DNA from: Sphagnum magellanicum
Taxonomy: Eukaryota > Streptophyta > Sphagnopsida > Sphagnales > Sphagnaceae
Reading direction: 5' to 3'
Length of the DNA stretch: 64,000 bases
Assembly: GCA_021904315.1 (NCBI GenBank)
Contig: CM038922.1
Location: forward strand, 9,895,347 to 9,959,346
This document shows, piece by piece, positions 1-64,000 of the stretch; position 1 is the first letter of the stretch; each line of letters opens with the position of its first letter. Under the pieces are notes generated by a model. That model did no database searches, was not told the DNA's origin, and was given only the letters and a program-made list of their open reading frames with translations. Made by a program: the position numbers and the translations under genes.

Positions 1-1010
1 GGAATTTTTTTTTGTCAAATCGCCAAATTTTTGTGAAAAGTTCTAGTAGGTAGCCAAGAATATAGAAGGATTGTGATTTTTTTCTACTTTCTTGTTCAGT
101 ATGCATAAGCCAAAATTTGGATAAATTAGTTTTTGGATGATCGCCACCTTGGCTAAATCACAAAATCCTGTTTTTTTAAAAACACACTGTCTGAGCCAAG
201 TTACCTTCTTTCGGCTACAGTTATACTTTTACTTTTCCCACCTTATGTTTTTAACTTGTAAACTTATTCCAATTAACTACCTACCAAATTTGATCCGGTA
301 GCAAGTAGGGTAAAAAATAAGATAGGCTTTTGAAAAAAAAAAATTCCTTTTTGGTTTTTCTTGAAAGCAGGGGAGCCCTAGAATGTTTTTGGCGATAATC
401 TATAGGAATAATTAAGCCAAATTTGGCGACATGCTAAATATGAAAGTAAAATTTGTTTAACATCCTTCACTTGTTTTTGGGCTACCCCTACTTGAGCCAT
501 GTATAGAAATCTGGAATTTTTTTTTAAAAAGTCAAAATATGGCTATTGATAATCTCAAAAAACACTTGATTTTAGTTCATTTAATTTGTAATAAATCTTT
601 TTGGCTATATATATATATATATATATAGTGGGCTAACTTTTACTTGGAAGCAGTGGTTTTTTTTTTTTTAATTAATTTTCTCAGGTTGCTCCAAAAGTGA
701 TGATCAGCCACAAGAGGATTTAGCCAAATCTGGCTAAAAAAGACAAATAAAGAAGTAGAAAATCGAGGAATCTTATTACATGTTGGCTAACCACTAGAAC
801 CTATGAGCTAAATATGGCGACTTCAGAAAAAAGAAAGCTCGAAATCTGCCCAAATCCTCCAAATATCTTGACGTTTTCAAAACTTTTTTCCTCAAAATGT
901 GGCGATTTTTTTGGGAAAAAATTCCAAAAAATTCTCTCGACCATATAGCGTGGAACTATTTTTGAATTGTTTTTGGCAAAATTCCGAAATCTCGCCAAAA
1001 AAAAAAAAAA
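1..1010. repeat. Dispersed AT-rich repeat with GGCTAAAT / GGCGATTT motifs
   Basis: No gene is visible. The tract is filled with short recurring phrases such as AGCCAAATTTGGCTA, TGGCTAAATC and TCTGGCGATTT, with poly-T runs and an (AT)n stretch near 608-627. The same vocabulary returns at about 6993-7160, 20290-20990 and 63180-63660, so this is a family of related copies and not unique sequence. No terminal repeats or coding capacity could be defined. It may be a decayed satellite or non-autonomous element. Confidence 0.6.
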
Positions 1011-1099
1011 TCACTGCTTGGAAGTTGAGTGGCAAGTTGCACTTCATCTTAAGCTAAGTTACTTCTTTCAGCTACCATCTTACTTTTACTTTTTTCACT

Positions 1100-1704
1100 T
1101 TATGTTCTTTACTTTTGACTTTGTACCTACCTGCCCCACCCCGTCTCTCCCCCCCTCTCTCTCTCAGAGGGAGAACTCGCCATTCCCTCTCCGCTAGCTC
1201 TCAAATGCAGCGATGGCTGTTGCAACCGCTCTCGACTGCACAAGAAGTTTCTGAAGAAGACGAGAACTCGAAGAAGAAGAAGAGGAGGAAGTGCTGAACG
1301 CGCGCGAGAGAAAGAAGTTTTTGAAGTTTTTCTTTTGTGTTCCTGGAATCAGTTAAGAGGTGGAAGAAAGAAGCAGACACGGAGACAGACGGAGCCGGGG
1401 GCTACTGGACGGGCGACTCGGGGACGGAGAGATGCTGAGAAGAATAATCCCTTGGAGCTAGTTGCTTTCTGCTGTAAGGGGAAGAGTCGAACAAGGAAGG
1501 AACAATTGGGGGTGTGTGTTTTGGTAAAAAGCGGTTGGAGATAGCGGTAGAGACAGACAATCAGACAGTCAGAGAGAAAGAAGAGAGGCAGAAGATAGGG
1601 AGAGAGAAGGAAGGAAGGGGTGGGACGACGACGACGACGACGACGATGACGACACAGTGAGGGAGCTGCTGCGATGGAGAGATGATGATGATGATGAGTT
1701 TAAG
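1100..1704 (+). promoter_or_regulatory. Probable promoter and 5' leader of the F-box gene
   Basis: This tract precedes the F-box ATG. It holds a pyrimidine patch (CT runs near 1140-1170), then purine/GA-rich leader sequence (about 1540-1620) and a (GAC)n run near 1625-1655. Plant core promoters and 5' UTRs often carry such CT/GA patches. No clear TATA box or transcription start can be assigned by eye. Confidence 0.4.
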
Positions 1705-4422
1705 ATGAGTCTGTCGTGGCTGTGGCTTGCTTTGTTGTCGTCGGAGGAAGATTTGACGTTGGCGTTGTCGACGACGGTGGCTGAGAAGATGTTTCTGAAG
1801 CGGCGATGTGTCGATGGATGTAAGCAGCAGGTGGAGAGCAGCGTGGCGGTGGAGGAGGAGGAGGAGAGGTCTTCTTCAGAGCGTATCTCTGTTTTGGATC
1901 TGCCGGAGCTTGCTTTGGAAGGTATACTAACGCGCTTGCCGGCGACGTCTTTGGCGCATATGGCAGGCGTGTGCCAGGAGCTGCGCAAGAGGTGTTGTAG
2001 CGATCATTTGTGGCAGCATCTGTTCCAACAGAAGTGGTCACGCATTGCCGGTCCCTCGGCGTTCCGTGAGTGGCAACAGCATTTGAAATCGCAAGCGGAG
2101 GAGATGGCAGGAGCGGCGGCGGCGGACCGGAGTGCTGCTGCGCGCTTCTTCTGGGGTTGGCCGCTCTCTTGCTTGTGGCCTTTCTCGTGGCTGCAGCATC
2201 TGCAACATGGGCAGCAGCAGCCGGCAACAACGCGCCTTCCTCCTCTTGATTCTCTCATGGCTTGGTACTGGGCGCTGGAGAGCGGCACCTTCTGGTTCCC
2301 TGCTCAAGTCTACAACCGCGAGGTCCTTGTTCTCTTTCGCCTCCTCTCCTTTTGGGAACAATTCCCATGTGTTTTACCAACTACATGTTCTCTAGCTACA
2401 ACATGAAGAAAGATAGGGACATTCAATCTTGGGGCAGTGGTAACATTCTCTCCTTTGGCATTGTCTTCTTTCTGGACCATGCCATTTCTCATTTGTAGCA
2501 AAGATGTCATGCTACTCTCCTCCACATACATCTCATCAAAGAAAGATGGGTTTCTCATGAGGATGGCCTCAGACAACACACTAATGAGATGATCATGATG
2601 ATGGCATCATATGAGATTCATCTGCAGACAACTTGCTGCTCCTAGGTCAAGCACATTGCTGCACCACCTGAACTGTTTTCTCAATGTTTCACGCTTGTTG
2701 TGCAATTGCCTTCAAGGTGTTGTTTGTTGTGGAGTTTTGTCTACAATCTCACAGAAGAGTGAGCCTCCATCGCAGAACTGAATATTGTGGGACAATGTTT
2801 CTCTGCATCAATGTGGAGCATTATTACATGGCCTTCTTTAGCTCACTGATTTTGTCTTTTGATGGTGTAGCTGATCTTGAAGATTGAAGTGATGATGGTG
2901 ATGCTACTACAGTAGTTGCAATGTTTTGCTGAAAATTGTTGATTTGGATCTGATGGATTTTTTTTGTAGCAGAACGGGCATGTGGGCTTTATGTTGTCAT
3001 GCTATGACGCAGAATTGAGCTATGACCGCCACTCTGACTCCTTCCGTGCCAGGTATATACCCCTTCCATAATTGAAGCTTTTCTTCACCTGCATTTTGAT
3101 GCAGGTGAAGTGAAATCTCAGAAAAGTTTTACCTCCTGACTTGTAAATAAAACTTCTGTAACACTTTCACTGCAACTGGTAAGTGTGGATGTGTTGTGGT
3201 AGATATCCACCACATGGTCTACGGTCAATAGTGGTGGAGGAGGGAGTGCAATGGGACAGATTGCGAGCTCCTCCCCTGGACATGCCTGCACATGATCTGC
3301 ACCAATCTGATTGCCTTGAGGAACTGCAGCCAGGTGATCATGTTGAGGTGCAATGGCGCAGGAACAAGGACTTCCCATATGGTAACTCCCCATCTTTCAA
3401 CCTTCTTCTGCAGCCAATATTTGCTTGCACTGACGTGAATCTGTTGTCAAAAGTTATATATCTTTGATCATATTACTGTCACAACTGGATGTATTGTGTT
3501 CCTTCAGGAGTCTCAATGAGCTGTCTTCATATTAAAGCTGTCATTGCATTGCTGTTAGGCCAAGGAGGCAATCATCTCAACATTGTGGTTTTAGTTTGAC
3601 CGTCTGAAATCATTGCAAAAGGAAGACAATCAGTGTTCTGAGCTGGGGAAGGTTGTGTACATGGCAGGGTGGTGGTATGGGGTGGTGGGTCATGCTGAGA
3701 CATGTAGCCGTGAGAGTCACCACTGCTCTTGCCATCTCCATGGTTTGTGTTCCTTGCCTGTGGCCCTGAAATAAATGCAGCAAAAGATGGCTGATTTAGG
3801 TGGACACCCTTAGTTAGGAATAATGGACTTGTAGTGCTGGTGTAATGGCTTGAATATGATCTCTGAGGTGGCATGATCTAGGTTTTTCCCATCTTTTTGC
3901 ACCTTTGTTCATCCAGATATATCTGTGTAGATTTTTCTTTTAGGTTTCTGACAATTTCTTGGGTGGCTGTCATGCTGAAGATCTGCCTCATCATGTGATG
4001 ATCCTGAAAATTTCATTAGATTTTAGGTTCCTGCCCATGATCACAGCCACTCTTTTGTATCTGGCTGTGATGAAGCTTTCTGAAGCTGTTGGAGACAGGC
4101 ATCATTATATTCGTGACTGGGAATATTTTGTATTTCAGTTTTTCAGCATCATCAGTATCATATTAGGTGCTTCACAAGCTCAAGAGTCTGAGCTCACATG
4201 TGCAGAAACTGGGTGCATGGGCCACAATGTACAGGAATGGTGTGGTTAGAATTCAATCAATATTCAGTTGGATCACGCTGGAGGCGGGCTGCTATTGATC
4301 GGAAAAATCATCGGGAGGAGGGAAATGAAGCAGAGGGTTTCTATGGAGGCATCAGGAAATTAAGCACAAAGGATGAGGTAAGCAGTTGGGAGCGACTATG
4401 GCCAAGTGAAACATTAGAGTGA
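1705..4422 (+). CDS. F-box protein (plant At2g26850/At2g32560-like family)
   Basis: Five exons join in frame with GT..AG borders: 1705-2322, 2973-3052, 3203-3381, 3668-3742 and 4235-4422, giving 379 aa. The F-box ([17 protein letters not shown], then the SDHLW segment) is at about residues 62-105, after a short hydrophobic N-terminus and an acidic run. The C-terminal part reads through the family-specific phrases [49 protein letters not shown] and GFYGGIRKL, ending [12 protein letters not shown]-box proteins bind SKP1 and bring substrates to SCF ubiquitin ligases; the substrate here is unknown. The upstream in-frame GTG at 1657 is not a plausible start, so the first in-frame ATG (1705) was chosen. 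Length matches what I recall for the Arabidopsis relatives (about 370 aa). All exon joins preserve phase, so the gene looks intact. Confidence 0.9.
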
Positions 4423-5885
4423 ACCTCACTGGAGTTCAATCTTTGTAAACCATAATTCACTTATTGCAACAGTGACTCCAAAGTGTATTTGTAGAGAGCT
4501 CAAATTTAGTCTCAGATTGGAAGCCCAGTTCATGAACTTGATCCTATACTACAATTATGTTCAGGTTAGACAGTTCTGGTGGGGGCAGGGTATTACTCCA
4601 TGACCTTGCTTTGTGTGAGAGCTATGATTACTGTAATGCCTCTCACTGGTTCATAGACACCCCTGCATCTTCAAATGAAGACATAGCAGGTGGAAAGAGG
4701 AGTGACAGAAAAGGTTTATGATTCCACAGTCTATTTTGTGCACAGAAATTGTTGAATCTTTGCAACCCTTCCACTGTCCATCTTAGTTGGTAAACTGCTT
4801 GCATGTCAGGTTTGCTGTTCTTGCAGTGAAACCAAATGGTGGACTAGGGTTCAGGTAACTGAATTTCATGGGTTTATGTTTATGTTTGAAAGAAATCATT
4901 GAATTATATTTTACTGTGCAAAATTGATGGAAGTTGGAACCAAGAGACTTCTCTTTAAACCCCTGGGGTTTTTGGGTTTAAGTATGGTTTTTCTACCTCT
5001 TTCACTGCAGGATTTCTAGGGTTATACTTATGTGAAAAGCTGCAATTCGACTAAATGAATTGCTTGGAAAAAAGTGAATATACCTACTCATCAGTTTCGG
5101 ATCTTGTGAGATTGTGCATTGGCTGAGCATGAGTGCCAATGTCTGCCTTAATGTTGGAAGACCTTTGAACGGGGCTGATTTCCTCATGGTGTTCAACAGT
5201 TCTCAAATCACCAATGGGCAGATGGGGTATTTCATATTTCAAGTGTTTCGTATTTCATTTCTAACTTGATTATTTTCTGTTAAACCTTGCACTGAATCCA
5301 CACTTCAGAATTTGATTCTTCATGACAGAAAAACACAGTCTTCTGCAATCAAAATTTTTAGCATGTGAACTGCCAATGAGCTGTTTGTTAAGTGCATTAT
5401 CAAATCAGCAATAAACTCCTTTAAAAGCCTTACACAAACTGTTTTGCCAAAGAAACGAGCCTTCTTGGGTGGATGAGCTTGAAGACACATAAAATGCCAA
5501 ACATCCATTTGCACAATTTTTTCCATCTCCTATACACTAATACTTGCAAATTCTTCCAGTTTTTTTTCCTTCTCAGTTTTATGATTGAGCATCAGTTGTG
5601 GCTTCAAAATGTTGGACTTGCATAGCACACCAGTCATCGATATGATACCTTTTTTTTATAATATGATGTCCATTTCAAATTCATAAGGATTTATATTTTC
5701 ATTACAAGTGCATGTTTTTAATAATCACATCTAACATTAAAGAGAAATCATCTGATCATCTTTATCTGGTTCAATGTTTAGGAATGTTTAGTTGATCAAC
5801 TAATGATGCTACCAGATAGTGCAAATTAAGCTTTTGAAGTTACTTCATTGATCATCTAGGAAATGGTTGTTAGTTGCACCCACGT
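4423..5885. other. 3' UTR and intergenic sequence, no gene seen
   Basis: The stretch downstream of the F-box stop contains only short, unsupported reading frames. The first few hundred bases are probably 3' UTR. Nothing else is recognisable. Confidence 0.5.
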
Positions 5886-6167
5886 TGTTTGAAGTGTGTG
5901 ATATATGAATTCCACATGGTCACAGAGTCAGATGATTACTCAATTGGGTCTGCTAATTGAGTGCATTTCACCGGACCCTGTTTGAAGCGTGTGATATATG
6001 AATTCCATATAGTCACAGAGTCAGATGATTACTGAATTGGGTCTGCTAATTGAGTGCATTTCACCGGACCCTGTTTGAAGTGTGTGATATATGAATTCCA
6101 CGTGGTCACAGAGTCAGATGATTACTCAATTTGGGTTTGCTAATTGAGTGCATTTCACTGGACCCCG
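5886..6167. repeat. 93-bp tandem repeat, three copies
   Basis: Copies begin with TGTTTGAAG at 5886, 5979 and 6072, an exact 93-bp spacing. The third ends near 6167, where the sequence diverges after a final ATTTCACTGGACCC. Copies differ by only a few substitutions (for example ACATGG/ATATAG/ACGTGG). An open frame starting at 6131 runs out of the last copy but has no recognisable product. Confidence 0.9.
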
Positions 6168-7304
6168 TAGGTGTGAGGCGATTTCAACAGATCCTCAAAC
6201 TTATGACCTCATTCACATGCAAGTGGTCTCTTCAGCTTGTATCAAGGCCAGTAAGATCTTTCACATCCAAAAACTTCAAAGATGTTGTTGGGAACATCTG
6301 TTTGCCAGGGAACCAAGACAATTCTTCAATGAGCCAAAACAAATTTTTTTTATTGCTCAACATTGTGAAGGTTCTATCAACTGTAATGTTCTGGTGTACT
6401 ACTGCATTGATGCATTACAGTTCAGAGTTGTTCAGTTCACATTTCAGATGTACTATGAGTTTAAACATTGATGCAGAGGTAGTAGTTTCTACATATCTGA
6501 GGGGAGGTGATTCTGCCCACAGTGACCAGGATGGATCCTTGTGGCTCAACCCTTTGTTGATGCATAGTAGCCGTTCTCTGGATTTACACTGTGCAACATC
6601 TTCATTCAGGCTGTGGCGTTCCACGACGAGTGACGGCAATTTTTCCAGAGCCTCAGAGGTGACAAACAAGAGTGAAATGGAGTTGGTTAATTTATAAAGA
6701 AAACATAGCGACGGAACTTTGGCAGCTTACAACCATCGCAAAGTAAATAAGCGGCGCTCAGAAATTCCAGTTCTACAAGGTGGGTCATAGGACAGAGGTT
6801 TTATGCACAGAAAGCAAGCGACGGCAATGGCTTACAAGTTGTCCGTCGTCCAGGTAGCAAACATCAGAGCGACATCAGAGCGCACTCACTGGTTCACCTC
6901 CGAAGACATCCAACCTTTGCAGGCAGAAAGCGAAGGCAAAAAAGCACAAGAGAACAAACCAATTTTGTGATGTGGCTGAAGTGGTGAGCATCCATAAGAT
7001 GATTTAGCCAAATTTGGCTACATACTAAATATTAAAGTAGGAAAAAAAAAAACAGAATCCTTCAATATTCTTGGCTAATTACTGGATCTTATCATAGAAA
7101 TCTGGCGATTTCGATTTAATTTTTTTTTTCCCTTCAAAATATGGTGAATCTATACCACTAGTTTTGAACACATAAAACATTGAAAATCACACCACTACAA
7201 CACAACACTAAAACATATAACATGCACCATGCCAATACAAATCTGACACAATGGCCAAACAAAACCAACAAAACACAACTTAACCAAAAAAAAATCATAC
7301 ATCA
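6168..7304. other. Intergenic, ending in a copy of the dispersed AT-rich repeat
   Basis: About 6168-6980 contains no supported gene. From about 6993 to 7160 the GATTTAGCCAAATTTGGCTA vocabulary of the dispersed repeat reappears. The remainder up to the Helitron boundary is A-rich. Confidence 0.45.
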
Positions 7305-8858
7305 TCTTATATATTAATTCACTTGGTCTTCCCGTCTGTCTGTGACGTGACGTTCTGCTGCATAAGACGTTCTGCTGCAGAACCGGCGGCAGTTGGGAAA
7401 AGCAACTGCTCCCTTCTGCAATATTCTTCTGCCATGCCTTGATGGGTCTTGCTGCTTCTTCCTCCTCTGCAATTTTTCTGTAACGGGTCTTGCTGCTACT
7501 TTTCCTTCTGCAATTTTTCCTAGCTAAAGAACAATTACCAATCATGAGTTTCAATTCTGTAGAAATCACATTGGAAGGCATAGATCACAGCAGCCTCAAC
7601 ATAACAATAAAAGATGACTGGACATGAGTTATTCAGGAGGATCTCCAGAATCTCAAGGCTTGGCAAGTTGACATTGTAAATTCCCAGTGGTCTGCCTTCT
7701 TTGTTCCTGACCACTTTCCAGACTCTACAGACTCTGTTCTATCAAATTAACTTCACAACATGATTTGCAGAGTCTAATACAACTGATAGAAGAAGTCCTC
7801 CTACAGTAAGAGTGGCCATAGACTCTGAAGTGAGTCAATCCTATAACAACACCATGGAGGCCTTAATCCAAAAATTTACAACTGCAGAAGCCATCTGCTG
7901 ATCAGTCAACAGGATCTCCTATGTGTCCTATGGCACTCTAAGTCATAGAGCCCTCTGCACACTCCAGTCTGCAGAAACTTTGCCAGTATCTCCAAGTCTT
8001 TGCTGCTTGGAGCAGCAGTGAGGAGCACAAGGGTTTTCTCTCAAAAGCTCTGTGTTTGGAGATAGCAGCTGCTGAGTATTCTTCATGTGCTCAGCAGCAG
8101 TAGCAGCATCATCAAGTGGGAAGAACAACCACCACCACCACCATGAGCAGCAGCAGAAAGACCAGCAACAGGAAGAGGAAAGGTGTTGCTGCTGCTATGC
8201 ACCCTCGCAACAAGTATGCAGAAAATGCACCTGATTTCAGTCTCTTAGCGTCCAAGTACCCTGCCTTCAGGAGCTTTGTCTCCTATGGTGCTGGCGCCAA
8301 CAACAGACCCAGAATCGACTGGACTGATTTCAATGCCACCAGAGACCTCACTCGTGTGTTGCTGGACCATGATTATGGCATAAAATGGTAAGCAAGTACA
8401 CCTACCAACTTTTCCTTCCTTTCTCCAAGAGATTTGCAAGGTTGAAGACGCAGACAGATTGTTCCATCTCTTGGAGCTCTGCTGCATTTGTAGAGATTCA
8501 TCACTAGAGGAGGAGCTCAGGAGTTTTGGAATCTAATGCCACGATGATCTTCTTGGACGAGCTTCATAGATTTCTGGGCATGTGCACATGCATGAGAAGA
8601 AGAAGAAGATTCTCTTTACCTCCAATTTTGATTCTGTCTGCATTTTCATTCTTATAAAATGCAAGGTGGATACCAGATGGGCAGCTGTGTCCAACCGTCA
8701 CAAATCGAGCAAACTATATACACTGGATTGAGGATATACGTCTGTCGAAACCGTCTTGCTCGAGAGGAGCACGATCTCGGTTTAAAGAAAATAAATACGA
8801 TTTAAATAAATAAACTGGGCGGACTTCACAGTGACCAAAGGTCACAGGTTCCCACTAG
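7305..8858 (+). mobile_element. Helitron 1, carrying a FIO1/METTL16 gene fragment
   Basis: The left end is TCTTATATATTAATTCA preceded by host A. The right end is a perfect 6-bp-stem hairpin (GTGACC-AAA-GGTCAC, 8831-8845) followed 9 bases later by CTAG (8855-8858) and host T. This is the signature of a Helitron inserted between A and T: 5' TC, 3' hairpin plus CTAG, no target duplication. A second element at 43216-44157 has nearly the same ends (shared left about 45 bases; shared right AGGTTMCCACTAG), which independently supports both boundaries. No Rep/helicase is encoded, so the element is non-autonomous. The interior holds a host-gene fragment at 8143-8743. Confidence 0.85.
8143..8813 (+). 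pseudogene. FIO1: 5' fragment of FIO1/METTL16 U6 snRNA m6A methyltransferase gene
   Basis: Exon 1 (8143-8387) encodes a basic start, then MHPRNKYAENAPDFSLLASK and RIDWTDFNATRDLTRVLL. Exon 2 starts at 8666 after a GTAAGC...GCAAG intron and continues WIPDGQLCPTV, NRANYIHWIED. These are the N-terminal landmarks of plant FIO1 and animal METTL16, which methylate U6 snRNA. Homology stops at about 8743; the frame then runs through unrelated residues to TAA at 8811-8813, giving a chimeric 130-aa frame. The SAM-binding core and NPPF catalytic motif are absent, and I found no later exons downstream. The fragment lies wholly inside Helitron 1, so it is best read as a captured gene piece that kept its intron. 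The ATG at 8143 is the first in frame; an upstream GTG at 8116 is not a likely start. It cannot be an active methyltransferase. Confidence 0.85.
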
Positions 8859-10349
8859 TTTTAATAATATAAAATGACAAATAATTTTGTCACACCAAAT
8901 ATATCAAACCAAAACTTAATGGATTAATTTGTTGAATAATATATTCTTTTGACACAACCTATTTAAGCCAAAGGCTACTACATACATAAAGGCCCACTTG
9001 TATGTATTCAGCACCTTGTTTCAACATACATTATGGTCCTTATCGATTGTGGTGATGTAGCCATTCTTCTTTGTGTCCTATGTTATGTAATACTAACATG
9101 AAATGTTTAATAATCCTTGTAGGAAAATCATTGTGCTAGTTTTGATTGCATTGTTAGTATTTTCATAATTGTTTTGTGACCTAGGATTTTATTTTAATTG
9201 CTTTGAAATAGTTACGATGGAAGCATTTGACAAACTATTAATCTTTTCCACCCTTGTACTTTGTTCCAAATTGTTAGTAATTTTTTGCACCAATGACATA
9301 TTGCATGTATATATTATATTATGTTTTTCCCAATGATGTTATGTTGTGGGAGCCATGAAGGACATGCAAAAACCACATTATCTTTTAGTATGGCAACATC
9401 ATTTATTCTCAAAAAGTTTTTCTAAAATTGCAATACTAGAGGGACAAACTTTTGGTGGACCATCTTTAGTTATAGTGATCAACATGGCACAAGTGTAAGC
9501 ATTGATGCCTTTTTGCCAAAAAATAAAATAAAAAATTGCAAGGAGGTTTGAATTTGTCCCAAAGAAGTTTTGCACACAATTGGAACACATTTATTTCTGC
9601 ATCTTAGCATATACACTTTGAACCAATTCTTGATGGTTCATTGCATAATAACAATTTTGATTATTTGTGCAAAGAAGGGAGTATGCATGTATTCAAATAA
9701 TAATAATACAATATGATCATGAAAAATTGAAACAAGTTAGTATGGTGATGAGAGACAAATGAAACAACATTGAAAAAATTGGGTATAAACTTGATCAAGC
9801 ATCTAAAATCATCACGCATGCACGTCATGATGTTTTTCTCCCTTTCTTGATTGTAAGATCAATAAGAACCAAGGGCATCCCAACTAATCACATAAATATT
9901 CAAAACAACCAAGATTAGTAAATTCACAATTTCATTAAAAAATTTGACCTACAAGCACAAAAAAACACTCCAAATACGCATGGAAGAGAAAGATTCCTAA
10001 TGGAGTACAAAATGGGCTCCACTCACACAAGCTCCGACTAAAGGTCAAAGAATCATAAAAATCCCAATTGCAAGTACCATATGATGAAGGGGTTTCAAGA
10101 CCCCATATTATTGAGACAATATCACATAACAAACAACTATCTAAAATGTGGTGCATGCCGAGGTTTCCATAACAAGTTCACAAACTTGAAAATGGCCTTA
10201 ATACGTCACTTTCACTGAAGAGCTCACACAAATATAACCAAATCTGCTCAAGTGTTCTCCATCTTCAGATCACAGCATGAAGAAAACTTGCAGAAGAGAG
10301 GAAGAATACATAGAAGCTCCAATTGCAAACTGGTTGACAGATGCTAAAA

Positions 10350-10381
<32 letters not shown>

Positions 10382-10799
10382 GTGTGCGTGCGTTCTGCCT
10401 TCCATCCAAACCACAAAGAGGATCAAAGCAAGCCAAACATTATGCAGGGCTATGGCATATCATTACCTTACACCAACAGCCACATTTGAAATTGCCACAG
10501 GACTGCTTACACACTAAGCACTTGTCTCTCTGACCTGCATTATACCCACTCAAGGCCATGAACTGTAATTTTCCACATCTCCATGATGCATTCATAAATA
10601 ACAGATGGCCCTAAGCACAACCTGATCTGATGTGCACAGCTGAACTCAAAGCTTGCACCTCTTGCAGTCCCCTTGCTGATTCTACCATGGCTCTTCCAAA
10701 TACTTAAGCTCTACACCCCTGTGTCCTGAAAATAACCTCCTGAGGCAACAGGCATGAGAGGGGACTGGATGTAGCACTCTTTTAGCCACCACACGAAAG
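8859..10799. other. AT-rich intergenic sequence, no gene seen
   Basis: No supported coding sequence. There is a compound microsatellite, (CT)n followed by (CA)n and GTGTGCGTGCG, at about 10351-10392. The rest is featureless to me. Confidence 0.5.
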
Positions 10800-10903
10800 T
10801 GCAGCACAATATGCAGCCTCAAACCTTAGAGCAGCAGCCAGAATTGTTAATTGCAACAATTATGGTTGCTGCTCTCAGGTTTGAGGCTGCATTTTGTGCT
10901 ACA
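10800..10903 (+). ncRNA. Candidate miRNA-precursor-like hairpin
   Basis: Two 49-base arms (10800-10848 and 10855-10903) separated by a 6-base AATTGC loop pair with only about five mismatches. The core ATGCAGCCTCAAACCT pairs perfectly with AGGTTTGAGGCTGCAT. A near-perfect stem of this length with a short loop, sitting alone in unique-looking intergenic DNA, fits a plant pri-miRNA or a young inverted duplication. I do not recognise the arm sequence as a known conserved miRNA. A small MITE is the alternative. Either strand could be the transcript. Confidence 0.5.
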
Positions 10904-12051
10904 TCTTGGCACCAAGGGCAATGAGCAATGGCAACAAGTTCTTTGCCTCATTTAGAACATCAATGATGAGACATTTAAGAATTCATCTACAAGGTGACTG
11001 GCCACACCACAGGTTGTTCTTTATTGCAGGGGCCATAAGCCTCCTCATCAATAAGCATCACATGTCTAAAAACATCACACTTTGAAGAGCCTATTTCAAG
11101 TCACTGTGAAACAGACTTATAAATTTCATCTGAGTACTTGGCCACAACACCATATCTATGAAATTGCAGAGAAATCTCCACAACGCCAATTTGAAGGTAA
11201 CAGAACTATAAGTGCAGTCATAACCTTATGTGAGACTCACAAAGAATCAGACCTCACCTCCATCACCAATAGCAGTGACAAGCTGCCATGACTGCCTACT
11301 GACTTCATCAGCTCTTGAAAGTGGGTGTAAATAAGTATATAATAGTCTGCCCAAAATCTGGACAAACCATTGAACAAAATCTGTGTCCTGAGTTTCAATT
11401 GCAGTTCTGAAAGCAACAGAAAAACCCAGTCATGAAGTTGGCTAGCACTTGAGAGATGTACTTGGACACAGCACCACACAAATTGTCTTTCCTGTACTAG
11501 TCAAGTCAAAATGGATTGAAGAGACAAGGTCAAATGTAGCAAACAATACAAGCTCTTTGCAAAAAGTAAAGTTCTTGAAATTGTAATAAATGTGTTGATG
11601 ATATTATGACATCACATAGTTGCTGAACTACAACTGCCTGATCTTTGTGCCTATAAAGAACTGGAAACATCACAAAACTGCACAGGGACATTATTATGTT
11701 CATGACCAAGATATAGCTAAATAAACTGTGTCTGGAACTTTGACTTTATCAAAGGAAAAGGTGCACAACAACAATGCTACACTTACAAAACTGGCAATAT
11801 GGAAGCTGAGTACCAATATTATGTGAAATGCATGCAGAGCTGCTAACAGATGAAGCCGGGAAAGTGGAGATAGGTCTTCTACCTATTTATTAACCCTTCA
11901 CAATATCTAGGCCTCCAGCTGAGCTGCAATAGAAGTCCTTTGAAAAGGTGTGACATTTTGAACATGAGCTGCAGCCAGCTTCTTTGTGAGGGTAGAGTAC
12001 AGTTTTCACATCACGTGTGTCTTTACCAAAAGCATACAAGGTGAACCTTAT
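10904..12051. other. Intergenic sequence downstream of SFT2, with a block repeated at 35 kb
   Basis: No coding sequence is supported. About 11205-11480 resembles about 35020-35300 in the same orientation: both share AGTGCAGTCA, CTGACTTCATCAGCTC, GTGGGTGTA and related phrases in the same order. The block near 35 kb lies within the SAP18 3' region. Confidence 0.5.
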
Positions 12052-13773
12052 TCACCTCCCAAAACACTTGAGGACTGAGGATGTGATAAGGGAGGTGACA
12101 AATTGCATGCCTGCAGTTCCTCCTGGAAAATATGACAGCACATAATATAGCAAAGCTAGAACCTGCAATAATAACAACAATACTCAGTCATAACATCCGC
12201 ATTCATATGTGAATAAAATATAAAAGTTCAAGAACCCACACTCTTTGTACACATCAGTCTAGGATGCAAACAAGTGCCAAAGGACACTCAAAAAGTCTGA
12301 GTAGAAGTCTCAATGAAACAAACCTGGACAGCTGCACAGACCACAGAGAATATATAGCTGTGGAGCACCATAGAGACATAGATTGTGGCTGCCATGCTCC
12401 CAAGGAAGCCTGCTGTGAATGGCAATCTCTGCACCACCAAGTACCACATAAGAAAATATGGTCCACATGAAAAAAAAGATTATTGCCAGAGACCATAGCT
12501 GGATGCTGCAAACACTGCAGATTGCAATCAATACACCTTGAAATTAAGTTACTCCAGTTTCTATACATGTCACACAACCACTGCATGCACTACAACAAAC
12601 ATCACATCATTCTCTCTCTCTCTTGCAAATATAGAGGTGGCAGTCAAACCCAAGGATGGAAGAAATAAAACAAACCTCTTTGGAAATCATGTGTAGAAAC
12701 TGGGTCTTTGGCCCTTTGAGGGCAAAAAAGGAGCCAATGATGAACAAACAGCCAAGTGTAAAAGAGATGGCAAACTTTTGCGGGAACAGCACAATAACCG
12801 GAAGGAACATGAAGAAAGCCATCAATATGAAGAAGACTCCTGCTGCAGTCATGATGGCAAAACACATGACTGCTTGCCTGGATGGCACAAAGCTGGCAGC
12901 AGCCTGTACATTCCCTGGTAACTCTCTCACTCCTTTTGTCACACTGTCCACACAGATCCGCAAAAACCATCACTGCTTTAACACTCAGTCATGACACCCC
13001 TTTAATCCAAACAAACATCACTTTTTTTTGCCAACTCTCACAACTACTTCCCACCATACTCCAATACCTATCCCGAATGTAGGGTTTATTTTTCCTCATC
13101 TCCTTTTTTAAGCTTCTCTGCAGAAGGAACTTAGGCTTCTGCATTCTCTAGTGCAGATTGGATTAAGCACGGTGCTCTGATTGGTAGCTTCAATTGTGTG
13201 CACTAGTATGTAACCCTAGAGACATGGAGCAACCCTGTTCGCGGAAGATGTATAGAGAGCTTTTTTCCTTTTTCTATGCTACGGGAATATACCCTGATGC
13301 TTGCAACATCTGAGCTGAGACGATTAGCTTCGCAAATCCGCGAAAAACAAGCTTCAAGCTCACGCAATGGAACGTGAGAGAGCCAGCCCCTGGTCGATCG
13401 CGACTGGTAGCCAGTGTCCACCAGCTCGAACAACAAGGTCATGACCACTAGCGCTAGGAGAGAAGAAATCTTACGAGTTGAAGGCGCCGACGATGGTGTT
13501 ATTGGCGGACTTGAGAAGCGGTGCAAGAGACTCTGGCACAGCTGATTCCAGATCGCGTCCAGTGGAGGATGGATTGGCAGCAGCAGAAGCGACATCAGAG
13601 CCGCCGCGAGTTGAAGAAGCGTAGGACCGCCACGCTGCCAGCACGGAGCCCGCTTGCCCCACCTGCTGCTGCTCACCACTACTCTCTACAGGCGACGGCA
13701 TCCATGCTTTCATCTTGCTCTGGATGGCTTGCCTCCAACCGCTCTCCGGAAGTGCCGTTGCAGCAGTCGCCAT
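12052..13773 (-). CDS. SFT2: SFT2-like Golgi vesicle-transport membrane protein
   Basis: Four exons join in frame on the minus strand: 13773-13475, 12943-12676, 12428-12324 and 12162-12052, giving 260 aa. The N-terminal 100 residues are soluble and serine/glycine-rich, ending LLKSANNTIVGAFNS. The next exon gives VTKGVRELPGN and a first membrane segment (AVMCFAIMTAAGVFF..FMFLPV). FAISFTLGCLFIIGSFFALKGP then covers segment two, and two more hydrophobic segments end in YYVLSYFPGGTAGM. The C-terminus is SVLKCFGR, as in plant SFT2. SFT2 proteins are four-pass membrane proteins implicated in retrograde endosome/ER-Golgi vesicle fusion. All splice phases are consistent (2/1, 0, 0) and no stop interrupts, so the gene appears intact. 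Identity rests on recall of the Arabidopsis family. It is on the same strand as the helicase, which ends 1.6 kb upstream of it. Confidence 0.92.
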
Positions 13774-15383
13774 CTCTGCACATCAACAACTGGATCTACT
13801 TCCAAAAACCAAGTCCAATAACCAAAAAGCTTCTTCGATTCTCTTCGTCTGGTTTTTTGCTCAACTCTTGTGCTTCCGAAAACCAAATCCTATAACAAGC
13901 CTCTCCGATTCTTTTCGTCTGAGTTTTTGCTCTGGCTAAGGCACCGTCTCTTCGTCGCGCACTGCTTCTTCTTCATCTTCTTCCTCTTCTTCTTGTTGGT
14001 GTTTTGTGGACCCCTGCTTCTTCGGGGGTTTTCCGAGCGTGGGAGCTGCCCGAAGCGTATGTTTGAATGGGGCATGTCATGTATTTTTGTTCGTATTTTC
14101 CGAATTCCAGTGTTGAATGGTGTAAATATTTGCGTCCTTGAGGGAATTTGAAGTATTGTTTTTGTATTTTCCGAATTGCAGTTGTGATTGCAGTCATCTT
14201 TTGCGTATTTGAGGAGGGCATGCCAGGCATTTTTTTCTTATTTTTCCATATTCCAGTGACTAACTAACGTGTTGGCTTTTTTGTTTTGGTTGACTCAAAA
14301 TTTCTTGACTGCCAAGTTTCTTCTTTTTCAATCTCTCTCAACCCTCTCTTACATGGTTTTGCGTAGCTAAATGACCTGCTCAGAATTTTTTAATGTCATC
14401 ACGGAAGGTGACACCTGTCATGCATCGCGAAAAACACAAGATAAACTTGCACAGTTCTATACACTCAATAGAGCCCTTTCTCTCATGCATGATTCAATGA
14501 GTTGCAATTCAATTCAGCCATCTCGAACAAATCTACTTCAATGAATCACAAGTGCCTAATTCAGAGATGTTTCAATTCAAGAAAAAATCCTCTTTCTATG
14601 CATGTTCATCTTCAAGAAATCAGCTTCAATAAATCTTAAGGGTTAGACTTCAAAGCAATAACTGTTTAGAGCACACAGGATAAACAGTATTAATCTTAAA
14701 GAAGGAGAATATTTCATGTAGACCCACAGATCATGTTGGTTAATAATCAATCCAAACACAAGTACAAAGCACCAACACCACTACAGCTCACTTAAAGATA
14801 GATGAAAGCAAAGTTTAGGATTTGCAATTCACCAAAGCATCCATGTGACAAAACCAAAACCCTAAACAGAACTGCTAACAACTAACACTACTAGGCAACA
14901 TGAAATTGCGAGCTCTGTTCTTCAGCCTGGCATGAAACCAAAAATATAATTTTTAAATGCTACAATATCTTCAGTAAACATGAGGCAGCATCTTCCAGTA
15001 GAGACAATTAAAACGGAAGACTAGTTAGTCTACATTGGACTCTCCAGGGCATGTAGGAAGTGGTACAGAACCAAATCAGGACACTATTAACCGTTCCAAT
15101 GTTCTCCAATGTCAGTTCACAAAATTTTAGTCAAATGCAGTAACCATATCTCCAGCTCCAAAAATGAAGGGGGAAAAAAAAAACTAATATTTGACCCCCA
15201 AGCATGTTTTCCAACACAGGAAAATCTTAAGCATTGAGAACTGTCATGGTTGGGAAAAGCTGAAACCACTACTGCTGGGAAAATTCACAGTTTGCGGACT
15301 TGCCAAAGCTTTCAGTGAAATCCTGTGCAGAGTACGAACATGCAGGAGTTCCCTGTTGCCTTGAAAGAATGATCTTTAACACA
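13774..15383. other. Promoter side of SFT2 and 3' UTR side of the helicase
   Basis: This gap between two minus-strand genes should hold the SFT2 promoter and leader (CT/TTC-rich tract near 13950-14010) and the helicase 3' UTR just below 15384. No additional coding sequence is convincing. Confidence 0.5.
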
Positions 15384-19651
<4,268 letters not shown>

Positions 19652-20289
19652 CCTCACAACAAGACTCTACCCTTTGCTTCTTCCCGGCTCACTTAGAACA
19701 ACAGTCCGGAAGAGAAAAAAGGGGGGAAAAAAGAAGAAAACACGAAGAGCCTAACCACCACCCCTTCCCACACAACAAGTCTTTCCCTCCAGGAAGACAC
19801 AGAGACCGAATTTTTTTTGTAACACACAAAAAAGTCTTCTGCAAGGGTAACGTCCTTTAAAACCCCACGACAAAAAGAAACGAAACCCTCCTATCTAGAC
19901 GCGATCTCCACCGACCCAGCCCGGGAGGGAAAGAAAGCAACAGAGAGAATAGAAGATTTAGCAAAGAAAGAAAAGAGATACGATTGCAAGAGACACAAGA
20001 GAAAAAACTCCACAACTGAGACTCAGCAGAGAAAGCAAGAGACTATAGGACGAGAAGGGGAGATGGGAAGAGGACGGAGCGCGAGGAGCGACAAAGACTG
20101 CGAGACCGCGGGACGTAACGCTTGCAACTCCCGGAACATTCTAGACGCGGGGAGGAATGGATGGAGGGAGAGAGGGAGGTAGAGAGGGAAGGAGGCGCGC
20201 CAAGAACAACAAACCGCGGCCTACCACCCAGCCACCAGCACCCCCACCACCCTCCCTAAGCAAAAGAAAAACTTACAACCCCTTGAGCC
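19652..20289 (-). promoter_or_regulatory. Probable promoter and 5' leader of the helicase gene
   Basis: Immediately upstream of the helicase ATG is purine-rich sequence on the plus strand (GAAGAGGACGG.., GGAGGGAGAGAGGGAGG near 20160-20190). On the coding strand this is a CT-rich patch of the type seen in plant core promoters. The tract ends where the dispersed AT-rich repeat begins. Confidence 0.4.
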
Positions 20290-20990
20290 TTTTTTTTATA
20301 TAAAAAATTACTGGCGAGATTTCGCCAAAAAGTGATATCAAAAAAACTTAAAACTTCAAAATTGAACTGATTTTGGAGGTTTCAATCGCCAGAAGTGAGG
20401 AAAAAAATAGTAAAATTCACCAGACTTCTATACTTTGGTTCCTAGTTTTTAGCCGAAATATATAAAGGATAATAATTCAAGATTTCTATTTCATATCTGG
20501 TTTATAGCCAGATTTGGCTAAATCTTCTTTAGGGATGACTTCGTTTTAAATTTTCCTTTTAGGGATTTTTGTTTTTACTAGCGTGGCTATCATCCATAGG
20601 GAGATGTGGAAAAAGTGAAAATCTGGCTATAAACGAAATATGAAAGAAAAATCTGGAGTTATCCTTCTATATTTCGGCTACACACTAATCAAAACCAGGT
20701 ACAGAAATCTGGCGAGGTTTACTTTTTCTTTTTTTTCTTCTCTCACTTTTGGAGACTGAAAATCTCCAAAAATCACTTGCTTTAAATTTGGCTAAAAGCT
20801 AATTATGATTTTTTTTTAAAAACATCCTATTGTATTTTTGGCTAACCTACTTGAACCAGTTATACGAATCTGACGATTTTTCTTAAATTTCGGTCGAGTT
20901 ATGGCTATTGAAAATCTTTTAAAACGCTTGATCTTAGCAGTTGTGATTTTAGATTTCTCTTTTTGGCTATATATGTATATATATAGCCAG
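20290..20990. repeat. Copy of the dispersed AT-rich repeat
   Basis: Same vocabulary as 1-1010: GGCGAGATTTCGCC palindrome, TAGCCAGATTTGGCTAAATC, AAATCTGGCGAGG, TTTGGCTA and a TATATATATAGCCAGCC end. This copy lies just upstream of the helicase promoter, whereas 1-1010 lies just upstream of the F-box promoter. No ORF. Confidence 0.55.
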
Positions 20991-22220
20991 CCAAAAAAAG
21001 ACTGCGACTCCTTTTACGACCCAGGTGAAGGTCGGAAAGAAATTCAGAATCTGCGTAAAAGAAGACCGTCCTCAATCTTCCAGGGCAGGTTGCCCGAAAC
21101 TTAGGACGCCGCCAACCCTAACCCTAACAGTTAGGTGAAAACATTTCACCTCGATTTTTATTACCACCCTTTTGTTTCAGTCACCGAAAGTTACCAACAG
21201 TCGTGTCGTACGTCGATTCCTAAGCCGGCGAGGTAAATGATGTTGAGTTACCATCTTGAAGTCGGGCTGAGAGACGGACTGCCCGAAAATAAAATTTGAC
21301 ACGGCCAATGGCCATGCGGCGACCTAGGTGTTGAAGACCAATGGGAGGCCGGAATCCGGCTGGCTCACGGCACCGCCACGTAGCGGTGCAACCTCCATTC
21401 CTGTCCACTCAAATCATACTCTTTAGGGTTAGGGTTTCTTTATGGCCCACCCCAAAAAGTGCAAATCTCATTCGGTTGCAGCTGTGGCCTGCAGATTTTG
21501 ATTTTTTTTTTTTTGGATTAGGGTTTAAAACCCTAATTCCAAATAATATTTTGGTATATAAAGATGAATGTGAAGAATTTTCTCACTTTTTATTGTGTGG
21601 AAATACATCCATAACACCAGCCATATTTTATTATATATAGTGCAAAATTTTGCACAATTGAGGAAAATAAAAATATAAAAGGAATATTTTTGTTGTTTTT
21701 TTTTTTGGGAAAATTTGCAGAATTTCAAAAAAAATTGGAAAAAATTTCATCACATTTTTTCTTTAATTGGGGGGGGGGGGGGGGGGTGGTTGGGTTGGTA
21801 AAAACCAATTGCCATTTGAGGTGCTCATGTACAACATAACACTAACATTGCATACCACATAGGGTGTTGTCATTTTAAAGCCTTTAGTAGCAACTATGGA
21901 ATTGACCTAGAACAACACGAGGTGTTGTCTCGACTTAACTTTTCCCAATTGCACAACCAAATGTTGGCCCTTGTGAAAAGTCTTGAAAATACGAAATCAT
22001 TTTTGATGACAACTTTGAGTTCAACTAAATTTTAGTTCTCATTAGCAAAACCTTAGTCATTAGTCTAGTCTATTTCAACAAGCCAAAACATAGGACTAAT
22101 CAAGGTGTGTTGTGAAATGCACATGTGATTAAGAATTAAAGAGAGATGCAAAAGGTTCAATGAAATGTTTGAAATGCAAAGGCAAGCATAAAAGGGAATC
22201 TCATTACCCTACCAACCAAA
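20991..22220. other. Intergenic with telomere-like motifs and a G18 tract
   Basis: No gene. There is a short AACCCTAACCCTAAC run near 21114-21128, a TTAGGGTTAGGGTTT run near 21423, a 21-base near-palindrome ATTAGGGTTT-A-AAACCCTAAT (21517-21537), and an uninterrupted run of 18 G at 21769-21786. Near 22160 a degenerate frame reads CLKCKGKHKRESHYP, like a worn retroelement zinc knuckle. Confidence 0.5.
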
Positions 22221-22355
22221 CTAGAATCCAAACTTAACCCCAAGAAAACCACTACTTATTATGGCTTTTAGTGTTACATGTGAAAACTTGAACCAAACAT
22301 CATTCATTCTTGATCTTGTTGGTGGATCTCCCCATTTTAAGTTTAACAAAAATTT
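22221..22355 (+). repeat. Left arm of an inverted repeat flanking the old gypsy element
   Basis: This segment matches the reverse complement of 33880-34012 along its length (shared phrases include TAGAATCCAAA, ACTTATTATG, CTTTTAGTG, ATCTCCCCATTTTA and GTTTAACAAAAATTT), at roughly 80% by eye. The arms are about 11.5 kb apart on either side of the decayed retrotransposon. An upstream CxxC..H knuckle-like frame suggests a copia-type gag/protease remnant, but that is inference. Confidence 0.6.
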
Positions 22356-22801
22356 GGTTGTTATTTTATAGAGCTCATTATTATTGGGCTGAGTTGGATT
22401 AACTTTATTTAATTCAAAAGAGACTATTTGTAAACCTTTTGGCCTAACTTATCTTTAAACCAATAACATGTTTTTCCTTGAAGTTTAAATTCATCCCTTC
22501 CTATTTGAAAAAACATTGGGTTGAGATTAATGACTCTCAACTTTATAAAATTTTCCCAATTGATTAGTATTGTACATCAATGAAGCATATGGAGATGAAA
22601 TCTTGAAGTTCATAAAGTTGTTAGTATTCAAGAATGGAATGAAAAGATACACCTACTTGAGATGAAATTAACATAGGTTTTTGCAAAATCAATGTAACCC
22701 ATCTTCATCAAACTGGGTTACCTAAGGACACAAGAACAAATTTGCTCAAGCATATGATAAAGGCCAAAGCTTGATTTGTCACAATCTATCTATGAAGGCG
22801 G

Positions 22802-24645
22802 TGTGACCTAAAAATAGTGTCAAACATTTTTTGTGGATGAGAGCAAAAAACCCTAATTTAATTTTGTGGTTGAATTGTTAGAGGTGTGGTGTTTCAAGGG
22901 TGTCGAAGAAATTGTTTTCATGTTTTTCTATTTTTGGTTTGTTTTGTTGTTTTGCAGGTTATTGTGGACGGATCTTAGTGAGTTAGTTTCAATGATGGAG
23001 TGCAATCATGGTTGCTCAATGGAGACTTTTAATGAATTGTGTGAATCATGACTATGTAAAGGGATTCATGAAAAGATTTCAGGGGAACAAAGGGATGAGG
23101 AGAAGATAAATATATATGATGTTGGTTGAAGTGAAAAGAGCAAACTTTTTAGTGAAGAAATGAAGCTGAGTTTTTAGATTTCAAGATAACCAACAAGTGT
23201 GGAGTGGATTTTGGGGATTTGGATTACTATTAGTTAGGAGGAGAAGTTAATATAGATTTTTGGCTCTCATAAAATCCTAACTATCGCAACCCTAGCTTTG
23301 GGCTCGCGACCAAGGCAAAAGGGGTTGTAAGGTTGCGAGCCAAGAGAAAGTCCGGGAGTTAAAGCAAGAAGAAGCTCAGGAGTCACATCACAAACTCCCG
23401 GGAGTGTTAGAAAGTGTGAGGGAGTGTGAGGGAGTGAACATTCACGCTCCCAAGGCAACTCCCACTTTGGGAGATGGACTCCCAGTGGACTCCCAAAACT
23501 TCAAAGAGCGATTGCAAGGGTCAAACCTCAATCTCTTGTGGCGTTCTTTATACCATTGAAAATCTCTTGAAGCGTAGATGTCTAAACTAGGCTCGCATTA
23601 CTCATTTGGATATTTGAAACATAAGTTATGGCCAAAAGAAGGGCCGGGAGTCGAACTGTCAGTTTGACTCCCAACCACAAAAAGTCGAGAATCGACCCGA
23701 TTTACTTAGCTCCAGGGGGCGTGTCACATATCGTTGGAAAGCTCTTGACGAGAGCTACAACTTTGCTTAAGACCGCATTGCAATCCGAGGTCTGCTCGCA
23801 AAGTTATGGGGCTCCAAAGTTGTGGGAGTCCCATTTGGCGCGATTTCGAGACTCCCATGCACTAACCACTGTGTGTGGGTTGTGTGCAGGCCCGTGTGAG
23901 TGAGTGAAGCTTGTCAACTCTTCCTAGTCCCATCCCGGAGCTCCAACACGCCCCCTCTACCCCTCAAAGTGTTGTGAGCTAAGGAGCGTGCTCCGACTCT
24001 TCCCTTTTCCGGTGCTTTCTACTTCGGCTCACATTTGAGCCCTTTGAGGAATTGGGAGTGCGTCACTAACACTTGAGCTTCCATTGTGCCAAGAACATCA
24101 AAAAGAAATTAGGAGGTCTAGCATTTCCTTTTTAAGGACCAATACAAAGGAAATGATGAGTGTGTCAAGGATTTCAAGAATGGTTATTGTGGCAACATCA
24201 TCTTTGATAACTTGGGGGTCTTAATGTGAATGTGCAATGCGTTCATTTTGAGAAAAAAGTACCTTTTGGATAATGGGAGCTCCAGGGATTTTTAGGAACA
24301 AGGGGATACTGGGAAGTGTAATAGATTACACTCTCTGCTTCTGTCTTAAATCTTTGTCCAGTCTTTGAGAGGAACCATGTGCTAATGTTAAGATAGTATC
24401 TATGGGATTTCTATTGTTAGAGTAGAACTGCCACTCTCATTAAGCAACCAGTTTACTCCGCGGGAGGAAATCAAGAGAGAATTTAATCCCTTGTGGTCCA
24501 TAGAAATAACATAATAAAATTTGGTGTCTATAAGGATCTAGATGTAAAATAATATTTGTAATAATCTTTCTGTCTCAGTAAGACTTCAACAACTCACATT
24601 GGATTTGTATGTGCAACATTAAAGGTTTACACATGTAAAAAACAT
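22802..24645 (+). repeat. 5' LTR of element 1, split by solo LTR A
   Basis: It begins TGTGACC and ends just before the primer-binding site at 24659. Removing the 784-bp insertion at 23282-24065 leaves about 1.06 kb. The equivalent uninterrupted site is visible in the 3' LTR near 33611-33640 (CATAAAATCCTGACGCTTAAGCTTCC), which works as an empty-site control. Confidence 0.7.
23282..24065. repeat. Solo LTR A of a second LTR family, 784 bp, inside the element 1 LTR
   Basis: The ends (TATCGCAACCC ... GGGAGTGCGTCA) are the reverse complement of the TGACGCGCC...TTGCGACA ends of copy C, with TG decayed to TA at one side. A perfect 5-bp target duplication CTAAC flanks it (23277-23281 and 24066-24070). 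The paralogous 3' LTR lacks the insertion. Internal phrases shared with B and C include GTTATGGCCAAAAGAAGG and GGGAGTC. Confidence 0.85.
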
Positions 24646-24658
24646 CCCCCCTTTCTTT

Positions 24659-24669
24659 TGGTATCAGAG
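24659..24669 (+). promoter_or_regulatory. Primer-binding site of element 1
   Basis: TGGTATCAGAG is the classic sequence complementary to the 3' end of initiator tRNA-Met, used for minus-strand priming. Element 2 has the same site at 45877-45888. Confidence 0.8.
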
Positions 24670-24895
24670 TTGGTTAATCCTAGAAGGTTGGAACATATGT
24701 GATTATTAGGGTACTTAGAAGATGAAATGTCCCAAAAGATAGGATGTCTGATTCCAGTGAAGAGCAATTGGTTGCAGAAACTCAGGAAATTCGAGTAATT
24801 CATAAAGGTTATACTAAGTAGATTCAACATGCAGTGTGTTACGCCTTTTTGTAAAGTATTTTAACCTAATTTAATTACTTTAGTTTTATAGAATA

Positions 24896-24969
24896 TAGGC
24901 TTAATAGGACTTGAACCTACAATATCACCGTTATGAACGGTGCGTTTGAACCAATTAAATTATAAGCCC
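24896..24969 (-). tRNA. trnI(CAU): Mitochondrial-type tRNA-Ile(CAU)-like sequence, probably a nuclear mitochondrial insertion
   Basis: On the minus strand 74 bases fold as a tRNA. The acceptor is GGGCTTA/TAAGCCT with a G:U first pair. The D-arm region contains AATTGGTT, the anticodon stem is CACCG/CGGTG around loop TTCATAA (anticodon CAU), and the T-arm is TAGG-TTCAAGT-CCTA. This closely follows the plant mitochondrial trnI(CAU) as I recall it; the few apparent differences look like C-to-T changes. It lies inside the element 1 leader ORF, where element 2 has no equivalent bases. The inserted block is about 24841-25115, which suggests organellar DNA captured into the retroelement. The gene is unlikely to be expressed in the nucleus. 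Confidence 0.75.
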
Positions 24970-25127
24970 TTCATTTGATATGCTAGTAAGCATATCAAAT
25001 CAAGCAAAACTTGTTGCCTTCGTAAACTATAGGAGGCTAGAAATCAAACAAAAAGGGGGCCTAGGAAAGAGAATAAATCAATATTAAGTTTTATTTTCCT
25101 AGAACTCAAAGAGCTCCATGAATAGGA

Positions 25128-25480
25128 GCATTAATTTTGCGTCAGTTGGGATTTGGGGTTATTGCCATTATAGGAGTGAATCCTGATGAAAAAAGTTGGA
25201 GATATTATTGTGGAACTAATGCACAACAGGTTCTGTATGAACTCAAAAATCTAGGTGAAAATGCAAAATGGAGCAAGAGGATGGGTTTCAAGCCCAAGAT
25301 TCTAGAGATAATATCATTTTACCTCCTACCTTACGTAGAGTATCAACACACATTTCAAAAAAGCAAAGACAAGTGCCACGATTAAATGATGTTTGGATTC
25401 CTTTCTCTTTTGTTTTTCTAAATCATTTCATCAAATTTTTCATTCCAAGAATGGAGGATTTATTTCGGGTTGGAAATTAG
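25128..25480 (+). pseudogene. Decayed leader ORFs of element 1 (upstream of gag)
   Basis: The right-hand part of leader ORF-a resumes after the organellar insertion (GALILRQLGFG, compare GAVILRFVGFG in element 2) and is then frameshifted near 25190. ORF-b starts at ATG 25268 (MEQEDGF; element 2 MEREAGY) and keeps PPTLRR, PRLNDVWIP, NHFIKFFIP and MEDLF. The overlap of the two frames is in the same place as in element 2. The 5' part of ORF-a lies to the left of the insertion, at about 24748-24838 (MSDSSEEQ). Confidence 0.65.
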
Positions 25481-28100
25481 ATACTGAAGGTGGAGAACTT
25501 TGGAATAAGGTCCCGGTTAATAAATTGGAGAACATTTGATGACGACAACTTTGGGATACGATGGCAAATGGATTCTACAAATGAGCAAACTTTCACTCTA
25601 AACCCTAAACCTTTGATGTTGTGATTTTAGATCCAATACCAGAAGGTAGACAATCCAGTTTCCTTTCGTGATGAAAGACTGATAATATAGTCTTGAAGAA
25701 CTATACAAATTTGCTAGATAGTAACATATAACCCTGATCTATGTTATGAACCAAAGAGTACAGTTGGGCATTACTATATTAAGGAGTTAAAATTCCATAG
25801 AGAACCTATTAATACTTTCATTTTAAGATGTCACTAGTTTGGCTGCTACTAGGATCTTTGATTTTGATCATGATTGGTTGAGGTTGAGAACATAGCCATG
25901 AACATATGACCATCAAGATTTTACACTCAAGCAACAATTTGGACAAAACCTAATGAATGGCATAAAAGCTTCATCTAGATCAATGAAGCAAGAAACAATG
26001 TAGGTTATAATAGTAGAATTAATAACAACTTGGAGAAGGATGGGTGTAGAACAATTCCTACAGCAAAATACTAGTAGTAAGTAAATCTTTAGACAAGAAG
26101 GGTCAAAATGACTAGTCCTCAAGGCATGGATGACTTGTTCTAGAGACAAGATCATGGGGATGTAAATGATTGGGCTGAAAGACTGACAATGGCAGCAAAA
26201 GTCCAAGATTTGAATGTTGATAAATTGTTTGAACCTAAGAGGGAGGGCCAAAGAATGGTTCAACAAGTTGAATCCTACATGTACTGATTGGACAAAACTA
26301 CGTACCTAAATAGTGCAAAAATATGGCAATGTTGATGCTAATGACATCCGACTCAAACTAGATGCCATTAAGTAAGAACCAAAGGAAATGGTTCAAAAGT
26401 ACTATGAAAAGCTAGATAAGTTTTTTCAACGCGGTCAAATATAGGATGCAGAACAATGTCGTAGATTTCTGGTAAAACTAAAGCTAGAAATAAGAAAATT
26501 TTGTGTTGTCAAGACTTACATTGACATTGAGGAGGTGGTTGTTATTGTTGTTGAGATTGAATGTGTATTGGGAGAATTGGGGGAGACCCCATATGAACCC
26601 ATGAAGGAAGAACAAGATGAAACCATGTTTGGAGAATCTACCACAAATCGTCAACTTCATGTTTTGAATGAAACTTTCATTAATTTATTTGGGAAGGGGA
26701 TTAATGGCAAGGTTGGACCCAATACAACCTTTTTTTTCAACACTAACAATCATTGCCAATTATGCTACTCAAAAGAACACAGCCTTAACACCTAAACTTG
26801 CGAACACAAGGCCAAAATGGGCCAAGTGTGGAGGTGGGCATAAGACTAAAAATTGTGGTTTGAAATGTTCAAATGGTTTGTTTTAGATTAGGGCATACAA
26901 AGGAGAGGTGTTGGAAGAAATCTACAAAAGGTTTACCTGCCACCACAAATTTCCTAGAAATTTGGTTATTGATGAAAAATCCATTCTGGCAGAATTGAAC
27001 CGTGTTTGTGAAGAGGACTAGCATATATTTTCCGGGGTGAGAACCCCAAAAAAGAGATTACCCATAACTACCAACCTAGTAGAAGAACAAGTGGAAGTGA
27101 ATGTTGAAGACGAATAGAGAGGAGCAAACATGGGATCTGAAGCATTTGTGAAATCTAATATTCTTTCTCATTTCATCAAAAGAAAGATTTTTTTAACTCC
27201 CATGGAAACCATTTTTATAATTTCAAGAGAACTGGAGTATTTGGAAAGACTGGTTAAACTAGCTAGAAGGAAAAAAGATGTAAAAGGCTAAAGAAATCAA
27301 GTAGCTACGATTCATTCAACCCCTATAATCAGGAGGGTTAGTGCCAACAAAACACATTGCAATAAAACATTGCATCTGGTTATAGAGATTAATCAAGTAA
27401 TGATTGAAGGCTTGGTGGATACTAGGGCACCTATGTCAATTATGGCAACTAGTGTTGTTAGGGAACTTGGTATAATGGATATGGTGGCTGGCCATGAAAC
27501 TTATAGGACAGCCTTTAATATAGTGACACAAGCACTAGGAAGGATTACAAAGCTTCCAATAAAAGTGGGAGGGATCATATGTCAAATGATCTTCCTTATG
27601 GTTGTCATAAATAAATATGATTTGCTCCTTGGACTGGATTTCCTCATCAAAATAGGAGTAGTCGTTGATGTGGAAAAATGTGTCGTACAGGTTCACAATG
27701 GACCTAGAATGGAAGTGGAAGTACTGCCACTAAATGTAGTAAACATGTTGTAGATGCTTGAAAGATCTAAATAGGAAAAATGTAATATACAAAATGAATT
27801 ATTCAACAGAAAAATGGGACAATTATAGATTAATAACTCGGCTAATTTGTTGGGTTCATTAAATTATGAGGATTTCAATGATGAGTCTTCCTCTGAAGAG
27901 GATATAACATAATATGAAGGAAAGATAGAGGATGGCCCACAAGAGACCAACCTGAATCTAGAGAACCAAATTGAAGAGCTGAAAAACCATGGGTTGGATC
28001 TGATCATTGAAAAGGATGTATCTATGTAGATTTTGAATTTGACACTACAAAAGCAACATCAAAACATTCTTGAGGGATTTTTTTTGAAGATGATGATTAT

Positions 28101-29014
28101 TATCCTAACCCTAGCCTTGGGCTTGTGACCAAAACAAGGGTTTGCAAAGGTGCAGGCCAAGATTAAGTCCGGGAGTCACATTTCATGTTCCTAGGATTGC
28201 AAAAGAGTGTGAAGGAATGAACCCTCACACTCCCAAGTGATTTCTCATTTTGGGAGTTGGAGTCGCAATGGACTCTCAAATTTTCAGAAGGCAATTATAA
28301 GGGTCAAAACTCATGGGATTGAGACGTTCCTTATATCATTGGAAAGCTCTTAGAACGTAGATGTTTGAAATGGGCTCGTATGACCCATTTAGACACCTGA
28401 AACACAAGTTATGGCCAAAAGAAGGGCTAGAAATCAAATTGGCAATTTTATTCCCAACCACAAAAAGTCAGGAATCACCCCAATTTCCTTGTGTGCAGGT
28501 GGCGTGCGACATATTGTTGGAAAGTTCTTGACGAGGCCTACAACTTTGCTTTAAATCTCATCTCAATCAAAGGTCTGTAGACAAAATTATGTGCCCCCAA
28601 ACTTGCAAAAGTCCTAACTTTGGGAATTTTGAGACTCCCACTTGGGAGTCTCGAGACAAAATGCCATTTGGATGCTGGTCCCGTGGCCAGGCACAAAGTA
28701 TACTATAAGGGGAAAGGTGGTGGCTTCCCCCAAGTTTGGGCCGTGGTGAGTTTTGTGAGTATGAATTTGCCCACGATTCGTCTTAGCACCAAAAATGTTT
28801 TAGCTATGCACTAACCAACTTGTTATTTGGTTTGTGCAAATCTGTGTGAGTGATTGATTGTTTATCATTCTTCCTAGTCCCATCCCGGAGCTCTAACACG
28901 CCCATTTACCCCCAAAGTGCTACGAGCCAGGGAGCGTGCCCCAATTCCTTATTATTCCGTTGTTTTCACTTTAGACTCACATTTGAGTCTATCAAGGAGT
29001 TTGGAAGTGCGTCA
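28101..29014. repeat. Solo LTR B, 914 bp, inside element 1
   Basis: The ends TATCCTAACCC ... GGAAGTGCGTCA match copy A in the same orientation, and a perfect 5-bp target duplication ATTAT flanks it (28096-28100 and 29015-29019). It interrupts the region between protease and RT. Shared internal phrases with A: AAGTTATGGCCAAAAGAAGG, CTTCCTAGTCCCATCCCGGA. Confidence 0.82.
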
Positions 29015-30325
29015 ATTATGTTGATTAGATAAGATGTGCAGTTGCAAAGGAAGATGCTTGAATGCAACAGAAACTAGAAAGAACATTGAACCCAATGTGC
29101 ATTTGTATCTGGTTTAAGTATGTAATGATTTGATTGAGGAGGGTAATAGGTGGACCCAAATCAAAAACAATATAAGACTAGATGAGTTTTTGAATGAAGA
29201 ATAGCATAAATAGTTGTGGGATCTTCTAGAGGAATTTTAGGAGGTATTTGCATGGCACAAAAGGGAATTGGGGCAATGTTATGTAAGAAAACATTTTATT
29301 GATACCCAAGGACTACCTCCTTGCCATATGATTCCTGGACGGTTGTCCTATTGGGAAAAAAGGAAGTCAATCGGCAAATACAAGCCTTGGTGGATTTAGG
29401 AAAGATGTGCAAGAATGCATTAGAATAGATTTACAGAATAATTTTGCCAATGAAAAAAGATGGTAGCCAAAGATTCTATGGAAACTACCGCCCACTAAAT
29501 TATCAAACAAGGCGAGACTCTTTTCCCATGCCCCTAATTAAGGATGTTTTGAATCAATTAAGACATTCCAAATAATTTTCAACACTTGATTTGTAGTTAG
29601 TGTTTTAGTAGATCCTGATGGTTCTTGATGATGTTAAGAAAACAATAGTGATCACCAAATCAGGTCTATATAAGTGGAATGTTATGCCATTCGGATTAAA
29701 AAATGCCACTAGTACATTATCACGAACCATGGCTAACATATTCAAAAAATGGACTAACCAATTTGTGAAAGTGTTTGTTGACAATGTCAACATACATAGT
29801 GGAACTTGGAATGAACATTTATGTCACATCCGACCAGTTTTTCAAAAACTCAAAAGGGTTAATCTCAAGTTGAATCCTAACAAATGTTGTTTTGGATCCA
29901 AGAGCATTACTTTTTTGGGACACATTGTGGACTATATCGGATTTCAACATGATCCTAGGAAAATAACAACAATCCAAAATTTTCCCACACCCAATACAGC
30001 AAGGAATGTCAGGGCATTTCTGGCATTAATAGGGTATTATAGGAGATTCATTATTGGGTATGCGAAGATTGCAAAACCACTATTTGCCTTAACAAAGAAA
30101 AAATGCAAGTTTTTTTGGATACCCATATGCAAGACAACTTTCATTGCATTAAAAAGGAGGCTTGTGGAAACACATGTTTTGGTTAGACCTGATTTCAACA
30201 AACCATTCATCTTGGATGTTGATTGGTCTATAAAAGGTGTTGGAGTTATTTTGTCACAAAAATTTGGAGGGTAGGAGCAAGTCATTGCTTATGCCAGCAA
30301 GGGCTTATCTCCAATCTAGCGTTAT

Positions 30326-30398
30326 TGACACGCTCCCAAGTCCCCATTTCGGGAATGTGAGTTTCATCTTCACACTTTCTCAAAGTAGAGTTGCGACA
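30326..30398. repeat. Solo LTR D, internally deleted to 73 bp, inside element 1 RNase H
   Basis: It begins TGACACGCTCCCAAG and ends AGTTGCGACA, the two termini of copy C joined directly with a short middle. Flanking 5-mers are GTTAT and ATTAT, a one-mismatch target duplication. It interrupts the RNase H segment that is continuous in element 2 (FHPMEGE). Confidence 0.75.
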
Positions 30399-31561
30399 AT
30401 TATTTTCATCCTATGGAGGGAGAGTGTTATGTTTTCATTTGGGGTATAATGTATTTCAGGCAATATCTTCACCAAACCCTATTTCTGTTAGGCACAAATC
30501 ACAAACCTTTGGAATGGTTAACCATTGTTTCATATGCACAATGCCTTAGAGGCCGTTGGATTGCAATGTTGCAGGATTTTCAGTTTAAGATCATTCATTG
30601 AGTAGGAAGCAAACACTTGAATGTTGATGCATTAAGCCGGAATCATGTTGGCTTTTCGGAAAAGGATGAAGATTTTAGAAGTGATGTGATGGAGTAGGAA
30701 GAACAACTAGGAATCACACCATCACTTGCGAGGAGTAATGTTGTTAATGAGCTTAACATCAATCTGTTTACTTTGCAACACACTTGACAAACAATAGATG
30801 ATGTTGAAGAACATCATGTTAGGAGTGAGTGTGGTGGACAAAGTACAAATTCACTTTCAGAAGAAGGATTACCTCAAATGACTCATATGGAGTATAGAAG
30901 AATGGTGGTTGAAGCTCAAACCATGGTACATGAGGCCCTAAACAAACATAAGGGCAATAATGTGGAAACAATGGGACAAAGTGAAGATGATCAATCAAGG
31001 CAAATGGATGTATGGGAAGACAATGTGTCAATGGTATTACTCATTAGTGGACTCTGGAAGCTGAGTTTTATGACACTACCAACATAAAAAAGGTAAAAAA
31101 TGGGTGCTGAAGTATCATTGGTTGGAAAATACCTTGTTTTTCTAGAACTTGGTGGTACCTAGGCCGGCAAAACAGAGAATGTTGATTGAAAAGATACATG
31201 AAGATATTGGACACTTTGGGGAAATGTGAACACTTGCTGAGGTAAAGAAGAGGTTCTTTTGGCATGACAAAACAGAGTTTGTCAAGAAATTCATCAAGAT
31301 TTGTGAAAAGTGTTAGCTAATTAGGCAATTTGGAAACATGAAATTTGGCATTAAGGAAATGAAGAATATTCTTATATCCAATTTCTTTTATCGTGTTGCA
31401 ATGGACACTACTAGGCCATTACCAAAAACAACTAATGGCAATAAGTATGTGTTTATTATTATTGACCATTATTCTAAATGGTGTGAAACACGACCTGTTA
31501 AGGAACATGATGTTTGTATTGTTATTAAATTTCGAAAAGATGAGGTTATTTGAAGGTATGG

Positions 31562-32384
31562 TGACGCGCCCCCAAGTTCTTTGTTAGACCCAAAAACAGT
31601 CTAACCATGTCAAAGAGCGAAAGTAGTTGGAACTTGGTGCCACTCCCAGCTTCCAACACTAAAGGGGGTGAGAGGGGCGTGATGGAAACTCCAGGATTAG
31701 ACTAGGAAGAGGGACAAGTTTATTTAGTTACTCGGTCCTGCATTCAAAACCAACCAACAACTTGGTTAGTTCACATTCGGAACACTCTTGGTGTTGGAAT
31801 AAACCACGAGCAACCCTGGATTCACTTGACTCACCACGGCCCGGACTCGGGGGAAGCCACCACCTTCCCCCATATAGTATTCTATGCGTCTCTCTGCCAC
31901 ACTTGCATCTGAATGGCATTTCTTCCCGGGACTCCCAAAGTGGAGTCTCGAAACTGTCCCGGTTTGGACTCCCGGGACTTCGGGCGTTCATAACTTCTTG
32001 CTTCAACCTCTGATTGGGACGAGGTCTAAAGCAAACTTATAATCCTCCTTGAAGGCTTTCCAATGGTGTGTCACACTTCACCTGCACACACCGGGACCAG
32101 GTCGATTCCCGACTTTTAATGGTCGGGAGTCAAACTGCCAGTTTGACTCCCGGCCCTTCTTTCAGCCATAACTTGTGTTACAGATGTCCAAATGGCTCAT
32201 GCAAGGCCATTTCAGACATCTACACTTCAAGACCTTCCCAACAGTATAAAGAACAGCTCAATGTGAGGTGTTTTAACGCCTAAAATCACGTTTTGAGTTT
32301 TTGGGAGTCCCAGAGGACTCCCAAGTCCCATTTTCGGGAGTGTGAGTGGCGACCTCACACTTCCCTCAAAGTGGGGTTGCGACA
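31562..32384. repeat. Solo LTR C, 823 bp, inside element 1 integrase
   Basis: It starts TGACGCGCCCCCAAG, ends GGGTTGCGACA (canonical TG...CA), and has a perfect TATGG target duplication (31557-31561 and 32385-32389). Excising it rejoins the integrase reading around RYG..., matching element 2 at 51353. It is in the opposite orientation to A and B. Confidence 0.9.
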
Positions 32385-33145
32385 TATGGAGTGCATAAGT
32401 ACATTTTAACAGATAATGACAGTGAGTGAATGAAGGAATTTGTTGAAATTTGTTAGAATTACGGCATCACACATCAGTTTACTACCCCTGCCTGGCCTCA
32501 ATGCAATGGTATGGTGGAATGTTTAATAAAGACCATCAAACATGGATTCATGGTTATGGTTGCTACCAACATACAGGATTGGGATTTACTCCTACCAAAA
32601 ATATTCTTTGGATATCGATGTGGCATCCAAGCTAGCACGAAATATTTCCTTTCATGGTGCTCACTGGTTATACGCCTAAGTTCACCGTTGATAACAGTCT
32701 TAGTGGTTTATGTGATGTGTTTGATGAACAAGAAAGTCCTAAGATTATGGCAGATCAAATGATTCTCAAAATGCAGTTGATTGCAAGTGTGCATAAATCT
32801 CTACTTGAAAATGTGGAACATGTTCAGAGGAAACAAATGAAGGTTTATGTTGCCAGAAAAGGGTTACAAACCTTTGAAGGCTTTACAAAAAATACCAAAG
32901 TCAAAATACACAAACCTGGAAAGAAGAGATCATTACTCAGTAAATGGGAGGGATCGTACATTTTTGTTGATTACAAAGATGGAAAGGGATTTCAAGAACA
33001 AGATCATGGCAGCAGAATGTGTATTCTCAAAGATCTCAAAAGGCAATGTTGGGAACAATCAAAAAGGGATTTGCAAGTGTATATGTTTGCAGATTAATGT
33101 TTGATCTATGAGGACATAGATTTATTTGGAAGGAATGGTGACACT

Positions 33146-33704
33146 TGTGACCTAAAAACAGTGTCAAACGTCTTTTGTGGATGAAAGCAAAAAACCCTAA
33201 TTCAGTTCTGTGGCTAAATTTTAAAGGCGTGGTGTTTCAAGGGTGCCGAAGAAATTGTTTTCTTATTTTTCTATTTTTGGTTTGTTTTGTTGTTTTGCAA
33301 GTTATTGTGGAAGGATTTTGTTGAGTTGATTTCAACGATGGAGTGTGATCCTAGCTGCTCAATGGAGACTCTTTATGAACTATGTGAATCATGACTTTGC
33401 AAGGGGATTGGTGAGGAGATTTCAAGGGAACGAAAGGATGAAGAGAAGAGAAATATATATGATGCTAGTTAAAGTGAAGAGGGCAAACTTTTTGGCGAGG
33501 AGATAGAAGCTAAGTTTCTAAATTTCAAAATAACCAACAAATGTGGAGTGGATTTTGGAGATTTGGATTATAATCAGTTAGGAAAAAAAGTTAATCTAGA
33601 CTTCTAGCTCTCATAAAATCCTGACGCTTAAGCTTCCACTATGCCAAGAGTGTCAAGAAGAGATTAGGAGGTCTAACATTTTTTTTTGGGGGACCAATAC
33701 AAGG
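33146..33704 (+). repeat. 3' LTR of element 1, probably truncated
   Basis: It parallels 22802 onwards from TGTGACCTAAAAACAG to GGGACCAATACAA, minus solo LTR A. After about 33704 it no longer matches the 5' LTR, which continues to about 24645. Confidence 0.7.
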
Positions 33705-33879
33705 GTGCACCTAGTTGATTTCATAATGTTTTGACCTACAATGTTAAGTTATTGAATATTGAACAATTTTTCACTAAAAATTCATTTAAACCAAAAATTA
33801 AAATGACAAGGAAGTTTGGGTACACTATCAATATTGTAATGGTTTTTTGTTAAGCCTTAAAAAAAGGTAGACCCAATAA

Positions 33880-34012
33880 ATTTTTGTTAAACCTAAAATG
33901 GGGAGATCTACCCACAAGTTCAAAAGTGTATGATGTTTGATTCACATACATGCAGCACTAAAAGTCATAATAAGTAATGGTTTTTTGTGGGTTAACTTTG
34001 GATTCTAATCGC
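33880..34012 (-). repeat. Right arm of the inverted repeat flanking element 1
   Basis: Reverse-complement partner of 22221-22355. Both arms are degenerate and neither keeps an open frame. Confidence 0.6.
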
Positions 34013-34661
34013 TCGAAAGGGTTAAGCTATGTAAGCTACACCTCTTACAACAAACCTTAGGAACTTGGAGATTTCTCCAATTGTAACTTCCTTTGCATAG
34101 GACCTATTTAGTCCAAGATAAAACCCAACATCAACTTGTGAAAGACATGCACTCACATGAATCCATCAAGAGCACCAGCATGGAAGAAGAATCAGGATCA
34201 AGATGCAGATTGACTTGTGACTAAAAATACCCTCAAACCCATATCTTGCTAAACTAGCAAAACATCTGAAATGAAAATTTGCACACACACAGAATCTTGT
34301 AACGTAAGCAAGCAAGGTTGGACAATTTGATTCCATAATGTTTATAGATGAGTACCTACCTACACATTTTTCAAAAATGTTCCAGCAACTCTAGTTACTT
34401 CAAACTTGTTCCACCTTCCTGCCACCAAAAATAGTGATCTCCAAAATATCAATGAGGACTATTTGAAACCCAACAACTCCAGGGGTTGTCTACTCAGAAA
34501 CAAAATGACATCATGGGTTTGTGGTGCAGGATTCACACTTTTAGTGTCCCACCTTGCTGTTGACACTATCCTCTAGATTTGCACGTCTGCAAAACTACCG
34601 TAATTGATATACAGGGGATGGAGCAGAGATGAACTAATATGACACTGCAGACGTTAATAAT
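34013..34661. other. Intergenic, no gene seen
   Basis: AT-rich sequence between the inverted-repeat arm and the last SAP18-like block. I see no supported coding or structural feature. Confidence 0.4.
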
Positions 34662-35019
34662 TCATTTGTAAATTGCCACATCCAGAAAATCTCCAGTCAG
34701 CATTCAAACATGTTACCTTGTTCAGAAAAATCATCGATCAAACATTCATCCCAGTAAAGCTTTGCGAACTGTCACTTTTGTTATCATCCAGGGCATCACC
34801 TACACCCAGGTTCCAGTTTCTTAGTACCTCTCTCTCTTTCCATGCATCAGAATTGAAACATTAGGAAATGCTTTCCCTCCTCAACAAGAGAGTTAAGCAG
34901 AGTAATACCAATCCAAGTTACGCTGTCTTCTGTGACAATTTCTGTCAATTTCTGTCATTTACCCTAAACCCTAAGCTGTTACATCAATCCTGACTAAACC
35001 CAAAAAAACATGACAAAAA

Positions 35020-35300
35020 TGAGGAGTGCAGTCACAACCTTTGTGAATGGTCACTCACAAAAGTATCAAACCATCACCTTGCCCATGCATGACAGTGAAC
35101 TCACTATCATTACTCATCACTGACTTCATCAGCTCCCAATGGTGGGTGTAGCTAGATTTCACGCAAAAAAATAGGAAATTGTACAAAACTCTGCTTCCCG
35201 AGTTTCTGTTGCCTTTCCAGAAGCAAAAGAAGACTCAATCCCTGATGTCAGCTAGCTCTTAAGAGACATAGCTAACAAAATATTCAATAGTATCCTCACT
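35020..35300. repeat. Block similar to 11205-11480, within the SAP18 3' region
   Basis: It shares ordered phrases with the SFT2 downstream region (AGTGCAGTCA, CTGACTTCATCAGCTC, GTGGGTGTA, GCTAGC.CTT.AGAGA). Divergence is substantial. The type of repeat is unknown. Confidence 0.45.
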
Positions 35301-36028
35301 CAAGCTGCGACAAGCTTGTGGGAAAAGAAAGCTCTTCATTTCAGTTTAGCTTGCCCCTCTACAAGCAAGGAAGCATCTAATAGATGAGCAACACTGCATG
35401 ACCACCAGTCTCAGAGATTCAGAAACTAACAACTATTCAGAGACAAAAATATCTCTGACCTAAAAGAAGATCCAAATATAAAAACTCAACCAGGGCATAT
35501 AACAAAGAACCAATATGCATGTACAAGGCAACTGCTATTTTACAAGCTGAAAGTATCCATGGGAGAGAATGTGAAGGGGAGATATGGCCCCAAAAAACAA
35601 AAAAAACCACCAAGAGTAAGTAGCACCCACCCAGGAAGCTTTGTGAATGGAAAAGATAGAAATGGAGGCAGAGGGATCTGCTACAGAATATGATCCTACA
35701 TTCCAAATGACATTGCGTCCTCACCGGCCTGGATGTACAAATGCAAATGAGAGGCGTGCATCCCGCTTCCTTGCTGCAGGTGCTACCTCCTTCATCTGCA
35801 CTTCCCCCAGTTGCAAGCCACATACATTCAACCCCCCCTCCTCTTTAGGGACAAAGTCAGAAAACCAGTAGTAGTTTTTGTGCATCAGAAAAGTGAATGG
35901 TAATAGAACAAAGGTAATAGTGCAAAGTGATGGAAAGTAATAGAACAAGAATCCTTTGGGCAAATGCTGCACATCTCATTGGCTTGGCTTACAAGGTCTG
36001 TGAGCTCTCTCAAGGTTGTATCTCGCCA

Positions 36029-36124
36029 AGTATATATTTGGACTTCATCCTTTGACTCTTTTCCCCTTGTGGCAAAAGTATATATTTGGACTTCATCCTT
36101 TGACTCTTTTCCCCTTGTGGCAAA
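36029..36124 (-). repeat. Exact 48-bp tandem duplication inside a SAP18 exon
   Basis: Two identical 48-base units (36029-36076 and 36077-36124) lie head to tail. The unit length is a multiple of three, so the reading frame continues and 16 residues (FATRGKESKDEVQIYT) are repeated. Confidence 0.95.
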
Positions 36125-36757
36125 ATCCTTCACAGTGCGATGAATTCCAATCTATCACACACACACACACACATCATCAGTTGCTCAAACACATATTCTG
36201 CAATGTGTGTTTCTTCAAGTGTCCAAACAACTCCTCACATGTCCAACCAGACCCTAAACCCTAAACCCTTCCTTTCTGCAACTGTACCACTAAGAGTTCT
36301 TTCTGATGAGAATGCAAAATGGTAACAGGAGGCAGAGAACAACAAAGCTCATCAGAAGATCAAGCAGGATGGATGCAGGGAGGAAAAAAAATCTAGGGTG
36401 TAGATTGAGTGGGCAGAACAATAGAAGGAGGAGGCAATAAACCTTGGTAAAAACTCGGAGTAGAAGTGCTGTCTGCATTTGAACAAGAAGGAAAAGAACC
36501 CATTCCCGCAAAGAGTTTGATCAGATTTCTTGTGCAAGAATTGGATATTTCCAGGAGAACAAAACTATTGTAGTTGCAATTGTAATAAGATGTGTAGTGG
36601 ATGTGTTGTAACCCTTTCTCGGTCCACAATAGTAGCCAGACGCCTAGTAGGAATGCCCCGTAGGACCTCCTCTTGGAGCAGCCATGGACGTCCTGGCGAG
36701 GGGCTTCAGCTGCATGTCCACTCCTCCTGCTGCCGTATCTGTGGTGGTCGCCGCCAT

Positions 36758-36934
36758 CTTTGGCGCACAAAACGCTCTTAAACAACAACAATCATTCAAT
36801 ACACAGAGACACAAAGAAGATATACGAGAGCAACAGCACTTGTGCGCTTGTGCGACGAGATTGAGAGAGAGAGAGAGATCTGCAGAAAAGAAAGTGCGAA
36901 GGAGGATCGGAGCATTACGGTTTTGCTTCAAAAC

Positions 36935-36974
<40 letters not shown>

Positions 36975-37040
36975 GTCTGAAACAGACAGGGAGCTTCTCC
37001 TCCAACCTGAAGATGAGACCCTTGAACCATATCCATGACG
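36758..37040 (-). promoter_or_regulatory. Leader/promoter of the SAP18-like gene with a (CT)n run
   Basis: A run of about 15 CT units at 36939-36970 (GA on the coding strand) and a shorter GA run near 36862-36880 lie 100-210 bases upstream of the ATG, like the CT/GA patches upstream of the F-box and helicase genes. Confidence 0.4.
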
Positions 37041-38642
37041 CTTCATTTCGTGATAAGCTGCTTGCTTCAAAGCCCATATCTGAGTCTGGCAAGTTTTTCT
37101 TACTCTCTTGGATTGTCTGTCTTGCAAGAACTGAGGCATCTCAAGCAAGATCTAACCAGTACTGCATCCAGAAATGCATGATGAAGAATTTCAAGAGAGC
37201 TTGAAGGAGGAGGAGGGTAAAATGAATTTTTTTTTGCTTTTTTCCTGAACAACTTTCCATGTTTTGCATGCATCACATTATTAGCAAAGCATGCAAAACA
37301 AATGGACCCCAAAAAGAATAAAATTTGGAGCACACAACAACAGACTTACAAATCTCCAGACACTTGTAAAAGGAGTATCTAGTAGGCTAAAGATTGTTGT
37401 ACCATGCAACAGATTCTAGTAAACTACTATTTGATATTGGGAAGCAGGAGTTCCACAGAGAAGGGCAGAGAGAGCTTCAATCCATCAATGCCAACTTGGT
37501 GCAAAAATATGTCATGCAGCTGCACCATTGACAGAAGTAGTTCTGGAAGCAGCTCATGATGAGTATTTGAGATGGAAACCCTGTATGTATGTGTTGCCTG
37601 ACTACTGTATGAACTTCAGCATCAGGGATTGCTGGAAGAGGAGGATGCCATCAAACCTTCAGAAAGGAATGAATTGCAGTCAAGATCTAAATCATGTGGA
37701 AGAGTAAAACTTGGTACAAGTGGTAGTAGATGGTTCTTCAGTGCATGGATCAGGAATTCTCCAGTCAGCAACAGTAATGCATTGTGATCAGTGCAATGGA
37801 ATGGAACCCTCTGCATTGCATGGGAGTAGGCCAAGGGTAGTTAGTAGTCCTCTCCAAAAGGATCAAAATGTTCACAAAAGAGCTTCAAAGGGTTTAAGTA
37901 AAAACCCATATACCAAAATCCATGATTACATCATGTGTGTGTCTCTCTCTCTTGTGTGTGTGGGTGGTATGTGGTGTCTCCCAGCTTGTTTTAATTGTAG
38001 AGAAAATTCACCCTAAATTCAGCTGTTTGGAGAGACCAAAAGACCCATCATTTCAAGATTAAAAACAGTTTTTTCAGGGCCTCAACTTTTTCACTGCAGT
38101 TTCTTTTGGTTGAATTCATGCCCAAATGTTTGATGCAATTGTGTGGTGCTGTCCAGATGTGAAAGTTATATTCTTTGTGAAGAATAATATTACTGATTTG
38201 TTGATTCCTTCTTGTATAGCAAATGCAGATCATGGGGGGTTGTCAGATGCAGTGGCTGATGTTGCAATTAATCAACAGAGAGGGGTGTGCAGGCAAGTGT
38301 TGAACCACTCTTTACAACTAGGGAGTAGTATCCTTGAACTTGATCACAAATCCCTAGTACTTCAAAGCTGTAAAACTATACCAAAACTTCACAAAACACG
38401 ACATTGGTGCAGAAGAACCCTTTCAGCTGTATATGCAAAACTCCCATCAACTGGTGGACATGAGAGAGACAGAGAAAAAAAAAGAATTATTGTCCCTGAG
38501 CAAACTTCTGAAGTGGTGGTAAAACATTTCTTCAGAGACATGCATGTGTGAGATTGGAACAACCTCCTGGTATGCTGCTGCAGTTATTGCTGTTGGCATC
38601 ATCATCATCATGGTGGTGCTGGCTGCTCAGATGTCATGATCA
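37041..38642. other. Intergenic, no gene seen
   Basis: There is a perfect 11-bp stem around GTTTTGCATGC...GCATGCAAAAC (37261-37299) and a (GT)n patch near 37935-37965. Several frames of 60-140 codons are open, but none resembles a protein family I know. Confidence 0.45.
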
Positions 38643-39590
38643 TCATTCTTGGATAGTCTTGACAGTTCCAAATACAACCCCAAATATGGCTAGAAGACTA
38701 TGCCACATCATGACAAAGATCCATGTAGCAACCATCCATGCACCTGCCTCCAAGTGACCCAAGAAGAATCGGATGTTGTCTGAGTCATAGATTTTGCCAA
38801 TAATAGGGATGATCTCCAAAGTTGGTGACCGAATAAAATAGTCTCTTTGCACTTTGATTTTCTTCACTGTCCTCCCTGACTGTTTGTTGCACAGCAACAA
38901 AATCATTGCCACAAAACCAACAACAACAGCAACTGCAATTGTTCAGATCAGTCATGAGGAAAGTTCTCTCTTCGCACATTCATTCCAGTTTCTATCTGCT
39001 TCTTCAAGCTATGTTGTACAATTATGCCATCTCCTACATGCTGCTGAGGCAGACCACAAATCTGTCTTGTCCATATTTCTGAACACAGAAGCTATGCAAG
39101 GAGATTCTAGAGGGATGACAACAATTGGAAGAAGTGGAGGATGGAGAAAAAATGCCAAGAAAAGAGAATGTTGTACATGAAGTACATGCAAAAATTTGGA
39201 GATAGGTTTTGTGTTTTATTTTATTTTTTGGTTCTGGGTACCTACCTCGACAACATCTTCAAGCTGCAGATGGACATTGAAACGCAGGTATGCTAAATGC
39301 AAGCTGAGAAAGGCACGAGGTCGGATAAACACACAGACACGAACAGAGAGGTTGTTGTTGGTTTCATCATAGGCAATGTTTTGGAATTCGCAGCCCACGT
39401 AGTTGAGGAAAACTTCACCCATGTTGTAGATGCAGATCAGGTTGGCCAAGCCCTTGGCATTGAGCCAAACATGGTAGAACTCCACATCCTGTGTGAAATA
39501 CTTCTGCAAAATAGCTGCCTGACGCTTCAGACTGGGATGATCCGTCAGACCCAACACCACATCTCTGATCTCATTTCTCGGATCCTCCAT
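38643..39590 (-). CDS. NTF2_SigF-like domain protein with C-terminal membrane anchor
   Basis: Two exons join in phase 0: 39590-39246 and 38879-38643, giving 193 aa. The N-terminus MEDPRNEIRDVVLGLT, then LQKYFTQDVEFYH, and NIAYDETNNNLSVRV fit the SigF-like NTF2-fold family known from fungi and plants, which has about 190-200 residues. Exon 2 gives KVQRDYFIRSPTLEIIPIIG and a final hydrophobic stretch WMVATWIFVMMWHSLLAIFG, a probable membrane anchor. The biochemical role of the family is unclear to me; fungal members were named for sigma-factor-like annotation. The frame is open upstream to 39704, so a longer start (MLYADW...) is possible; the MEDP start was preferred because the family begins there. 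A minisatellite overlaps that upstream open frame. The exon 2 acceptor (ACAG before TCAGGG) is an inference. Confidence 0.72.
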
Positions 39591-39683
39591 GTTCTGATCT
39601 CTCAAGAATACTTCTTCTTCCACAGCTTGATGATCTCTATCAATTTCTCTCCACAGATCTCTCAATTTGTCTCTCTTCAGAAG

Positions 39684-40032
39684 TACCCAATCTGCATACA
39701 ACAATCTGGTCTAGATCTCTGGATTTATCTCACTCCAGAAAAACCCAATGTGCATGGAATCTGACCTCTGGATAATTTCTCACAAGAACCCAATCTGCAT
39801 GGAAGAAGATGTCTGGATAATTTTTCTCACTCCAGAAGAACCCAATCTGCATGGAAGGAGATGTCTGGATAGTTTCTCTTACTCCAAAAGAACCAAATCT
39901 GCATGGAGGAAGAAGATTTCTGGATTTCTCTCACTCCACAAGAACCCAAAGAACCCAATCTGCATGAGAAAAAGAAGATGTCTGGATTTCTCTCTCACTC
40001 CACAAGAACCTAAAGAACACAATCTGCATGCA
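39684..40032. repeat. Minisatellite of ACCCAATCTGCATG units, about seven copies
   Basis: The phrase ACCCAATCTGCATGG (or a close variant) recurs near 39685, 39741, 39789, 39840, 39893, 39953 and 40018. The linkers are of the form AAGAAGATGTCTGGAT...TCTCACTCCA.AAGA. Unit length varies from about 47 to 63 bases, so this is an irregular minisatellite. It lies immediately upstream of the NTF2_SigF-like gene. Confidence 0.85.
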
Positions 40033-41776
40033 ATAATCAATTTAGTAGTGACTATTTGTGTACAAAGAGAAAGTGGAAGTAAGGGAAAGAAGAAAGAAAG
40101 GAAAGTAGTCCACATGTCCTTGCACTCTTTCTTTATGCCATCACAGCAGTGAATAGAAAGTATTAGCTCACACACTCATGCACACACTGTAAGTATGTCA
40201 CAACTGCACACAAGTATGTCACCAAACTGCACACAAGTCCATTACAACTGCACATTATCACAAGTGCCCTCTTTGTACAAATTGCATTGTTAGTCTCACT
40301 GCTTGCAATGGGAGCAATTTTATTTGCTGCCAGATTGTGTGAGTATTTTTGATTTTACAATTTGCCATTTTAAAAAGTGACTTCCAATTCTGAGACACTG
40401 CAAAACAAAATTATCATCATTCCTGCAAAAGGTGGAGAGAATTGATTTTTTTTCCTGAAGAGACATTTTGAATGAAATTAGTTTTTTCCCGTTTCTTGAG
40501 CTGATCTTTCTCTCCTCTTCTGCAAAATAGAAAGACAACTTGTAGCAGAATTTTCAACACCCACTGGTTTTGAATTGGAGCTCTGGCTGGCTGGCTGGCT
40601 GCTGGTGCAAGTATCAGAGTTTTTCCCTTTTTTTCATTTTTCAGAACAAGCTGGTAGTGGAGCTTTGATTTCTTTTCAACAAAAGAACTCAGAATTTCAT
40701 TGTGTGCACTTGGAAGATTTTTGGTCAGTCTTGAGAGGTGTTTTTAAAAAAAAAAATCTTACATGGAATTTCAGCACAAATGATCCAAAAAAGTCCACAG
40801 CATTGGAGGTATTTTCTAAATCATTGAACTTAATCCCTTCAGGCAAAAGCAAGTGGTTTATTGAGTTTTAATTGGTAGGCAGGTAGGCAGGAAGTCATAA
40901 GAGGCATCAAAATGATCACAGGCATGAGGAGGATTGTTTGTTGAGATTGACCATCTTCACCACCTCAGTAGCCCTGTAAAACAGTTCACTCTTTTGAAGC
41001 TATAAATGGCTTTCCATGCTGACCAATTTCAATGTGCTACCAAATGTATAAATCCTATTCACCTTGCACCAAACGAAGGATTCTCCAATGTGAAGAACTA
41101 GGTATGAATTTGTTTGACTAGGACTGGGAAATACTTGAAGAAATACACTCAGAACAGGGTTGATACTTGAATGAACCAAAGGATGTTTGTTCTAACAAAT
41201 CTACGATTCTCCTATGTGAAGAACTATGTTTCTGCATGGCCAGGACTTGCAACAATGCAATTTACAACCTGCAACAGCAAGGCTAGGACTTTCAACAGCA
41301 GAACTCAAAGTCAGACAACACTTCTATTCATCTGAAAATGCATCTCCACTATTGTAAAAGGGTGTATTGACCAACTCAGCTAGCAAGGATAATATACTAC
41401 ATCCACCCCTCAATAGAAGGCTACATTTGAAAGCATTTTTGAACCACCCACACACAATCAGTAGCTTCTGTAATTTCTACACAGTTCAAGTGTGATGTGC
41501 TCGAAGTCGAGGCTGCTTTCTTCCTATTGATTGATCCATTAGTTTTACATTGTTGAAACATGAAAAGTGGCAAATTTTTGCAGCAAATCACATCCAACAT
41601 ACAAAACACTTTTTTCAAACCCTAAACCCTAATTTTCACTCCCAACATGTTCACACACTCTAGAAACCCCAGGCTTTTTTGCAATAGGTAGCAAACTCTA
41701 CACAAAATTGAAAATTGTGCCAAAACTCAATCTGTGGTTTGCTTGATGATGACGTTCCATGGTAAATTCAGTCATT
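40033..41776. other. Intergenic, no gene seen
   Basis: No supported gene. A short direct repeat (GATTCTCC.ATGTGAAGAACTA near 41070 and 41206) is present. A telomere-like AAACCCTAAACCCTAA run occurs near 41618-41633. Confidence 0.45.
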
Positions 41777-42525
41777 TCAGGACTCAACTTCCATAGCCTG
41801 TGACGCCTTGGCCATTTTTGCTGAAGAAAGCTGCACCTGGAACTTCCTCTTCTTACCTACTTTGAAAGTTCTCTTCTTGATCTGCTTTCCTGTGTCAATC
41901 TGCAAGGGAAAAAACAAAGGGGCGTGGATTGGTGTTGGTTTAATTCTCAGAAAATTCTTATTGCAAAAACAGTCCATTTCAAAACTCGTATGTTAAATAT
42001 TATCTGCATCACAACAGACCCATTGTGCAACCCCATGAATGGCATGAAAAAGTTCAGCACTGCAGAAAAAAAAATTGAATGCAATTTGATTTCCCACATC
42101 AACCAAATCAACTAAACCCTAAACCTCACCTTCATTTTGTCAGCTTTAACCTTCTGCTTGGCAGCCTTCTTCTCTCTCTTTTCTCGATCTTCCTTCTCAC
42201 CTGAGATCAACAAACCGCAGAAACAAATCTCTAGCTCAGAACAACAGACATTTGATTCTCCAGGGAGACATTAAAACAACAGACAAAACCTACCGGAAAT
42301 GGAAAAAAAAAAAAGAAGCGAGGCCACTTCTGCATCCTAAGCCTTACAAAAGAATCCCTCCATTGATCTATCAATCCCCAGCCCTAATATACATATTCAA
42401 ACAGAAGAACCCAAGAAACCAAAGCTCTGGAAATCAAGAAGATGGGAAAGAGGAGGAAGGGACTGACGCTTGAGATCAAACGCATGTTGCTTCACGCGCG
42501 TGCTCAACTTGTTTTTCTTCGACAT
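41777..42525 (-). CDS. Small lysine-rich basic protein, probably nucleolar
   Basis: Three exons join in frame: 42525-42468, 42200-42130 and 41899-41777, giving 83 aa. It begins MSKKNKLSTRVKQHAFDLKR, continues as a charged K/E/A-rich helix (EKEDREKREKKAAKQKVK), and ends with KKRTFKVGKKRKFQVQLSS and a short acidic tail (MEVES). Splice sites and phases (1/2, then 0) are clean. I cannot name the family with confidence. The composition and size resemble small ribosome-biogenesis or nucleolar proteins. The upstream side (42640-42745) carries repeated AACCCTA boxes; telo-boxes of this kind are typical of plant ribosomal-protein and translation-related promoters. The nucleolar role is therefore an inference from composition and promoter, not from homology. 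Confidence 0.7.
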
Positions 42526-42639
42526 ACTGCACAATCTCTCGAGTCTCTTCCAGGCGCTTGTCGTCGTCGCTGTATCGCTCTCCGTCTTCCCTCCTTCCTT
42601 GCTTCTGGCGCGCCGACGTCTTCTCGGGTCATGTTCCAG

Positions 42640-42745
42640 GGTTCTAGGGTTGAGGGTTTCATGGTTCTAGGGTTTCGAGGGTTCTAGGGTTGAGGGTTTC
42701 AAGTTTTCTAGGGTTCCAGGGTTTAGGGATCTTAGGTTTTGCCCT
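42640..42745 (-). promoter_or_regulatory. Telo-box-like repeat cluster upstream of the small basic protein gene
   Basis: CTAGGGTT / GAGGGTTTC / TTTAGGG motifs recur about eight times in 106 bases. On the gene's coding strand these read AACCCTAG and AAACCCTA. They sit about 115-220 bases upstream of the ATG at 42525. Telo-boxes act with site II elements in plant housekeeping promoters. Confidence 0.6.
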
Positions 42746-43215
42746 AAATATATAATGTCAATATAGTGGCCTTATATAGTGTCAATTCGAAAATATAAAT
42801 ATATAATTATATCTATGATTTAAACATTGTAAAGAAATAAAAAGAGTAAAATTAATAAATTATTATTCTTAAACATCTAACAATGACAAAGAATGTATTA
42901 TAATCTTTTATAATCATCTTTCAAATTTCATGAAATGTGCTTTAATAGTTATATATTTTTATCATTATTATGATCATGAGTGTACTCTTGAGCAATGTTT
43001 ATGAGCCTCTTCATTGTCCTTGTGTTTGTCAATTTTTTACTTGTCCCATAGTAAGGTTTATATTTTGTGAATTATTTATGTGTCCTTCAACTTTTATGGA
43101 TTTGTAAACAAAAAAAACTACATCAATACACTAATCTTGTTTGACAATTTTTGTTCCCAAAGCTTAGAATCTCTAATGGAAGACAACATGTATTATAAAC
43201 TTGTGTCACATAACA
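42746..43215. other. AT-rich intergenic, no gene seen
   Basis: Only short unsupported frames. It ends at the A that precedes the left end of Helitron 2. Confidence 0.45.
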
Positions 43216-44157
43216 TCTAATATATTAATTCAGCAAGTCTATCTGTCAGTCAGTCTGTGACGGTGGGCCAGCACGGGCGGGTTGGGCACGGGAGAGGTTC
43301 AAGTTCATCCATAACAAGTTCAGGCATCCAATGGATGGATGGTGCGCCGGTGGGTGCTGAATCACTCTGGCCTAATGTGATCCAATGAAAACCGGTGTTC
43401 GGGCATCCAGTGGATGGATGGTGCGTTGGCGGGTGCTAAATCACTCTGGCCCAGTGTGATCCGATGGAAACCGTTGTTTAATAGCAATTGGAAAAATATA
43501 AAAAACTGCGAGGGGGGGGGGGGGGGGGGGTGGGGTATGTCGGTTATTTCTTGGAATGGCTCGTTCCGCTACGTAGGAAAAGAAAGTACGTTCCCATCAT
43601 ACCCAATAAAGCACGAACACATGCTTTCCCATCACTGTGGAGTGCTTCTGTGAATGAATGAATGAATGAAAAATGCCCTCCGGTTATCATATCGGGTATG
43701 CACCACTCACTTAGCGGCCGCTTTTTAAAATTTTCAAACAATCGGTGTGGCTATATAACCACGGTTCCCAAATTTTCATGAAAAAAAACGAAAGTCTAAG
43801 AACCAGTGTGCTTTTTTACCGGTTCTTTCGTAAAACCTCTAGTTCTTCTTTTGAAAGAACTGGAACCGGTGATACTTTGATTATGGGGCAAAAAAATTCA
43901 AAGAATCAGAACCAACACTGGAACTAACCACCATTAGCGGGTTATTAGAAGGGTGGTTCTTACCATTCTCACGGTTCTCAAAAAATCAATGAATTAAAAT
44001 ATGGAACCGGCGGTTCTTTATATTTTTCCAATTTCCCATAGTCATGACTTTCTGAAATGGTAGAATGTCATTGAGCTTTAGGGTTTCAGGGGTCGTCATC
44101 AGGGGTCATCGCCGCTTCAGTGCCATGTCGTGCCTTGCAGGCACAGGTTACCACTAG
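43216..44157 (+). mobile_element. Helitron 2, non-autonomous, same family as Helitron 1
   Basis: The left end TCTAATATATTAATTCA, followed by AAGTCT..CTGTCAGTC and GTCTGTGACG, parallels Helitron 1. The right end is a perfect 6-bp stem (GTGCCT-TGC-AGGCAC, 44130-44144), then AGGTTACCACTAG and host T. The insertion is between A and T. The 942-bp interior has no ORF of note, a run of 19 G (43512-43530), a GAATGAATGAATGAAT run, and several CGGTTCTTT motifs also seen near 62.7-62.9 kb. Confidence 0.85.
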
Positions 44158-45087
44158 TATTATGTAAACAATCAAAAGTTCAACATCTATCAATGAAGGT
44201 CATGTTAAATCAAAATTGAAAATTTGGACAACTACATTAAATTACAAGTGAAAGGATTATGTTCCAAAACTTTTTTTTTATTTTGGTTACACTTTCAACT
44301 TACTAAGCAATCTTTTGATGTTTACTCCTTTCCAAATTGCAAGGTCAAATTTTTCATAAGTTTTTAGATTTTACCAACATTTCATATGTGCATATGAAGG
44401 TGGTGTAGCATGTTACAAGCTTGCAACAAACATTAGAGCATCACCCAACCCCTATTTGTATTTGGCTTTCACATGTGTTTGTCTCATCCAACATTGAGTG
44501 CTAATTATTTCCCTATCTCCACCCATAAACATGAAAATTGGATAATATAAAGTAGGAGACTATTTAAATTCCATGAAATGGGCCAATTAAAAATAGTCAT
44601 TATTTCTTACTAACCCATTTAGAGATCCCCATATCATATGCATACTTATAGGTTCAAATGCATTGTCATGTTATTTAAAAGTTTTTATTTCATCCAAATT
44701 CTTGTGCACATGCCATTATACTATTAGTGGACATGTTTTGTAGGGATTGAAAATAGGTCAAAAAGTGGTCATATTGGTTGTTTGAAATATACTTCAAGGA
44801 CTAAAAACCTATATTTGATTTTGGAAAAGGAAAATATAAGACCTTTAAACATCATTACTCATTTTTCACCATTACAAAAAAAAGATGTTGTGATAATTTT
44901 TTTATTATTGTGTTTAGTTAAGCTTTTCCCAATTTCTTTAGGAAAATAAAACATGATAATAAACTAGTGGTAAAAAAACACTCTAAGAACATTAACCTTT
45001 CATGAAATGAGAAAACTAAGTTGTTTTCCTTCCATGCTCACAATATTAAAATAATACAACATAAGTTTGTGATATACATGGATGCAT
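44158..45087. other. AT-rich intergenic, no gene seen
   Basis: No supported feature. The phrase AGCATGTTACAAG near 44409 reappears just after element 2 (52919), which may reflect a repeated host sequence. Confidence 0.4.
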
Positions 45088-45880
45088 TGTGGTGTGAAAA
45101 GAGGTAGTATAAAATCTGATCGAATCCTGGGTTTTGCGTCAAGCGACTCAGTGTGGCGGCACTCCATAATGGACTGCATAGAATTGCATGGCTTTTCCTT
45201 TGAGCTATGCATTGGATTGGGTATGGCGGCTTGTATTGATGAAGGGAGATGGCAAGTCGGCGAAAGGAGGATCGGATCAGGATGACAAGGAAGATTTTGG
45301 GGAGGCTTCTGGGAGAAGCAACGGAGGTCCGAGAAAGAAAGATCAGAGGATCGTTTTGGAAAAAGATTTTTTGGCTATGTAGAAGATAGAATCGAAATAG
45401 CTAGAGAAAGTATCAGGCGGTTTTTGGGGAAGAATCGATAGAAGAAAATACTCTGTAGTCAGGAGCGAGGCTCAGTTCTTTCTTTTTCCGTTGCGTTGGG
45501 TAAATCTAGTCAAGCATCTGCTGCAGAGGAACTTCAGGAGAGAGAGACGATGAGAGGTTTAAGCTAGATTGTTGAAGTTCTGTGATTTGGGAGAGAGCTT
45601 GTGCTCTCGGGTGTAATTACTTGGTGAATATTGAATGGAATTGTTCTTTGGCTGGCATCTGCGAGTGTGCTAGCAAAACAAGAGTCTGTACTTTCGAAGG
45701 TCTGCCTGTTGTTGTGTGTGTTCATGATGCGTAGTCTATAGACCTCGGGATTAGTAGATAGATCAGGTCCTTTGAGGAGTCTGGTGATGTCTGTGCAAGA
45801 TGTCAAATCAGAACATGGTTATGGTGTAACCCTAGGGGTTCGATGGTGTTGGCTGTAAGTTTGGACACCTCATTTTTGGT
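45088..45880 (+). repeat. 5' LTR of element 2
   Basis: 793 bp, paired with 52122-52914. The last bases before the primer-binding site (TTTTTGGT) are shared with the 3' LTR end, so the boundary overlaps or abuts the primer site. Most of the LTR-LTR differences I saw are transitions. Confidence 0.88.
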
Positions 45881-45888
45881 ATCAGAGC
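45877..45888 (+). promoter_or_regulatory. Primer-binding site of element 2
   Basis: TGGTATCAGAGC, matching the complement of the initiator tRNA-Met 3' end, directly at the LTR edge. Confidence 0.85.
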
Positions 45889-45953
45889 ATGGTTCCAATT
45901 GTACAACCTTGGTAGAACCTGTGTGTAGTTAGGTAGTATGATGATTAAAGATC

Positions 45954-46250
45954 ATGTCTTCATCTAGTGGTGAGGAGATCCCTGAAGTATTTGTGACTCA
46001 GGAGAATCGAGAGTTTACTCTTGTTAAAAGATTCAATTTCTGGACATTGCAGAATGGGCCACAAAGAGGAGCTGTGATTTTAAGGTTTGTGGGTTTCGGT
46101 CTTGTTAGTCTTGTAAGTCTAGACCCTGACCGAGCTCGCGTTGGGGACATTGCGGTAGAAGTATCTCATAATGGATTTTATACTAGTGCAAGGATCTGGT
46201 TGAAGGTGACCGATGGAACGAGAGGCTGGGTATGGATCTCGGAGTTATAG
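45954..46250 (+). CDS. Leader ORF-a of element 2 (98 aa, unknown function)
   Basis: It starts at the first ATG after the primer-binding site (MSSSSGEEIPE) and ends WVWISEL. It has mixed hydrophobic/charged content with no recognised domain. The diverged element 1 retains matching pieces (MSDSSEEQ, GALILRQLGFG, VGDIIVE, GARGWV), so the reading frame is an old feature of the family. The 3' end overlaps ORF-b by 38 bases in the +1 frame. It could be a separate small protein or the first half of a frameshifted leader protein. Confidence 0.6.
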   Translation: MSSSSGEEIPEVFVTQENREFTLVKRFNFWTLQNGPQRGAVILRFVGFGLVSLVSLDPDRARVGDIAVEVSHNGFYTSARIWLKVTDGTRGWVWISEL

Positions 46251-46611
46251 GACAACTTCTATTTCACCTCCTACCTTGCGTAGAATAGCACCAGGTAGAG
46301 CAGAGAGGCAGGCTAGCATTCCAAGATTAGGAGATATTTGGGTACCTAAGTCTGCTGTGTCTCCTAATCATTTTACAAGGTTCTATATTCCGGGAGTAGA
46401 AGACTTATATCAAGAAGGAGATCGGGTGCTGCGCGTACAGCATAGTGGATCTCGCTCGCGACTCATCAGCTGGCGAATCTGGAAACATCAGGATGGTGGA
46501 TGGAGATTCCAACAGGAATCTACTGATGAACAGGGATTCACTACTGTTCCGTCCAATTTCGAACCTCTGAGGCCGATCCATGAAGGAGCACAATCCGAAT
46601 TTGCTGGATGA
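46213..46611 (+). CDS. Leader ORF-b of element 2 (132 aa, unknown function)
   Basis: It starts at ATG 46213 inside the end of ORF-a (MEREAGYGSR). The core SISPPTLRR, IPRLGDIWVP, NHFTRFYIPGVEDLY is conserved in element 1 (ILPPTLRR, VPRLNDVWIP, NHFIKFFIPRMEDLF), including the start context ATGGARC. The C-terminal half is Trp/Arg-rich (ISWRIWKHQDGGWRFQQE). I recognise no domain. It precedes gag by 168 bases. Conservation across two diverged copies argues that it encodes something used by the element. Confidence 0.6.
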   Translation: MEREAGYGSRSYRTTSISPPTLRRIAPGRAERQASIPRLGDIWVPKSAVSPNHFTRFYIPGVEDLYQEGDRVLRVQHSGSRSRLISWRIWKHQDGGWRFQQESTDEQGFTTVPSNFEPLRPIHEGAQSEFAG

Positions 46612-46779
46612 CCTGGACGTTGTTTTGTTGACATTACTGTGATCAGGACTGAATTCCAGGAGTTGAGATTCTGATTAGTTTGTTTGCATCTGTGTTCTTT
46701 TCATTTTTGTTTGTTTTTGAAAAGTTTTTGGGTGGAGAGGGGTTGCTGCACTCTGGTTGTGTTGCAGAGCATCTGAGAA

Positions 46780-49700
46780 ATGACAAGTCCACAAGGATTG
46801 GATGATCTGTTTTGGGGGCGTGATCATGAGGACGTCACCGACTGGGCTGAGCGGTTGACCATGGCCGCCGAAGTCCGAGATCTGACACCAGATAAGCTAT
46901 TCAAGATAGCTAAGCTGAACTTGCGTGGTCGTGCAAAAGATTGGTTTCAACGACTTCAGCCTGTGCCCAATGACTGGACTGAACTGCAAACTTTGATGGT
47001 CCAGAAGTATGGCAGTATAGATGCTGATGACATCCGCATGAAAATGGATGTCATCAAGCAAGAAACCAGGGAGCGTGTTTAGACGTACTTTGGACGTCTG
47101 GACAAGATGTTCCGGAAAGGACAGATTTCGGATATAGAACAGAAAAAGAGATTTCTGGCCAAATTGAGGCTAGAAATTCGGAAATTGTGCATGGTAAGGG
47201 TATTCGCAGACATCGAGGAGCTGGTGGCTGCAGCGATTGAAGTGGAGAGAGTCTTAGGAGAACTGGGAGAAACACCTTTCGAACCCCTGAAGGAGGAACA
47301 AGAAGAAGGGACTGAGGACAACACCGTGGAAAAACAGGTTGCTGCTCTAAATAGCACCCTGATTAATTTTTTAAAAGAAAATGGGCAAGCTCCAGCATCT
47401 GCATCATCCTCGTCCAATGTGTTAGGAGTATGTCAGATCTGCCAAGCAGGAGATCACAAGACCACCAACTGTCCGAGGCACCATGAAGCACGGCCGAAAT
47501 GCGCCAAGTGCGGTATGCCGCATAGGACGGAGAATTGTGGGAAAAAGTGTACCTTTTGCACAGGTTTGGGGCACTCAGAGGATCGTTGCTGGAGGAAACC
47601 CAAAGAAGGAGTGAAGCATGATGGAACAGCAAACTTTGTAGAAGTTCTGCTGAGTGATGAACAAGCAACGCTGCAGCAGTTAAATAGGTTGTGTGGCAGT
47701 GAGAAATTATTTTCATACACCCGAGTTCCGAGAAGACGAATTCCTGTTGAGGTGGCACCTACGATCAGTGCTCCCTCTCCGGAAGTTGACGAAGAAGGTA
47801 GGAGGATGAATCGGGAGTCCTTAGTCAAATCAAAGATACTCTCACATTTTATAAAAGGGAAGATTGCCCTGAGTCCTATGGAAATAGTGCTGATGATCCC
47901 TGGAGAGCTTGAACATCTGGAGAATTTAGTAAAGCTTGCCCGAAGGAAGAAGGACGCTGAATTGGTGAGCGACCAAGTTTCAAGTGTATCACCTGTTCCA
48001 GCGATCAGGAGGATTTGTGTGAACAAGACCAACAGGAGCAGGACGCTCCATCTGCAGGTGGAGATAGACAGGTACATCATAGAAGGACTCGTAGACACAG
48101 GGGCATCGATGTCCGTCATAGCTGCCGCCGTGGTAAGAGAGATGGGGATGATGCACCTAGTTGTTGGATCGGAGAGCTACAAGACAGCATCAGGGGTCCT
48201 TACTCAAGCCCTAGGACGAATTAATGAAGTTGTTGTGAGTGTTGGAGGAGTGAATTGTGCCATGACCTTCATAGTGGTGGATACGGACAGCTACGATGTG
48301 TTACTTGGTCTAGATTTTTTGATGAAGATCGAAGCTGTTGTGGATGTGGAGAGAGGACTTATCTAGATACGAAGAGGACCAGGGACGAACGTGGAGGTAC
48401 TACCATTGACCGTCAACCTACTTCAAAGCGTGAATTCAGGACCTCAAGGGCAGAATGCTACTGTGAGCACTAAGGGCACCTCCATTGAGTCCTTGGGAAT
48501 CAATCTTGAGGAATTATCATCAAGTGGCTCTGAGGATGTGTTAGAAACAACATCTGACACTGACACAGAGGAAGATAATGCAGAAGAGGCTCGAACCATG
48601 AAGCAGCTCGATGTAGCGTCCGAATTCGGGGATACCGAATTTGAAGAGCTGGTCTTGAAGGAAGGACCAGCACAAATTTTGCAGCTGACATTACAGGATC
48701 GGACTGATGAATTCATGAAGGAGGAGATTTCCGATTCGGATGATTACGCTGACTGGATACAGTGGGTATCTGATGCGGAGAAGCGAAGGATGTACAGTAG
48801 GGAAGCTGAAAAGCTTGTGGAGGTACCTACTGTGTTACAAACACATCCATCGGCTAAGGATGAGGAGCCTCCCAACCAAGCAACATCATCAACAGCATGC
48901 TCGGACATGAGCACACGATGGGAACAAATCTCTCAGAGGATTCAGATTGATAGCGATCTGGGAGAAGAGAGGAAACAGGAGCTCTGGAAGATGATTGGGA
49001 GTTATCAGGATGTATTCGCTTGGAATAAGAAGGAGTTGGGTTGCTGTACCATTGGAGAACACTGCATTGACACGCAAGGATTCCCGCCTTGCAATATGAC
49101 TCCAGGCCGTCTGTCTTTCTGGGAAGAAACTGAAGTTAAGAGGCAGATCGACGAGCTGGTTGACCTGGGTAAGATGAAACCCAGCAACTCTGAGTACGCC
49201 TGCCGAGTAACGCTGCCAATCAAGAAGGATGGAAGCAGGTGATTTTGCGGAGATTATCGACCTCTCAACGCACAAACGCGTCGAGATATGTTTCCAATGC
49301 CACTGGTTGAAGATGTGATAGATCAACTGGGGAAATCAACCTAGTTTACCACTCTGGACTTACAATCAGGATTTTGGCAGATTCGAATGTCCAGTGAAGA
49401 TGTCAAGAAAACAGCCCTGATCACCAAAACAGGACTGTACGATTGGACTGTGATGCCTTTCGGGCTCAAGAATGCAACGAGCACATTCTCTCGGACAATG
49501 GCTGAGGTCTTTAAGGATCTGGGCAGCAGGTTCTTAAAGGTGTTCGTTGACGACCTTAACATACATAGCGAGAGCTGGGGAGAGCATCTGAGACACCTGG
49601 ACAAGGTTCTCTGCAGACTCAGAGAGGTGAATTTGAAGCTCAACCCGAATAAATGTTGTTTTGCCAAGAAGGCAATAACTTTTCTGGGTCACATGGTGAA

Positions 49701-52044
49701 CAAGGAAGGTATACAACCTGACCCTGGGAAAATTCAGGCAGTGTTACACTTCCCACCACCGAGGAATGTGACAAATGTGAAGTCATTTCTGGGTTTGACA
49801 GGATACTATCGGAAGTACGTTAAAGGATACTCGACTATAGCAGGGCCATTGTTTGCTTTGACCCGAAAAGATGTGGCATTTGTGTGGGACGTGAACTGTG
49901 AGTAGGCTTACCAGACACTGAAGACAACGCTGGTAAATGCGCCTATATTCACACGTCCGGATTTCAAGCGAACCTTCTGGTTGGATGTAGACTGGTCACC
50001 CAAAGGCGTGGGAGCAATACTATCACAGAAGGATGGGAAGTTTGAGAGGGTAGTGGCTTATGCCAGTAAGAGCCTGACAGAGGCTCAGAGAAAGTTCCAT
50101 CCAATGGAGGGAGAGTGTTACGCTCTAATCTGGGGTGTGATGCACTTCCGGTAGTACCTACATATGAAGCATTTCATTCTACGGACGGATCATAAGCCAC
50201 TGGAATGGCTGGCAACCGTTTCAGATGCACATGGCAGAAGAGGGAGATGGGTAGGCCTTTTACAAGACTTCAGTTTCAAGATTATGCACCGACCAGGACT
50301 CAAGCATGCCAATGCGGATGCACTAAATAGGAACCCAGTCGGATCAGCTGATGATGATGATGACTTTGGTGAAGGGATTCAAGATACCACAGTCGATGCA
50401 TCAGGGGAAGAGAGGGAGTTGTTGTATGTTCGAAAGGGGGAAAAGACAGAATGGATAGGAGTTGCGAGGAAAGAGGGGAAGTTCATCCAGCATGAAGCAT
50501 GCTGTTTCGGCATCAACCACAGGATTGGTGCAAACCACCATCACTTGTACATGCTCGACGTAGCTACCGAGCAGGAACCGCCTGAGGAATCGGCCCCTAC
50601 CGAAGGATCAATCGCCACACAGGATGTACAACAGAAAGAACTGTCAGTGGCAATCAAGAGGAAGAGACCTCAGTATTTGGACAAGCAGCAGCAGTTGGAA
50701 TTGGTTCTTGTTGCTCAGGAACTGTTTGAACTTGGGGACCCTGATTTGAGCCCCACAGGTTCGGATGATGAGGACGAGTGTGCGGTAAGGGTAGGATGTA
50801 TGGACATATGGCAGGATATGGATTGTTTGACACTCTTGAAGGAGGGTGTGTTGGCCGATACTGGGAATCTAGAGGAGAACAGGAGGATCAGAAGAAGAGT
50901 GAGTAATTACTGCTAGAAGGAGCAGAAGCTCTTTTTCAAGAATCTAGTTGTACCCAGACCTGAAGAGAGGCTGCCTCTGGTGAGACAGATGCATGAAGAT
51001 ATAGGGCATTTCGGGGAACACCGGACATTGGCAGAGATCCGCCGAAGATACTTCTGGCACTCTCGTACTGCAGATGTCAGGGCTGTGGTTAGGGAATGCC
51101 AACAATGCCAATTAGCGAAGAGCTCGGGCAGCGTGCGATCAGGAGACGAACACTTGAAAAGCATCTCGGTGCATGATTTATTCTACAGAATCGCACTAGA
51201 TATGGCTGGACCTTTGCCTGAAACTAAGTCGGGCAACAAATACATCCTTGTGGCCATTGACCACTATTCGAAGTGGTGTGAAGCTAAGGTTGTGGCTGAT
51301 CATGGGGCAAAAACAGCAGCCAGATTCTTAGAAGATGAAATTATTTGTAGATATGGAGTTCCCAGATTTGTACTTACTGACAATGGGGGTGAATGGGCTG
51401 CAGAATTTGACACTATGTGCGAGGACTATGCAATTCAGCACCAACGCACGGCCCCGCATTGGCCTTAATGCAATGGGATGGCTGAGCGCATTATCCAAAC
51501 CATCAAACGTGGCATCACTGTGCTGGCTGCAAATCCTGCCAACGTGAATTGTTGGGATGAGCAGTTAGCCAAGGTTCTATTTGGGTACCGATGTGGTATC
51601 CAATCTAGCACGAAATTCTCCCCATTCATGATCCTCACTGGTCGGACGCCACGATTGAGAGCTGACAACTTTCTGCAGACACTAACTGCTGAAACGGATG
51701 AAAGTGAGAATGTGGAAGTTCTTGCGACACAATTTTTCCAGAAAGTAGAACTCATTGCAAGTCTTCATGATGATGTTCTGGTCAATGTGGAACAGGCACA
51801 GAGGAGACAAAAGAAGAACTATGCTGCCAGGAATGGTAAGCACTTGTTCGAGGGCTTGATTGCAGGATCAACGATGGTAAAGATGAAGAAGCCAGGAAAG
51901 AGGCGGGCCCTGATTGCGAGCTGGGAGGGTCCCTACAGGTTCATTGGGCACCCTGATGGAAAGGGAAATCTGGATTTTGAAGAAGGTTGTAGGATGTGTA
52001 TTGTTCAAGATACGGATGGTAACCAGTGGGAGAGGTCTCGTTGA
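46780..52044 (+). pseudogene. gag-pro-pol of element 2, one frame with eight nonsense codons
   Basis: A single frame of 1,755 codons runs from MTSPQGLDDLFWGRD to NQWERSR without frameshifts. Gag ends in three zinc knuckles (CQICQAGDHKTTNC; CAKCGMPHRTENC, one residue short; CTFCTGLGHSEDRC). Protease has DTGAS (near residue 439) and VLLGLDFL. RT has MPFGLKNATSTF and FVDDL (near 924); RNase H has RTDHKPLEWL. Integrase has an HHCC finger (HEDIGHFGEH...CQQCQ) and the D, D, E residues in ALDMAGPLP, LTDNGGEW and GMAERI. Stops are TAG 47080, TAG 48364, TGA 49240, TAG 49342, TAG 49903, TAG 50152, TAG 50914 and TAA 51466. Most sit where a Gln or Arg codon is expected. As it stands it cannot make full-length Pol. 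Confidence 0.92.
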
Positions 52045-52104
52045 GACCTACAAATCTATTATGCTGCACCTGACTAATTAAGCTGAGGGACTCAGCTGTT
52101 TAAC

Positions 52105-52114
52105 AAGGGAGGGG
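52105..52114 (+). promoter_or_regulatory. Polypurine tract of element 2
   Basis: AAGGGAGGGG, followed by TCACATA, lies just before the 3' LTR, the expected position of the plus-strand primer. Confidence 0.7.
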
Positions 52115-52121
52115 TCACATA

Positions 52122-52914
52122 TGTGGTGTGAAAAGAGGTAGTATAAAATCTGATCGAATCCTAGGGTTTGCGTCAAGCGACTTAGTGTGGCGGCGCTCCA
52201 TAATGGACTGCATAGAATTGCATGGCTTTTCCTTTGAGCTATGCATTGGATTGGGTATGGCGGCTTGTATTGATGAAGGGAGATGGCAAGTCGGCGAAAG
52301 GAGGATCGGATCAGGATGACAAGGAAGATTTTGGGGAGGCTTCTGGGAGAAGCAACGGAGGTCCGAGAAAGAAAGATCAGAGGACCGTTTTGGAAAAAGA
52401 TTTTTTGGCTGTGTAGAAGATAGAATCGAGATAGCTAGAGAAAGTATCAGGCGGTTTTTGGGGAAGAATCGATAGAAGAAAATACTCTGTAGTCAGGAGC
52501 GAGGCTCAGTTCTTTCTTTTTCCGCTGCGTTGGGTAAATCTAGTCAAGCATCTGCTGCAAAGGAACTTCAGGAGAGAGAGACGATGAGAGGTTTAAGCTA
52601 GATTGTTGAAGTTCTGTGATTTGGGAGAGAGCTTGTGCTCTCGGGTGTAATTACTTGGTGAATATTGAATGGAATTGTTCTTTGGCTGGCATCTGCGAGT
52701 GTGCTAGCAAAACAAGAGTCTGTACTTCCGAAGGTCTGCCTGTTGTTGTGTGTGTTCATGATGCGTAGTCTATAGACCTCGGGATTAGTAGATAGATCAG
52801 GTCCTTTGAGGAGTCTGGTGATGTCTGTGCAAGATGTCAAATCAGAACATGGTTATGGTGTAACCCCAGGGGTTCGATGGTGTTGGCTGTAAGTTTGGAC
52901 ACCTCCTTTTTGGT
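52122..52914 (+). repeat. 3' LTR of element 2
   Basis: Partner of 45088-45880, same length. After TTTTTGGT the sequence diverges from the internal region into host DNA (CACAGCATGTTACAAGG). Confidence 0.88.
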
Positions 52915-55860
52915 CACAGCATGTTACAAGGAATCTAATAATAATTTATAATTTGAACAATAACATTATGAATATTTTCCACCATGCCTTCAACCAACAT
53001 TGACATTAAAGCACACTCCATAAGAAGTCCCTTCATAGCATAAAACATCTCTTTTTCATCCACCAAAGCTTCCACCATTTTATTAAAAATAGGATGGAAA
53101 CAAAATTCCATTTTATCCAACCCACTCACACTAAGTACCATTTCTAGAAGTGAAAAATGGTACATCACAAATAAGGGATTCGCATGAAATGTAGCTAATC
53201 TTTAGTTTACATCATTAAAATTATGTTTATTTCTAAAGTTTCATGAATGTTTAATACATTTATATACCAGAATGTTTATAACACATCAATGTAAAATGTT
53301 GATAAATTTGAAAGTAATCCAATAAGTATAAAATATTTAAAACGCTAGTTTTGAGGCATTATAACCAATGTTTAATTTACCATTTTAGCACTAGTTAAAA
53401 ATGATTTAAGTAGTATTTGGCTAACCTTGCATTGTCATATTAGCTTATCGCTATAAACTCAAGATTCCATGTGAAGACTTTCAAGGTGCACTTCAAGAGC
53501 ATTAATATGTGGAATGTACCTAAAAGCAACATACAACCTCTTAATAATTATTTAGAACCCCATGGTGAACATGGAAATTTACAACTAAAAGACATAAAAA
53601 ATGTACAAGAAAGAAAACAAGCAAAAGAAAAGAAACATATTTGGTATCATAATTTATAAACCTCCAAGTTTTTTGTTATGAAAGGTTCTTACCAACTTCA
53701 TCATTTTCTTGCCCATTCAATTAAATGATAAATTTTGTAGAATCTTGTAAAAAATCTCAATTGACTTTGTTATTTGAAAATCTTGTAATGATGGAGTCCA
53801 AACCAAAGGAAGCTTTTGAATACACTAGTTGATAACAAAACCCACTTAACAAAAAATCACATACATCAAGTGCAAAAAGTGTGAAGGTTAGAATTATGAT
53901 GACACTTGGGTGTGAATATCCATCTAGGAGCTAAAAACCATGTTAGATAGTGATGAAAATATTGAACTTTTTTACATATGTTTTTTTTTGACATTTTAAA
54001 ATTATGTTAATAATTCCAAGTAGTGTTAAATGAATAATATGAATGTGGAGGAATTCAAATTTAAAATTCATTAAATTAAATTTTGTGTTTTGGTTTTAGT
54101 ATAAGACATTTGAACTTGAACATGTGTTGTCTTAGATTGTAATAACATAATTTTGATGGCAAAAAATTTAGATGATAATAACCTATTACCTACATTAAAA
54201 AAGATTCATAATTTAAAAAATATGGAATTTGAAATTTTTAGAAATTCAAAGTATTTTTCAAAATTTCAAGAATCCTTTACCACATGTAAATGGGGTGTAA
54301 TGTACATGACATATAAAAAAAGTTGTATTTTATGATACAAGAAACAAAAACCTAAAGTAGTTAAGATATTTTGGTATGATTCAAAATTATGATAAATTTT
54401 GAAAATGAAATGCAAAATTTACACATTTTTAAAAATCATATTTATTCAAAAATGATTAACAAAAAACATGTGATCTATTGGGGTAGCTATATGTATTTTT
54501 AATAACAAGTTGCAAAATATTTCATTCAAAAATTCTTTCATATGAAAAAGTGAAAAAAAACTAAAAATCACTCACATTCTTTTTGTAAACAATCCTATTG
54601 GCTCCTTTGTGTGTACTTGAAACCACTTGGAATTTGCCATATGCCCCATCTGAAGCTTTGCATCCATGGTTGTCCTTGACTTCCTTTTTTCTCTTGGAGT
54701 TATTGTCTTTTCTTTCACCCTCAAAACTACCCACACAACTGGTAATGTCTTCCCACTTGAAGGAAAAGTATATACGATGATAGTCAACCATAGTTTGACC
54801 ATGATCACAAGTTGTAACAAAGTGGTTAATTTCAATTGTGTTGCAAGTGGTGTAGCTTTAGCATTGAGTGGGCAACTATTTTGTAATTGGTGTACGGTGT
54901 TGTTGCGTACAATCATGCCATGTGTACGGTTAGGTAAGGGTCCATAACATTTGGAATTTGTAACTTGTTTGCAACTAAAAGTCAACTAAATTAGCTAATT
55001 TTACAACTAAGTTACAATTAAATATGCCACTATGGTTTCACTACATAACTACTACTTATCCACTATTTTGGAATTAGAATGTTCAACTCATCTATGTGGC
55101 AACTCATACTATTAAAAGATTTACAAATTGTGTAATTCATTGAAAGTGTAAATGCAAGCCTTTAGTTGGATTGGAATGATGTATTAAAGTGTTTATGAGT
55201 ATGTACATATGATATCTTTGTCAATACACTTCAAACTTTTTAAAACTAGATTATTAAATGTTTCATTAATATGAGTTGATTCTTTTATTGATTTAATTAC
55301 TTAAAATAATTCATTTTCATAATTATCTAAATAACTAAAATTTAAGTACTGTAATAAATATTATAGTCCTATTTTTTGTGATTGATGTTCAATTGTTGTG
55401 TTAATAATATTTCACTACACTGGAATTCACAATATTATGTTGGTATACATAAATATCAAACCATGAATTTCATGAAAGGTGAAAGTTTATTTTTGAATTG
55501 AAATTAAAAGCAATGTATATATTTTATTAAACATTCAATAAGGGTGTACATATGAATATGTCTTTATATACCTCGATGTGTTTTACTCAAATTCATGTTT
55601 ATTATTTAATATTTCATAATGAATTATTTGTTACTAATTTTCAAATTAACAATTAATATGTATTATATTTATTTACCATGAACTAATAGATTGCTATAAA
55701 TAATAAATTATTCATATGAATTCATTAATCAAATTTGATTAATTAGCATTTAAGTAATTCAAATAATAAATAAATAAATATCTAATAGCAAATTATTTAA
55801 ACTAACTAATTAATTAAATTAATTTTAGATAAAATTTTTTGTTAATGTAGGTGAGTAATT
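52915..55860. other. AT-rich gene desert, first part
   Basis: No convincing gene. Two overlapping minus-strand frames at about 54561-54985 are open for up to 137 codons but resemble nothing I know. The composition is strongly AT. Confidence 0.5.
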
Positions 55861-55879
55861 ATTGAATTTTATTTGAATT

Positions 55880-56000
55880 CAGATCATCAAATTCAACATA
55901 ATTAATTATCTAATAGTTATTTGAATAATTAATCATCTAATAATTATTTTGATAATTAATTATCTGATACTTATTTTGATAATTATTTATTTGAATCAAT
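55880..56000. repeat. AT-rich irregular tandem repeat of AATTAATTATCTAATA units
   Basis: Units of about 28 bases of the form ATAATTAATTATCTRATAsTTATTTTG repeat roughly four times, each diverged. Similar fragments continue to about 56080. Confidence 0.6.
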
Positions 56001-59000
56001 CAACTAAATAATTATCTGAATTATATTAATTAATGCATATAATCAATATAGATAATTAATTATCAGATATTTAATTCAAATAATTAGGTCAAATGATTAA
56101 TAATAAATTTCAAATTAATTACAAAATTAAATCAAACAAAAAACATGTGGGATTTCTTTTTGTAATTACAATTCAATTACAACTAGGGTGCAATTAAAAA
56201 ATTTAACCTATTTGTTTTGTTTTCAATATCTCATTTCACAAACTATATAAAAAAGGTGTCTCCTTTTGCATTTTCACATTAAAATACATGTGGCATGTTG
56301 GGATGAGTTCATAAGAGCTTAACCCTAAAGGCAAAACATATAACAAATTAAAAAACTTATGTGGCTACCATTGAATTTGCCCATTTTTTTAGTATTCTAC
56401 TTTCTTATCATAGCTATGACATTCTTGGTGCGAGAATGTTATGAAAGCCCAAAGAAGCAAGAATTTTAACGAATTTTATAGATCAACCAGTGTAATTTGG
56501 TAAACATTCGCGGGTCAAGAATGTTTTGACAAGGTGCTAAATGAAGAATTTTAAAGAATTTTAATGTGCAAAATGAAGAATGTCATAGCTATGTTTCTTA
56601 TCTACCTACTTGCCTACCTAAATAAGTAGGTCCTACTTTTCTACCTACCTAGATAGTAAATAAGTGGTTAGGTAAGTAGGTAGGTTGGAGCTATACCAAC
56701 TTACCTACCTATGGCTATGTACCGACCTACCTATATATATATATATATATATATTTGAAATTCAATTAATATGCCAAATGGCAACTTTGATTGTGCCATG
56801 TGTCATAATCCAAGACCATCTAAAATGAATAATCATAATGGATGATGGATATCAATATTTCAAAAAAATCACGAAAAATCCTCATAGTGCCACATGATAA
56901 ATTTGGATGGATGGATGAAAAATAATGTTAATATCACATTATGATTGTAGTCATAAGGGAGTTGCGTAGTAGTTGAAAATGAGTTGTTGCAACAAAGTTG
57001 TAATGAGTTGCACCATATATACGGTAAGTTGCAAATGTTTGATGCAACTCAAAAATTGAATTACAAGGCCACTTGCAAAACACCTCTTTTTTTCATAATG
57101 TATCTCAAAATAAATTTACATCCTACAATATTTTTCCCTTAAATGGACATCATTAGACATGGATGAAAGTTGAACATCATTTGCATGAATAAAATGTGAA
57201 TGGATGCATAAATGATGAAATCAAATGGAATGTTATCAAACTTGGAAACATATGTAATTGTCCAACCATGTGTGGCATAAAAGTAACGATTAGATTCCAT
57301 TGCGAGGTAAATGCACAAGTTGATCATGAAAATTCTTGTTATGGATTACAAATTTGCATGAAATCCTTTTGAAGTTTTTTTCAATTAACAATTGCAATTT
57401 AAAGTCCACATCATTAAGTTAAAAGGTTTTGTGCATTCACATAATAAATTCAATTTAATCAAGGAATTCATTAATGAATTACTATTTTGGACAATGGATT
57501 CATTTGATGATGAAGGAGTATTTATATCAACTAGTATTCATTATGGACTTCAAATCACATAATGTAAAATTCAAGACAATGAAAGATATTCTTGACATTG
57601 GAGCCCTTTAAGTGCATTGAATTTATAAATTTTTCAACAACTTCCATTTTTTATTAATTTTTTTCAATTGGTCATAAGTTCAACATTTTGGAATTTGATT
57701 TCTTGATTGTTGGGATTTGGCCTTTTATATGCAATTTTTTATGGCAATTGTTGGTCTACAAATAGATTAATTGACTTGGCAACTTGTAGTAATATACAAA
57801 TTAAGTTTTGGCAATTTGCTCACTTGCAAATTGATTTGTGTTTTATTTGTCAACTTTTTATGCTTCTGCATGCTACTTAGTTGCCTTTTAGTGGTATGCT
57901 ACGATGGAGTTCAAACATTAGAAAGGAATTTCCAACACCACATATTATTCATGAAATTTTGATCATGATGCAAACCCTTATTTTATCAAGAAAATAGAAA
58001 TGTGAAAATAAGCTTTTTGACTAGGCAAGGTGAGCAAAACAAAACATTTTAATTTAAAGGTAAAAACATACTAGAATGGACTAAAATTGACATTTCATAG
58101 GCCCTTTTGAAGGTCCATGTCCTTTATATTTTTATTGCATTTTAAACCTCATGAATTAGTTTTTTTTTCAAATTTGTTGAAATGATGTTAAAGTTAACAT
58201 ATTTTTTCATATTGGAGTTCACCATTCATATTTGACCATTTAAAAAAAATTATAAATGGAATATGATCATAAATAAATAAAAAATTAACTTAATTTTTTG
58301 ACCTTAAATGTTATTAACCTTCAAAAGTCCTATGTCTTTAAAATTTGTAAAACATTGTACAAACACATTGTGAGATAAAAATCCATATTCAATTTTAAAT
58401 GGAGTCGTGCAATCCATATTTTAAAACATCTAGGATTGACCATTCATTATTTTATCATTAGTTTGTTGTTAAAACATTTCATGTGTTAGCTTCACATAAA
58501 TGAATCCCTTTTTGTAATATCGAATAAAAGTTCAATATTCTATGTAATAACAACTAGAATACTACCATTAAAATAGTCCATTCCATCCATTATAATTTGC
58601 AACTACCCTTGACAAAACTTCATGTATTCAAACTTTCAAACACATTTTCAACTTGTCAAAACTAAAATGAAAAAATGAACTTCCACATGAAAGTTTAGAA
58701 TTAAAGGACCACATTCACATAACAAAATAGTTTAAGGAATAAATACTCTTCCTTTAGTTACTATGTTTGGATGACCATTAAAAATTTAAGATGTCATCAA
58801 ATTAACATGACAAAGGAATTTAAAAACAAAATGGGCCTAAACTCCTAAATACTATTTTACTATTTTTTATGTTATAATCTCCAACCTAATTATATCCTAT
58901 GTTGTTTAATTATTTTCAAATCATATATTCAAACTTGAGAATCCAAACTATTGATTTCAATGACTAAATTAAGGATTTAAAAAAATCAATGTACATCTTA

Positions 59001-61556
59001 ATATTTTGGTCTTCAACATCCCTCCAAAATGTCTTCCTTTGTATCAATGTCACCACATCACATTCCATTCCCAAAAAAATCATTAAAATGGGCATTATAT
59101 GAAGTTGCATTAAGTTCACACTCATATGTTAAGGATTGTGATTAGGTTTGTTGCATTATTTTGAAATTGATTTTGTATTGAAATGATGACATTTTATGCT
59201 CAAAATTTTAATTGGATTTTACAAGTATTATAACTTAGTTAGATGGGTCCCTTTTAAATATTTAATTCCTTTTCTCAAATTCACACTATACCAAGCATAC
59301 CCTTTTCCTCATAGCAATCACCATTAACACATTGAAAACTAGATTGTCTACTATGCCATTGAATCTAAATAGTAGTTAATGATGTTTCTCCCTAAGAGAA
59401 ACAACATGGGAACAAATTATTTAGTCAATGAAATCCTATTGGCCATAATCTTTTTCATTTGTTGATTTTAAACTAAATGCCCAAATTAGTTAGGAATTTT
59501 TTTAATTATGAAACATAGTAAAAGTAACCCAAATTCAAAATTTGAAATTAATTAACTATTTTGGCTAGACACCATGGATTGAATTTATCATACCCAAATT
59601 ATGTCAACCATGGCAACTTGAAATAGGTGTTTGTTCATTCATTACACACTTTTGAAATGGAACATAATTTTAATTTAGGTCTTACATGGTCAATTAGGGG
59701 CAGTTTTGCAAGTGAAGTAATAGGGGAAAATGGCAATTGGGTGTAAATGCAATAACACTAACCATAGATGCTCAAGTGGATGAGTCTTTTGAAAACAATG
59801 GGTTAGTTATTCAAGCTTATGTGACAAAACATGAATGAATATTCAATGATATATAGGCCTACATGCAAGTTCTTTTATTCTTACGTGTAACAACAATGTC
59901 ATATTATATTATTATGTAACGGTGTATTTTAATTATTTTGATGAATATGTCATTTACAATAATCAATTCAAGTCATTTTAAAACATGAAAAATAAATAAA
60001 GTATTGGTTACTTTACTTTAAAATGCTTTTGGGTACTTTATTAAACCTTGGATTCATTTAAAACTTATCCAGTTATGCTTACAATATATTTCAAACATTG
60101 TTGAATAAACACATGAAACCTTTCAACACTTACTTAAATCATTGTTTCAAAAAGTGAAAAATTAAACAATGATTACACATGTAATGGTTCATGTTATTGA
60201 ATTGGCCTATTATTATTTATATTAATTGATATTGAGGTGCATCCCGAAGTTAAATTTAAAATTATTATTTTTAAAGGATTGGCCTAGCACAAAAAAATTT
60301 AAATAAATAAATAAAATAAAATAAAATAAAATCTGAAACTTTGTACACTCCCCCAAATGAAAGTTTGCACTCCCAACTTAGAAGTATACAATACTTCCCT
60401 TTGGCCCACTTGTACATATGCTTGAGAGTTCAACTTTGGGCAAAGTTTGTGGAATGAATTGTGTTGCTATTGGGAACATCTTGGGGAACTTGAGAAAACA
60501 TGCTGATAACACATTGAGAACCTCATCAAAACTTGGTATGCACACACATCAAAACACACATTCAGAACATCAAAATACACAATACCCTTAACCCACTCTT
60601 ACCCTTCCCCCCACCCCTCCCCCCCCCCCCAACCCAACCCAACCCAACCTTTGACTAACCCACCCCTCTTTTTGTAATGGGTACCTATTTACTATTTAGT
60701 ATTCATATTTAGTATTCATTTGATTGAAGGCTTCCTATATTGGATAGAATCAAAATTTTGTTCTCTGACATTAATGGGAGTCTACCAAACATTGACCCCA
60801 CATGTACAAAGTCAAGGCTTAAAAAATAGCTCATTTAAGAGAGAGCCCTTGGGAAGTGGAAAAACTCAGATTTAGATCAAGTCCCATGATCTATTGTGGC
60901 AGGTTCAGGAGTCAGGACTTGTAACCTTCTTGTTAGTTGATCATGGTAAGTATGGTGGTAAGAGACTAAAGAACTAAAGACTAAAGACTGGTGGTATACA
61001 CACTATACTACCCTTCATTGGGTATGTGACCCTTTGAACTCCAGATCTTGATTTCTGGTCTCCACTGATGAGCCTCCATAAGTTGGGGATCAGAAACACA
61101 GTATGGCAGGGTCTCACTTCCCTCTCTCTCTCTCTTCCATCTCTCTCTCTCTCCTGGCTGTGCCTGCTTGCCAACTTGCACTTTCAAACAAACCCATAAC
61201 AGCAACTAAGTCATGTTTTCTTAACCAACAATACTTGAAAACCAATAATGGAGTTATCCATAACGTCACCCTGTCTCCACCTTGTCTTTGGGCCTGCTTT
61301 CAGCCCCTTGTCTCCTTTTTCAGGGTATCTGTAAAAGTAAGGAAATTTTATTAAATCTCAGTATGAAATGCTGAAACTAAGGTGCAAAGTTTGGAACTAA
61401 TTATAGTACTTGTACAGGTAGGAGCAGTGAAATTATATGTAGCAGCAGCAGCAGCGGAGGCGCTTAGGAAAAAGGAAAGACAGGATCAAAATTGGTGGAA
61501 AAACTAGTTGGGGTCCCAGTTATTTTGTTTTGTAAAATTTTCATTCCCAGTTACAC
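56001..61556. other. AT-rich gene desert, second part
   Basis: No supported gene. A degenerate CTAC/GTAG tetranucleotide tract lies at about 56590-56735, followed by an (AT)n run. A C-rich tract with CAACC repeats lies at about 60605-60650, and a (CT)n run near 61118-61153. Otherwise nothing is recognisable. Confidence 0.5.
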
Positions 61557-61773
61557 ATTTGATGCCCTGTTATGCCGAAACTGACTATTCTCGGCCCCTA
61601 ATAGGGGAACTATATATATATTGGGCTCTCCAGAGTCCAGATGTACCAATAAGTCTAATAGATGATGTAAATTGTACCAACATCTGGACTCTGGAGAGCC
61701 CAATATATATATATACATATAGTTCCGCTATTTGGGCGAGAACAGTCAGTTTTGGCATAATAGGGCATCAAAT
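61557..61773. mobile_element. 217-bp foldback (MITE-like) hairpin element
   Basis: Arms of about 90 bases (61557-61643 and 61681-61773) are inverted copies around a 37-base loop. Shared arm phrases are TTTGATGCCCT.TTATGCC, AAACTGACT.TTCTCG, GGAACTATAT and ATTGGGCTCTCCAGAGTCCA. The near-complete palindrome suggests a young foldback MITE. A long-hairpin small-RNA precursor is an alternative. Confidence 0.75.
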
Positions 61774-62612
61774 TTTATATATATATGCAAATAGATGATG
61801 AGGGGAAAAAAAAAGGTCTGCAGAATGGAACTGCAATAGCCCATCATCTTGTCATGAATCATGATGATAAGTATTACCAGTTTTGGGTTGGGGCCATGAT
61901 GACCTCAACTGTAGCAACTCTGTTGTAGTTCTTGTAAAGTTTGTTGTGTCTGGACATGCAACTACAACTGATAGGCATGAAAGTACCCAATAGAATCATA
62001 ATAATAATAATAATATAATACATTCTTTTTTACTTACACAATCTACTCATCTGTTATATTCTTATTATTATTATTATTATTCCTATCTGAGGCCTCTCTA
62101 GTCCTACCACTCATTTGGTGTGGCAAAAATCATGATGGGAGGGTGGGGATGTTGGGAAGCAGTTTGGTGCAATGTAAGTGAGTACTCACTCAATCATTTG
62201 ATCTCACTTACCAATGGAAAAACATAAACAATGCAACACAAACAGAAAGCCCCTGTTTTTTCCCCCCTCTCTACTACCGGAGTACCTTGCCAGCTTCAAC
62301 ACATGTTTGTTGAATAATTAATTAATTAATTTTTGAAATTTTCATTTTGACGAATGAAATATTTTTTTGATCTTTTAATATTTTCCTTCAAAATTATTTT
62401 TTGGGGTTGAAATTTTCAATATTTCTGAAAATAATATAATTAGTGTGGAAGCTGCCAAGGTGGTGAGTGCCCAAGTTGGCAAGTGAGTGAGTTGAGTACC
62501 TTCATTATACTCAGTCAGAACTGGCTTCCATATTGAGTTAGCCTACTCAGCTTTAGTTTGGACTCTTTAGAGTCTTGAGAGACCACCACATTTGTTGGAC
62601 ATGTTTAGGGTT
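61774..62612. other. Intergenic with paired triplet microsatellites
   Basis: (AAT)n at about 61997-62017 is followed 45 bases later by its complement (TTA)n at about 62061-62081, so the two could pair. No gene. Confidence 0.5.
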
Positions 62613-62647
62613 TAGGGTTTAACCCTAAACCCTAAACCAACCCACAT
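62613..62647. repeat. Head-to-head telomere-repeat palindrome
   Basis: Two and a half TTTAGGG units meet two and a half CCCTAAA units with one central T, making a 35-base near-perfect palindrome of the plant telomere sequence. It is interstitial, with ordinary sequence on both sides. Confidence 0.9.
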
Positions 62648-63125
62648 ATTGAACCGAACCAGGTACCAATTTTGGGTACCGCCAAGTATTTGCAACCAGT
62701 GTTTGATGGTTATTAGAGACATGAACGGACCATTGGATGTTATCATGGAGGTTCTTAGGGTTCATGACCACGGTTCTCAACAACCAAATAACCCAAAGTA
62801 AAAGCACCTGCTATATACCCAGGGGTAAGGGGTTCGTTTGTGAAAACTAGGATCAACGGTTCTCTGATTCTGAAACATTTTAAAAGAACTGAAATCGACG
62901 GTTCTTTATAAACTCAAATAACCGCACAACACTTGTGAAGTCTTGTGAGTGAAGTGAGTTGAAATGTCTAGTAAAAGTTACCTTGGATCTTCCCCTTTGT
63001 ATTACAACAAATTTAAGGGCTAAAGAAGTTTATTGTCAGAAAAGTTCCTATTTCTGGTCCTAGCAATTAAGGGAAAAAAATTCCTCTTCGCACAATGTTT
63101 TTCATTTACAGCAAGTGCAATAATG

Positions 63126-63156
<31 letters not shown>

Positions 63157-64000
63157 TTTAAAATGGCATTAAAAGAATAATTCAATAGAAATTGCCATAT
63201 ATTTAAATGAGGTTCTAGTGTGTAGCCAACAATACAAAAGGGTGCACAAATGTTTTTGCATCTGGTTCATAGCAAAGTTGGATAAATCTTCCTACTAATG
63301 ATGACCACTTTGGCTATATGACACAATTTTAAAAAGAGAATATTGCTTGGCACATGCCTCGGCCCTTGACACCAAATTTATTTCTTAACCAATAGTTACG
63401 TGAATCCCTTGCATTGTAGGGGAGACATAACATGTCACTTATGACATTTACACTGAAATGCCCCTAATTTTGCTAGATTTAAAAATATAAAAATTTCTAA
63501 ATTGCCAAAATTTCTATAGTAAATTCTAGTAGGTAGCCATAACATATAAAAGGATTTCTATTAAAAAAAAATTAATTTCATATTTGATCAATAGGAAAAT
63601 TTCACTAAATCAGAAAATTGAATAAAAAACCTTGAATATGTTATGTGATATATTTTTGTTTAAGAGTGAGATGTTGAATGAGCCTTACACTGATGGGTGA
63701 AAACATGATAAAGTAAACAAGAAAAGTAAATAAAAATCTAGTTTTTAAAAAAATATTATAGTTTTCAACCTAGACAAAATAAAGTAGATTAAAAAAAAAA
63801 AAGTTTTATTATCAAAACATCAACCCATCCATTGGGTTTTTAGTAAGTTGAATACAAAATTTGAAATAGTTTCCCTATGGTTTCTAACATGATTTTAAAT
63901 TGCGTATTTATACATTAGAAGTCAAATATTTTAAAAATTATAATATGAAAAATTTCAAATTTCACAAATACATTATAATGAATGATTAAATTGAAAGTAG
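62648..64000. other. Intergenic with CGGTTCT motifs and a dispersed-repeat copy
   Basis: About 62650-62935 shares CCACGGTTCTCAA and CGACGGTTCTTTATA with Helitron 2. A perfect (AAT)n lies at about 63126-63157. From about 63180 to 63660 the GTAGCCAA / GGATAAATC / TTGGCTATA vocabulary of the dispersed repeat returns. No gene. Confidence 0.5.

Follow-up and report, generated by a model that had tools for sequence, protein, structure and literature searches.

The segment at positions 7305-8858 is confirmed as a 1,554-bp non-autonomous Helitron, here called H1, that carries the 5' part of a FIO1/METTL16 gene. H1 is a chimera of three parts, the 5' backbone of one Helitron subfamily, the FIO1 piece, and the tail of another subfamily. 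We put the probability of this identity and anatomy in the Sphagnum genome, with H1 belonging to a high-copy Helitron family, at about 0.9. Coordinates without a prefix refer to the window, which is the whole stretch of 64,000 nucleotides that was analysed (C16:9895347-9959346 in the 439-Mb assembly). The features on which the following account is based are these:

7305-8858, + strand: H1, the whole non-autonomous Helitron, between A7304 and T8859, with TC after the A and a hairpin and CTAG before the T
7305-7321, + strand: 5' terminal motif TCTTATATATTAATTCA, used in a genome-wide motif search
7305-8030, + strand: 5' backbone of a subfamily with 11 or more copies, H1 included
8031-8735, + strand: captured FIO1/METTL16 piece, aligned without gaps to positions 4430-5134 of the parent locus L003 (C15:2264930-2265634)
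8143-8387, + strand: FIO1 exon 1 with its ATG, from the reading frame and the parent alignment
8388-8665, + strand: FIO1 intron 1, complete, GT...AG, 278 bp
8666-8735, + strand: first 70 bp of FIO1 exon 2, with the breakpoint after GAGGAT
8736-8737, + strand: filler of 1-2 nt matching neither FIO1 nor most tail copies
8738-8858, + strand: 3' tail, belonging to a different Helitron subfamily and holding the terminal hairpin and CTAG
8831-8845, + strand: 3' hairpin GTGACC-AAA-GGTCAC, stem 6 bp and loop 3
43216-44157, + strand: H2, a second family member of 942 bp with the stem GTGCCT-TGC-AGGCAC, located by a stem plus CTRRT search and by the family ends

The original prediction had assigned complete Helitron ends to H1, and both are present. 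A7304 is followed directly by the 5' motif, and the 3' end consists of the hairpin, a spacer of 9 nt, and CTAG8858 before a T. The hairpin folds modestly above chance (z -2.01; equalled or bettered by 8 of 200 shuffles). Target-site duplication is absent, as the flanks (...CATACATCA / TTTTAATAAT...) contain no direct repeat recognisable by eye, and no terminal inverted repeats joining the ends of H1 were found in the repeat comparison of the window. A genome search with the joined flanks of H1 matched right-flank repeats only, at 76% and with homology about 18 bp past the junction, and gave no clean empty site. Evidence that the terminal motifs coincide with insertion breakpoints is indirect and comes from the base preceding them: the 5' motif is found after A at 142 + 138 = 280 places in the genome (reversed control 0 + 1) and after another base at 1 + 6 = 7, so that A|TC occurs in 280/287. 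The 3' motif is found at 19 + 22 = 41 places, its control at none. For eight of 15 3' motifs compared, a listed 5' motif of that strand lies 424-1,155 bp upstream, and for seven none does; these 15 of the 41 are the places up to the last of the first 100 (of 280) 5' places, and the expected rate in this comparison is a rough one that assumes a length of 165 Mb.

Sites with a stem and CTRRT number three in the window, against a mean of 0.53 in random sequences, and H1 and H2 each end at one of them. The H2 stem differs from that of H1 in two pairs, each altered on both sides, and its hairpin is modestly better than shuffled sequences (z -1.62). No similarity was found between the interiors of H1 and H2. 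A stretch inside H2 is duplicated (43318-43399 and 43397-43478, 87%). Common termini with differing interiors characterise H1, H2, L034, L035, L037, L042 and L044, and H1 matches these other loci at the ends only. Among 12 sampled loci, 11 have a usable 5' end and five are complete elements of 327-2,755 bp; no 3' end was obtained by the stem rule for L036, L038-L041 and L045, and the sequence retrieved for L043 extends to the wrong side of the 5' end. Other family members carry different paired stems, with the limit that the stems of L034-L044 were selected for pairing, so their pairing is not independent evidence. Alignment A3, comprising 11 3' hairpins, was left out of the pair counts, as its stems stand in different registers and several were stem-selected. 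The ends of H1 were not found in viral and prokaryote contigs.

Helitron Rep domains (PF14214) occur in this genome, with at least 150 scored matches among 577 candidates. One locus, L046, of about 9.4 kb, combines PF14214 (E=5e-55) and a PIF1-type helicase (PF05970, E=5.6e-58) in separate frames between ends similar to those of H1, indicating that a related autonomous type exists or existed. It is the sole Rep match found by eye within 10 kb downstream of the first 100 of the 280 5' motifs. Its 3' end is 88% identical to that of H1 over 51 bp, with one stem mismatch and CTAT instead of CTAG, and the element looks decayed. Another, shortened family 5' end seems to begin after the 3' end of L046 (9500-9560 of that locus), in head-to-tail order.

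The 5' backbone of H1 is shared with a defined subfamily. Positions 7669-8030 have ten other copies in the genome, nine at 95-97% and one at 80%. Six of the ten were fetched; they are 92-98% identical to H1, with alignments beginning only at 7653 in L047 and only at 7392 in L051, and all diverge from it exactly at 8031. Beyond this position five of the fetched siblings share about 1.2 kb of backbone that is absent from H1, and L047 shares the first 87 bp of it. These six siblings lack the FIO1 piece, which together with the genome-wide terminal motifs bears out the proposed Helitron identity. The 3' ends are known for four of the six (L047, L048, L049 and L051; not L050 and L052). L048, L049 and L051 finish about 2.6 kb from their start with another hairpin, GGTGCA-TTA-TGCACC, which was picked among 1-3 CACTAG sites in each as the hairpin common to all three; L047 has a 3' end of the type of H1, so the subfamily is not uniform. 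At the left junction a single G can be assigned to either side, and at most 1 bp is therefore shared. An open frame beginning MSFNSVEIT... lies at 7544-7747 in the 5' backbone and is interrupted by a stop in H1. It was considered as a second recognisable captured gene and rejected, since it belongs to the subfamily backbone; no Pfam family was found for it, and its relatives P0032 and P0033 had no match even at E=10.

The 3' tail belongs to a different subfamily. For 8736-8858, 39 other matches of 74-96% identity were scored (40 scored of 125 candidates); 18 of the 39 start at 8738, two at 8737 and the rest later. Four fetched tail copies run upstream into their own backbone, of which they mutually share about 300 bp or more and which was not found in H1. 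The right junction thus contains 1-2 bases belonging to neither side and no shared sequence. The 5' and 3' types of H1 are also joined in two elements without FIO1, L034 and L047. L034 (2,755 bp) comprises the first 364 bp (7305-7668) and the last 114 bp (8745-8858) of H1 around another interior.

The gene piece between these two parts has an identifiable parent. The spliced frame of 130 aa matches the Pfam family Methyltransf_10 (PF05971, E=2.5e-23) over profile positions 4-94 of 299, and also METTL16 structures (PDB 6b91 and others). When 8143-8743 was searched in the genome, as had been suggested for finding the full-length parent, two DNA matches were obtained, the window itself and C15:2265042-2265634; the C15 locus contains every part of a 490-aa Sphagnum FIO1 protein, in order, at 84-98%. 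Positions 8031-8735 align with this parent over 705 bp at 98.6% identity (695/705). The captured block runs from 112 bp upstream of the ATG through exon 1 and the entire first intron and takes in 70 bp of exon 2. Enclosure of exon 1, intron 1 and part of exon 2, as originally described, agrees with this alignment; the gene piece was correctly recognised as the 5' part of FIO1, and its extent is corrected to 8031-8735, beginning upstream of the ATG. The frame of 130 codons holds if the intron is spliced, while the unspliced frame stops after 82 codons.

Retention of the intron indicates copying at the DNA level rather than reverse transcription of a spliced message, and a parent gene with full exons on another contig supports this. 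Helitron captures in maize also keep introns. The exons that would have placed the remainder of the gene beside H1 were sought across the window. There, matches to a pair of Sphagnum FIO1 proteins (one of 490 aa) are confined to 8143-8388 and 8667-8756 (E<=0.01), and with 31 mostly partial relatives no match outside these places was better than E=0.01. Protein P0028, from another public source, reads out of this intron into exon 2 and then into the FIO1 continuation that is missing from H1. With the FIO1 piece and the exon-2 stretch of a relative (X-padded) as query, the best two matches are Sphagnum jensenii proteins at 97% and 98%, and the remaining 118 of the best 120 (of 388) matches have at most 75% identity, which points to a Sphagnum moss as the host and not to a grass. 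Besides the parent, the genome DNA search found no second FIO1-bearing copy.

Helitrons are known to capture gene pieces in both plants and animals (PMC2575219, PMC3288121, PMC4778049 and PMC13317346). The gene-capturing Helitrons of maize, as presented in PMC2575219 and PMC3288121, resemble H1 in having TC/CTRR ends and a 3' palindrome, in inserting between A and T, and in enclosing gene pieces, with contents that vary among related elements. H1 differs from the elements in those accounts in its moss host, its one recognisable gene piece, and the joining of two subfamilies around that piece. The main texts of the same two papers contain no word beginning 'intron'. HelibatN3 of Myotis, which carries the 5' end of NUBPL, shares with H1 a captured start codon and splice donor; as described in PMC4778049, it has a promoter and is amplified, whereas H1, of which one copy was found, has only 112 bp upstream of the ATG. 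Hel1 of Spodoptera frugiperda is similar in its acquired internal block, shared backbone and discovered source locus, according to PMC6544945. None of the seven papers found to mention both Helitrons and Sphagnum deals with Sphagnum Helitrons, as judged by title and the start of the abstract; FIO1 was absent from 20 of the 59 papers matching combinations of Helitron, gene capture and FIO1, and the 5' end of H1 as a sequence string gave none. Gene-piece capture is an ordinary habit of Helitrons, and the present case is unusually clear. It is traceable, with the donor gene, an acceptor backbone free of the piece, and the foreign 3' tail in one genome, so that both junctions can be read at nearly single-base resolution. 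Examples of this sort are useful for choosing among models of gene capture by Helitrons, with read-through on one side and repair or template switching on the other.

Known models of capture include end bypass (PMC4778049) and filler DNA in break repair (PMC6544945). We lean towards the view that the FIO1 piece was copied in during repair of a break, or through a template switch in the course of copying the element. The backbone past 8031 would have been lost at that point or before, and the Rep/helicase of related autonomous elements would have moved H1. This explanation is favoured by the 10 kb around the parent, which have no likeness to H1 outside the captured block, and by the position of the piece between parts of two subfamilies. 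A strict filler-DNA form predicts short homologies in the account of PMC6544945, and the junctions of H1, where at most 1 bp is shared on the left and nothing at the right, argue against it; the Hel1 filler-DNA cases described in that source have end junctions of 2-13 bp, in contrast to at most 1 bp on one side of H1 and a 1-2 bp filler on the other. The finding of only one FIO1-bearing copy means that there is no evidence of movement of H1 since the capture, which counts against the favoured explanation.

As a special case of the repair route, a resident Helitron may have broken in place, been repaired with FIO1 filler and been immobile since. We regard this as somewhat less likely than not. 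H1 is the sole FIO1-bearing copy found besides the parent, and its junctions resemble end joining; nothing speaks directly against a patch of this kind, but a recent transposition whose donor copy has not survived would likewise leave one copy. Read-through is improbable. A Helitron in or near FIO1 would have passed its own 3' end and stopped at a later terminator, a process demonstrated experimentally for Helraiser (PMC4778049) and in keeping with the location of the FIO1 piece shortly before the 3' terminus of H1. The 10 kb around the parent, however, match H1 and its near flanks only in the captured block (E<=0.001; H1-like sequence was sought, and not other Helitron types). Moreover, the piece begins directly at a truncated backbone, and what comes after it is another subfamily's tail instead of the sequence that lies downstream in FIO1 itself. 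Read-through alone therefore does not fit, in contrast to break repair or template switching.

The FIO1 piece in H1 is most probably without function. FIO1/METTL16 is a U6 snRNA m6A methyltransferase with the PF05971 domain, of which H1 shares the N-terminal ~90 residues and lacks the rest, so that a product of H1 would presumably not be an active enzyme. At most, a short non-catalytic transcript or small RNAs may arise from the piece. The chimeric protein or decoy transcript envisaged in the original prediction is unlikely, as merely the short upstream stretch was captured and the profile is covered only in part. Among public relatives, no match spans over 79% of the chimeric query, and the chimeric tail is missing from the 14 matches (of 31) that were inspected. 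It is very doubtful, judging from the sequence, that the captured ATG, splice sites and 130-codon frame, or small RNAs, affect FIO1 activity. The frame and splice sites are open, and the 10 differences from the parent comprise one before the ATG, two in 315 exon bases and seven in 278 intron bases. The contrast between exon and intron was set aside as a sign of selection, as it is not significant (p=0.09) and could reflect constraint on the parent; the captured part of the domain also stands against a functional use. Equally doubtful is a single event in which copying would have left one Helitron subfamily for FIO1 and then moved to a second subfamily, building new moss Helitron types, with H1 transcripts or small RNAs acting on the parent FIO1. 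That FIO1 was duplicated segmentally here or misassembled, and that the Helitron-like ends are fortuitous, is highly improbable: such ends are short motifs, but both are high-copy here with clean controls, and backbone and tail are found elsewhere without FIO1.

Other features are present in the window. Two direct repeats of 0.8 kb, 98% identical, lie around a protease frame (45088-45891 and 52122-52923), with an RNase H match between them just below the Pfam cut-off, and the region 45088-52923 is likely a young LTR retrotransposon. An open frame with an F-box domain is found at 1657-2406, and a tRNA gene (Rfam) at 24896-24969 on the - strand. Finally, tandem direct repeats of about 93 bp each, with 93-95% identity, are located at 5886-6168.
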